This document shows positions 1 to 46,567 of a DNA stretch of 46,567 nt, one piece after another. The stretch lies in NCBI GenBank assembly GCA_025351825.1, contig JANXVE010000029.1:1-46567 (forward strand), in the 5' to 3' direction. A program made the position numbers and the translations under genes. This stretch comes from Chamaesiphon sp. 341R_metabat_111 (lineage in GTDB: Bacteria > Cyanobacteriota > Cyanobacteriia > Cyanobacteriales > Chamaesiphonaceae). A model generated the notes under the pieces. It was not told the origin of the DNA and did not search any database. It saw only the letters and a program-made list of their open reading frames with translations. Within the stretch, counting starts at the first letter, position 1; every line of letters starts with the position of its first letter.

Positions 1-1
1 C

Positions 2-2149
2 CGCGCATTCAAATCGGCTCAATATTGGGATCTCAAAGCAGTTCTGGCGCACAAGAAAGCCGAATTTGACTCTAGACTTGTCACAGTCGATGGCGCGAAA
101 GTTGCCACAGGCGCAGACTTCGATCCGAACACTGGAAATCTTCTAGCAGGTAAAAAAGTTAAAGTTCTCAATGGAGTGGAAGCCAACGCCTTGCTCGAAA
201 ACCTCACGGGTAAAACCTGGACAGTGACAGGACTAGAAGAAAAGCCTGTCACCCGCAAACCCTCACCACCATTTACTACTTCCACCCTTCAGCAAGAAGC
301 CAACCGCAAACTGCGATTGCCTGCTCGTGAAACCATGCGGGTTGCTCAAAGCCTCTACGAGCAAGGCTATATCACATACATGCGGACGGATTCTGTTCAT
401 CTCTCGGAACAAGCGATCGAAGCCGCTAGATCTTGCGTACTAGAAAAATACGGTCAAGAATATCTCAGCCCCAAACCCCGCCAGTATACTACCAAAGCCA
501 AAGGTGCCCAAGAAGCTCACGAAGCTATTCGTCCTGCTGGCAGCAGCTTCCGCACTCCGAGAGAAACCGGATTAGCAGCTAAAGAACTACAGCTCTACGA
601 TCTGGTATGGAAACGCACAGTCGCCAGTCAGATGGCTGATGCCCGTCAAACCCAACTCAGCGTCGATTTACAGGTTGAGAACGCTGGTTTTAGGTCTTCT
701 GGTAAGCGAATCGATTTTGCTGGCTATCTGAGAGCGTATGTCGAAGGCTCAGACGATCCCAACGCCGCGATCGAAGACCAAGAAATCATCCTCCCTGCCT
801 TAGTCAAGGGTGATACCCCCGACTGTAAAAAACTCAGCGCGATCGATCACGAAACTCAACCCCCCGCTCGTTATACCGAAGCATCCCTAGTCAAGATGCT
901 CGAAAGTGAAGGAATCGGTCGTCCGAGTACCTATGCCAGTATCATTGGGACGATTATCGATCGAGGGTACGCGCAACTTCAAAGCAACGCTTTAGTGCCC
1001 AGTTTTACGGCATTTGCAGTTACAGCCCTGCTAGAAAAACACTTCCAAGATCTCGTCGATCCGAGTTTTACCGCACGGATGGAGCAAACCCTCGATGATA
1101 TCTCTACTGGTACCACTCAATGGCTGCCCTATTTAGAGAAATTTTATCTGGGTGAAACAGGGCTAGAAAACCAGGTTAAACTCGGCTTTACCGATATTGA
1201 TGCTACACTTGCACGCACGATCGATCTCGACAATCTCGATGTCAAAGTCCGCATCGGTAAATTTGGCCCATTCATCGAAACCGAAGCTGGTAACGCCTCA
1301 ATTCCCAAAGATCTCACCCCTGCCGATCTCGCCCCCGAAACGATCGAGATGTTGCTCAAACAAAAGAGCAGCACCCCTGACACCCTGGGCAATCACCCCG
1401 AAACTGGCGAACCAATCTACCCCAAACTCGGCCCCTTTGGGCCATACGTCCAGTTGGGTGATAAAGTCGAAGACAGCAAGAAAAAGCCCAAACAATCTTC
1501 TCTGCCCAAAGGAATGAAGCTCGAAGATGTCACCCTGGAAATCGCCGTCGAACTGCTCAAACTTCCCCGTAGCCTCGGTGTTCACCCCGATACAGGTGGC
1601 AAACTTCAAACCAATTTGGGTAGATTTGGCCCTTATATCCTGTACGATCGAGGTAAAGAAGGCAAAGAGTATCGATCGCTCAAAGCCCCCGATGATGTCC
1701 TCACCGTCAGTCTAGAGCGGGCTGTAGCCATTCTCGCAGAACCCAAAGCCACCCGTGGCGGTAAGAAAGAACCACTCCGCACGATCGGCAACCATCCCGA
1801 CGATAATGAGCCTGTAGCGATTTTTGCTGGCCCCTATGGTAAGTACATCAAGCACGGTAAGATCAATGCTGGTATTCCTGAAGGCGAAACCGTCGAGGAT
1901 ATTACCTTAGAAACTGCGTTGAGTTTATTAGTCGCTAAAGGTGGCGCAGTCAAAAAAACTACCGCTAAGAAAACCACGGCAAAAAAAACTACGGCGAAGA
2001 AAACTACGGCAGTAAAAGCTAAGGCTACTGAAGTTAAAGCAAAAACTACCGCAGCTAAAGCCAAGGCTACTGAAGTCAAAGCGAAGACTACCGCAGCTAA
2101 GAAGACTGCTACAGCTAAAAAGATTACTACTAAATCAAAAACTAGTTAG
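2..2149 (+). CDS. topA: DNA topoisomerase I, C-terminal part (5' end outside window)
   Basis: Type IA topoisomerase that relaxes negative supercoils through a 5'-phosphotyrosine intermediate. The reading frame is open from the first bases of the window, so the gene enters from upstream and the N-terminal TOPRIM domain is missing here; 715 residues remain. The catalytic tyrosine is in the motif ITYMRTDS (Tyr codon at 377-379), followed by the EAHEAIRP motif. From about nt 1230 there are four C-terminal topoisomerase repeats built around GPFI/GPYV/GPYI/GKYI cores, instead of zinc fingers, as is usual in cyanobacterial TopA. The last about 65 residues are a Lys/Thr/Ala tail of KKTTA and KAKATEV units, probably disordered and DNA-binding. 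No clear terminator follows; a MITE-like element begins 68 bp downstream. Confidence 0.96.
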   Translation, partial: RAFKSAQYWDLKAVLAHKKAEFDSRLVTVDGAKVATGADFDPNTGNLLAGKKVKVLNGVEANALLENLTGKTWTVTGLEEKPVTRKPSPPFTTSTLQQEANRKLRLPARETMRVAQSLYEQGYITYMRTDSVHLSEQAIEAARSCVLEKYGQEYLSPKPRQYTTKAKGAQEAHEAIRPAGSSFRTPRETGLAAKELQLYDLVWKRTVASQMADARQTQLSVDLQVENAGFRSSGKRIDFAGYLRAYVEGSDDPNAAIEDQEIILPALVKGDTPDCKKLSAIDHETQPPARYTEASLVKMLESEGIGRPSTYASIIGTIIDRGYAQLQSNALVPSFTAFAVTALLEKHFQDLVDPSFTARMEQTLDDISTGTTQWLPYLEKFYLGETGLENQVKLGFTDIDATLARTIDLDNLDVKVRIGKFGPFIETEAGNASIPKDLTPADLAPETIEMLLKQKSSTPDTLGNHPETGEPIYPKLGPFGPYVQLGDKVEDSKKKPKQSSLPKGMKLEDVTLEIAVELLKLPRSLGVHPDTGGKLQTNLGRFGPYILYDRGKEGKEYRSLKAPDDVLTVSLERAVAILAEPKATRGGKKEPLRTIGNHPDDNEPVAIFAGPYGKYIKHGKINAGIPEGETVEDITLETALSLLVAKGGAVKKTTAKKTTAKKTTAKKTTAVKAKATEVKAKTTAAKAKATEVKAKTTAAKKTATAKKITTKSKTS

Positions 2150-2217
2150 GCTCAAATTAGACCGAATCTGTCCTCACGAAATTGAGATAGATTGACATTT
2201 TGTGATTGATGAATAAT

Positions 2218-2336
2218 AGACCTCTTGCGTGAATCCAGGATTGCTCATATTTCGATCGGTGACTTAGAATCTAGAAGCCCTATTGCTAATAACTAACAAC
2301 TAAAACACCATGATTTGATATTCGTGCAAGAGGTCT
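2218..2336. mobile_element. MITE-like element, copy 1 (119 bp)
   Basis: Begins AGACCTCTTGCGTGAAT and ends ATTCGTGCAAGAGGTCT; the ends are inverted repeats that match at all but two of 17 positions. It is flanked by a direct 3-bp duplication AAT (2215-2217 and 2337-2339). A nearly identical copy lies at 43329-43461. There is no room for a transposase, so it is a non-autonomous element. Lies between topA and the Anbu gene. Confidence 0.8.
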
Positions 2337-2417
2337 AATATGTTGTGGTTTACTCAATTTGGACAACTCTTCCCAATTTATAATCAATCGAAGTAATCTG
2401 TGGCTAACTCTTAAATC

Positions 2418-3200
2418 ATGACTTACTGCTTAGGAATTATTTCTGCTCATGGATTAGTAATGGCTGCTGATTCCCGTACCAATGCTGGAGTTGACTACAT
2501 TTCCACCTATCGGAAGATGTTTGATTTTTCGGTACCTGGCGATCGAACAATCTTACTATGCACATCTGGAAATCTTTCGATTACCCAATCGGTAATGCTA
2601 AGTATCGAGCAAGATTTACGATCTTTTGACATCGAGAATTTGCACTCCTGTCAGAGTATGTATGAAATCGCTTGTTATATTGGACAAAAACTGCGGGAAG
2701 TGCAAGCGCGGGAGCGGGAATGGTTAGACAAAGATCGGATCGATTCTAGTTGCAACATCTTACTCGGCGGGCAAGTGCGCGGGCAAGCGACGGAGCTGTA
2801 TATGCTCTATAATCAGGGCAATTTTATCAAGGCGATGCCAGAAACACCATTCTTGCAAATCGGTGAAATTAAATACGGTAAGCCGATTTTGGATCGGATG
2901 TTGACGTTTGATACGAGTATCGAGGATGCGGTGAAATGTGCGCTGTTGTCCTTCGATTCGACGATGAAATCAAATGTTTCTGTCGGCCCACCGATCGACA
3001 TAATTATGTATCGTACTAATAGTCTAGAAATTCGCCATCAGCGCAGTCTCCAACGTAGCGATCCTTATTTGTTGCAGGTGCGAATGGAGTGGGAATCATT
3101 TTTAAAAACCGCATTCGATCGCATTCCGCCGATCGATTGGGAGCAAAGCCATGAGCTAAAGTTAGAGCAGGTGGAGTTTTCAGGCTTTCTCAATCACTAG
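2418..3200 (+). CDS. Anbu-type proteasome-related peptidase
   Basis: 260-residue member of the N-terminal-nucleophile hydrolase fold, of the Anbu (ancestral beta subunit) group related to HslV and the 20S proteasome. The start MTYCLG places Thr2 as the nucleophile after removal of Met1. Asp18 in AADSRTN and Lys33 in YRKM match the conserved catalytic Asp and Lys. No separate propeptide or signal sequence is visible, so it is cytoplasmic. Anbu genes are known to occur with a transglutaminase-like protein, an alpha-E protein and a circularly permuted ATP-grasp protein; all three are encoded on the opposite strand nearby (3180-4037, 4034-4987, 7294-8724). Its 3' end overlaps the transglutaminase gene by 21 bp, tail to tail. 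The physiological substrate is not established. The ribosome binding site is weak. Confidence 0.88.
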   Translation: MTYCLGIISAHGLVMAADSRTNAGVDYISTYRKMFDFSVPGDRTILLCTSGNLSITQSVMLSIEQDLRSFDIENLHSCQSMYEIACYIGQKLREVQAREREWLDKDRIDSSCNILLGGQVRGQATELYMLYNQGNFIKAMPETPFLQIGEIKYGKPILDRMLTFDTSIEDAVKCALLSFDSTMKSNVSVGPPIDIIMYRTNSLEIRHQRSLQRSDPYLLQVRMEWESFLKTAFDRIPPIDWEQSHELKLEQVEFSGFLNH

Positions 3201-4037
3201 CCGATAATTCATTTCGTTAGTTATCGCACCCAATGTGCGGAGTTTGCCCTCAACGGGGGTTGTATGGGCGGGGAAGGGGCTTGAATAGAGCGCGATGTGA
3301 TTGTCGGCGACGAGCAAGCCATGAGTAGGATCGTAGCCCCGCCAGCCCGCACCAGGGAGATATATTTCTGCCCAAGCATGGAGATGTCTATCGTCGGTTT
3401 CGGCTCCAGCTTCATAGCCGCTGACAAATCGCCCAGCTAATCCGACAGCGCGACAGACTTCGAGCAGTAAGACGACGAAATCGCGACAGGAGCCAGCGCG
3501 ATGTTTCCAGACAATTCCTGGCGGTAGTGATGCTCCGGTATCGCGGATTGAGTATTGACAGTTATGGTAGATTCGTTGGTTGAGTTCGCTCAGAAAGGGA
3601 ATAGTTTTCCCCTCAACAGCTTGCCAAATATCTGCGGCTAATTCTGCCGCAATTGGATCGATCGAATGTCCCAAATATCCAGTTAAATATGGTTGCAACT
3701 GTTGAGCTAATGACACCGGATAATCGATCGGCAAACTAGCAGCCCAAGGTTCGAGTAAGTAGTTGAAGGGATTAATCAGGCTGGTAGATACGGTGGTTTT
3801 GGTAGTGATTTGCAGACTGCTAGTTAAATTATTCTCAAACCAAACCAGCGTCGAATTATTGCCATCTAAATCGACGGATTCGGCAACTTGTTGGGGCGTG
3901 GGTGAGATTGTCAGATCGAATGATAATACCGATTGATGAACATTCGATCGCGGGCGCAATCTGAGCTGATGGGGTGCGAAAATTACTGGCTGACTGTAGG
4001 TATATTCGATCGAGTGTTCGATCGAAAAGACAGTCAT
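3180..4037 (-). CDS. Transglutaminase-like cysteine peptidase of the Anbu cluster
   Basis: 285 residues. An N-terminal beta domain (about 1-90) is followed by a transglutaminase core. The catalytic triad can be placed at Cys184 (AGSCRDFVV), His220 (HLHAWAEIY) and Asp236 (YDPTHG). No signal peptide, so cytoplasmic. Its start codon overlaps the stop of the upstream alpha-E gene (ATGA, 4034-4037), so the two are translationally coupled. In the published comparative analyses of ATP-grasp/amidoligase systems, this family is proposed to cleave or join amide-linked peptide tags together with an alpha-E and a COG2308 ATP-grasp protein; that role is an inference here. Confidence 0.88.
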   Translation of the reverse strand: MTVFSIEHSIEYTYSQPVIFAPHQLRLRPRSNVHQSVLSFDLTISPTPQQVAESVDLDGNNSTLVWFENNLTSSLQITTKTTVSTSLINPFNYLLEPWAASLPIDYPVSLAQQLQPYLTGYLGHSIDPIAAELAADIWQAVEGKTIPFLSELNQRIYHNCQYSIRDTGASLPPGIVWKHRAGSCRDFVVLLLEVCRAVGLAGRFVSGYEAGAETDDRHLHAWAEIYLPGAGWRGYDPTHGLLVADNHIALYSSPFPAHTTPVEGKLRTLGAITNEMNYRLVIEKA

Positions 4038-4987
4038 GCTGCCACCTCAAGATCGATCGTCATAAATGTACCGCCAATCTCTTTAGATACAACATTGATC
4101 CGCCGTTGGGTTTCATCGAGGAATTCATGTAAACCGCGTTCGATCACTTCCTCGATCGATAAAAAGTCTAATTCCGATCGCAATTTACCCAGCTTAAGTT
4201 CGGCGGGATTGCACCAAGTATTAGAATGATTATTACCACTAATGAGATGTAAAGATTTTTCGGCAGAGCGGAGACAATGTTGGATCGATCTGGGGAATTC
4301 CCGATCGAAGATCAAGAACTTAGCGATCTCCGTGGGGCTAACTCTGTGACAAGTCTTGCGATACATTTCATAAGCACTTACCGATCGTAATAAGGCGATC
4401 CACTGCAATTCATCCAGCGGCGATCCGACTCCACCAGGTAAAACTATAAAATATTTTACATCTAAGATTCGTGTCGTTTTATCAGCACGCTCGATCGATC
4501 TACCCATCCGCCCAAAATGCCACGCCTCATTATGAGACATCGTAGCTGCCATCACCCCAGCAAATTGGTGACTAGCCATTTTCACCGCTTCAAAAAAGCT
4601 CGGTAACTCCGGTTGTGGATCTGCTTCGGCTGCTTCCTTTACCATAAAGTAGAAACTATTCACCTGTTCCCACATTTCAGATGATATGACTTCACGGATC
4701 GATCGAGCATTTTCCCGCGCAGATAGGAGACAGGATAAAATCGAATTATGATACTTTTCATCATAAGTCAGAAACCGCACAACGTTCTCGGCGGTAGCTG
4801 CTCCATATCGACTACGAAATATCTCTAAATCTCCAGTAGTTAGTACCAGTGGCTCCCACTGTCGATCGTCAACAACGACACTATCGAGGAGTAAATTGAG
4901 GTTGACATCGACAAATCTGGCGATGTTTTCGGCACGTTCGATGTAGCGATTGAGCCAATAGATGGAGTTAGCAACGCGACTTAACAT
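4034..4987 (-). CDS. Alpha-E domain protein of the Anbu/ATP-grasp cluster
   Basis: 317 residues, mostly helical, opening with the family signature MLSRVANSIYWLNRY followed by ERAENIARFVDV. A second ERA motif appears in the middle (RMGRSIERADKTTR). The biochemical role is unknown; the family occurs with transglutaminase-like and circularly permuted ATP-grasp proteins. It is the first gene of a coupled pair with the transglutaminase (4-bp overlap). In many genomes the ATP-grasp gene sits directly upstream; here the preceding DNA is instead a nested palindromic repeat and four unrelated genes. Confidence 0.88.
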   Translation of the reverse strand: MLSRVANSIYWLNRYIERAENIARFVDVNLNLLLDSVVVDDRQWEPLVLTTGDLEIFRSRYGAATAENVVRFLTYDEKYHNSILSCLLSARENARSIREVISSEMWEQVNSFYFMVKEAAEADPQPELPSFFEAVKMASHQFAGVMAATMSHNEAWHFGRMGRSIERADKTTRILDVKYFIVLPGGVGSPLDELQWIALLRSVSAYEMYRKTCHRVSPTEIAKFLIFDREFPRSIQHCLRSAEKSLHLISGNNHSNTWCNPAELKLGKLRSELDFLSIEEVIERGLHEFLDETQRRINVVSKEIGGTFMTIDLEVAA

Positions 4988-5009
4988 AGTTTTACTTTAG
5001 AGATTAATT

Positions 5010-5118
5010 GTAGGTTGGGTAGAGCGATAGCGTTCTCGGAGCGTCTCTGAAAGAGAAAACCCAACACTCACGAATTGCTGGTTGAGATCGTTGGGTTTCA
5101 TTCTTCAACCCAACCTAC
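5010..5118. repeat. Nested palindromic repeat (GTAGGTTGGGT type)
   Basis: The outer arms GTAGGTTGGGT (5010-5020) and ACCCAACCTAC (5108-5118) are perfect inverted repeats. Inside them AAACCCAAC (5057-5065) pairs with GTTGGGTTT (5090-5098). Repeats of this wording are common between genes in cyanobacteria. The right half overlaps the 3' end of the Uma2 gene and encodes its last residues. The insert between the left arms holds a GCGTTCTCGGAGCGTCTCT unit, related to repeats at 35553, 37012 and 45320. Confidence 0.75.
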
Positions 5119-5700
5119 ATATTTATCTAAATTATCAGCTTCAAATTGTATCTGACGATATAAATCAGAGATCGCAATCTCAACACCAATCGATTCTAGC
5201 AATAACCGATCGTCTAAATCGTATTCTGACAACACCCATTGATTACGATCATTGCGTCGAAATACTTCCACCTTTGGAGTATCTACTTGAACTAATACAT
5301 ACTCCTGCAAAGATTGAAATTGACGATATCTGGCGAACTTTGCACCTCTGTCAATTGCTTCTGTCGAAGGTGACAATACTTCGATAATTAGGCAGGGAAA
5401 TTGAACGATCTGAGCATCATCGTCACCCTTATCGCAAGTTACTAGTACGTCTGGATAGAAATACTTTCTTCCTCGTTCTACTTGCACCTTGACATCGGCA
5501 ATATACACTTCGCAATCGCGATTTAGTAAAGCATCGTCTAGTAGCTTGAACCAATTTCCCGAAATGCGATTGTGATTGCGAGTACCGCCGCTCATTGCGA
5601 CTACCTCACCATCCCAATACTCATAGCGATCTTCCTGGGTGGGTTCCCAGCCTAGATATTCGGCGGCGGACATGAATAATCGATCGGGTAAAGCAACCAT
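5098..5700 (-). CDS. Uma2 family (DUF820) restriction-endonuclease-fold protein
   Basis: 200 residues of the Uma2/DUF820 family, which has a PD-(D/E)xK nuclease fold and is hugely expanded in cyanobacteria; its biological substrate is unknown. Likely active-site residues are the Asp of FYPDVLV, the Glu of LIIEVLSPST and the downstream basic stretch RGAKFARYR. The N-terminus MSAAEYL and YEYWDGEVVAMSGG are family-typical. The last residues (YVGWVEE and the stop) are encoded by the arm of a dispersed palindromic repeat, so the native C-terminus may have been altered by repeat insertion. It sits in the block separating the alpha-E gene from the ATP-grasp gene. Confidence 0.9.
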   Translation of the reverse strand: MVALPDRLFMSAAEYLGWEPTQEDRYEYWDGEVVAMSGGTRNHNRISGNWFKLLDDALLNRDCEVYIADVKVQVERGRKYFYPDVLVTCDKGDDDAQIVQFPCLIIEVLSPSTEAIDRGAKFARYRQFQSLQEYVLVQVDTPKVEVFRRNDRNQWVLSEYDLDDRLLLESIGVEIAISDLYRQIQFEADNLDKYVGWVEE

Positions 5701-5803
5701 AATTTAATATTGTCTGAACTGTAATTAGAATGATTGACTGATGGACTACGATTGGACGCGATAGGATAATCTTAGTTCATCCATTAATCTGATAAAATAT
5801 AGT

Positions 5804-6367
5804 TCAGAGATTTAATTTCCACTTTTCTCTGGATAATCGATAGAGACAGTATTTCCTGTGTGGATGCCCTACGGGAAGGCTAGGATGCTCGAATGTTTCA
5901 GTCTCTCGATTATTCATGCCTAATCGTTCCATAACGGCACTAGATCGATGATTATTAACAGCGGTAAATGATACGATCTCTGGTAGCTCCAGTCGATCGA
6001 ATCCCACTTTCAAAGCAGCTTGAGCCGCTTCGGTTGCGTAACCTTTACCCCAATATTCAAACGCCAATCGCCAGCCGATTTCGACACATGGCGAAAATGG
6101 AAAATCTGCCTTCGGTATTTGTAATCCCACAAAACCAATAAACTGGTTATCTTGTTTGGATTCTACTGCCCAGAAGCCCCAGCCACATTCGGCTATTTTT
6201 GTCTGCATTCGATCGATCATCGCATCACTAGCGGCTCGATCCAATATACTAGGAAAAAATTCCATCACGCGCGGATCTGCGTTGAGTCGAGCAAAAGGTT
6301 CTCGATCTGATTCTATCCATTGGCGCAAGCGGAGTCGCTCTGTTTCAAGTTCGATTAATTCTGCCAT
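5804..6367 (-). CDS. GNAT family N-acetyltransferase, RimJ/RimL type
   Basis: 187 residues. It opens with ETERLRLRQW, the usual start of RimJ/RimL-like acetyltransferases, then CVEIGWRLAFEYWGKGYATE (acetyl-CoA binding motif A, GKGYAT) and NHRSSAVMERLGM (motif B). Members acetylate protein N-termini or small amines; the substrate here cannot be told. Cytoplasmic. Its neighbours are Uma2 and a toxin-antitoxin pair, with gaps of about 100 and 50 bp, so it is probably an independent cargo gene rather than part of the Anbu system. Confidence 0.9.
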   Translation of the reverse strand: MAELIELETERLRLRQWIESDREPFARLNADPRVMEFFPSILDRAASDAMIDRMQTKIAECGWGFWAVESKQDNQFIGFVGLQIPKADFPFSPCVEIGWRLAFEYWGKGYATEAAQAALKVGFDRLELPEIVSFTAVNNHRSSAVMERLGMNNRETETFEHPSLPVGHPHRKYCLYRLSREKWKLNL

Positions 6368-6416
6368 TTTTAGCTTTCATATCCTAATTCAGCAACGTCA
6401 AAAAACCGCCTCTGAT

Positions 6417-6713
6417 TTAATCCCAAGGAGCAGGACGTTCTAACAACGCTTTTAATGCTTGTAATTGCTGAGGATCTGGCGCAGCTTCTAGCTGTCGTTC
6501 AAATGCCTCAAATGTTGCATCATCGACTAAAAAGAATTTGCGATCGAGTAAGAAACTAGTTGCCTCAGTATAAGCAGCATCGAGGATAAATTCTGTCCGA
6601 CTCTTGCCCTGAATCGCCGCTGCTCGATCGATCGCTTCTTTTTGCACTTCGCCTACTCGCAGGTTAATCGTGCCGCTGCGCCGCTCTGGTTGCTTGGTTT
6701 TGTGTGTAGTCAT
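6417..6713 (-). CDS. DUF1778 (TacA-like) antitoxin
   Basis: 98 residues. The start is set at the ATG 6711-6713, directly after the toxin stop, because the ribbon-helix-helix domain begins at once (RRSGTINLRVGEVQKEAI) and further upstream codons overlap the toxin gene. The C-terminal part ends ALLERPAPWD, the toxin-neutralising tail typical of DUF1778 partners of GNAT toxins. It should bind DNA as a dimer, block the acetyltransferase and autoregulate. The gap to the upstream toxin is 8 bp, so the two are cotranscribed. The toxin comes first here; in the well-known tacAT systems the antitoxin comes first. Confidence 0.9.
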   Translation of the reverse strand: MTTHKTKQPERRSGTINLRVGEVQKEAIDRAAAIQGKSRTEFILDAAYTEATSFLLDRKFFLVDDATFEAFERQLEAAPDPQQLQALKALLERPAPWD

Positions 6714-6721
6714 AGTTTTTA

Positions 6722-7222
6722 TTAATTTAATAATGCTGAAATTTTTTCGAGCGGATACATCAACAGCAGCGGTTCGAGTTTTGACTCTTGAAATCCAAAT
6801 CGAGTATAAAAAGCTAAAGCTTCGGGCAAGCTGTGGACGATAATCGCCCGAATGCCAATAATTTGCGCTGCTCCCGCAATCCGCAACACGGCATCTTTTA
6901 ACAGTCCCGCTCCTATGCCTCGACTGCTCCATTCTTTATCTACCGCCAATCTACCAATTATGCCTACAGGAATCGGATCTGGAGCATTTTGTCGTAAGGA
7001 TCGGATTGCGCTTTGACGAGCAACCGCACCAGCAGCTATGCTGTAGTATCCGACAACCTGACTCTCCGTAGTGGCGATGATATAGGTCTTAGAAGCACCA
7101 CTACTTTGGTTATTCCAGGCGTGTTTTTGCAGCCAGTCATTCATTTCTTGATTGGTGCTGGCAAACGAGCCAAGGTTATCTGCGTGTGCGAGTAATCGTG
7201 GTTTGGTAAGATGGCTTTGCAT
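6722..7222 (-). CDS. GNAT toxin (TacT-like) of a type II toxin-antitoxin pair
   Basis: 166 residues of the TacT/AtaT class, which acetylate the aminoacyl group of charged tRNA and stop translation. Visible features: substrate-binding N-terminus (NQEMNDWLQKHAW), VVGYYSIAAGAV, the acetyl-CoA loop DKEWSSRGIGAGLL and the conserved tyrosine in AFYTRFGFQ. Cytoplasmic. Pairs with the DUF1778 gene 8 bp downstream. The module lies between the two halves of the Anbu cluster, which suggests insertion of an accessory block there. Confidence 0.9.
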   Translation of the reverse strand: MQSHLTKPRLLAHADNLGSFASTNQEMNDWLQKHAWNNQSSGASKTYIIATTESQVVGYYSIAAGAVARQSAIRSLRQNAPDPIPVGIIGRLAVDKEWSSRGIGAGLLKDAVLRIAGAAQIIGIRAIIVHSLPEALAFYTRFGFQESKLEPLLLMYPLEKISALLN

Positions 7223-7293
7223 CTTCCTATTTTAGATTTTTGTATACACGATGTCAATACTTAAATCATTAGAGCGATCTTTGAAGAAGCGTT

Positions 7294-8724
7294 CTACCTC
7301 ACCACCCAAGTATCCTTGGTTCCCCCACCCTGAGAAGAATTCACCACCAACGAACCCTCCTTCAACGCCACCCGCGTCAATCCACCTGGATTGATATAGA
7401 TATCCCGCCCATTGAGAATATATGGGCGCAAATCAACATGTCTGCCGTCGATACCATCGGGGAGCAAAGTCGGTACCCGCGACAAACACAGCGTTGGCTG
7501 GGCGATATAGTTACGCGGATCTGCCTGAATCTTAGCGGCGAATTCGCTCCGCTCCTCAGCGGTAGATTTAGTACCGATTAACATCCCATAACCCCCCGAT
7601 TCGGCGGCGGCTTTGACGACTAATTTATCTAAATTCTCTAGTACATACTGGCGTTGCTGAGGTTCCCAACATTGATACGTCGGCACGTTAGGAATAATTT
7701 GCTCCTCATCCAGATAGTATTTGACGATCGCAGGCATGTAAGCATACACCACTTTATCATCTGCCACCCCCGTTCCTGGCGCATTGGCGATCGCGACTCG
7801 CCCAGCGCGATAGACATCCATCAAGCCAGGAACTCCCAGCATCGAATCCGCCCTAAAAGTGAGGGGATCGATAAACTCATCATCGATGCGGCGATAGATC
7901 ACATCTACCTGCTGCAAGCCTTTGGTGGTTCGCATTTTTAAAAACCCATCGGAAATCGTCAAATCTCTCGACTCAACCAGTTGCACGCCCATTTGTCGCG
8001 CGAGAAAGGAATGCTCAAAGTAGGCGGAGTTATAAATACCTGGAGTCAACACCACGACTGTTGGGTAAGGGATAGATTCTGGAGCTAGATACAGTAGTGT
8101 TTCCAGCAACCGACTGGGATAGTCTTCCACGGGAAGAATCTGCATCTTCTCAAATAATCGCGGAAAGGTAGACTTCATTACTCGCCTACCTTCGAGTACA
8201 TAGGAAACCCCCGATGGACAGCGGAGATTGTCCTCCAACACATACCAACTCCCATCTTTGTCGCGTACCAAGTCCGTACCCGTAATATGACACCAGATCC
8301 CCTGAGGTGGCTGTAAGCCCATGCAAGGCTTGAGAAATCCCGTCGCCGAGTAAATCACCTCTGCGGGGATTACCCCATCGAGAATAATCTGCTGCTTGCC
8401 GTAGATGTCACTTAAAAACAGATTGAGGGCGTGAATTCGCTGCTTTAAACCTCGCTCTAATAATTGCCATTCGCGATCGCAAATCGTACGCGGAATGATA
8501 TCAAATGGTAGGATCTTCTCGGTACCTCGATCGTCACTATAGACGTTGAAAGTTACGCCTGTCCTAAATAAAGTACTTTGGGCTAAGTTCTGGTGCTGCT
8601 GTAACTCAGATAAGGAGAGACTCCCAATTTTATCAATTAGCGTCGTGGCAATCGATCGGGGTTTGCCATCGGGCAAAAACAATTCATCATAAAATTCACC
8701 AGGTTGGTAACTATCTATTTCCAT
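7294..8724 (-). CDS. Circularly permuted ATP-grasp protein (COG2308, type 2)
   Basis: 476 residues, full length for the family. Recognisable stretches: ELQQHQNLAQSTLFRTG, FDIIPRTICDREWQLLERGL, CHITGTDLVRDKDGSWYVLE, LTPGIYNSAYFEHSFLARQM and VVKAAAESGGYGMLIG (nucleotide-binding loop). ATP-grasp enzymes join carboxylates to amines through acyl phosphates; this permuted class is predicted to make peptide-like tags with alpha-E and transglutaminase partners, but its product is unknown. The partners are encoded about 2.3 kb away on the same strand, separated by four unrelated genes. Cytoplasmic, no membrane segment. Confidence 0.92.
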   Translation of the reverse strand: MEIDSYQPGEFYDELFLPDGKPRSIATTLIDKIGSLSLSELQQHQNLAQSTLFRTGVTFNVYSDDRGTEKILPFDIIPRTICDREWQLLERGLKQRIHALNLFLSDIYGKQQIILDGVIPAEVIYSATGFLKPCMGLQPPQGIWCHITGTDLVRDKDGSWYVLEDNLRCPSGVSYVLEGRRVMKSTFPRLFEKMQILPVEDYPSRLLETLLYLAPESIPYPTVVVLTPGIYNSAYFEHSFLARQMGVQLVESRDLTISDGFLKMRTTKGLQQVDVIYRRIDDEFIDPLTFRADSMLGVPGLMDVYRAGRVAIANAPGTGVADDKVVYAYMPAIVKYYLDEEQIIPNVPTYQCWEPQQRQYVLENLDKLVVKAAAESGGYGMLIGTKSTAEERSEFAAKIQADPRNYIAQPTLCLSRVPTLLPDGIDGRHVDLRPYILNGRDIYINPGGLTRVALKEGSLVVNSSQGGGTKDTWVVR

Positions 8725-8937
8725 GTTTTCACACCAGCTTGAATAAGCACTTTGTTACCTTTTATAGATTCACTTTTTCACCCCCTCATAACTGTATAGT
8801 GAGATACGCTTCGGTCAAATCGTTGGCGAAGCCTACCGTAGGTAATCGGCACAAAAGTTAAATTAACTGGTTAGCCGAATTTAAGGAATAATGGGAGATG
8901 GTTTGAATTCAAACCAAGTATGAGCTGAGGAATTATT

Positions 8938-10062
8938 TTGAGTCAATATTTTGCCACTGTCGCCAGAGGGTTGGAAGAGTTAGCAGCGCAGGAGCTGACT
9001 GAATTGGGGGCACAAGATGTGGCTCAGGGCTTTTGTGGGGTGTCTTTTACTGGCGATCGAGAGCTACTATATCGGGTAAACTTGTGGGCGCGGTTGCCCT
9101 TTCGGGTATTGGTAAAGTTGGGGGAATTTCCTAGTAATGACGATCGAGAGTTGTACGATGGAGTGCAGCAGATTGACTGGGGTGAATACCTCACGCCGGA
9201 GCTGACGATGGCGGTGACGGTAACGGGGAAGAATGAGCAATTAAATCACAGTCATCTTACGGCGGTACAAGTCAAACGGGCAATTACCAAGCAGCAGACA
9301 GAGAAATTTGGGCAAAGATCGAATGTGGATGTTCAAGATCCGAATGTGCGGATCAATGCTCACATTGATAAGGATGTCTGTATTGTGAGTCTAGATAGCT
9401 CTGGAAGCAGCCTACATCGACGCGGATATCGCTCGGCTGTAGGCGATGCACCGCTGAAGGAGTCTCTAGCAGCGGCGTTGGTGAAGATGTCCGGTTGGAC
9501 ACCCGATATGGCATTTATCGATCCACTGTGTGGTTCGGGGACATTGCCTCTAGAAGCGGCGATGCAGGCACTCAATGTCGCTCCAGGTATTTTTCGAGAC
9601 GGCTTTGGGTTTGAAAACTGGCTAGACTTCGATGCGGACTTATTCGATCGACTCATCAAAGCAGCAGAATCAGGGGAAAAACAAGATCTCCAAGCGACAA
9701 TTATGGGTAGCGATCGCAATTTTGATATCATCGAACAGGCTCGATCGAATGCGCGCAGTTCTGGGGTAGAACGCTATGTGCAGCTTGCCGTGAAGGAATT
9801 AGATGATGTGGAAGCCCCTTCAGATAGTGGGATTCTACTCTGCAATCCTCCCTATGGTGAGCGATTGGGGCGCGATGAAGATTTGGGTGCTTTTTACAAG
9901 CTCTTGGGCGATGTGCTCAAAAATCGCTTCAAAGGTTGGACGGCATTTGTCCTGAGCGGAAATAAAGAACTAGCAAAATCGATCGGGTTAAAATCTGCTC
10001 AGAGAACTACTGTCCATAATGGCAATCTACCCTGCCAATTGATGAAATATGAAATGTACTAA
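8938..10062 (+). CDS. THUMP-domain class I SAM-dependent RNA methyltransferase (RlmL-like)
   Basis: 374 residues. The start is a TTG at 8938 with GAGG about 8 bp upstream; the protein then opens YFATVARGLEELAAQEL, as this family does. Residues 1-155 hold a ferredoxin-like plus THUMP RNA-binding part; residues 155-374 a Rossmann methyltransferase with motif I DPLCGSGTLPLEAAM (195-209) and motif IV NPPYGERLG, the Asn-Pro-Pro-Tyr of N-methylating enzymes. It resembles the N-terminal half of E. coli RlmKL (m2G2445 of 23S rRNA); no RlmK half is fused. Convergent with glgP, with a shared terminator. Confidence 0.9.
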   Translation: MSQYFATVARGLEELAAQELTELGAQDVAQGFCGVSFTGDRELLYRVNLWARLPFRVLVKLGEFPSNDDRELYDGVQQIDWGEYLTPELTMAVTVTGKNEQLNHSHLTAVQVKRAITKQQTEKFGQRSNVDVQDPNVRINAHIDKDVCIVSLDSSGSSLHRRGYRSAVGDAPLKESLAAALVKMSGWTPDMAFIDPLCGSGTLPLEAAMQALNVAPGIFRDGFGFENWLDFDADLFDRLIKAAESGEKQDLQATIMGSDRNFDIIEQARSNARSSGVERYVQLAVKELDDVEAPSDSGILLCNPPYGERLGRDEDLGAFYKLLGDVLKNRFKGWTAFVLSGNKELAKSIGLKSAQRTTVHNGNLPCQLMKYEMY

Positions 10063-10140
10063 AGTTAATCACGGTACTTTTTAGTTTGTCAGAGCGGGGA
10101 AAGACCATAATTCACAATTTAGGAAAGTAATGTAATCATC

Positions 10141-10176
10141 AAAAGCCCCTAGCAATCTCAATCGCTAGGGGCTTTT
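10141..10176. terminator. Bidirectional Rho-independent terminator
   Basis: AAAAGCCCCTAGC (10141-10153) pairs with GCTAGGGGCTTTT (10164-10176) around a 10-nt loop. A-run and T-run on the two sides let it act for both the convergent methyltransferase (+) and glucan phosphorylase (-). Confidence 0.9.
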
Positions 10177-10178
10177 AA

Positions 10179-10203
10179 TGATCGACTATCGACTATCGAC
10201 TAA
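10179..10203. repeat. Heptad tandem repeat (CGACTAT units)
   Basis: Three tandem units of GACTATC type between terminator and glgP stop. Related heptads occur at 14785-14813 (TTGATAG units) and 39913-39946. This matches the short tandemly repeated repetitive (STRR) class of cyanobacteria. Confidence 0.6.
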
Positions 10204-10204
10204 A

Positions 10205-12766
10205 TTACGCCCATTGAATTAATCCGAGTTCGTAGGGATTGCTCATGTGTGGGTTGTGGGGTAAGACGCGCAGAGACAAGCCTTGCAAGCCGCTAGCGGA
10301 GTAAGCAATCTCAGTCGTGTAGAGACTATTACCTGCACTATCTTTGCCCTGGTAAGTCATTGGCGCAGTATCTGCATCGGTGATTTTACCGTTGGTATCG
10401 ATCGAGCCTTTGTAGAGTTCGACTTGGATATCATGGGGTTCCAGACTACCTAAGTTAATCAGACTCTTGACGGCAATCGGTTGATTGACGTTGATATCTT
10501 CAGGGGCGGAGACATCGACGCTATTGATTTTGAGATGCGCCCACTGTTGGAACATCTTTTGTTTCCAATGTGCGAGATCTTTACCAGCTTGATAGCTATT
10601 GTCGGTGACAACGCCGTTGCGATCGCTAGCTGGGAAGTAGCCATTATTCGCATAGTCACGCAACATCCGCGCAGTGTTGAAGGTAGGACAATTGAGGCGA
10701 ATCGCATCTTTCATCTTAGCAATCCATTTACGGGGAAGTCCTTCTTTGTCACGATCGTAGAAGAGGGGGACGATTTCCTGTTCTAATAGATCGTAGAAAG
10801 AATTTGCTTCTACTTCATCTTGATACTCTTCGTCTGAGTATATTTCACGATTGTCGATCGGCCAACCAGTTTTCACGTAGTCAGCTTCATCCCACCAGCC
10901 ATCGAGGATACTCAGGTTTGGTAAGCCGTTCATCGCAGCTTTCATGCCGCTAGTACCAGATGCTTCGTGGGGGCGACGTGGGGTATTCAGCCAGATGTCG
11001 CAACCTGCTACCAGTACCCGCGATACATAGATATCATAGTCGGGCACAAATACCACCGAACTCATACCTTCGGTGCGGGTAAATTGGACGATATCTCGGA
11101 TCAGAGCCTTACCAGGAATATCCTTCGGGTGGGCTTTTCCAGCGATCACAAATTGAACTTTACGTCCTTTGGTACCAGCCATGATCTGCTTGATCCGATC
11201 GAGATTCCGCAGAAATAATGTCGCCCGTTTATAAGTCGCAAACCGTCGGGCGAAGCCGATTGTCAGCACTTCGGGATCTAGAGATTCCTGCGCGCGGTTG
11301 ATTTCTCCCTGAGTCGCACCGCGTTCCTTGAGATGACTGACAATCCGATCTCGAACATATACGACCATTTCCGAGCGGCTATGCTCGTGATTGCGCCATA
11401 GTTCCTCATCGGGAATTGAGTCAATTTTATTCCAAATTGGATCTTCGGGTGATTTTTCCGACCATTCAGTGCCGAGGTATCGATCGTATAGTTCCTGGAC
11501 GGATTTAGCTACACAACTGCGGGCGTGAACACCATTGGTGATCGAAGTAATTGGTACTTCGTCAATCGGCACATCCTTCCACATATTCTGGAACATTTCC
11601 CGCGAAACGACTCCATGCAATTTCGCCACACCGTTGACAAAACTAGAAGTTTTCATCGCCAGAGCTGCCATACTAAACGGAGATTCGAGATCTCCAGTAT
11701 TTTCGCGTCCCAGTCCCATGAATTCATCTTTACCCACGCCGTAGACACTAGCATAGTGTCCAACATAGTACATGGTTTTGTCGGGAGGGAATAAGTCAAA
11801 TCCCGCACTCACAGGTGTGTGGGTGGTGAAAATCTGACTCGATTGAGCGACTTGTTTCGCTTCGATAAATGATAGTCCATCTCGTTGCATCAACACTTTG
11901 ATGTGCTCGAGAATCAGGAAACCAGAGTGTCCTTCATTCATGTGATAGACACTAGGCTTGTGTCCCAGTGCTTCTAGCGCGCGGAAGCCACCGATACCCA
12001 GCATGATCTCCTGATGAATGCGTGTATCTAAATCGCCACCATACAGCGCGTCGGTAATATCTTGGTCGTAGGAGCTATTTGGCTCGATATTCGTATCCAA
12101 TAGGTACAGGGATACAACACCTACTTGAACCCGCCATACTCTGGCATATACCATCCGGCCAGGGTATTCTACGGCGACCCGTAACTCGGTGCCATCAGCC
12201 TTGCGCTCAAGCTGAACTGGAATATTGTGAAAGTCGTTAACAGGATAACGCTCTTGCTGCCAACCTTCGGCATTCAGGTACTGAGCAAAATAACCTTTCT
12301 GATATAGCAAACCGACTGCAACCAGAGGTAAACCCAAGTCACTCGCTGATTTGAGGTGATCTCCAGCCAAAACGCCTAAACCACCGGAATAAATTGGTAG
12401 ACAGTCTACCAAGCCAAATTCCGCACAGAAATAAGCGAAACACTCTTTCCCCGCACGGTTGGTGCGCTGGTGCTTGTACCAACTGCGATCGTTCAGATAG
12501 GTATTGAGTTCTCCTACTGCCCGTTCCATGTGTGCCAAAAAGCCATCATCAGCAGCGACTTCTTGCAAGCGCGCCTGACTGACTCTAGCCAGGAGTGCGA
12601 CTGGATTGTGACGAGTAGTTTCCCACAAATCTCGATCGAGTCTTCTAAACAGTTCTTTTATCTCCGTATTCCAGTCCCAGTAGAGGTTGTAGGCAAGTTG
12701 CCGTAGGGGTTGGAGGGAAGCTGGTAGGGAAGGAGAAACATTGAATGTACGAATCGGCTGCATCAA
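10205..12766 (-). CDS. glgP: Alpha-glucan (glycogen) phosphorylase
   Basis: 853 residues of the short-type GT35 glucan phosphorylases (TIGR02094 type). It releases glucose-1-phosphate from glycogen with pyridoxal phosphate. An N-terminal DUF3417 region (NLYWDWNTEIKELF, about 28-41) precedes the catalytic domain. Seen are the active-site stretch YHMNEGHSGFL, the sequence FARRFATYKRATLF and the PLP lysine region HEASGTSGMKAAMNG with DGWWDE. Start MMQPIRTFNVSPSLP with GAGGA about 9 bp upstream. Single-gene unit closed by the terminator at 10141-10176. Cytoplasmic; carbon-store mobilisation. Confidence 0.93.
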   Translation of the reverse strand: MMQPIRTFNVSPSLPASLQPLRQLAYNLYWDWNTEIKELFRRLDRDLWETTRHNPVALLARVSQARLQEVAADDGFLAHMERAVGELNTYLNDRSWYKHQRTNRAGKECFAYFCAEFGLVDCLPIYSGGLGVLAGDHLKSASDLGLPLVAVGLLYQKGYFAQYLNAEGWQQERYPVNDFHNIPVQLERKADGTELRVAVEYPGRMVYARVWRVQVGVVSLYLLDTNIEPNSSYDQDITDALYGGDLDTRIHQEIMLGIGGFRALEALGHKPSVYHMNEGHSGFLILEHIKVLMQRDGLSFIEAKQVAQSSQIFTTHTPVSAGFDLFPPDKTMYYVGHYASVYGVGKDEFMGLGRENTGDLESPFSMAALAMKTSSFVNGVAKLHGVVSREMFQNMWKDVPIDEVPITSITNGVHARSCVAKSVQELYDRYLGTEWSEKSPEDPIWNKIDSIPDEELWRNHEHSRSEMVVYVRDRIVSHLKERGATQGEINRAQESLDPEVLTIGFARRFATYKRATLFLRNLDRIKQIMAGTKGRKVQFVIAGKAHPKDIPGKALIRDIVQFTRTEGMSSVVFVPDYDIYVSRVLVAGCDIWLNTPRRPHEASGTSGMKAAMNGLPNLSILDGWWDEADYVKTGWPIDNREIYSDEEYQDEVEANSFYDLLEQEIVPLFYDRDKEGLPRKWIAKMKDAIRLNCPTFNTARMLRDYANNGYFPASDRNGVVTDNSYQAGKDLAHWKQKMFQQWAHLKINSVDVSAPEDINVNQPIAVKSLINLGSLEPHDIQVELYKGSIDTNGKITDADTAPMTYQGKDSAGNSLYTTEIAYSASGLQGLSLRVLPHNPHMSNPYELGLIQWA

Positions 12767-13239
12767 TAAATTTCCTCGGCAATTAATTCCACAATCTTAT
12801 ATTTTCAACCACTCAAGTCAGTTGAGCCAACTTTCTACACAATGTCTTTAGAAGTTGGCAATTCCTGTAACAAATCGCCAGACAATCCACTTAATTGACA
12901 AATACGTGAGCATTGACAATTAGTGTGGTTTCGCGACTCGATCTTGTCGGTCTTTAAAATAATTTTAGCGGAAAATCGCGATTATTTATGTGTGAATGAG
13001 TACAAATAAGAGAGGGCAATCAGAGCTAATTTCTGATGGGCATCTGCACTAGAGTTGGGATAGCTGCTACACGATCCAATCCCAGGTGAAGCAGATCGAG
13101 CGCAACACTAAAACACGATCTAGATCCAACCAACACAGTTTGAGATCGGATCGAAGTCCAGCCAATCTGCTCAAGCCAATATGCGGAAGCTCGATCGAAC
13201 CTAGTCGATCCCTAAAGTAAACCTACTAGAATAATCCGT
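12767..13239. other. 473-bp divergent intergenic region, no gene seen
   Basis: Separates the divergent glgP (-) and exported protein (+) genes, so it must carry both promoters. Two TTGACA boxes on the plus strand (12895-12900, 12913-12918) lie in a direct repeat, but I find no -10 box at proper spacing. No open frame of note and no hairpin. Confidence 0.4.
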
Positions 13240-13833
13240 ATGGCAAGACACATACATCCGAACACAACACACTCGATCGAAATCGGCAGATACTTGTCTG
13301 TAATCATGTCTATTTGTGCGATCTGGAGCTTGCTAGTAGTCGAGTCTCCGGCTCAATCAATTGAACCCGATCTGTCAATGGCAGAAAGTGCGCCTGTGAA
13401 AATCGCAGCTCAACAGGTAGGGTTAGCCTCTTCACTAGCAAAACGTCAACAGAATCGAGCCTTGGCGCAGAACTCAGACAGTAGTTTGACAAACCTTGAG
13501 ATCGATAAGGACTTGCAGCTCCAAGGTATTACGATCACCCAAGATAGTACAGATAAATCATTGCTAATTGTCAAAGGATTTATCAATAACCACAGCGAAC
13601 AATCACATTATGTTTACTATATCGTCGCAAAATTTATTGCTAACGATACCGCAATCAAACAAACAGTTATTCCTGTTAATATCGAGCTAGAGCCTGGTCA
13701 ATCAAAACCATTTATTCACGAAATTTCGACAGATGGTGTCAGTTCGATCGTGCCAGCAATGGTTAAGCCGTTGGTAGTCAAATATGAATACCGTCGATCT
13801 GAGTCAAGTTTAAAGTCTCATGCTCGATCGTAA
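13240..13833 (+). CDS. Exported protein of unknown function, possible FxLYD-like domain
   Basis: 197 residues. A hydrophobic segment at about residues 19-35 (YLSVIMSICAIWSLLVV) followed by ESPAQS suggests a signal peptide with a long N-region. A Gln/Ser/Ala-rich linker follows, then from about 110 a beta domain with LLIVKGFINNHSE, a hydrophobic strand, and IELEPGQSKPFIHEI; the G-x-hydrophobic-N pattern followed by PGQ resembles FxLYD/Ig-like domains that evaluate substituents on a surface protein. The resemblance is weak. The Shine-Dalgarno site is poor, and a start at Met23 or Met24 cannot be excluded. Convergent with the LysR gene, 24 bp apart. Confidence 0.6.
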   Translation: MARHIHPNTTHSIEIGRYLSVIMSICAIWSLLVVESPAQSIEPDLSMAESAPVKIAAQQVGLASSLAKRQQNRALAQNSDSSLTNLEIDKDLQLQGITITQDSTDKSLLIVKGFINNHSEQSHYVYYIVAKFIANDTAIKQTVIPVNIELEPGQSKPFIHEISTDGVSSIVPAMVKPLVVKYEYRRSESSLKSHARS

Positions 13834-13857
13834 AACTTTTCACTCAATTGAACCAGC

Positions 13858-14778
13858 TTAATTAATTTTTGTTCGCATTTTATCAGCGATACCTCGTGAC
13901 TCCTGCTGGAGAAAGTCAAAGAACGTACTGGCAACGATCGATAGTTGTTTATCAGTTTGGTGCATGATATACCAATGACGTTCGATCGGAAAGTGTTCGA
14001 CATCTAAGATTGTCAAGTCTGACATTGCATCTGGCATCACGGTGTGTTGGGAAAGTATTGAAATCCCAAATCCGACCCCAATTGCTTGTTTAATTGCTTC
14101 ATTTCCACCCAATTCCAGTCGCACCTTGACAGAGATATCATGCTTGGCAAGTAGTTGTTCTACAGCATCCCGAGTACCAGAGCCGCGTTCCCGCATGATG
14201 AATGCTTCACCTTGCAATTTGGAAATCGGAATATTTTTTTCGCCAGCCAAGGGATGATTTTTGGGTGCAACTACAACCAAGGGATTTTCAAGAAATGGAT
14301 GTAATTCAACATCTAAGCGTTCGGGAATTTTACTGATGATATATAAGTCATCGAGATTATCACTCAGTCGTTCTAAAACTCGTTCGTGATTGGTAATTTC
14401 CAAAGCAATATCTACACCTGGATACAGTTGACAAAATGGAGCCAGAGCGCGAGGAATAAAGTATTTTGTGGTAGTAATTGTGGCTAGTTTTAATTTACCT
14501 TGCTTCAATCCCTGAAAATCAGCAATCTTCATCTCAAATCGCGACAATCGATCGAAGACATCTTGACAAGTTGCAAATAATTCTTGCCCTGATGCCGTTA
14601 AATACAGCTTTTTACCAATTTGCTCAAACAAAGGCACTCCAATGTTTTGGGTGAGTTGTTTGACCTGCATTGACACTGTTGGCTGTGTCAAAGACAACTC
14701 CTCTGCTGCACGAGTGATACTAGTTAGTCTCGCTACAGTTTCAAATACTTTAAGTTGATGAAGAGTAGATTGACGCAT
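13858..14778 (-). CDS. LysR-family regulator of the CO2-uptake operon (NdhR/CcmR-like)
   Basis: 306 residues. Winged helix-turn-helix at residues 4-63 (LHQLKVFETVARLTSITRAA, then LTQPTVSMQVKQL), followed by a two-lobed effector domain. The N-terminus is that of the cyanobacterial RbcR/CmpR/NdhR subgroup of carbon-responsive LysR proteins. NdhR (CcmR) represses ndhF3-ndhD3-cupA-cupS in Synechocystis. Here the regulator is encoded just downstream of cupS on the same strand (83-bp gap), which supports an NdhR role, but RbcR or CmpR is not excluded. A possible target is the inverted repeat at 20701-20739. A heptad array and hairpin in the gap may separate its expression from the operon. Confidence 0.85.
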   Translation of the reverse strand: MRQSTLHQLKVFETVARLTSITRAAEELSLTQPTVSMQVKQLTQNIGVPLFEQIGKKLYLTASGQELFATCQDVFDRLSRFEMKIADFQGLKQGKLKLATITTTKYFIPRALAPFCQLYPGVDIALEITNHERVLERLSDNLDDLYIISKIPERLDVELHPFLENPLVVVAPKNHPLAGEKNIPISKLQGEAFIMRERGSGTRDAVEQLLAKHDISVKVRLELGGNEAIKQAIGVGFGISILSQHTVMPDAMSDLTILDVEHFPIERHWYIMHQTDKQLSIVASTFFDFLQQESRGIADKMRTKIN

Positions 14779-14784
14779 TTGGGT

Positions 14785-14834
14785 TAGCTGATAGTTGATA
14801 GTTGATAGTTAGTACCAGGGTTGAATGCTGGTAC
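14785..14834. repeat. Heptad repeat plus hairpin between cupS and LysR gene
   Basis: Three TGATAGT-type units (about 14788-14812) adjoin a hairpin whose arms GTACCAG (14812-14818) and CTGGTAC (14828-14834) match perfectly around a 9-nt loop. No T-run, so it is not a typical terminator. Confidence 0.55.
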
Positions 14835-14861
14835 ATTAAGCTCTGCAATACCAACAAGTTA

Positions 14862-15263
14862 CTATCCCATTAACATTACTCGATCGATCACATGAATTAT
14901 GCCGTTATCAGCTTCGATATCTGGGATAACTACAGTCGAATTTTTTACCTCAAAACCATCCGTACAGTTGATTGGAATTGGCGAACCTTCGAGAGATTCT
15001 ACCGTGCCGAGTTTTGCGAGATCTGCTTGGGTAAACTTGCCAGATACCACATGAAATTTGAGAATGCGGCCTAATTGAGGCGGATTTTGGACTAAAGTTT
15101 GGACTGTTCCAGGAGGTAAAGCGGCAAAGGCGGCATCGAGTGGGGCAAATACTGTAAATGGCCCAGGTGACTTCAAAGCATCTACTAATCCCGCTGCTTG
15201 AACGGCAGCGACTAGAGTAGTAAAATTTCCATTACCAACAGCGATGTCTACGATATCTGGCAT
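14862..15263 (-). CDS. cupS: CupS, fasciclin-domain subunit of the CO2-uptake NDH-1MS complex
   Basis: 133-residue single FAS1 domain: [46 protein letters not shown] and the C-terminal [11 protein letters not shown]. There is no signal peptide, as expected for CupS, which works on the cytoplasmic face of the thylakoid NDH-1MS complex. Operon position (ndhF3-ndhD3-cupA-...-cupS) supports this over a generic secreted fasciclin protein. It starts only 10 bp after the dedA stop, so the two are probably translationally linked. Confidence 0.88.
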
Positions 15264-15273
15264 ATTATTTATC

Positions 15274-15882
15274 CTAAGTTTGATTATTTGAACGTATTTT
15301 TTTGAATGCCCAATAGCCGAATAAACCGATTAAGCCAAATAGAACTAGCTTGGAAACAGGTGCTAAATACTTCTCGATCGATCCATAGTTATCGCCTAAT
15401 AGATATCCCGCCCCAGTTAAGCCTAATGTCCAGATTAAGGTACCGATCGATGAATAAATGCTAAAACTAGCAAGAGGCATATTATTCATCCCCGCAGGTA
15501 GGGAAATCAGCGTTCTAATCCCTGGCACCATTCGCCCAAAGAAGACGGCATTTTTACCATGTTTATCGAACCAGTTATTAACCCTATCGATATCTTTGGC
15601 AGATACACCAATCCATTTGCCATACTTATCTGTCCAGCCAGCTAATCTTTGATAATTAACCAATCTTCCCAGGTAATACCAAGCATAAGTTCCCGCCATC
15701 GTACCGACAGTACCAGCGAAAACAGCCAGTCCGAAGTTCATTTTGCCTTGAGCAACAGTGAATCCAGCTAATGGCATAATCAGCTCGGACGGAATTGGCG
15801 GAAACAGATTTTCGGCAAACATTAGCAAGCCGATCCCCCAATAGCCCAAGCTGCTCATTAAATTATTAATCCATGCCACCAT
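15274..15882 (-). CDS. DedA/VTT-domain membrane protein inside the cup operon
   Basis: 202 residues, multi-pass. Hallmarks: the re-entrant motif [20 protein letters not shown] near residue 25 and the second-half motif [19 protein letters not shown] short basic C-terminus ([10 protein letters not shown]). DedA proteins are inner-membrane, proton-motive-force-linked proteins; some flip undecaprenyl phosphate or phosphatidylethanolamine. The gene lies between cupA (42-bp gap) and cupS (10-bp gap), where in the classical cyanobacterial operon cupS follows cupA directly. A role in CO2 uptake is possible but only by context. Confidence 0.9.
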
Positions 15883-15924
15883 CTCAAAAATTCCTCGATC
15901 GACAGTTAAACTTGGAACTAGACT

Positions 15925-17214
15925 CTAGCGGTATTCTTGACTTTGAATATCACTTAACCGCGCTTCAGGACGTTTAAATCTGTCGATCTGAGATTCAAAG
16001 AATTGACGATTTGCCTGAAGATGTTTTGGATTCTCATCATCGAGGGGATATAGTAATGCAGCGCGTAAAGCTTGAATGACTGCTGAAGTCACACAGTACA
16101 TCGATCGTTGAAAGCTGACACCAGATTGGATCAACATATCATCTTTACCGCGACAGTGTTGTGCATAATAATCCACCAAATACTGAGGCAAGAAATGATA
16201 CATATCATCCATTAATAACGTCGGTGGAATTCCTGCGCCGCCAACTGGATTTACATCTGCATATAAAATCCCATAGTGGAAATCTGCCTGCTCGTCTGGT
16301 ACTTGCTCTGCTTGAGCATTGTATGATTTCGTCCCTCGAAATGGAGCCGTGCGATAAAATACCGCTTCGACATAAGGTAAAGCCGCCTCATATAGCCAAG
16401 TAAATCCAGCAGATTTAGGGATGATTTCAAACATTTCTCCCTTGATATAAACATGGTGATAAATTGGTCGTCCGGCGATGGCAAAAATGCCATTGACTAG
16501 GAAATTCATCGCGTCAGGCACAGAGGCAATTTTTCCTTCATCGTACAGATCGCTCATCTCAAAGAAGACTGGAGCCATTACTTCCCAAAACAGTCCTAAG
16601 TTGGAATAGTAAGACATCACCCGCACCTGTTCGATAAACATATCGGGGAAGAGTTTGTATGCGGCTAGCATCACCGGATTGCCCTTGAAATAGGCTTTGA
16701 TGGCTCGATCGGCATTAGCCTTGTATTCTGGGGTGTCTAGGTAAGGATCGAACTGTCCGCCCATGCCACGGTGCCAATACATGGCTTGCATACAGGCTTC
16801 AGCAAACTCCATGTTAATGCGATCGTGTAGCAAGTGATGGAAGATTTTGGGCATTTTGGTACTGCGCCCTTTTTCCATAAATTCCAGGAGTTCGGGATGG
16901 GCTGAAGCTACACCTTTTTGCTGAATGCGTAGATCGGCGGTGTCGCCTGCGTAGTGGTTGGGTAAGTCCAGATAGGATTGGGGCAGAAAGTATTTAAAAG
17001 CTGGCAGCGGGTTGATAAAGACTCGTTCGGCGATGTATAGCAAGTTACGCCAGTAGAAGTCCATCGGGACGGCGTATGCTTTGTACAAACCGATAATTTG
17101 CATCAAGTTTTCGGGAGTGTCGGGTAGCATTGCACCGCCTGCTTCGAGGCGATGAATTACATCGGCGAATTGATGTGTGGATGGTGGCAGTTTTGTCGCA
17201 GTTGTCGTTGTCAT
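15925..17214 (-). CDS. cupA: CupA (ChpY), CO2 hydration protein of inducible NDH-1MS
   Basis: 429 residues, a soluble alpha/beta protein of the CO2-hydration (Chp/Cup) family found only in cyanobacteria. It converts CO2 to bicarbonate on the NdhF3/NdhD3 module, using energy from NDH-1 electron flow. In the known complex a zinc ion is held by a His/Arg pair five residues apart; His127 and Arg132 in KIFHHLLHDRINMEF have that spacing and are the likely ligands, but I could not align them. Other family stretches are MYWHRGMGGQFDPYLDTPEY and LLMDDMYHFLPQYLVDYY. The gene begins 24 bp after ndhD3, and presence of cupS indicates the high-affinity, inducible type rather than the constitutive CupB. Confidence 0.92.
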   Translation of the reverse strand: MTTTTATKLPPSTHQFADVIHRLEAGGAMLPDTPENLMQIIGLYKAYAVPMDFYWRNLLYIAERVFINPLPAFKYFLPQSYLDLPNHYAGDTADLRIQQKGVASAHPELLEFMEKGRSTKMPKIFHHLLHDRINMEFAEACMQAMYWHRGMGGQFDPYLDTPEYKANADRAIKAYFKGNPVMLAAYKLFPDMFIEQVRVMSYYSNLGLFWEVMAPVFFEMSDLYDEGKIASVPDAMNFLVNGIFAIAGRPIYHHVYIKGEMFEIIPKSAGFTWLYEAALPYVEAVFYRTAPFRGTKSYNAQAEQVPDEQADFHYGILYADVNPVGGAGIPPTLLMDDMYHFLPQYLVDYYAQHCRGKDDMLIQSGVSFQRSMYCVTSAVIQALRAALLYPLDDENPKHLQANRQFFESQIDRFKRPEARLSDIQSQEYR

Positions 17215-17238
17215 GGTTTTAAATAGGTTGGTGTGATA

Positions 17239-18714
17239 TTAATTTTCCGCTTTGGCTATTTGGGTAGTGGAATGAGACATTGCCACAATATTATCAGTAG
17301 TCATCTGACTATGAGAGATCAAAATATTCGGTTGAATGCCCAACACAATAATCAATACCGCCAGCACAATTGCAGGGACACGTTCATAGGTGGCAACCTT
17401 CGGTAAATAAGTCTGATTCTTTTCTAATTTCCCAAACAGCACCCGATTGATCATGATGATGAAATAGACTGAGGTTAAACCCGTACTTGCCAGACAAATC
17501 AGCGTCGCAATCGGAAACGTTGTATAGCTACCCTGGAACGAGAGAAATTCGCCAATGAAACCCGCCATTCCAGGTATTCCGGCACTCGCCATCGTCGCCA
17601 AAATCAACATCACGCCGACAAATGGTAAACCACGCTGGGGATTGAGTAAACCGTGGAGTTGCTTCAATTCTCGCGTCCCAGTTTTGGCTTCGATAATCCC
17701 AACCAAATTAAATAACAGAGCCAGAATCAAACCGTGCGCCACCATCTGACAAACTGCGCCTAAAACGCTCAATGATGTGCCCGCTGCGGTAGCAAGAAGA
17801 ACGTAACTCAAGTGAGCGACGGAACTATAGGCGATCGTTTTCTTGATATCGGTCTGCGCGATCGCAATCAAACTCCCGTATACTGCGGTAACGACAGCGA
17901 TGACTGTCAGCCACGGTGCGACGATAACCCACGCATCGGGAAATAAACCCAAGCCAAAGCGAATCAAGCCATAAGTACCCAATTTGGAGACGATACCACC
18001 AAGCAACATCGAGACAGGTGTACTCGCTTGGATGTAAGCGTCGGGTAGCCAGGTATGGAACGGAACTAAGGGCATTTTAATCCCGAAACCGAGCAGAATC
18101 ACACACAGAAACAGAAGTTGGAGATTCGCAGGTAAATGGGTTGCAGCCAGAGATTCATAATTAAAATTCCCTGTCTTGGTAAACCACGCCCAGCTCAAGA
18201 ATCCAGAGAGTAAAATTATCCCCGATAGAGCTTGATAAATCAGGAATTTGGTTGCTGCATAGCCACGTTTTTCGCCGCCCCAGATGGCGATTAATAAGTA
18301 GAGCGGAATTAACTCCAATTCATAGAAGAGGAAGAATAATAGTAAGTTTTGAGCGAGAAAAGCTCCAGTGATTGCGGTGCTGACTAATAACATCAGTGCG
18401 TAAAATAATCGCCCGCGCATCACTTCGGTATTAGTCGCAATTACTGCTAGTAAAATTAGCAGGGCGTTGAGGATTACTAGGGGCAATGATAATCCATCAA
18501 CACCTAATTGATAATCCAATCCTAACGGTTCGATCCAAGTAAACTTCTCGACAAATTGTAAGCCTGGATCTTGATAATTGAATGTAGCTGCGATCGCGAT
18601 CGACAGCACTAATGTTAACCCAGAAATGGCTAAAGCGATCGTCCGACTAAATCCAGGGATGATTCCAATTAAGATCGCGCCCAAGACAGGCAGCCAAATC
18701 ATTGAACTGAGCAT
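17239..18714 (-). CDS. ndhD3: NADH dehydrogenase-like complex subunit NdhD3
   Basis: 491 residues with about 14 membrane helices; antiporter-like proton-pumping subunit of NDH-1. Conserved parts: LFFLFYELELIPLYLLIAIW with the helix-5 Glu, PLVPFHTWLPDAYIQA, and IAYSSVAHLSYVLLA. The start is placed at ATG 18712-18714 with AGAGG about 12 bp upstream; an in-frame GTG at 18765 would add 17 residues, but these are encoded by a palindromic repeat (18744-18771). Second gene of ndhF3-ndhD3-cupA, so it is the D3 (CO2 uptake) paralogue rather than D1/D2. Confidence 0.92.
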   Translation of the reverse strand: MLSSMIWLPVLGAILIGIIPGFSRTIALAISGLTLVLSIAIAATFNYQDPGLQFVEKFTWIEPLGLDYQLGVDGLSLPLVILNALLILLAVIATNTEVMRGRLFYALMLLVSTAITGAFLAQNLLLFFLFYELELIPLYLLIAIWGGEKRGYAATKFLIYQALSGIILLSGFLSWAWFTKTGNFNYESLAATHLPANLQLLFLCVILLGFGIKMPLVPFHTWLPDAYIQASTPVSMLLGGIVSKLGTYGLIRFGLGLFPDAWVIVAPWLTVIAVVTAVYGSLIAIAQTDIKKTIAYSSVAHLSYVLLATAAGTSLSVLGAVCQMVAHGLILALLFNLVGIIEAKTGTRELKQLHGLLNPQRGLPFVGVMLILATMASAGIPGMAGFIGEFLSFQGSYTTFPIATLICLASTGLTSVYFIIMINRVLFGKLEKNQTYLPKVATYERVPAIVLAVLIIVLGIQPNILISHSQMTTDNIVAMSHSTTQIAKAEN

Positions 18715-18743
18715 GATTTCAAAACCTCTATGATTTATATCTG

Positions 18744-18771
18744 TGTAGGGTAAGCAGCAGCTCACCCTACA
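18744..18771. repeat. Small palindrome in the ndhF3-ndhD3 gap
   Basis: TGTAGGGT (18744-18751) and ACCCTACA (18764-18771) are perfect inverted arms around AAGCAGCAGCTC. In RNA this forms a hairpin 30 bp upstream of ndhD3. Similar TGTAGGGT palindromes are common dispersed repeats in cyanobacteria. Confidence 0.6.
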
Positions 18772-18790
18772 TCCTAAACATCACTTTAAA

Positions 18791-20623
18791 TTAAACTAGT
18801 AGACCCAATAACAAACCGAGCAGCACAATCCCCGAAAATCCCAGCAAAATATAAAGTTGAGACTGACCAGAAGTGCTGTATTTGAGAGCCTGTCCGCTAA
18901 ATAGAGTTCCAACTCCGACGAAATTCACAAAGCCGTCAATCACATATCGATCGAACCAATTAATTACCCGCGCACTAGTTGCCACCACGAAGACGATCGT
19001 TAATTGATAAAATCGTTGGACATATAAATCATTGGCAAAGAAGTCTTGAACGAGTGGTAATGGCAATTTAATCGGTTTAGGAATAGCATCGACTGAGTAA
19101 ATTAAGCCGCTGGTAACGATCCCTGAAATACTCGACCAGATTAGTAACGTCGCAAACATCCCATTCACTTGGCTCCACGCTGGGATCATCCCCAAATTTT
19201 GCAAAATAATCGGCAGATGACAGACGAAAACAGCCGAAGAAATTACTGGTAAAGTAATCAGCCAAAACGGTTCTACTGTCCGTTCGGTCATCGGTTGAAC
19301 TTTGCCTACAAAGATCAGACAGAACAATCTCGTCAAACTAAAAGCAGTCAGAGTATTAGTAATTAAAATTACGCCAACTAACCAAGGCTGCTCTGTCCAC
19401 AAGCCGTCAAGTAGTTGCAAAAATCCCCAGAATCCACCCAATGGAGGTAGTGCAATGAAAGAAGCGATCGCAATTGCCAGTGAGAAAGCTGTAAATGGAC
19501 GGCGAGAAAATAGCCCGCCTAATTGAGTTAAATCTTGACTGACATTCGTCCAAATAATCGAGCCGATACTCATATATAGCAATGCCATCCCAAAGGATTC
19601 ATTGAATAGAATGAATCGAGCCGAATCTAAATTCTGGGTGCCAACGGCAATAAATACTAAGCCGATATAAGCACTCAAAGCATAGGAAAGTACGCGCTTA
19701 ACATCAATCTGTGCGATCGAAATTAACGAGCAAGAAATTGCCGTCGTTACGCCTAAAATTGTTAAAGTAGTCAGCAACACCGGAGATAGGGAAACAACCG
19801 GAGCAAGTTTGATCAGTACAAACGCTCCCGCCCCCACAACCACCGCATTCCGCAATACCGTTGCTGGTAGTGGTGCTTCCATCGCTTCATCCAGCCAGAG
19901 CTGGAACGGAATCTGAGCGCATTTACCCAAGGGGCCAGCACTGAGCGATAAACCCAGTAACAACGCTACTCCAGGGTCGAGCTGCGCTGTCTGCGCCCAC
20001 ACTGCTAACTCGGTAAAATTCCATGTTCCCGCCAGTGGATAAATCGCAAATACTCCCATCAGCAGGATAATATCGCCCACCCGCTTCGTCCAAAACGCAT
20101 CCCGCGCACCAGTGATTACCAGCGGTTGAGCATACCAAAACCCAACTAATAAATAAGTCGCTAGAGTGAGTAATTCGAGGAAAACATAGCTAAAGAACAG
20201 GGAATTGGATAGCACTAATCCACAAATTCCCGCGCCAAAACAATTCATCAATGAAAAGAATCTTGCCCAGCCCCAATCCATCTCTAGATAACCGACTGCG
20301 TAGATCTGGGAAATCAAATTTATCCCCGTCACGACACTAACCGCAGTTAGACTAATCGTGGAAATCTCGATCGGAAAATTAATATCTAAAGTACTAGTAT
20401 GCAGCCAATCATAACTAATTTCTTGAGGCGGTAGGTTCCAGCCAATTGACAACGCCAGCACAGCGTGAATAAAAGCGACTCCTGCCATCAGGATGTTAAC
20501 ATAGCCCGCTGGTCTAGTTCCCAGTTCTCCAGACCAGCCCAGCGACCAAGGGCTAGCTAAGAGTACCCCAATCAGGGGATAGCAGGGAATTAGCCACACG
20601 GCTTGAATCACAAAGTTATACAT
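18791..20623 (-). CDS. ndhF3: NADH dehydrogenase-like complex subunit NdhF3
   Basis: 610 residues, about 16 membrane helices, homologous to NuoL. Conserved elements include YAVGYLEMDWGWARFFSLMN, LEFLLTLATYLL-like LELLTLATYLLVG, FWTKRVGDIILLMG, PFQLWLDEAMEAPLPAT and the long amphipathic C-terminal helix region ending in a last membrane segment. The divergence from standard NdhF1 (GTWNFTEL, GKCAQIPFQLW) and the following ndhD3-cupA genes identify the inducible CO2-uptake form. First gene of the operon; its upstream region carries a long inverted repeat (20701-20739). Confidence 0.92.
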   Translation of the reverse strand: MYNFVIQAVWLIPCYPLIGVLLASPWSLGWSGELGTRPAGYVNILMAGVAFIHAVLALSIGWNLPPQEISYDWLHTSTLDINFPIEISTISLTAVSVVTGINLISQIYAVGYLEMDWGWARFFSLMNCFGAGICGLVLSNSLFFSYVFLELLTLATYLLVGFWYAQPLVITGARDAFWTKRVGDIILLMGVFAIYPLAGTWNFTELAVWAQTAQLDPGVALLLGLSLSAGPLGKCAQIPFQLWLDEAMEAPLPATVLRNAVVVGAGAFVLIKLAPVVSLSPVLLTTLTILGVTTAISCSLISIAQIDVKRVLSYALSAYIGLVFIAVGTQNLDSARFILFNESFGMALLYMSIGSIIWTNVSQDLTQLGGLFSRRPFTAFSLAIAIASFIALPPLGGFWGFLQLLDGLWTEQPWLVGVILITNTLTAFSLTRLFCLIFVGKVQPMTERTVEPFWLITLPVISSAVFVCHLPIILQNLGMIPAWSQVNGMFATLLIWSSISGIVTSGLIYSVDAIPKPIKLPLPLVQDFFANDLYVQRFYQLTIVFVVATSARVINWFDRYVIDGFVNFVGVGTLFSGQALKYSTSGQSQLYILLGFSGIVLLGLLLGLLV

Positions 20624-20700
20624 AGAGTTTAATTTATAAATTAATAATTTAACCTAGCTATGGCTCTATGTCTGAGAATAGACGAAAACTTCTGAAAAAG

Positions 20701-20739
20701 ATAGAGTAAACATAGAGAAAAACCTTATGTTTGCTCTAT
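20701..20739 (-). promoter_or_regulatory. Inverted repeat upstream of ndhF3, candidate LysR operator
   Basis: ATAGAGTAAACAT (20701-20713) and ATGTTTGCTCTAT (20727-20739) are inverted copies with one mismatch, 13 bp apart, centred about 97 bp upstream of the ndhF3 start. The length and spacing suit a LysR tetramer site. No published motif was matched exactly, so binding is inferred; an RNA hairpin in the leader is the alternative. Confidence 0.5.
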
Positions 20740-20819
20740 ATTTTGCTAATAGATGCGATCGATAGTTAATAGTCAATAATTAAAATAGCTTTAAATCTAT
20801 GGTTTGTAAAAATAGCTTT

Positions 20820-20965
20820 ACTCACATCTTGCACCAGTACAGAAAAGCTAGTAAAAGCATAGATCTTAGGGTATCCCTACAGGTTAATTGTGTAGGGGTG
20901 CCCTTAATGGGTACCCTGGATCTACACTAAGCAATAGTATATTTAAACTGGTGCAAGATGTGAGT
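20820..20965. mobile_element. Palindromic dispersed element, copy A (146 bp, intact ends)
   Basis: Perfect 19-bp terminal inverted repeats: ACTCACATCTTGCACCAGT (20820-20838) and its complement at 20947-20965. The middle holds a second palindrome around CCCTACAGGTTAATTGTGTA and GGGGTGCCCTTAATGGGTAC. Related copies are at 24835-24975, 29585-29670 and 33718-33887. No target duplication is seen and no coding capacity. Confidence 0.75.
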
Positions 20966-21016
20966 CTATTCCTTTCCCAGCCTTAATGTTTTATACTATG
21001 TGTGCCAAAGCATAGA

Positions 21017-22237
21017 ATGTTGATGCGACAAATGATAACGATCGCTAGTACATGGCTCGCGGGAATTCTGCTGCTAGTGGGACTATTTTTGAGCATTTGG
21101 ATTATCCTTCCCGCGCCGATTTTCTCATTATTACCTCTGAGTATTGGCGCACCAGAAATCAGTCCTGTGCTGATTTTTATCAATGCTTTTGCACTACTTC
21201 TAGCCTGGGTACTATTCTGGATTGGAGCCATTCAGACATATCGATTATTTAGCTTTACTCTGTGTCTGAGCTGTTTGGCATTGGGACTAAGTGCTTCACC
21301 ATTACTGCAATTTTCTTCAGCACAACAGCACGCAGAACGATCGATTGTTGCTAGTTTAGGCCAAGATTATCAGCTCGATCTACCACTAGCACTTACAGCT
21401 AGAATGAGATCGAAACCATTGGCGATCTCAGATATTTGGGGTGGTATTTCTAGTCCGCAGGTGAGGATCGATCGAGATATCCTATTTGCTAGCCCCGATG
21501 GTATTCCCCTGTCTCTAAATATTTATCGACCGACTCAAGTTGGCACCTATCCAGCAATTGTATCGATTTATGGTGGTGCATGGCAACGTGGTAGCCCCGA
21601 CAGCGACGACAGTTTCAATCGATATATTGCCGCTCAAGGTTATGTGGTCTGGGCGATTTCTTATCGTCATGCTCCAGCCTATCATTTCCCGACTCAAATT
21701 GATGATGTTCGATCGGCGTTAGCATATATCAAACAACATGCGATCGAGTATGAAACCGATCTCGATCGAGTTGCCCTCATCGGACGCTCTGCTGGTGCCC
21801 AATTAGCAATGCTAGCAGCATACCAAAATCCACCATTTCCGATTAAAGCCGTTGTAAATTACTATGGCCCCGTCAATCTAACTGCGGGTTATAACGATGT
21901 ACCGACACCAGATCCGATCGAATCTAGAGTGACGTTACGAAAGTTTCTCGGCGGTACCCCAACAGAATTCCCCGAATTATATTACCAAGCTTCACCCCTC
22001 AATACAGTTAAAGCCAACTTACCAGCATCTCTATTAATCTACGGCGGAAAAGACCATATTATTCAATCTAAATATGGTCTAAATCTCGCCCAGAAACTTC
22101 AATCTCAGGGCAACAAAGCGATCTTTATCGAAATTCCCTGGGCAGATCACGCTTTTGATGCCGTATTCTCAGGGCTGAGTAATCAACTCGCCCTCTATTA
22201 CACCGAGCGATTCTTGGCGTGGGCACTATTTAGGTAG
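21017..22237 (+). CDS. Membrane-anchored alpha/beta hydrolase (esterase/lipase-like)
   Basis: 406 residues from ATG 21017; a GTG 15 bp earlier is possible. Residues about 10-95 hold three to four hydrophobic segments, so the enzyme is membrane-anchored. The rest is an HSL/BD-FAE-type alpha/beta hydrolase: oxyanion-hole motif IYGGAWQRG, nucleophile elbow LIGRSAGAQLAM (Ser about 258), Asp in GGKDHIIQ and His in WADHAFDAV. Likely an esterase; substrate unknown. It is divergent from ndhF3 across a 393-bp region containing the palindromic element, and its end overlaps the desaturase gene by 8 bp tail to tail. Confidence 0.88.
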   Translation: MLMRQMITIASTWLAGILLLVGLFLSIWIILPAPIFSLLPLSIGAPEISPVLIFINAFALLLAWVLFWIGAIQTYRLFSFTLCLSCLALGLSASPLLQFSSAQQHAERSIVASLGQDYQLDLPLALTARMRSKPLAISDIWGGISSPQVRIDRDILFASPDGIPLSLNIYRPTQVGTYPAIVSIYGGAWQRGSPDSDDSFNRYIAAQGYVVWAISYRHAPAYHFPTQIDDVRSALAYIKQHAIEYETDLDRVALIGRSAGAQLAMLAAYQNPPFPIKAVVNYYGPVNLTAGYNDVPTPDPIESRVTLRKFLGGTPTEFPELYYQASPLNTVKANLPASLLIYGGKDHIIQSKYGLNLAQKLQSQGNKAIFIEIPWADHAFDAVFSGLSNQLALYYTERFLAWALFR

Positions 22238-23360
22238 ATACAGTTTGTGACTTGAACTGCTGATTCTGCCGAAATGAATCAACCGACACCAGTGTATTTG
22301 ACGACGCATCCCACAAGATAAACTTAAAGCATCCCACCATGTCACCCATTCTCAGCTTTTTAGATTTTACGAGTAAGTGACTATTTTCGCGGTGACAAGC
22401 TTCGAGATGATAGTTGGGGATTCGCTCCGATAAATGGTGGATATTGTGATAGCCAATATCTGCGGAAAACCACTTGAAAACTGTTGGTAGTTCTAGATAG
22501 CTACTACCTTCAATCGCCGCAGTCAGATAATCCCATCCGGCTGTTTTGTGAGCATAGCTATCTTCATAGTTATGCTGGACAAAAAAGACATACATAAACA
22601 CTGCGGCGGAGCAAGTTAAGGTAATTGAGTAAACACCTAAAAAGAATCCAGCTCCAAGTAGATTGCTGAGGACAATCCAGATACTAATTACCGCAATATT
22701 ATTAAATAACAAGTCCCAAAACTCAGCTACTGAGTACCAATTTCTAGACTCGTAAGTAGCAAAAACCTGGGAAAACTTCATCCCAGGCTGCTGCTGTCGG
22801 CAAGCGAAAAAATGTTTGGCCAAGCCATATAAACCCATGATGAGAGCGAGTCTAGGCTTGATTGCTAGATAGAAGAATCCACCTGGTAACGCCATTAATG
22901 GGTGTCTAGTAAACTCATACACACTTTGGTCGAATGAGCTGAGTTTGGAAAATTCTTCAGTGGAGAGAAACGCACCAACGCCGCGATATCTTTCCCAATC
23001 ACCATTAGTTTTATGATGATAAGCATGACCCCTCGACCAGGGATACTGCGGGATCGCATTTACTAAGCCCAAGCAAAATCCCACAGCTCTATTGACTTTT
23101 TTTGAAGTAAAGAGTGAGTTGTGACCACAATCATGCATCAGTGAAAAGCACCGCAATGAAAAGAGGGTCATCATCACCATAATTGGTGGCAATAGCAACA
23201 GTGAAAATTCAGCAGCCTTGACAGCTAAAAACCACAAGCAAATATACGGGACGACTGTATTAATAATCTGATAAGTCGCCCACAAATCATTACTTTTCAT
23301 GTAGGGATTTAGGACAAAATCCGACTTTTTGATTTCAGCCTGTTTGATTTTAGTTTCCAT
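22230..23360 (-). CDS. Membrane fatty acid desaturase
   Basis: 376 residues with the three histidine boxes of membrane acyl-lipid desaturases: HDCGHNS, HAYHH and HNIHH, plus HNYED and a late HLEACH. Two pairs of hydrophobic segments flank them. Acts on lipid acyl chains with ferredoxin-supplied electrons in the thylakoid or plasma membrane. The boxes resemble the DesA/DesB (delta-12/omega-3) class, but the regiospecificity cannot be read from the sequence. A separate transcription unit; upstream region 23361-23519 includes a TACGCTCCGCCAACG repeat unit. Confidence 0.88.
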   Translation of the reverse strand: METKIKQAEIKKSDFVLNPYMKSNDLWATYQIINTVVPYICLWFLAVKAAEFSLLLLPPIMVMMTLFSLRCFSLMHDCGHNSLFTSKKVNRAVGFCLGLVNAIPQYPWSRGHAYHHKTNGDWERYRGVGAFLSTEEFSKLSSFDQSVYEFTRHPLMALPGGFFYLAIKPRLALIMGLYGLAKHFFACRQQQPGMKFSQVFATYESRNWYSVAEFWDLLFNNIAVISIWIVLSNLLGAGFFLGVYSITLTCSAAVFMYVFFVQHNYEDSYAHKTAGWDYLTAAIEGSSYLELPTVFKWFSADIGYHNIHHLSERIPNYHLEACHRENSHLLVKSKKLRMGDMVGCFKFILWDASSNTLVSVDSFRQNQQFKSQTVST

Positions 23361-23519
23361 TCAAGAAAATGTTGATTTAAATAACGATAGTGTACGGTAC
23401 GCTCCGCCAACGATTAAGCCAGTCGGTACAGTCCTTAAGAGTTGAGGAGGTTAGTCGTGCGGCTACTCTGCTGCTGAATTTCTCTGCCCATTGATACAAA
23501 TCTTATTATAAGAAAAATA

Positions 23520-24734
23520 TTAGCTACTAGCAAAACTAGCGGGATTTTGATCTCGGCGATGATTAAACGGAATTGGATCGCCTTGAGCATCGCCGACGAG
23601 GGCAGCCGTGGTCTCTAGAGCCATTCGGAGTCGTTTGGCCGCATAAATTGACATATCGCGCGGGACGTTAATTCGATCGCGTAAGTATCGCAAAGCCGCA
23701 TCCGATCCCTGGGGGGGAATACAATTAGTACTAGTCATCATCATTGTCAGCGCACAGCGTAGAGCCTCATCAACTAGCTTATTATCCCCAGGATTGACCC
23801 GAATAATATTGTCGTGGTGTTTAATCGTCCGGTAGAGAGCTTCGGCGCGAGCATTTTCCGGTTCGGGAAAAGTCGCATCTGGCAATCCAGCCCAAGGGCC
23901 ATTATCTACCTTTGACTTATTAACTAGCATCTGAGGTTCCCCATTTTCCCAACAACCACCCATTTGAGGAGGTAAGTCATGAACGTGGGTATGAAAATCA
24001 CTCTGAGTACCGCGATAAGTTGCGCGGCTTTCCATTGCATCAATCCAAGCGGCAAATCGGGGATGCTCATCCCGCAGGGAATAGCCTTTGTAGTAATAGA
24101 GACTGGCATTCATCCGCTCGACATAGGGCGTAAAAATCACATCAGCAGTCCCAAACTGCTCGAGAAAATAGGCTCCAGGTGTCTTTGCTAGGGTAGTTTC
24201 GACCATCGCCGCCGCGTCGATAAATTGCTGACGGTTCTGCTGTTCTGCTCGTACCGAATTTGACGGACGACAGAGCCAATTGCACCAAGCGCGAAATAGT
24301 AGTCGCTCCAACTGTCGCAAGGGCAATACCGCTGGATCTTGCATCCCCAAGCTGAGTACTCCAAAAGCTTTCTCCAGAGCGAGGAGAATATCATCACTTT
24401 CAGTCACGATTCGGCCATCTAGCTCCAGTGCTGGCAACATCCCCGATGGCACCTTGCGCTTGTACCAACTCTCTTTTTCCCCGTAGCAGAACATCGTTAC
24501 TTTTTCGATCCGATAGGGAATTTGTTTTTCCTCTAACCACAGCCAGATTTTTTGACAATAGGGGCACCACGCATGATTATCGCGATACAAAGTCACGCGC
24601 ACTGCCGATTCTGGCTGTCCGAATAATCGCAATCTAGACTGGGCATTTGTGGCTCCATTGACTGGATCTGCTGGCGTGAATTGAGCAGTCGCTAGTTCTG
24701 TAAGTTCTTGCCAGCTCAGAGGTGTCGTGGTCAT
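23520..24734 (-). CDS. Glutathione S-transferase family protein with CPYC active site
   Basis: 404 residues. A thioredoxin-fold N-domain begins at about residue 46 ([20 protein letters not shown]), with a CPYC motif like glutaredoxins, and the [20 protein letters not shown] stretch (cis-Pro and glutathione gamma-Glu site). An all-helical GST C-domain follows, with a roughly 130-residue extension ending [12 protein letters not shown] that is unusual in ordinary GSTs. Likely a thiol transferase or peroxide/xenobiotic detoxification enzyme; cytoplasmic. It is not the CPWA-type glutathionyl-hydroquinone reductase. A hairpin and the palindromic element copy B lie upstream. Confidence 0.85.
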
Positions 24735-24783
24735 CGGAATCTGATTGTAAAGTTATGTCTTCAAGCTAACACACCAAAACATA

Positions 24784-24810
24784 TCCCCGATTTCTACTAG
24801 AAGTCGGGGA
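24784..24810. repeat. Strong hairpin (TCCCCGA...TCGGGGA)
   Basis: 27-nt palindrome: a 12-bp stem with one G-T pair and a 3-nt loop ACT. No T-run on either side, so more likely a dispersed hairpin repeat than a terminator. Located 50 bp upstream of the GST gene. Confidence 0.55.
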
Positions 24811-24834
24811 TGTTGCTGAGATCTTTTAACTTTT

Positions 24835-24975
24835 CTCACATCTCGCACCAACGCATAGATACTATTACTGCGATCTCCTCAGGGTACCCCTACAGCCATT
24901 GTGTAGGGGTGCCCTTCATGGGTACCCTAGATCTACGCTAATTACTAATATTTCTTTACTGGTGTAAGCTGCGAA
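24835..24975. mobile_element. Palindromic dispersed element, copy B (degenerate ends)
   Basis: CTCACATCTCGCACCA at the left and ACTGGTGTAAGCTGCGA at the right are decayed versions of copy A ends. The core GTGTAGGGGTGCCCTTCATG is nearly identical to the other copies. It ends 5 bp before the stop of the GT4 gene. Confidence 0.7.
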
Positions 24976-24979
24976 CTAA

Positions 24980-26398
24980 TTAAGACGCTACGATAACATG
25001 CTGCTGTGGCAGGATCGAAGCTGGACTCGATCCGATGGCGATGCCAGAATTTGAGAACGATCGCACTAATAAATGGCGGTAAAGGTCGCTGAGTTGAATT
25101 GCTACTCCCGTCCAGCTAAACTTTTGTTTAACCCGTGCAGAAGCCTGTTTACACAGCTTACGTGCCCAGATTTCATCAGTCAAGATTCGTTCGATCGCAT
25201 AGGCAAATTTAGCCACATCATGAGGCGGTACTAATAGTCCGGTTTCCTCGGAGATAACTGTAAATTTCAGACCGCCGACATCCGAAGCTACGACAGGAGT
25301 AGCACAAGCCATCGCTTCGATCGCGACCAAGCCAAATGGTTCATAATGACTGGGGACGACACAGACATCAGCAGCCGTATAATAGAGGGCTAATCGATCG
25401 TGCCCGATCATGCCCACAAATTCCGTATTAGCCGTCAAATCTAGCTCTGTCACCAAATCTTCAATCCGGCGACGCTCGGCTCCATCCGCCTCATTCGGAT
25501 CGCTACCACCGACAACCAGTAATTTTAAGTGCCGAGTATCTATTTCTGCCCCTTGCTCCAATTGTGCGCGCAGTTCGCTAGTGGCGCGGACTAGAGTCTC
25601 GATTCCTTTGCGTTTGTCAAACCGCCCAACATATAAAACTATTTTAGCCTTAGCACTGAGTCCTAGCTGCTTTCTGGCTTCAGTTTTGGAGATTGGACGG
25701 AACGTACTGACATTCGTACCGCAAGGAATTACGCTGATCCTGCCACTCCGAGAAACTAAAGTTTTCAGATCTGCCTCTTCTTGAGGGCTAGTCGCGACGG
25801 TTGAGTGAGAGCGTTCGAGCAAGCGTTGCTCGACCGCCAGCCTAGTTTGGGCAATGGGCGGTATTTCACTCACCGATTGGTACTTGACAGCACCGAGGGA
25901 ATGATAAGTATGCACTAATTGGATATTTTGCAGCCGTTGCAGTTCTAATCCCACCCAGCCAGACATCCAGTAATTTGTATGGGCTAAGGGGTAAGTTATC
26001 CCTTCTTGCTGTTGGAACTGCTGGAATGATGCCACAAATTCTGGCATGTACTGGAACAATTCGTCGCGGGGAATATAGGTTTCTGGCCCCGCAATCAACC
26101 GAATCGTGCGACAGTAATCGGAATGCTGGACGATCGTCGCATCATTGGGACTACTCTTGCGGGTAAACATGTCTACCTGCCAGCCGAGTTTAGCCAAGGA
26201 TTCGCCAACTTGACGAACGTAGACATTTTGACCACCAGCAGCGTCCTTACCAATCTCTGCGGCTGGATCTCCATGCTCGGAAATTAGGGCGATTGCTTGA
26301 CGGGTTGGAATTTTGGTACGGGTGAATGCAAATGGTTGAATCGATCGGGTTTCAGGTGACTTGTCGCTAATCTTAGCGGAAATTTTTCCTGTGAACAT
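24980..26398 (-). CDS. GT4-family glycosyltransferase
   Basis: 472 residues of the GT-B fold retaining glycosyltransferases. The N-terminus has ALISEHGDPAAEIGKDAAGG and QNVYVRQVGESLAKLGWQVD, as in sucrose-phosphate-synthase-related proteins; the donor-binding half has IVLYVGRFDKRKGIETLV and the E-x7-E motif EPFGLVAIE. The start is MFTGKISAK at 26396-26398, with AGAGG seven bases upstream; a start nine codons earlier has no such site. Donor and acceptor are unknown; a cell-surface or compatible-solute role would be a guess. Monocistronic, preceded by a long gene-poor stretch. Confidence 0.88.
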   Translation of the reverse strand: MFTGKISAKISDKSPETRSIQPFAFTRTKIPTRQAIALISEHGDPAAEIGKDAAGGQNVYVRQVGESLAKLGWQVDMFTRKSSPNDATIVQHSDYCRTIRLIAGPETYIPRDELFQYMPEFVASFQQFQQQEGITYPLAHTNYWMSGWVGLELQRLQNIQLVHTYHSLGAVKYQSVSEIPPIAQTRLAVEQRLLERSHSTVATSPQEEADLKTLVSRSGRISVIPCGTNVSTFRPISKTEARKQLGLSAKAKIVLYVGRFDKRKGIETLVRATSELRAQLEQGAEIDTRHLKLLVVGGSDPNEADGAERRRIEDLVTELDLTANTEFVGMIGHDRLALYYTAADVCVVPSHYEPFGLVAIEAMACATPVVASDVGGLKFTVISEETGLLVPPHDVAKFAYAIERILTDEIWARKLCKQASARVKQKFSWTGVAIQLSDLYRHLLVRSFSNSGIAIGSSPASILPQQHVIVAS

Positions 26399-26439
26399 AT
26401 CGGCACCTCTATAAAAAATTGACAATTGATAACTGAAAT

Positions 26440-26606
26440 TAAGTCGATTTCACCGTCTATGGTGGATCGATTAAAGGTGTGTCTGAAGCATTTGCTGCAA
26501 AGGGCTACAGCCTGTCGATCTCGACTCAATTACTACTAAAATTAACGGCTATCGCCTCTGGCTGGGTGGCTCAAATAATTTTGAGGTTACTGTAGAGCTA
26601 GAGTAA
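26440..26606 (+). pseudogene. Possible decayed reading-frame remnant 1
   Basis: One frame reads TVYGGSIKGVSEAFAAKGYS; a neighbouring frame then reads KINGYRLWLGGSNNFEVTVE up to a stop at 26604-26606. Together they look like one short gene broken by a frameshift. No family was recognised and chance remains possible. Confidence 0.25.
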
Positions 26607-26831
26607 CTTGCTGTAGCTAAGAATACGAACTCGATTCAAAGACACTATAGGCATTTTATGTGAGTTCCTGAAAAAAACAATCTATCTTTAGAAGCAGTGC
26701 TGCTCTCTAGGACTAAGCCTATCGAGTAGGATTGCTATTCGATGACCTATTTCTACCGCTATTTTCAACAGCATAGATCGAGGTATATGTCGTCATCCCG
26801 AGTCCGAATAACTAACCCGTTTATTAATAGT

Positions 26832-27067
26832 ATGACTACCGATCCGATCGATCCAGCCACTGAGGGTGAAACCCTTTTCAGCACAGATGCTGCCTGAGTA
26901 ATCTGCATTATTATCCTCCTGAATACATGAGGCTATTGGCAAGCAGTTGCCGTAAATTTACTCGAGCGGATCGAAATTGAATATCACTATCTCAGTATTC
27001 AAAACAATCCGACCGCTGCCAATAACCTGTTGAAAATGCCTTGAAACAACTCGATTTAAAGGCCTGA
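26832..27067 (+). pseudogene. Possible decayed small gene remnant 2
   Basis: Begins MTTDPIDPATEGETLFSTDA, then continues in other frames as LSNLHYYPPEYM, GYWQAVAVNLLERIEIEYHY and ENALKQLDLKA before a stop. About 80 residues with three apparent frame changes. The amino-acid usage looks protein-like, but I recognise no family. The remaining part of 26607-27400 holds nothing else clear except short palindromes (27250-27264, 27283-27306). Confidence 0.3.
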
Positions 27068-27398
27068 AAGCCCCTAGCAGCAATACTTGCTTGCACTCAA
27101 ATGTTTATTTATAACTTTGGAGCATCCTACGTAATATAACTTAAGTCCTGTTGTAAACTCCCGATCGTTTCAAGCATCTTAACAAAGTCTTTACAATTGA
27201 TTAGAGCTAAAAAATCGCTTTAAAACGATAAAAGCTATAGCTTCAATCAGATCTAGCAGCTAGATTAGGGATCGAGATTTTGCGATGGTTGATATCGATC
27301 GACCATCTATTTAGCTCTAAATCATCTCCTTATTTTTCCCTGGTCAAAGTAACGATCGATCGGCGTAAATACAGCCGATCTCGATGTGCAGATCGACA

Positions 27399-27450
27399 TG
27401 TCCCCCCACACCCCCCACACCCCCCACACTTCCCACACCCCCTCCCTACA
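27399..27450. repeat. C-rich tandem repeat (CCCCCCACA units)
   Basis: Three or more units of CCCCCCACA, then degenerate C-rich sequence. The minus strand has runs of six G separated by TGT, which fits G-quadruplex formation. It lies about 40-90 bp upstream of the tRNA promoter. Confidence 0.75.
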
Positions 27451-27490
27451 TCCCTCTAACAACGCCAGCCATTTAATATTCCCCGCCCCC

Positions 27491-27521
27491 TTGACACCAA
27501 CCCAAATATCCATGCTATGAT
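27491..27521 (+). promoter_or_regulatory. Sigma-70-type promoter of tRNA-Gln
   Basis: TTGACA at 27491-27496 and TATGAT at 27516-27521, with a 19-bp spacer (slightly long). The tRNA begins 17 bp after the -10 box. Confidence 0.6.
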
Positions 27522-27537
27522 AAATAAAGTTACGTAA

Positions 27538-27609
27538 TGGGGTGTCGCCAAGTGGTAAGGCATCTGGTTTTGGTCCAGACATTCCGAGGTTCGAATCCTT
27601 GCACCCCAG
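27538..27609 (+). tRNA. tRNA-Gln (anticodon TTG)
   Basis: 72 nt. Acceptor stem TGGGGTG (27538-27544) pairs with CACCCCA (27602-27608), discriminator G. Anticodon stem TCTGG/CCAGA encloses loop TTTTGGT with TTG at 27570-27572. The T arm has GTTCGAATC. The 3' CCA is not encoded. Confidence 0.96.
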
Positions 27610-27696
27610 TTAAGTTTACATTTTAGATAGATTAGCCAGAGTCGATTTACCACTGCTCTGGCTAATTTTCATGCTAGTCAAAGGAATAACAACGAT

Positions 27697-28518
27697 ATGA
27701 ATGCTGCGCGAATTCTCGCCCTCGATTTTGATGGGGTAATCTGCGACGGAATGGCAGAGTATTGGCAGACGGCATGGCGGACTTATACCCAAGTGTGGCA
27801 ACTCGACAGGTTAGAGCCATCACCAGGAGTTGCTGAAAAATTTCGGGAATTGCGTCCGTTGATTGAAGTCGGCTGGGAAATGCCCGTACTGATTCGGGCA
27901 CTGACGTTAGGAATTTCGACTGAGCGGATGCACAGCTCGTGGCAACGAATTCGCGATCGCATCTTGGCTGATAGTCGGCTGAGTGGTGTAAAAGTCAGTC
28001 AACAATTGGATGTAGTTCGGGATAATTGGATTCAACAAGATCCAGCAAGTTGGTTGGCATTACATCAATTTTATCCAGGGGCAATTGATACGCTAAAATC
28101 TCTGCCCGCTCGTAAAATTCAGCCAGTAATTATCACTACCAAAGAAAGCAGATTTGTCTCTCAATTGCTGAAAGAGCAAGGTGTAGAATTGGCAAGTGAA
28201 TTTATTTGGGGCAAAGAACTCAAGCGGAGTAAAGTAGATAGTCTCAAGCAAATTCTCGATCGAGGAGTCAAGAAATCTCCGACTGTGTGGTTTGTAGAAG
28301 ATCGCTTGAGTACCTTAGTAAAGATTGCCGCTCAACCAGAACTAGAGTCTGTGAAGTTGTATCTGGCTGAGTGGGGTTACAATACTGTGCCCGAACGAGA
28401 AGCCGCGCTACAACAGTCACGAATCCAAACCCTCACCCTTGCAGATCTACCAACGCTCGGTGGTACGCCCAAGAAAGCAGCAGCCAGTAAAACAGAAGCA
28501 GTTGCAGTTGAGAGTTGA
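27697..28518 (+). CDS. HAD-superfamily hydrolase
   Basis: 273 residues. Motif I DFDGVICDG (Asp10 nucleophile, Asp12 acid), a helical cap at about 20-125, motif II Thr in VIITTKESRF, a conserved Lys in the GKELKRSKVD region, and the acidic motif FVEDRLSTL. Probably a phosphatase or phosphoglycolate-phosphatase-like enzyme; the substrate cannot be told. The last 20 residues are an Ala/Lys/Glu tail. Start MNAARILALD; single-gene unit closed by a clear terminator. Cytoplasmic. Confidence 0.85.
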   Translation: MNAARILALDFDGVICDGMAEYWQTAWRTYTQVWQLDRLEPSPGVAEKFRELRPLIEVGWEMPVLIRALTLGISTERMHSSWQRIRDRILADSRLSGVKVSQQLDVVRDNWIQQDPASWLALHQFYPGAIDTLKSLPARKIQPVIITTKESRFVSQLLKEQGVELASEFIWGKELKRSKVDSLKQILDRGVKKSPTVWFVEDRLSTLVKIAAQPELESVKLYLAEWGYNTVPEREAALQQSRIQTLTLADLPTLGGTPKKAAASKTEAVAVES

Positions 28519-28546
28519 GTAATTAATAGAGGAGATCGAATTAGTC

Positions 28547-28583
28547 AAAGATACGCTGGGTCTTTACCTAGCGTATCTTTTTT
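28547..28583 (+). terminator. Rho-independent terminator of the HAD gene
   Basis: AAAGATACGCT (28547-28557) pairs with AGCGTATCTTT (28570-28580), 12-nt loop, followed by a run of T. Confidence 0.9.
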
Positions 28584-28770
28584 ATGGGTTGGTTATTCAA
28601 CAGCTCCAATCTGAAATTTTAGCTGTAATAAATCAGCATAAATGCTGAATTTTTAGCCGAAAAATCTATTTCTCAGTGTGATTATTACTAAATGTTACGC
28701 GATCGAGATCTAAATTGGGTTTACCAATGACAATAAGGCTTGATTCTACATTTTAGATCGCACAAAGACT

Positions 28771-29574
28771 ATGAATTTAACGAAACGTTGTATTGCCGAA
28801 TTTTTCGGAACCTTCTGGTTGGTACTGGGTGGTTGTGGCAGTGCCGTACTTGCAGCAGCTTATACAGAGGTCAATACTCAAGGCGCGTCTGATGCCGCAG
28901 CAGCAGCAAAAGCCTCACTGGGAATTGGGACAATTGGCGTATCGTTCGCCTTTGGACTGACAGTCTTGACGATGGCATACGCAATCGGACACATCTCTGG
29001 TTGTCACCTCAATCCAGCCGTATCATTTGGTCTATGGGCGGGCAAGAGATTTCCGGCATCAGAATTATTGCCTTACATTATCGCCCAAGTTGGTGGCGCG
29101 ATCGTTGGATCGCTAGTTATTTACTTGATTGCTTCCGGCAAGGCTGGCGGCTACGCACTGACAGGTACTGGCCCAATGGCAACTAATGGGTTCGATCTGC
29201 ACTCACCCCAGAAGTTTTCACTGTTCTCTTGCTTTGTGACTGAAGTTGTGATGACTTTCATGTTCTTGATGGTCATCTTGGGTGCTACCGACAAACGTGC
29301 ACCTCAAGGTTTTGCACCAATTGCAATCGGCTTGATGCTGACATTGATCCACCTCATTAGTATTCCTGTAACCAATACTTCGGTAAATCCAGCTAGAAGT
29401 ACTGGTCCTGCCCTGATTGTGGGATTATTTGGGAAGACTGAACTATTCGGGCAAGTGTGGTTATTCTGGGTTGCACCGATTATCGGTGCGATTGCGGCAG
29501 GGTTGTTCTACCGTACGATTTTTGAGTCACCAATAGAGCAGCAAGTCAAATCGGAACTGAGCGGCAATCTGTAG
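28771..29574 (+). CDS. aqpZ: Aquaporin Z-type water channel
   Basis: 267 residues, six membrane helices and two half-helices. NPA boxes at 81-83 ([12 protein letters not shown]) and 206-208 (SVNPARS). The selectivity filter can be placed at Phe61, His194, Thr203 and Arg209, which is the AqpZ water-specific set (spacing identical to E. coli AqpZ). An insertion of about 17 Ala-rich residues after helix 1 ([13 protein letters not shown]) is longer than in E. coli. Works in osmotic water flow across the plasma membrane. Palindromic element copy C follows 10 bp after the stop, then a terminator. Confidence 0.93.
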
Positions 29575-29584
29575 GTTAGTGGGC

Positions 29585-29670
29585 AGCGTAGATCTAGGGT
29601 ACCCACGAGGGGCACCCCTACAGGTTAATTGTGTAGGGGTGCCCTTAATGGGTACCCTAGGATCTACGCT
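29585..29670. repeat. Palindromic dispersed element, copy C (core only, near-perfect cruciform)
   Basis: AGCGTAGATCTAGGGTACCC at the left pairs with the right arm ending GGATCTACGCT, with a one-base bulge. Nested inside, GGGCACCCCTACA (29610-29622) pairs with TGTAGGGGTGCCC (29631-29643). The outer CTCACATCTTGCACC ends are absent. Confidence 0.8.
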
Positions 29671-29734
29671 AATTAATAGTATTTTCGGATTGATAGAAGA
29701 TGTTAGCAAGTTAACTATTTAGTAGTTGATTTCC

Positions 29735-29773
29735 AAAAAGCTGGATTGATTTTAATCAACCCAGCTTTTTTAT
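29735..29773. terminator. Bidirectional terminator between aquaporin and hydrolase genes
   Basis: A 16-bp stem from AAAAAGCTGGATTGAT (29735-29750) with ATCAACCCAGCTTTTT (29755-29770), one mismatch and a 4-nt loop, with T-run downstream and A-run upstream. Serves both convergent genes. Confidence 0.88.
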
Positions 29774-29777
29774 TGTC

Positions 29778-30629
29778 TTAGCTAGCTAGAAATTCTAGGA
29801 CTAATCGATCGAACTTAGCGGGATACTCTAGATAGGGATGATGTCCGCAGTTGGGAAAGATAGCTAATTGACTATTTGGCAGACATTCAGCGGCAATATA
29901 GGCGTGTTTGACGGGGATAATTCGATCGCAATCACCCCAGATAATTAATGTTTTTTGGCTAATGTGCGGCAAACTAGCCAGAATTGGTTGATAGACTTCA
30001 GGAAGCACACCAGCTAGGTTAAAGTTACTTTGCCCGAGCTTGAGGATGACGTGATTGCGTCCAGGGATTGCGAAGACGGGGTAACGAAGTTCGATCCATT
30101 CTGGCGGTAAGCTATCGCCATCATAGAAATTAGATCTTAACATCGCCGGAATCATCCATCGCCCTGGACGCAGCAAATTGACGATCGCAGGTAGCGTAAT
30201 CGATCGAATCCCTAAACTAATTTCTGCACCAAATCCCATACTATCAACTAATACTAATCGATCGACTCGATCGGGATATAATCTAGTAAATTCTAAGGCT
30301 ACTCCCCCACCCATTGAATTACCGATAAGGGTGGCGGTATCTAGGCTCAGTACTGCCATGAAGCCGTGCAGAAATTGGGCTTGATCTGCAAGGGAATAGG
30401 CGGCATCTGGACAGTCAGATTTACCAGCACCCACCATATCAAACGCATAAACCTGATGCTGTTTCGCTAGAGTGGCGATATTGTATAGCCAAAACTCGAT
30501 CGATCCATTGCCACCATGTAATAAGATAACTGTGCTGCCACACTCGCCCATTTGCCAATAGCGGGTATTAACCTCATTTACCTGGATATATCGATCTAGT
30601 GGTGGTTTAATAGCTGGATGAGTAGGCAT
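29778..30629 (-). CDS. Alpha/beta hydrolase
   Basis: 283 residues of the alpha/beta fold, cytoplasmic. Oxyanion stretch ILLHGGNGSIEFW, nucleophile elbow LIGNSMGGGVALEF (Ser), Asp in IWGDCDRIIP and His in FPNCGHHPYLEYP. The family includes C-C bond hydrolases and esterases; no substrate can be assigned. It is encoded 12 bp downstream of the GT39 gene on the same strand, so the two form an operon. Confidence 0.9.
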   Translation of the reverse strand: MPTHPAIKPPLDRYIQVNEVNTRYWQMGECGSTVILLHGGNGSIEFWLYNIATLAKQHQVYAFDMVGAGKSDCPDAAYSLADQAQFLHGFMAVLSLDTATLIGNSMGGGVALEFTRLYPDRVDRLVLVDSMGFGAEISLGIRSITLPAIVNLLRPGRWMIPAMLRSNFYDGDSLPPEWIELRYPVFAIPGRNHVILKLGQSNFNLAGVLPEVYQPILASLPHISQKTLIIWGDCDRIIPVKHAYIAAECLPNSQLAIFPNCGHHPYLEYPAKFDRLVLEFLAS

Positions 30630-30641
30630 AAAATTATCTTT

Positions 30642-32258
30642 TCAATTTCCGTAGGGACGCGGAAAAGGCTTCAACATATTTTGGGCTTGATAAATACTAA
30701 ATGTCTGAATCACCACATTACCGCGACGAATGGGAATTTCACCTAATTTAGTTATTTCCTTGAAGTAGCTAGGATAAATATTTGTGGCAGCTAGATCGAC
30801 TCCAGCAGTTTTAGTACTTAGATAAATCGCATTTTTCCCAACCCATTTTTGAGGCTTAGACCAAAAAGCAAAGCTACGTAAGTCAGCATCAAAACAAGTA
30901 ATCGGTTTATGGAATATTGGTTCGATCGCCATGCCAATTTGTCCACCTAAATAGTAGCGGTTGGTAAAGACAAAATCCGCATTTTTCAGAGCTAGATTTA
31001 ACTGACTATTGTTGACCAATCCTTGGCGAAGTTGCTGGATATCAAAGATCTGAGTTGAGGGATCTGCTGAGATTGGCAAGAGTCTAAATATTGATGGTTT
31101 GTCGGAAGCTTGAAGTGTGCCCAGCGTAACATGAGATAGGGCGATCGAGGATAGTAAGATAGCCACCGTCAGAGATCCAAAGAACCACCGATAGGGAATC
31201 CGAACAGCCGCATTTCGCCGTTCGATCGATACTCGTTCGGCAAGTAAAATTGTGGCAGTCCAATATCCAGGCATTTGAGCCGATGGTAGTAGTTGCCGAT
31301 CTCCAGAGATAAATGTAAATCCCAGGATTAACGGCAATGAAAGCCATAATATTAATCCTCTTTTTTCTAACTCCCATTCATCTTTAAATGCCCGATTGCC
31401 TGCGAATTGCCCCCACCGAATATTTCTGAGTTGTTGAATAAAAGATCGCACAATCGTCCATAATAAGGGCACTCCAAATGCGGGGAAGAGATAGAGTAGA
31501 TCGATCGATACTATTCCGCCCAATCGATCGAGCAGATATTTACCACCACCTAATTGAAAACGAAATGATGCCCAGCCATGACTGATATTACAGTATAATA
31601 TCGGCGAGATTGTGACTAGAAAAATTGCGATGCCGATCGAGAACCATTTAGAGGTGAGAGCTGGACGGTAATTGCGACTAAATAAACAAAACCCGATTAA
31701 CCCCGAGCCTAAAACGAATCCATGATATTTACCCAGACAAGCTAATCCAACCGCAAAACAGAGTAATGTCAATCGAAAACTAGGACGATAACCCCGATAA
31801 TCAAAAAACTCTTGAACGGCTAACCATAATGATATCGACCAGAAAAATAATAGCGGTGTATCGGGTGTACTTAATACCCCAAACGCAATCTGAAAGATTG
31901 GAATAGCCGAAGCGATCGCCAGAGTATTAATCGCAATTTGGAGTGTATATAATCTGAGCGTAGCTAAGTACAAAAAAAGTAATGAGCCAGTGTACAGCAG
32001 CAAAGTCCCGATCCGAATCGTGAACTGAGAGACTTGCCCCGTCAGCCATACTCCGATCCCTGTAGTCAAAGCAACCAACGGTGGATAATCGAAATAGCTC
32101 CAATCGGGATGAAGAGTATAGAGATAATAATAGGCTTCATCAAATCCAGGATTGAGGCAGATTGAAATTACTAACCTTACTAAAAATCCAACCAGTAAGA
32201 TAATTAATGCCGTGCGGTGATAGTACGCTGAAAAACTTTGATAAACTTGGATCGCCAT
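30642..32258 (-). CDS. GT39-family membrane glycosyltransferase (ArnT/PMT-like)
   Basis: 538 residues, about 11-12 membrane helices. The first external loop carries the acidic motif NPGFDEAYYYLY (catalytic Asp/Glu pair near residue 40) and WSYFDYPPLVAL, typical of GT-C enzymes using lipid-phosphate sugar donors. A soluble C-terminal domain follows (about 420-538). Likely transfers a sugar to a protein or lipid on the outer face of the plasma membrane; acceptor unknown. Leads a two-gene operon with the alpha/beta hydrolase. Confidence 0.88.
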   Translation of the reverse strand: MAIQVYQSFSAYYHRTALIILLVGFLVRLVISICLNPGFDEAYYYLYTLHPDWSYFDYPPLVALTTGIGVWLTGQVSQFTIRIGTLLLYTGSLLFLYLATLRLYTLQIAINTLAIASAIPIFQIAFGVLSTPDTPLLFFWSISLWLAVQEFFDYRGYRPSFRLTLLCFAVGLACLGKYHGFVLGSGLIGFCLFSRNYRPALTSKWFSIGIAIFLVTISPILYCNISHGWASFRFQLGGGKYLLDRLGGIVSIDLLYLFPAFGVPLLWTIVRSFIQQLRNIRWGQFAGNRAFKDEWELEKRGLILWLSLPLILGFTFISGDRQLLPSAQMPGYWTATILLAERVSIERRNAAVRIPYRWFFGSLTVAILLSSIALSHVTLGTLQASDKPSIFRLLPISADPSTQIFDIQQLRQGLVNNSQLNLALKNADFVFTNRYYLGGQIGMAIEPIFHKPITCFDADLRSFAFWSKPQKWVGKNAIYLSTKTAGVDLAATNIYPSYFKEITKLGEIPIRRGNVVIQTFSIYQAQNMLKPFPRPYGN

Positions 32259-32482
32259 GAATGGTTAGCTGTTGAGAGGCATGATAAAACCGATCGATCC
32301 CCTGAGAATATGATGAGATTACAATATTATTGGTTTAGTTTCAGCAGTTGGTGGTGAGCGCAAGCTGAAATTGATACGGAAGATGCCTAGTTAGAAATTT
32401 TACCGCGTTTGTGCAGATTGAGACAGGTTGGGTATTCTAACTAATATCAATCGTTAATCTCAATCGCCGAATCTAATCTCTC

Positions 32483-33712
32483 ATGCTCAACCGTGCGACT
32501 AAATGGCTGGAAACTAACTGGGTAACTCCCGCCTATGGTGGTGGGTTGTTGATGGTGCTGACGATTTGCTTCTTTGGTGCGGCGACAAATACAATGGCGG
32601 GCTGGCTGTATGTGTTGAGTGGCGTAGGCATCGCGCTGTTAGGGGTTGGGGCGATTTTACCAGCTCGATCGATCCAAGCCCTGACAGTTAGCCGTGGCGC
32701 GATTTTACCAGTTACCGCTGGCGCAGATCTAGAAATTTCACTAACTATTCATAATCCCACCACCCAGATTCACACCCTGTTCCAAGTCCAAGATCTCACC
32801 CCTTTGAGCAGAAAAAATCCACCTCAAACGACGGTAGAGCAAGTTTTGGCCGGATCGACATATCAATGGGTTTATCACCAGTCCACGGAGCAACGCGGCG
32901 TATACCAGTGGGAAAAAGTTGCCCTCAGAAGTGGTGCTCCGATCGGCTTATTTTGGTGTCAGCGATATCGTCCAGCCGCCGCCATCGCCTATGTTTATCC
33001 CCAAGTCCTGAAACTCGATCGCTGTCCCTTGCTCGACGGATTAGCTAGTAGCGATCGATCTACCCGTCGTCAGTCGGATAGTCGCAATCTCGAAGCAGCC
33101 AATGAGGGGATTACTCGATCGCTCCGCCCCTATCGTTATGGTGATTCGATGCGGATGATTCACTGGCGCACGAGTGCTCGATATGGTGAATTTCAGGTGC
33201 GGGAGCTGGAGATCGATCGAGGTGGGCAAGATGTAATTATCTATCTCGATAGTAGTTCTGGTTGGGACGCTGCTGATTTTGAACAGGCAGTAATTGCGGC
33301 TTGTACACTGTATTTTTATGCCAGCAAATCTTCAAATCTCAATGTCAAACTATGGACACAGGGCACTGGCTTAATTTCTGGCGATCGACAGGTACTCGAA
33401 GCCCTTGCCGCAGTTCAGCCAGATGAGACAACAGCGGGAGAAGTTAAATCTACCGCTTCAATGATTTTGCTCACGAATAAGTCAGGTGTGGTAGATACTC
33501 TCACCTCTGATAGTCGGTGGATCTTGTGGACTCACGAGCGATTCACGCCATCAGCTCAATCTGTGGGGATTGCGATCGATCGAGATTTACCATTGCAACA
33601 ACAGCTCGATCGGGCTAGCTTTGCTAGTGCGAGTACTTCAGATCGGTATGTTCGTTGGCAGAGCCTCTCTGCAAGAGAATCGACAACAGCGCAGAATTCT
33701 GAACTGAATTGA
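32483..33712 (+). CDS. DUF58 domain protein
   Basis: 409 residues. Two hydrophobic segments near residues 17-35 and 38-60, then a soluble part with the DUF58 signature RPYRYGDSMRMIHWRTSAR at about 213-231 and a von-Willebrand-like half (DVIIYLDSSSGWD). Such proteins usually accompany MoxR ATPases and transglutaminase-like proteins; no MoxR gene is next to it here. Function unproven. Ends beside palindromic element copy D, which contains a terminator-like hairpin. Confidence 0.9.
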   Translation: MLNRATKWLETNWVTPAYGGGLLMVLTICFFGAATNTMAGWLYVLSGVGIALLGVGAILPARSIQALTVSRGAILPVTAGADLEISLTIHNPTTQIHTLFQVQDLTPLSRKNPPQTTVEQVLAGSTYQWVYHQSTEQRGVYQWEKVALRSGAPIGLFWCQRYRPAAAIAYVYPQVLKLDRCPLLDGLASSDRSTRRQSDSRNLEAANEGITRSLRPYRYGDSMRMIHWRTSARYGEFQVRELEIDRGGQDVIIYLDSSSGWDAADFEQAVIAACTLYFYASKSSNLNVKLWTQGTGLISGDRQVLEALAAVQPDETTAGEVKSTASMILLTNKSGVVDTLTSDSRWILWTHERFTPSAQSVGIAIDRDLPLQQQLDRASFASASTSDRYVRWQSLSARESTTAQNSELN

Positions 33713-33717
33713 ATTAA

Positions 33718-33887
33718 GCAGAGATCCGAGAGTACCCATTAAGCGGCGTTTTTATCAGGGGGTTCCCTCCTGATAAAAAAACGACAAGACAGGGCACCCC
33801 TAAAGGTTAATTGTGTAGGGGTGCCCTTAGTGGGTACCCTGGATCTGCGCTAAGTAATAGCATTTTTAAACTGGTACAAGGTGTGGG
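33718..33887. mobile_element. Palindromic dispersed element, copy D, carrying an inserted hairpin
   Basis: The right half (TTAATTGTGTAGGGGTGCCC ... ACTGGTACAAGGTGTGGG) matches copies A-C. In the left half the AGTACCCA and GGGCACCCC segments, 4 bp apart in copy C, are separated by about 55 bp that hold the hairpin 33747-33783. Confidence 0.7.
33747..33783. terminator. Hairpin with T-run inside copy D, likely bidirectional terminator
   Basis: CGTTTTTATCAGG and CCTGATAAAAAAACG form a stem around GGGGTTCCCT, between the convergent DUF58 and purM genes. A-run and T-run lie inside the arms. Confidence 0.6.
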
Positions 33888-33943
33888 TTAAGCCCCTATA
33901 TTTGCGTGCAGTTAAATCGTTGTGTCCCACTGATATGAAGATT

Positions 33944-34972
33944 CTACCCAGGCATCCCAATCAAAGATCGATCGCCTGCAACTACAGTGCCGATCGAGTA
34001 AGCTTCAATTTGCTGTGACTTAAAAAACGCGATCGCATCACTCACCGCAGTTGCAGGTACGATTACCACATAGCCGATGCCCATATTAAAAGTATTAAAC
34101 ATATCCGCAGCAGCCACATTTCCCGCCTCCGCCAACCATTGAAAAGCGGGGGGAATTTGCCAGCCGTTGAGATTCATCACCACAGAATGAGCAGCACCCA
34201 GACAACGCGGCAGATTTTCGGGTAAACCACCACCTGTAATATGTGCCATGCCATGAATCGGCAATTGGTGTGCGATCGCCGCCAAAATCGGCTTGACATA
34301 GATTTGAGTGGGGGTTAGGTATACCGAACCCAGATTTTGCCCTTCCAGCCGACTGGGGGTATCCTCCCACCGATAACCGCCATCGCTAACGATTTTCCGC
34401 ACCAGACTATAGCCATTACTATGAATACCACTGCTTGCTAGTCCAATCGCTACATCCCCGATCTGAATCTGGGAACCATCGATTAGCTTACTCTTCTCCG
34501 CAATTCCCACCGCAAAACCAGCCAGATCGTATTCACCTGACTGATAAAATCCTGGCATCTCGGCAGTCTCGCCCCCAAGTAACGCACAACCTGCCTGACG
34601 GCAACCATCGGCAATTCCCGCGACTACCTGAGTCAACTGAGTAGAGTTGAGTTTACCAGTTGCCAAATAGTCGAGAAAGTACAGCGGCTCCGCGCCACAA
34701 GTGAGAATATCATTCACACACATTGCCACCAGATCGATGCCGATGGAAGCGTGATTATCCAATTCCTGCGCGATTTTGAGCTTGGTGCCGACCCCATCCG
34801 TACCCGATACCAACACAGGCTGTTGATATCCCGTCGGCAGCTCAAACCAGCCGCTAAAGCCGCCAAAGCCGCCCAATACGCCTGGACGGTGCGTACCTTG
34901 AACGAGGCTTTTGATGTTTTCGACAAATGCTCTCCCCGCCACAACATCGACACCTGCTGCTTGATAATCCAT
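33944..34972 (-). CDS. purM: Phosphoribosylformylglycinamidine cyclo-ligase (AIR synthetase)
   Basis: 342 residues from the ATG at 34970-34972 ([17 protein letters not shown]), the usual start of PurM; an ATG eight codons upstream would give MPIVYEWN first and cannot be excluded. Conserved parts are [54 protein letters not shown] and [13 protein letters not shown], with nucleotide and metal sites. It forms aminoimidazole ribonucleotide from FGAM with ATP in de novo purine synthesis. Cytoplasmic homodimer. Single gene, no other pur gene nearby. Confidence 0.95.
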
Positions 34973-34996
34973 ATTCCACTCGTACACGATCGGCAT

Positions 34997-35426
34997 TGGT
35001 ATCTTACCGCCATTGTCTGGCTGACTGCAAATTTATTGAATATTGGTGTAAAAAATCGCCGATTGAAGAAACCTGTCAACCCCATTTAGACGAAAAAACT
35101 ATTTGAATAATAAATATGAAGAAATGTAACACATCACTTTTGCTTATCAAAAAATGTCCAGAATAGCACTGCTCAAAGCTTGGTTGGGCGGGGATCGCTC
35201 ATGTTTCTATCGACCGATCGCGCTTTTTCTGATGCACAAGAATATCTGTTTGTCAATGATTTCAACGAGTCTTTTTCTAAAAAAGTCCATGTTATGGTAG
35301 ACCCAACGTTCAATATTTTGATGCGAACGTGATGCAAATTATGAGCTAGCAAGTAATGGATCTGTCCCAGAACATTGGGAGATTTTTGCTAAATCTCAAC
35401 CCTAAATGACCTTTCGCAATGAGCTT
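34997..35426 (+). promoter_or_regulatory. 430-bp region upstream of the first RlpA gene, one candidate promoter
   Basis: Divergent region between purM and RlpA gene 1. The best plus-strand pair is TTGATG (35318-35323) and TATGAG (35340-35345), 16 bp apart. I looked for a riboswitch-like structure and saw none I could recognise. No open frame. Confidence 0.3.
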
Positions 35427-35918
35427 ATGAATTACCAAATTTTGACTGGACTAACTGCTCTCGTAGCAACCCTGACTGTATCGACAGCGGCATCTGCTAC
35501 ACCATCAGTCACTTCCACTCAATCCAATATTTTAGTCGAATTCTCTTCCAGAGACGCTACGCGAACGAAACAGCTAATCGCGCAATCTGTCGGTCAAGCT
35601 TCTTACTACGGCAACGAACCAGGTGAAGGCGGCCCCATCACCGCAAACGGTGAAAGATACAACTCTGGTGGACTGACTGCGGCTCACCGCACGCTGCCTT
35701 TCGGTACCAGAGTCCGCGTCACTAGTCCAAATACAGGTCGCTCAGTAGTGGTTCGGATTAACGATCGTGGTCCATTTATTCATGGCAGAATTATCGATCT
35801 TTCCGTCGGTGCAGCTAGAGCAATTGGTCTAACTGGCTCTGGCGTGGGCACGGTCAGAATGGATGTTCTAGGTGGTGGTGAAAGTCGTGGTCGTCGTCAA
35901 GGTCGTCGCAATCGTTAG
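35427..35918 (+). CDS. RlpA-like secreted double-psi beta-barrel protein 1
   Basis: 163 residues. The start is set at ATG 35427 because a clean signal peptide follows (MNYQILTGLTALVATLTVST, cleavage after ASA) and the second paralogue also begins MN; an ATG seven codons upstream is the alternative. The mature part is a RlpA/DPBB domain: GQASYYGNEPG, NGERYNSGGLTAAHRTLPFG, RVRVTSPNTGRSVVVRINDR and DRGPFIHGRIIDLS, with the conserved His and Asp of RlpA lytic transglycosylases. It has no SPOR domain. Basic tail RGRRQGRRNR. Acts in the periplasm on peptidoglycan. An in-frame GAGACGCTACGCGAACG repeat unit encodes part of the linker. Confidence 0.9.
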   Translation: MNYQILTGLTALVATLTVSTAASATPSVTSTQSNILVEFSSRDATRTKQLIAQSVGQASYYGNEPGEGGPITANGERYNSGGLTAAHRTLPFGTRVRVTSPNTGRSVVVRINDRGPFIHGRIIDLSVGAARAIGLTGSGVGTVRMDVLGGGESRGRRQGRRNR

Positions 35919-36493
35919 ACTGGAATCATCGCTGAAAGATTGGGTTTAAAGTCATGAAGGGCTTTGTTTTTACGGAATCATTCCGTGGTGCATCTAAGAA
36001 TATTACAACGAAGCCCATTCCAATCTTCAGAATAATCGATCGCTAGATTTGAAATATTTCGATCCCCAGAACTCGATTGAAATATAGAATAACTGCCAAC
36101 GATCGAGCTTAACAGATAACATAAGTGGTTATTAATCATTCACGCAGTGTCTCGGTAAGAGAATCGCACTCTCAACTAGACTTTTGAGTAGAAAGAGTCG
36201 TAATGGTAGTTCTGAGGGTAGACTAGTAATATACTCAAGCAGTAAAGTTTAGTGATTGTAACCAAAACAACGCTACGACTGCTGCTTCAACAAGTATGAT
36301 TGCTTGGCTGGATTGCAAACCGACTAGCAATCGATCTGCACAGCTTAGATTAACTAGTTCAAAAACTGAGGTTGAGCGTAGGGGTGCCGTTAGTGGCGAA
36401 GCTCTTGTAGAGTACACGCACAGGCAATCGGTGGTAGACAACCAGCAGTTTGAATTAACCTCAGTAACTCAATATCGTTTCTATTCAAAGGAT
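35919..36493. other. 575-bp region between the RlpA genes, hairpin and repeat fragments
   Basis: Directly after RlpA 1 a perfect hairpin ACGGAA/TTCCGT (35972-35986) sits inside a longer imperfect inverted repeat (about 35931-35951 with 36006-36027). A fragment related to the palindromic element (GTAGGGGTGCCGTTAGTGG) lies near 36380. The open frame 36296-36493 in front of RlpA 2 covers this fragment and lacks protein-like features, so it is treated as leader. Confidence 0.4.
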
Positions 36494-37696
36494 ATGAATC
36501 AACATCGTTGGACTTGTCTAGTTACAGTAGTTCTCACTACAGTCATAGGCCCAATCACGAACGTCCATGCCAGCACTCGGTCATATTCATCGGCAAATGG
36601 GGTTAGTTATATCCCAGTTTCGCCACAATCGCTACCGACGATTACGCCACTAGTTGTCACCGAACTCGAAACCGATCTTGTAATTCCAGCCCAGATTACA
36701 CCAGTACCATTAGTCAGCAAGCTGCCGATCGTTAAAGTCATTATTAATCAGTCTAAGTCATCCGCTCGTTCGACTTGGCTGTCTCGGACAGAATCGAAAA
36801 AGGACCGAATAGCGAAACTCAAGACACAGTCTGCTATAGTAAAACTGCCGCTAGTAAATCCGATTTTCAGTTCTACTGCTCGCGTTACAGCTCCAACATT
36901 CCCAATTGCTAACTCGACCAATTCAGTTGCCGCGATCGTCAGCCCTGTATTCCCCCTCCCGTTACTCAGCACAGCTCCAGTTCTAAAAGCTCCAACATCG
37001 ATTCTCCGGTGGAGACGCTCCGCGAACGAACCAATTCCAGCCATCGCTACAATCGGCGCAACAGTTGATAAAATCCAGGTTAATTCAACACCCCAATTTG
37101 CTCCAATCATTCGCGACATCAAAGATACATTTGGTCAGACACCAATCCAAGGGCCAGATCTACCGATGTTTGAAGCAGGCGTACCCAATTTTGGCATCAA
37201 CAAAGATAAAACGTCTCAAATCGTAGTGACAGCCATCGCTCAAGTTGGTGACAAGATCGTCGCGCCAGAGCCGAGTATTGCCATTCCGATCCAACAGCCT
37301 CAGCTCAAGACTCCCAGCAAATTGCCAGCTTCCGTGCCATCAATTGTCAAAATTGACCAGCCTGCGGCTACTGTCAAGCCAGCTCTCGACAAAATTATCG
37401 CAACTCAAAGCGGACAAGCATCTTGGTATGGAATTGAAGGTGGTCCTCAGACAGCTAGTGGTGAACGTTATAACCCCAGTGGTTTGACTGCCGCACATCG
37501 CACCCTCCCTTTTGGCACCCAAGTCCGAGTCACTAGTCTCAAGACAGGTAAAACTGTAACAGTCCGCATCAACGATCGTGGCCCTGTCAGCCGTCGTCGC
37601 ATTATTGACATTTCGGCTGGTGCGGCTGAAGCGATTGGCCTCAAAAATGATGGTGTTGGCGAAGTTCGCATGGACATCCTCGAACGCGAAGGCTAG
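36494..37696 (+). CDS. RlpA-like secreted double-psi beta-barrel protein 2, long linker
   Basis: 400 residues from ATG 36494, where AAAGGA precedes and a signal peptide begins (MNQHRWTCLVTVVLTTVIGP, cleavage near VHA). Residues about 30-295 form a low-complexity Pro/Thr/Ile/Val-rich linker. The last 90 are an RlpA/DPBB domain (GQASWYGIEGGPQTASGERY, LPFGTQVRVTS, RINDRGPVSRRRIIDIS) very like that of RlpA 1. A probable peptidoglycan lytic transglycosylase or cell-wall-associated barrel protein in the periplasm. The linker contains an in-frame GAGACGCTCCGCGAACG repeat (RRSANE). Confidence 0.88.
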   Translation: MNQHRWTCLVTVVLTTVIGPITNVHASTRSYSSANGVSYIPVSPQSLPTITPLVVTELETDLVIPAQITPVPLVSKLPIVKVIINQSKSSARSTWLSRTESKKDRIAKLKTQSAIVKLPLVNPIFSSTARVTAPTFPIANSTNSVAAIVSPVFPLPLLSTAPVLKAPTSILRWRRSANEPIPAIATIGATVDKIQVNSTPQFAPIIRDIKDTFGQTPIQGPDLPMFEAGVPNFGINKDKTSQIVVTAIAQVGDKIVAPEPSIAIPIQQPQLKTPSKLPASVPSIVKIDQPAATVKPALDKIIATQSGQASWYGIEGGPQTASGERYNPSGLTAAHRTLPFGTQVRVTSLKTGKTVTVRINDRGPVSRRRIIDISAGAAEAIGLKNDGVGEVRMDILEREG

Positions 37697-37795
37697 TAAT
37701 AGGCGGCGGAAATAAACTACCATTTCTTTCTCCCAGTCTCCCCGTCTCCTACCAACGCCCTGCCACCACGAACTAATGGCATGATAGAGTAAGGG

Positions 37796-37814
37796 TATCT
37801 ACTTAATGTAGATA
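37796..37814 (+). promoter_or_regulatory. Palindrome upstream of the MFS gene, candidate operator
   Basis: TATCTAC and GTAGATA are perfect inverted arms around TTAAT, 23 bp before the MFS start. No regulator gene is adjacent, so the binding protein is unknown. Confidence 0.35.
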
Positions 37815-37837
37815 TCCTGATTTTTAATCGCCTCGAT

Positions 37838-39055
37838 ATGTCCAAACTACCGCTACAGATTTGGATCCTCGCTTTGGGTCGATTGCTATCAGAAATTGGC
37901 AGTGGTTTTACAGTCTTCTATGCCCCAATTTTTTTCGTTCAACAAGTAGGATTGTCAGCAACATCTGTGGGATTAGCATTAGGTAGTGCATCAATTTCTG
38001 GAATTGCCGGACGGTTAATTAGTGGTACTTATGCCGATCGCTGGGGCCGAAAACCAGTTCTATTATTAGCTACATTCGTGTTAGCGATCGCCTGCTTTAT
38101 TTTTACAATTACGAATGATTTTCCGACCCTAATTGCTGGTTGCTTAGTTCAGGGATTCGGTTTAGGTTTATATTGGCCTGCAAATGAGGCGATCGTTGCC
38201 GATCTGACAACGGGAGAAGATCGCAGATTTGCCTATGCGATTACCCGTTTAGCTGACAATGTAGGCATGGGCTTGGGCATTATTGCCGGAGGTCTATTAA
38301 TTAGTGCTTCTGGTGCCTATCGCAATCTATTTATTATTGATGGGATTTCTTTTTGCTGCTTTTTTGTGACCATCTTGTTCGGAATTCGTGAGACATTACA
38401 GTCAGATCGCATAGCCCCTCAATTTATTAGCGGTTACACCACCGCGTTTCGCGACAGGCGTTTATTAGTTTACGTTTTAGTCAATATTATCTTAACGGTT
38501 TATATTTCCCAAACTCAAGTAACTTTACCTCTATACTTTAGTGGTTTTGTAACTCAACCTAACGCTCCTGGCTTCAATCCGCAGGTAATTAGTACCCTAT
38601 TTACGGGACATTTACTGATGACCATTGCCGCTCAGATTCCAGTTTTAAAGTTACTACAAAGGTTTAGTCATGCTCGATCGTTAATGGTTTCCGGTGGCTT
38701 TTGGATCCTCGGTTTTATCTGTATCACCATTACTGGAACCAGCGATAATTACCAGCTTTTGTGGGCTAGTTTGGGGTTAGGATTGTTTGCGATCGCGATC
38801 GTTGCCTATACTCCCACTGCTTCAGCCCTAATCGCCGATCTCGCGCCTCCTTCCTTACGCGGCGTGTACACTTCAATCAATTCCCTCTGCTGGGCTGCTG
38901 GCTACGCAATTGGGCCACCACTCGGCGGTTGGGCACTCGATCGATCTCCCGCATTTGCCCACAGTTTCTGGCTCGGTTTAGCCGCAACAGTGCCAATCGT
39001 TTGGGCGATATTATGGTGGTTGGAGAGATTAGTTGGAGTAGCCAACAATGAATAG
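37838..39055 (+). CDS. Major facilitator superfamily transporter
   Basis: 405 residues, 12 membrane helices. The loop 2-3 motif A appears as GTYADRWGRKPVLLLA, with an inner repeat in the second half (VSGGFWILGF). Start MSKLPLQIWILALGRLLSEIG. Similar proteins export drugs or sugars, but nothing here fixes the substrate. The gene is convergent with the cpcF-type lyase 14 bp away, with no visible terminator between. A small palindrome upstream may be its operator. Confidence 0.88.
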   Translation: MSKLPLQIWILALGRLLSEIGSGFTVFYAPIFFVQQVGLSATSVGLALGSASISGIAGRLISGTYADRWGRKPVLLLATFVLAIACFIFTITNDFPTLIAGCLVQGFGLGLYWPANEAIVADLTTGEDRRFAYAITRLADNVGMGLGIIAGGLLISASGAYRNLFIIDGISFCCFFVTILFGIRETLQSDRIAPQFISGYTTAFRDRRLLVYVLVNIILTVYISQTQVTLPLYFSGFVTQPNAPGFNPQVISTLFTGHLLMTIAAQIPVLKLLQRFSHARSLMVSGGFWILGFICITITGTSDNYQLLWASLGLGLFAIAIVAYTPTASALIADLAPPSLRGVYTSINSLCWAAGYAIGPPLGGWALDRSPAFAHSFWLGLAATVPIVWAILWWLERLVGVANNE

Positions 39056-39069
39056 TAAGTAAGCTGCTT

Positions 39070-39879
39070 CTACTCACCTTTAAAGATTGCCGCAGCTAGT
39101 TCTCTGAATTTGTAAGGATCGCCTTCGGGATGGGGTTGCTCTTGGCGTTTTCGGGCATAAAGCTTGGCGAGAGTTGTTTGCCAATCGACTGAGAGCTGTT
39201 GCTCCATGGCTGGCTGTGTACTAAGGATTTCGGTAATGTAAGCTTGAATCTCACTTTGTGCCAGCCAAATTCTGGCAATCACCGCTAAATTATCATCACT
39301 ATCTACTAATCGATCGAAGTGTCCCAATATTTGGCGAGTCAAATCGGGGCTGCTAATAGTACTAGCGATCGCGAGTTCCTGCAATCCAGTAATTGCGGCA
39401 TACCTGACCACCCACTCATGATCCTGCGACACTGCGAGTAGTACTTCGACCACTTTTGCCTGAGTGGACTCGATTAGTTCTACTGCCAATTCATCCCAAT
39501 GAATTGTCCCCAATCCCCTCGCCGCTGCCCGTCTGACACTCAGTGCAAAATCATTTTTGGCGGCATCCAGCAATAAATCCAGTGCTTGAGGATCGCCAAT
39601 CCCCGCTAATGCCCTCAACGCCCATGCTCTCGCGCCATAATTATACCCATCCAGCAATTCTAGCAGCGGTTTGACAGCAGGCTGACCGATCGCAATTAGC
39701 CCTTCTACTGCCGCTACCGCCGCCCCAGGATTGTTGTAGCCTAAAACCGTAATTAGATTCGGTACAGCAGATTCTAGCTGCGCCTCTGCCAACTTCTCAA
39801 CAGCTTCAACCATCTGAGTAGATGAAGCCGCCTCAGCAATAGCCAAAAGCAATGTCTTGAGTAAGTCAGGATCGCTCAT
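39070..39879 (-). CDS. cpcF: HEAT-repeat phycobilin lyase subunit, CpcF type
   Basis: 269 residues of HEAT-like repeats (PBS lyase type): VPNLITVLGYNNPGAAVAAV, PLLELLDGYNYGARAWALRA, DFALSVRRAAARGLG, EWVVRYAAITGLQELA. The LGYNNPGAAVAAVEGL and DGYNYGARAW blocks are those of the F subunit of CpcE/CpcF, which attaches a bilin to Cys84 of the phycocyanin alpha chain. A PecF-type role cannot be excluded. It is about 50 residues longer at the C-terminus than typical CpcF. No CpcE partner, rod linker or other lyase is next to it; it lies about 180 bp downstream of cpcA. Confidence 0.75.
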   Translation of the reverse strand: MSDPDLLKTLLLAIAEAASSTQMVEAVEKLAEAQLESAVPNLITVLGYNNPGAAVAAVEGLIAIGQPAVKPLLELLDGYNYGARAWALRALAGIGDPQALDLLLDAAKNDFALSVRRAAARGLGTIHWDELAVELIESTQAKVVEVLLAVSQDHEWVVRYAAITGLQELAIASTISSPDLTRQILGHFDRLVDSDDNLAVIARIWLAQSEIQAYITEILSTQPAMEQQLSVDWQTTLAKLYARKRQEQPHPEGDPYKFRELAAAIFKGE

Positions 39880-40058
39880 TTAGATTTTAGATTGCTGCAT
39901 CAACTACTAATTATCAACGATCGACGATCGACTATCAACTATCTACAGGTACTCACAGGCAAAAAATTACCCCTCAGTCATTTCACATTGCCAACGATAT
40001 CGCAAGCAGCAGGAGATAACTTTAGGGGATAACTATGAACTAATTTATGAACTAGCTT

Positions 40059-40547
40059 CTAGCTCAAAGCGTTAATTGCATAGTCGATGTAGGAATTGGC
40101 TTCTACCGCAGCATCGCCAGCCAAACCGTGGTTCGATCTGATGTACTTGAGAGCTTCAATGTACCAGCTAGGAGCCAAGTCAAAAGTTTTGTTGATTTCA
40201 GCCAAACCACCCAAGAGGTAGTCATCCATCGGGCCAGTACCGCCAACTACACAGCAGTAAGTAACCATGCGGAGGTAGTAACCGATGTCACGCACACACT
40301 TTGCTTTACCAATAGCAGTAGCAGCAAAGTTAGGACCTTGCATAGTCGTGGTGTACGGAAATTTTTGGTAAACAGCATTAGCTGCACCATTTGCTAAGGA
40401 CTCAGCATTTGCAGTCAAACCTTTAGCGGCGGTTAAGCTAGCAGTAGCCTGACGAAAACGACCGAAAGCAACCTGAAATTCAGTGCTGCTCAAAAAGCGA
40501 CCTTGGGAATCTGCGGTAGCGACTGCTTCGGTTAATGGAGTTTTCAT
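40059..40547 (-). CDS. cpcA: Phycocyanin alpha chain
   Basis: 162 residues, the normal length. It opens [20 protein letters not shown] and has Cys84 in [14 protein letters not shown] as the single bilin-binding cysteine, and it ends [12 protein letters not shown]. Forms alpha/beta hexamers in phycobilisome rods on the thylakoid surface. AAGGA lies about 10 bases before the ATG. Downstream of cpcB across a 158-bp repeat-containing gap, followed by the lyase gene. Which bilin is attached cannot be read from the sequence. Confidence 0.95.
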
Positions 40548-40597
40548 GATGTTTCTATCCTTACTAGTTGTTACGTTATTAGTTTTTGAGTCAGTTG

Positions 40598-40706
40598 TTA
40601 GTGGTTTAGTTGTTAGTTTTTAGCTGGATTAACAGTCACAAGCGACGATCTGACGCTTCTGACTTATCGCTAAACCACTAAACTACCAAACCACCAAACC
40701 ACCAAC
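40598..40706. repeat. Inverted and tandem repeats in the cpcB-cpcA gap
   Basis: TTAGTGGTTTAG (40598-40609) is the exact inverse of CTAAACCACTAA (40670-40681); the latter runs into a tandem ACCAAACC array. The transcript could form a long-range hairpin between cpcB and cpcA, which might tune their ratio. Confidence 0.55.
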
Positions 40707-41224
40707 TAAGCTACTGACGCTGCTGCACGATCGAAATAACCAGCAACTTCAGAAGTCAACGCGCTACAGTCACCGTTGGTGATGTTGGCTTTGTCAGACA
40801 TGATCGCAATTGCGGCATCTTTCATTTTGGAGACACCAGCAGCTACGGATGAGCCTGGAGTACCTAGCGCGAGGTAAGTTTCGCGTAAACCATTCAAACA
40901 ACGATCGTCTAGTACAGATGCGTCGCCTGCGAAGATCGCGTAAGTAACATAGCGCAAGATGATTTCCATGTCGCGTAGACAAGCTGCCATCCGGCGGCTG
41001 GTGTAAGCGTTTCCACCTGGAGCGATCAGGTTTGGCTGATCGGCAAATAGGCTTCTGGCTGCATTTGCAACGATCGTGGAGGAGTTGCTGGTGATCCGGT
41101 TGACGGTATCCATGCGTTTGTTGCCGTCAGCTACCATTGCAGCTAATGCATCTAATTGTCCAGTGCTGAGGTATTGACCTTGAGCATCTGCTTGTGCAAC
41201 AACTTTAGAGAATCCGTCTAACAT
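40706..41224 (-). CDS. cpcB: Phycocyanin beta chain
   Basis: 172 residues, normal length. Bilin cysteines at Cys82 ([18 protein letters not shown]) and Cys153 ([11 protein letters not shown]); Asn72 in APGGNAY is the residue usually methylated; Asp39 in KRMDTVNR is the B-ring site. Some positions (MLDGF start, AAASVA end) recall phycoerythrocyanin beta, but the partner alpha is clearly CpcA. AAGGA lies eight bases before the ATG. First gene of cpcB-cpcA, preceded by a 322-bp leader and promoter region. Confidence 0.93.
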
Positions 41225-41546
41225 ATATTTAATCCTTTTATCTGTTTAATAGTTTTGGTGTCAAATTTATATACTGGGGTTGCACCCTGCGGGTAACACA
41301 GTCGATAAATTCGGGAGAACTCTCATATCAATATGAGAGCCGGACAAGTCTAACTCTATTTTTCACAGAGCCGATCTCACATAACTAATATTAACTATTA
41401 TGTTGAGTTTATACAATGTTATGTGAACCCTTTTTCAGTTCTTCCTCATTTTCGTCACAAACGTTAACATTCGCCCAGAATCATGCTTTAGAGCGAATGA
41501 GTGACACGATCGCACCGCCGCTTGCGGGTTATTCTACAGAAAGATT
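41225..41546 (-). promoter_or_regulatory. cpcBA promoter and leader region with paired palindromes
   Basis: 322 bp between pebB and cpcB. CTCTCATAT/ATATGAGAG form a perfect palindrome at 41320-41339, about 100 bp before cpcB. TCACATAAC (41377-41385) and GTTATGTGA (41418-41426) are perfect inverted copies about 41 bp apart, centre to centre; a CATAAT-type -10 on the minus strand (41397-41402) lies between. No convincing -35 was found, so the exact promoter is uncertain. No known light-response motif was recognised. Confidence 0.45.
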
Positions 41547-42290
41547 TTAGCTTTTGACCAATTTCCGCTCCAAGTCAAACAAAAAGCCGTGGATGTATTC
41601 CTCTGTCCACTCTTCACCGTAGAATCTCTTCAGCATCCCTCTTGCCGGATCTTTTTCGGAACGATATCGCACATACCGCAATTGTGCTTGCTTAATCTCT
41701 TCTAATCGCTGTGGATCGGTAATCGGCTCGGCTCGATCGACAAAATCTAGATAAGCTCCGAGATAATCCTTGAATGCGCCAAATACATGCGTCTCAACTG
41801 CTACTGTCTCCGAAGGACGAGTCCAGAGGAAGGCTGGCGAGAAAAATGCTTTGGCTTCTTCAGGAAAGTCACCACCCCAAGGCAAATGAGCTTGGTATTC
41901 CTGAAACATCGGCAAAATCGGCGTGGTGTAACGCTCTTGATAGGCTGGCTCATTCCAGAATAATGGTTGCATATCGATCGCGATCAAATGTCCGCCTGGA
42001 AGAGTAACTAAATCTGCCCCAAAGAAGGGTAAGTCGTAGTTGAGGTTGGGGAAAATCACAAAATTGAGGACTTGCAGGGATTGCCCACCTTGAACGTGTG
42101 CAGCTCGAATTTGGCGCAGTTTAGGAGACTGAAATCCATAGCTAGTAGTGATGACTTCTGATTGCTTATCACCTTTACCCGTGATGGCACTATTGCGATC
42201 GAACCCAGTTGGAATGGGATAATCACTGATATCTAGTCGTGACTTGATATATTCGATGCCGTAGTCAAGGAATGGTTGGTAGAGGGTCAT
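41547..42290 (-). CDS. pebB: Phycoerythrobilin:ferredoxin oxidoreductase
   Basis: 247 residues of the ferredoxin-dependent bilin reductase family. It reduces 15,16-dihydrobiliverdin to phycoerythrobilin (EC 1.3.7.3). Shared with PebB proteins are [49 protein letters not shown] and [15 protein letters not shown]. The Asp in AIDMQP is the expected proton donor. Soluble, cytoplasmic. The gene follows pebA by 153 bp of CTTTAGG-type repeats on the same strand. Confidence 0.92.
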
Positions 42291-42296
42291 TTTTAA

Positions 42297-42446
42297 GGCT
42301 TTAGGCTTTGGGGATTAGGCTTTAGGTTTGGAACTAGATGTTGGGCTTTGGGCTTCGGTCTTATCTGCTAGATTGTTTCAATAGATAGAACTCTTGCAAA
42401 TTTTCTAATCTTGACCTAAAGCCCAAAACCTAAAGCCCAACGCCTA
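42297..42446. repeat. CTTTAGG-type heptad repeats in the pebA-pebB gap
   Basis: Runs of TTTAGGCTTTGGGGATTAGG (from about 42299) and, inverted, CCTAAAGCCCAAAACCTAAA (about 42415) face each other across the gap. The right array supplies the pebA stop codon (42444-42446). Related arrays lie at about 43260-43312 and 43757-43785. STRR class. Confidence 0.65.
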
Positions 42447-43166
42447 AACAACAGCCAGAGGCACAGAGTCCTCAAACAAGAATTCATGCAGGAAGCGTTC
42501 TGACCATTCGGGTCCAAAGTAGCTGCTAAATAATCCTGAAGCGGGGTCGCGTTCGGCACTGTAGCAATCGTAATCTTTTTGCGCTTTGGCAATGCGGCGG
42601 ATATCAGCAGGATCTGTGAGGGGTTCGGCTCGATCGATCATCTGCCAGTATAGATCTAGATAATCCTTGAATGCTGCTAGTAATCTCGTTGAGACGGTTT
42701 CGGGGTCTGTCTTGGCAAACAGTAAATACTTGGAGAAATATTGGTTGGAATCGTAAAATTTCATCTCCAAATCTTGGGATAGATCTGGGTAACGATCGTG
42801 CAGAAATTTCAACGGTTCGATATGCTTTTTCTGATACGCTTCATCCTGGAATAGGGGCTGAAAATCTAGTACCACTAGATTCTTGACTTTACCAAATGAG
42901 AGAAAGTCCAATCCTAACAAGGGTAAATCGTAGTGATGATCGGGATAAATTACGCAGTTGAAAATTTGGGAACTAGCACCAGCATCAATGTATGTGTACC
43001 TGATTTTGCGTAGCTGGGGACACTGATAAGACCAGCTTTGAATCGTTGCTGGGCTTTTGCCGCGTTCGCTGACATTTAATTCCAAACCAGTTGGAATCGA
43101 TCGCTGCTGTAAGTCAAATTTGGCTGTCAGTTCGCGTTCTAAGTGGTTTAAAAATGGCTTGTACAT
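42444..43166 (-). CDS. pebA: 15,16-Dihydrobiliverdin:ferredoxin oxidoreductase
   Basis: 240 residues, ferredoxin-dependent bilin reductase. It performs the first step from biliverdin IXalpha to 15,16-dihydrobiliverdin (EC 1.3.7.2), handed on to PebB. PebA features: QIFNCVIYPDHHYDLPLLGLD, VVLDFQPLFQD (catalytic Asp), DSNQYFSKYLLFA, YSAERDPASGLFSSYFGPEW and FLHEFLF. The end of the gene is made by a CTTTAGG repeat, so the last residues (PLAVV) may be recent. First gene of the pebAB unit, ahead of cpcBA on the same strand. Confidence 0.92.
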   Translation of the reverse strand: MYKPFLNHLERELTAKFDLQQRSIPTGLELNVSERGKSPATIQSWSYQCPQLRKIRYTYIDAGASSQIFNCVIYPDHHYDLPLLGLDFLSFGKVKNLVVLDFQPLFQDEAYQKKHIEPLKFLHDRYPDLSQDLEMKFYDSNQYFSKYLLFAKTDPETVSTRLLAAFKDYLDLYWQMIDRAEPLTDPADIRRIAKAQKDYDCYSAERDPASGLFSSYFGPEWSERFLHEFLFEDSVPLAVV

Positions 43167-43328
43167 GAAGCTTGGCTCCGATCGATCTCCCCTACGATAG
43201 CAGGATTTTTAGGTTGGTCGATCGGGTTTCTGAAGACAAGGCAACAATTTGTAATGATCCAGGCTTGGGATTTTCGGCTTTAAGCTTTAGGGCAGGATGA
43301 GGTTTTAGGCTCGATCTCGATCGATATT

Positions 43329-43461
43329 AGACCTCTTTCGTGAATCCAGGATTGCTCATATTTCGATCGGTGACTTAGAATCCAAAAGCCCTATTGCTAA
43401 TAACTAACAACTAGTAACTAACAACTAAAACACCATGATTTGATATTCGTGCAAGAGGTCT
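43329..43461. mobile_element. MITE-like element, copy 2 (133 bp)
   Basis: Begins AGACCTCTTTCGTGAAT and ends ATTCGTGCAAGAGGTCT. Nearly identical to 2218-2336 but with a 14-bp tandem duplication (TAGTAACTAACAAC). Flanked by a 3-bp duplication ATT (43326-43328, 43462-43464). The right-hand duplication overlaps the stop codon of the LapA-like gene. Confidence 0.8.
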
Positions 43462-43462
43462 A

Positions 43463-43723
43463 TTATTTACGTTTAAATGAAAAAAGGTTGCTGCCGAATA
43501 GAGGTAAGCAGGCACCAAGAATGAAGCCGAGTGCGACTGCGCCAGCTAATACCAGTCCCCACGGGAGATCGATCGATTTCCAGGTTGCAAAGTTGATGCT
43601 GACTAAGCTAGCATTTTGGACTGAAATTAATGCGATTACAGCAATCCATATGGCAGCTATCACCGAAACAGTTAAGTTAACCATAAATGTCCAAAGGATA
43701 AAAGTAATCAGGAGATCGGACAT
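43463..43723 (-). CDS. Small LapA-like (DUF1049) two-helix membrane protein
   Basis: 86 residues. Two hydrophobic segments (about 5-35 and 52-76) with a short loop and a basic end FGSNLFSFKRK, the LapA/DUF1049 layout. The family is of unsettled function, linked in enterobacteria to lipopolysaccharide assembly. It lies 62 bp downstream of the phosphohexomutase gene on the same strand; a MITE has inserted exactly at its stop codon, duplicating ATT so that the TAA is kept. Confidence 0.75.
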   Translation of the reverse strand: MSDLLITFILWTFMVNLTVSVIAAIWIAVIALISVQNASLVSINFATWKSIDLPWGLVLAGAVALGFILGACLPLFGSNLFSFKRK

Positions 43724-43756
43724 GGGTTGACATCATGTTTTACCCACTGTCCGATC

Positions 43757-43785
43757 CCTAAAGCCTAAAACCTAGAGCCTAAAGT
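43757..43785. repeat. CCTAAAG heptad array at the phosphohexomutase 3' end
   Basis: CCTAAAGCCTAAAACCTAGA and one more CCTAAAG unit, directly before the stop codon complement of the phosphohexomutase gene. Same family as 42297-42446. Confidence 0.6.
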
Positions 43786-45213
43786 CTACTTCAAAGCTTC
43801 GATCGCAGTTTCCATTGTCGTCGCTAGTTTAGTCAACTCCTCTGCTGAATGAGTCTCTAGATAAACCCGAATCAATGGTTCGGTACCAGAGGCGCGGAGT
43901 AGCACCCAGCCACCATCGGCGAGATAGAATTTGACCCCATCCTTTCGTCCAACTTCTTTGACTTCGATTCCGGCAATACTCGTGGGAGGATTTTCGGTAT
44001 AGGTTTTCATTACAGCTAGCTTGTGAGCATTATCTAGATGTAAGTCCAGGCGACGGTTGAATAATGGCCCACCCGCTTCAGCGATGACTTCGGCGACCAT
44101 TTGGCTCAATGGTTTGCCTTCGTAAGCGATCGCTTCGGCAATCAGCATATCAGCCAGAATACCGTCTTTTTCGGGAATGTGGCCGATGACGCTCAAACCA
44201 CCAGATTCTTCACCACCGATCAGTACGGGGATGAGCCGCATCTGTTCGCCGATATATTTGAAGCCGACGGCGGTTTCAATTAATGGCACACCATGCTTGG
44301 CTGCAAAGTTGTCTAGCAGGTGGGTAGTTGCCACTGTGCGGACGATCGCGCCCGTTTTGCCCTTATTCTTAATTAAGTGCTTTGCCAGTACCAACAGGAC
44401 GGTATTTGGCGTGAGCATATTCCCTAGCTCATCGACGATGCCAAATCTATCTGCGTCGCCATCTGTTGCGACACCGAGATCGGCTTTATCTTTCTGGACA
44501 GCAGCAATTAGTTCGCCCAAGAGTTCCGCTTTGGGTTCGGGCATACCACCACCGAATAGTACATCCCGCTGCATGTGGAAGGTTTCAGTTTCACAACCGC
44601 AATGGAGCAATACTTTGTCCAAATATCCGCGCGAGGTGGAATACATCGCATCAAACTTGACTTTGAGCTTTGCCGATCGAATCCGATCGACATCGAGTAG
44701 GGTGTAGATAAATTTAAAGTATTCTGGCTGCGGATCGAAGGTGCTAATCTTATCGCTATTCTTCTTCATTGGTGGCGCGTCACTGGCACCATCTAGATTA
44801 GCAACGATCGTATCCGTGATCGCCAAGGTTGCTGGCCCTGCATAGTCAGGGATATACTTAATCCCACAGTAAGCAGCCGGATTGTGACTGGCGGTAAACA
44901 TCAGCGCACCCGCCGAGTTGAGATGCCGAGCATTATAAGCAATTACTGGAGTCGGACAATCTCGATCGACAATTTTCACCGTCCAGCCCAGATCTGCGAG
45001 AACTTCTGCCGCAGTATGGGCAAACTCATCCGCCAAAAACCTCGGATCGTAAGCGACTAACACTGGCCGATCCTGACTGTAAGCCGTGCTGAGGTATGCG
45101 GCGATTGCTCTTGTCACCTTACATACATTAGCAAAGGTAAAATCCTCGGCGATAATTCCCCGCCATCCATCAGTCCCAAACTTAATTTGATGCGTACTGC
45201 TACCTGCGCTCAT
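43786..45213 (-). CDS. Phosphoglucomutase/phosphomannomutase family protein
   Basis: 475 residues of the alpha-D-phosphohexomutase family, four domains. Phosphoserine loop MFTASHNPAAY (Ser109), metal loop VATDGDADRFG, sugar-binding loop GGEESGGLSV, phosphate-binding loop LLRASGTEPLIRVY. It interconverts hexose 1- and 6-phosphates; whether glucose, mannose or both is not decided by the motifs. Likely in glycogen or cell-surface sugar supply, cytoplasmic. Gene start preceded by MSAGSSTHQIKFGTDGWRGI. Upstream of the LapA-like gene. Confidence 0.92.
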   Translation of the reverse strand: MSAGSSTHQIKFGTDGWRGIIAEDFTFANVCKVTRAIAAYLSTAYSQDRPVLVAYDPRFLADEFAHTAAEVLADLGWTVKIVDRDCPTPVIAYNARHLNSAGALMFTASHNPAAYCGIKYIPDYAGPATLAITDTIVANLDGASDAPPMKKNSDKISTFDPQPEYFKFIYTLLDVDRIRSAKLKVKFDAMYSTSRGYLDKVLLHCGCETETFHMQRDVLFGGGMPEPKAELLGELIAAVQKDKADLGVATDGDADRFGIVDELGNMLTPNTVLLVLAKHLIKNKGKTGAIVRTVATTHLLDNFAAKHGVPLIETAVGFKYIGEQMRLIPVLIGGEESGGLSVIGHIPEKDGILADMLIAEAIAYEGKPLSQMVAEVIAEAGGPLFNRRLDLHLDNAHKLAVMKTYTENPPTSIAGIEVKEVGRKDGVKFYLADGGWVLLRASGTEPLIRVYLETHSAEELTKLATTMETAIEALK

Positions 45214-45319
45214 CGTTGACTGCCTTCTCTAGCTGATATTTCTGCTGTCCTAAGCCTATCATACGCAGGGATCCAGAATTGGTATTCTAGCTGTCTAAGC
45301 GGGGTTTGATTGCGCCAAG

Positions 45320-45338
45320 CGCACGCTCCACGAACGAG
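45320..45338. repeat. GCGTTCGCGGAGCGTCTC-type repeat unit
   Basis: CGCACGCTCCACGAACGAG is a degenerate unit of the family also seen at 5031-5048, 35553-35570 and 37011-37028 (consensus GAGACGCTCCGCGAACG). Confidence 0.45.
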
Positions 45339-45376
45339 CTTTTACGACTAGCTACTTATTACTAGCTAATTGAAAC

Positions 45377-46237
45377 TTACTTTTTGGCTTTTTTTGGCTT
45401 GAGATTGGTACTCAAAAATCCGGTTGTCATCATCCAAGCTTCGGCGGCTGCTTCAGGTGAGAAACTATCTCGTCTGTCACTCATAAACCCATGTCCGGCA
45501 TTAGGAAAAAGATTGAGGATGTAACGTTTTTTCGCCTTGGATAATGCAGTTGCAACTCGACCATGCTCTTCAGCCGCAATCAGTTGGTCTTCACTACCAT
45601 ACATCAACATGATGGGTGACTGGATGGCGGGAACTCGATCGAGTAGTGATTTTTGCCCCAATGGATTGCCAGCCGCAGCATCGATACCACCACCATAGAA
45701 AGAGATTGCTGCTCTGAGCTTGGTGGGATAAGTAGCATTAGCTAAGAATGCATATCTGCCGCCCATACAGAAGCCAATTACGCCAATTCCACTGGTATTA
45801 AGTTCTGGCTTGCCTGCCAAAAATTCGATGCTTTTACCCACATCGCCCATGATGGCATCATCATTGAGAGATTTTAATTTGGCGATTGCGCCAGGAGTAT
45901 CGGTATAAGCATAAGTAGTTCCCCGATAAAAGTCTGGTGCAAGTGCGGCAAAGCCAGACTGAGCCAATCGATCGCAGATACTTTTGCACCATTGATTTAG
46001 TCCAAAAGCTTCCATCAATACAATCACTGCCGGAAATTTGCCCGTGCCAGTTGGGGTCACATAATAACCTGGTAAATCCTTAGTAATCTGGATATTTTTA
46101 CCGAGGGTAGCGGCTGGTTTCGCTACAGGCGCAGCGATCTTAGCATCTGGCTGTTTGGCGATACTCAGCCCTGCACTAGCAGCGATTGCGGCTGTAGCGA
46201 TGCTGGATGCTCCAAGTAATATATTCCGTCGTTTCAT
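45377..46237 (-). CDS. Tat-exported dienelactone hydrolase-like protein
   Basis: 286 residues. A twin-arginine signal peptide starts the protein (MKRRNILLGASSIATAAIAA). The mature part is of the dienelactone hydrolase family: VIVLMEAFGLNQWCKSICDR with the conserved Glu76, the nucleophile elbow GVIGFCMGGRYAF (Cys157), Asp in MLMYGSEDQLIA and His in FPNAGHGFMSD. A Cys-Asp-His hydrolase in the periplasm; the substrate is unknown, and true dienelactone activity is not implied. Monocistronic. Confidence 0.9.
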   Translation of the reverse strand: MKRRNILLGASSIATAAIAASAGLSIAKQPDAKIAAPVAKPAATLGKNIQITKDLPGYYVTPTGTGKFPAVIVLMEAFGLNQWCKSICDRLAQSGFAALAPDFYRGTTYAYTDTPGAIAKLKSLNDDAIMGDVGKSIEFLAGKPELNTSGIGVIGFCMGGRYAFLANATYPTKLRAAISFYGGGIDAAAGNPLGQKSLLDRVPAIQSPIMLMYGSEDQLIAAEEHGRVATALSKAKKRYILNLFPNAGHGFMSDRRDSFSPEAAAEAWMMTTGFLSTNLKPKKAKK

Positions 46238-46346
46238 TGGTTGCTGTTTATTGTCGATCGAGTGTTAGTCCTCAACTATAGCAATCTTCAGTTAACACAT
46301 ACTCAAAGTAATAGTTATCATGCGTAGATCCTTACCCCACCCAACT

Positions 46347-46363
46347 TCCCCTTGGAAAGGGGA
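46347..46363. repeat. Short hairpin TCCCCTT/AAGGGGA
   Basis: A 7-bp perfect stem with a 3-nt loop in the DNA between the exported hydrolase and the transposase fragment. Flanking CCCCACCCAACTT and GGAGGAGCTAGG resemble dispersed cyanobacterial repeats. No terminator T-run. Confidence 0.4.
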
Positions 46364-46473
46364 GGAGCTAGGTTATCTTTACAATACTCCGGACACCTTT
46401 TGAGAAGAAAAATGGTCGAGGGCAACAAAAAAGCAATTCATCGCTTAAAGTACAAGTAGAAACCAAGTACGAG

Positions 46474-46567
46474 ATGAATTGCTCTATGGATATTGTACAG
46501 AACCTGCTTACAAAAGTGGGTAATTTAGCAAACCGCAACGCCAGTTCTTAGCCAGCCTATTTGTGAC
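46474..46567 (+). pseudogene. Start of an IS transposase gene, frameshifted and cut by window end
   Basis: From ATG 46474 (or 46486) the frame reads MDIVQNLLTKVGNLA, then shifts: the next frame gives KPQRQFLASLFVT to the window edge (46530 on), while the first frame meets TAG at 46549. MDIVQNLLTKVGNLAKPQRQ is the kind of N-terminus seen in cyanobacterial IS4/IS701-type transposases. A lost A in GCAAACC (expected GCAAAACC) would explain it. About 85 bp of AT-rich DNA before it may hold the IS left end; family assignment is tentative. Confidence 0.55.

Follow-up and report, generated by a model that had tools for sequence, protein, structure and literature searches.

Why should the genes that make phycoerythrobilin lie directly upstream of phycocyanin genes? 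The question is raised by a locus in a 46,567-nucleotide stretch of DNA (the window), in which pebA and pebB precede cpcB, cpcA and one gene for an F-type lyase subunit. A sequence-only reading had taken peb genes to lie usually with phycoerythrin genes, and saw here either coordinated synthesis or a phycocyanin carrying phycoerythrobilin. The host is a Chamaesiphon species, with a 4.06-Mb assembly of 202 contigs (G000, in which the locus contig is labelled C23) that is rated 99.58% complete.

The proposed set of five genes is confirmed. All lie on the minus strand, and all score above the curated NCBIfam cut-offs with matching Pfam families (Table 1). Both reductases of the PebA/PebB pathway are thus above cut-off, as are both CpcB and CpcA at the equivalog level expected of a C-phycocyanin. 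Residues D106 and D214 of PebB, which we take to be the catalytic aspartates, are invariant in all 14 aligned PebB sequences. The best solved match of CpcF is 5n3u_B, a phycocyanobilin lyase subunit beta. Upstream of pebA there is an ORF with a LapA domain (43463-43723) and a gene for a putative phosphoglucosamine-mutase relative (43786-45213), and an MFS transporter is encoded on the opposite strand downstream of cpcF.

Table 1. Features of the pebAB-cpcBA-cpcF locus, with positions in the window and the evidence for each.
Feature	Position	Strand	Evidence
pebA, 240 aa	43166-42444	minus	NF009720, 368.8 bits (cut-off 263); PF05996
pebB, phycoerythrobilin:ferredoxin oxidoreductase, 247 aa	42290-41547	minus	NF009723, 469.7 bits (cut-off 327)
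pebB-cpcB gap, 322 bp, with cpcBA upstream region	41225..41546	minus	blocks shared with C77 copy
cpcB, phycocyanin beta subunit, 172 aa	41224-40706	minus	TIGR01339, 313.5 bits (cut-off 279.3)
cpcA, phycocyanin alpha subunit, 162 aa	40547-40059	minus	TIGR01338, 302.7 bits (cut-off 269.45)
cpcF, F subunit of CpcE/CpcF alpha-84 bilin lyase, 269 aa, C-terminal tail	39879-39070	minus	NF058515, 279.3 bits (cut-off 220)

The gene order itself proves to be commonplace. A scan of named bacterial genomes with a PebB alignment confirmed 306 relatives, of which the best 80 were retained, a sample in which Nostoc relatives are abundant and which includes two Chamaesiphon genomes also among those compared here (L148 and L150). 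Several of these loci end at contig ends, and the counts of neighbors are therefore lower bounds. In at least 44 of these best 80, pebB has a cpcB gene (>60% identical) 192-2006 bp downstream on its own strand, and a cpeB gene (>60% identical) lies in the fetched flanks of at least three, one weak cpeB-like match (L162) being left out. The 44 loci come from Nostoc, Brasilonema, Scytonema, Pseudanabaena, Moorena, Mastigocoleus and others, with cpcE in at least 37, cpcF in at least 31 and both in at least 29; on the far side of pebAB, 11 have a linker or a cpeS-, cpeT- or cpeR-like gene. Thus cyanobacteria commonly have pebAB ahead of cpcBA, an ordinary arrangement, and the premise that peb genes keep company with phycoerythrin genes fails among the closest PebB relatives. 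Adjacency of pebAB and cpcBA occurs together with CpeB above cut-off in four genomes (G001, G026, G029 and G034). The whole pebAB-cpcBA-cpcF arrangement is shared with the relatives G001 and G008, the former having cpeBA too. Our literature search yielded no paper that we recognized as describing the pebAB-cpcBA order; in the available part of a report on Baltic picocyanobacteria, one phycobilisome gene cluster holds pebAB and cpcEF (PMC4139726). A misleading cue is corrected: for the nearest relatives of this PebB at least, pebAB next to cpcBA is no sign of an unusual phycocyanin.

Nor is the F subunit alone. Contig C77 of G000 carries a second cpcBA copy in the order cpcB-cpcA-cpcE, and this is the only place in the genome with a CpcE above cut-off, just as the locus is the only place with such a CpcF, so that a CpcE/CpcF lyase is represented by one F and one E subunit. 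The same division is seen elsewhere in the genus, in G001 (cpcBA-cpcE on its C68, pebAB-cpcBA-cpcF on its C2) and on one contig of G006 (cpcBA-cpcE near 1.39 Mb, cpcBA-cpcF near 3.82 Mb). Since the split is common to these genus members, the locus is not a damaged operon.

The two cpcBA copies of G000 are 97% (cpcB) and 96% (cpcA) identical in DNA, and each is 82-92% identical to the other type I copies compared in the genus. Their CpcB proteins are identical, and the CpcA proteins differ at 4 of 162 residues as well as in the start codon (ATG versus GTG). The type I copies of G006 are likewise 100% (cpcB) and 99% (cpcA) identical. Homogenization of the copies is not uniform, because in G001 cpcB is 94% and cpcA only 88% identical. 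A diverged second type of cpcBA with rod linkers (72-80% DNA identity where compared) is present in G001, G002, G003, G004 and G006; none turned up in the G000 assembly.

The explanation that we prefer, with a probability of roughly 0.7, is that the locus is an ordinary remnant of this common neighborhood, in which pebA-pebB is followed by cpcB-cpcA and often by linkers and cpcE-cpcF. From their families, PebA and PebB would together convert biliverdin into phycoerythrobilin, and this would be destined for phycoerythrin. The cpcBA genes of the locus encode an ordinary C-phycocyanin that is to all intents the one encoded by the C77 copy, and CpcF would pair in trans with the CpcE encoded on C77 to attach phycocyanobilin to Cys84 of CpcA. 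The missing cpeBA and cpeY would most likely have escaped the 202-contig assembly, or have been lost very recently.

A rival possibility is that pebAB-cpcBA is a single co-transcribed operon that evolved for co-regulated pigment supply. The genes share a strand, with gaps of 153, 322, 158 and 179 bp from pebA to cpcF, and their order is conserved in many genera. Against this, two blocks of the pebB-cpcB gap, at ~41408-41488 (63 of 82 positions identical) and 41305-41351 (39 of 47), align with the region upstream of cpcBA on C77, a copy that does not follow pebAB. A gap block is conserved across nine aligned upstream regions from six genomes, and six of the nine do not follow pebAB. Scans for promoter-like and terminator-like patterns gave matches at chance level. 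Because the upstream region is common to cpcBA copies that are not behind pebAB, cpcBA probably has its own promoter, and we regard a single operon as unlikely. The conserved order can fairly be read as providing for a coordinated supply of the two pigments; to that extent the earlier suggestion of coordinated synthesis stands, although cpcBA keeps a conserved upstream region of its own.

We have also asked what else of the phycobilisome the genome encodes. Of the 12 matches to phycobilisome-protein family PF00502 in G000, four are the cpcB and cpcA genes of C23 and C77 and two lie on C138; C62, C8, C20 and C4 have one apiece, and the last two are parts of a single long ORF on C5. Those on C138, C62, C8 and C5 we read, from sequence, as probable apc genes and ApcE. 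PF05996 has three matches: besides PebA and PebB there is a reductase on C120, which we read as PcyA. Linker family PF00427 gives eight: two are rod linkers on C20, C65 and C91 have one protein apiece that we read as CpcG-type, and four lie in the long C5 ORF. In the C20 cluster the two rod linkers are accompanied by a CpeS-family gene (PF09367), a CpeT-family gene (PF06206), a cpeR-like gene, and genes for a DUF2656 protein and for a phycobilisome-protein homologue. Its linkers matched CpcG models only, far below cut-off, and for its cpeR-like protein there was no matching Pfam family; on C20 the designations Cpe linker and CpeR are tentative and follow gene order. A third linker, presumably CpeE-like, occurs in G001, G004 and G008. 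The C20 cluster of G000, as assembled, does not have it, which would fit a loss of phycoerythrin, although it is also missing from G005 and G007, where cpeBA is present. The remark that no cpcE, linkers or phycoerythrin genes are in view is therefore correct for the window; genome-wide, cpcE (C77) and linkers (C65, C91 and C20) do exist.

The suspected absence of cpeBA does hold for the assembly. All 16 CpeB candidates of G000 were scored and none exceeded the cut-off, as might result from an assembly gap. CpeY, which was recognized by place, length and score (four copies being verified by sequence), is present in seven of nine genus genomes and was not found in G000 or G008. The cpeZ-like gene of G000 runs on into other DNA on C160 and, unlike in G005 and G007, has no cpeBAY upstream, a point in favor of true absence.

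Across 291 genomes of the order, PebB is above cut-off in 111, CpeB in 110 and both in 105. Six of the 111 have PebB without CpeB above cut-off (G000, G008, G037, G076, G258 and G290). The PebB gene of G290 has four internal stops, and completeness is only 77% for G008 and 75% for G037. In this survey up to 11 CpeB candidates were scored per genome, and since these were only 11 of 28 in G076 and 11 of 21 in G258, the absences there are weaker than in G000. Five of the 110 have CpeB without PebB above cut-off (G005, G007, G152, G153 and G222), the implausible direction; G152 has a broken PebB match.

Sites where cpeBA might have been were sought in G000. The junction on C91, where a CpcG-type gene lies beside a dCMP-deaminase-like gene with no cpeBA, was considered as a deletion but need not be one, the same junction being present in G002, G003 and G006. 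For a gap beyond the end of C5, the corresponding neighbors in G005 (chrA-like, and two that we read as RluA- and VOC-like) are scattered in G006 and G007; in G000 there is an RluA-like match on C94, another piece on C157, only a 45% paralogue of chrA and no VOC-like match. In G005, G007 and G001 a DedA protein is encoded beside cpeBA; at E 1e-20 it had no match in G000, G002 or G008.

It might be supposed that cpeBA and cpeY have truly been lost and pebAB kept, with CpcE/CpcF and the CpeS- and CpeT-type lyases placing phycoerythrobilin on ordinary phycocyanin to give green-absorbing rods on cpe-type linkers. The lack of cpeBA and cpeY despite such high completeness is in accord with this. So is the linker set, for the best rod linkers of G000 are only 44% and 41% identical to CpcC1 of G006, with no close match, and the sole two rod linkers are those that adjoin the CpeS- and CpeT-family genes. 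However, the two-linker cluster also occurs in G005 and G007, neither of which has a linker above 46% identity to CpcC1, yet cpeBA is present in both. The discordant genomes in the implausible direction likewise count against a true loss. Moreover, the cpeR-like gene, cpeS, cpeT and the two rod linkers show no relaxed selection in G000. Comparison of the rod linkers, cpeS, cpeT, the cpeR-like gene, pebA and pebB of G000 with G001, G004 and G008, where compared, gave dN/dS of 0.006-0.095, and the C20 linker/cpeS/cpeT/cpeR-like cluster is under purifying selection. In the linker, S, T and R genes the changes specific to G000 exceed those of the relatives by at most two in any comparison; pebA has somewhat more of them (5 versus 5, 5 versus 2 and 6 versus 2), which counts against the explanation that we prefer, and cpcF, cpcE and the phycobilisome homologue have more changes in G000 than in the relatives.

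Precedent exists in engineered Synechococcus elongatus, as far as the available parts of two reports go. In a strain with pebAB and no phycoerythrin, light absorbed by phycoerythrobilin is channelled, the pigment possibly being on phycocyanin (PMC11976284). Low induction of pebAB gave full-size phycobilisomes with a 560-nm excitation peak; at high induction phycoerythrobilin replaced phycocyanobilin, rods collapsed and growth was slower (PMC11334911), a cost that speaks against such pigmentation here. Taken together, we find it quite unlikely that G000 loads phycoerythrobilin on phycocyanin as a phycoerythrin-free organism, an assembly gap or a very recent loss of cpeBA being likelier. If the loss were nevertheless true, this Chamaesiphon would be the wild counterpart of the engineered strains, and would let one ask in nature whether green-light harvesting can rest on phycoerythrobilin attached to phycocyanin alone, as is argued to be possible in the part of PMC11976284 available. 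In the accessible part of a further report, ccaS homologues occur in two Chamaesiphon MAGs, and phycoerythrin-bearing lineages dominate Asian cryoconite (PMC8941735).

The idea of a dedicated R-phycocyanin isoform, which by our criterion would need an apoprotein of its own, different from the C-phycocyanin made alongside it, has adjacency to pebAB as its sole point in favor and is very improbable, since the near-identical proteins from the two copies (CpcB the same, CpcA altered at the four residues and start codon) give no support for a special R-phycocyanin at the locus, and among solved structures CpcB scores best with proteins named C-phycocyanin or phycocyanin (up to 294.9 bits), the R-phycocyanin 1f99_B coming after them (264.3 bits).

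The ordinary neighborhood remnant that we favor can be set beside known systems. Like G000 as assembled, the engineered S. elongatus strains, as described in the available text of PMC11976284 and PMC11334911, have pebAB and phycocyanin with no cpeBA; G000 differs in being natural and in retaining putative cpe-type linkers along with cpeS, cpeT and a cpeR-like gene. Closer to home, Chamaesiphon G006 (L292 and L293) also has its E and F lyase genes each 3' of their own, nearly identical cpcBA copy. Unlike in G000, its pebAB follows a linker/cpeS/cpeT/cpeR-like cluster and does not adjoin cpcBA-cpcF. The pebA-pebB-cpcB-cpcA-(linkers)-cpcE-cpcF loci of Nostoc, Brasilonema and Pseudanabaena agree with the Chamaesiphon locus in the order and strand of the first four genes, and, as here, a cpcF-type gene lies downstream in at least 31 of the 44 loci of this type. 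They differ in that the Chamaesiphon cpcE and rod linkers lie outside the cluster, with cpcE beside the second cpcBA copy on another contig.

The CpcF encoded in the window, the F subunit of the CpcE/CpcF lyase, carries a C-terminal tail with the approximate pattern W...L..LY..K..ER...EGDP..(F/Y)..LA. Such a tail is present in 11 of the 39 CpcF sequences listed, a set in which L098 and L100 are each repeated; these 11 are the window protein and those of the loci L098, L100, L162, L185, L191, L192, L193, L210, L240 and L293. Other listed sequences lack the tail, L209 has a fragment of it, and a few sequences are truncated. Of the 11 tails, six were scanned against NCBIfam, and every one of them matched the CpcG4 rod-core linker model (E = 2e-4 to 2e-8), at approximately positions 184-230. 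BLAST comparison with one CpcG of the source genome gave no significant match.

On contig C20 of that genome lies a phycobilisome-protein homologue, in which changes specific to the source genome exceed those of the relatives G001 (13 versus 7) and G008 (12 versus 4).

Coordinates of the two genes
Feature	Position	Strand	Context
CpcF with C-terminal tail	window 39070-39879	-	
Phycobilisome-protein homologue	C20:109937-110395 (L017 6905-7579)		adjoins linkers and CpeS/CpeT genes

Elsewhere in the order, G076 repeats the pattern of the source genome: it is 99% complete, has PebB above the cut-off and shows no CpeB above its own cut-off among the 11 of 28 candidates scored.

In two further Chamaesiphon assemblies, G004 (L112, contig C67) and G002 (L241, contig C143), the CpeA, CpeY and CpeZ proteins are 100% identical, whereas cpeB is 91% identical. 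This contrast suggests transfer, recombination or mis-binning.
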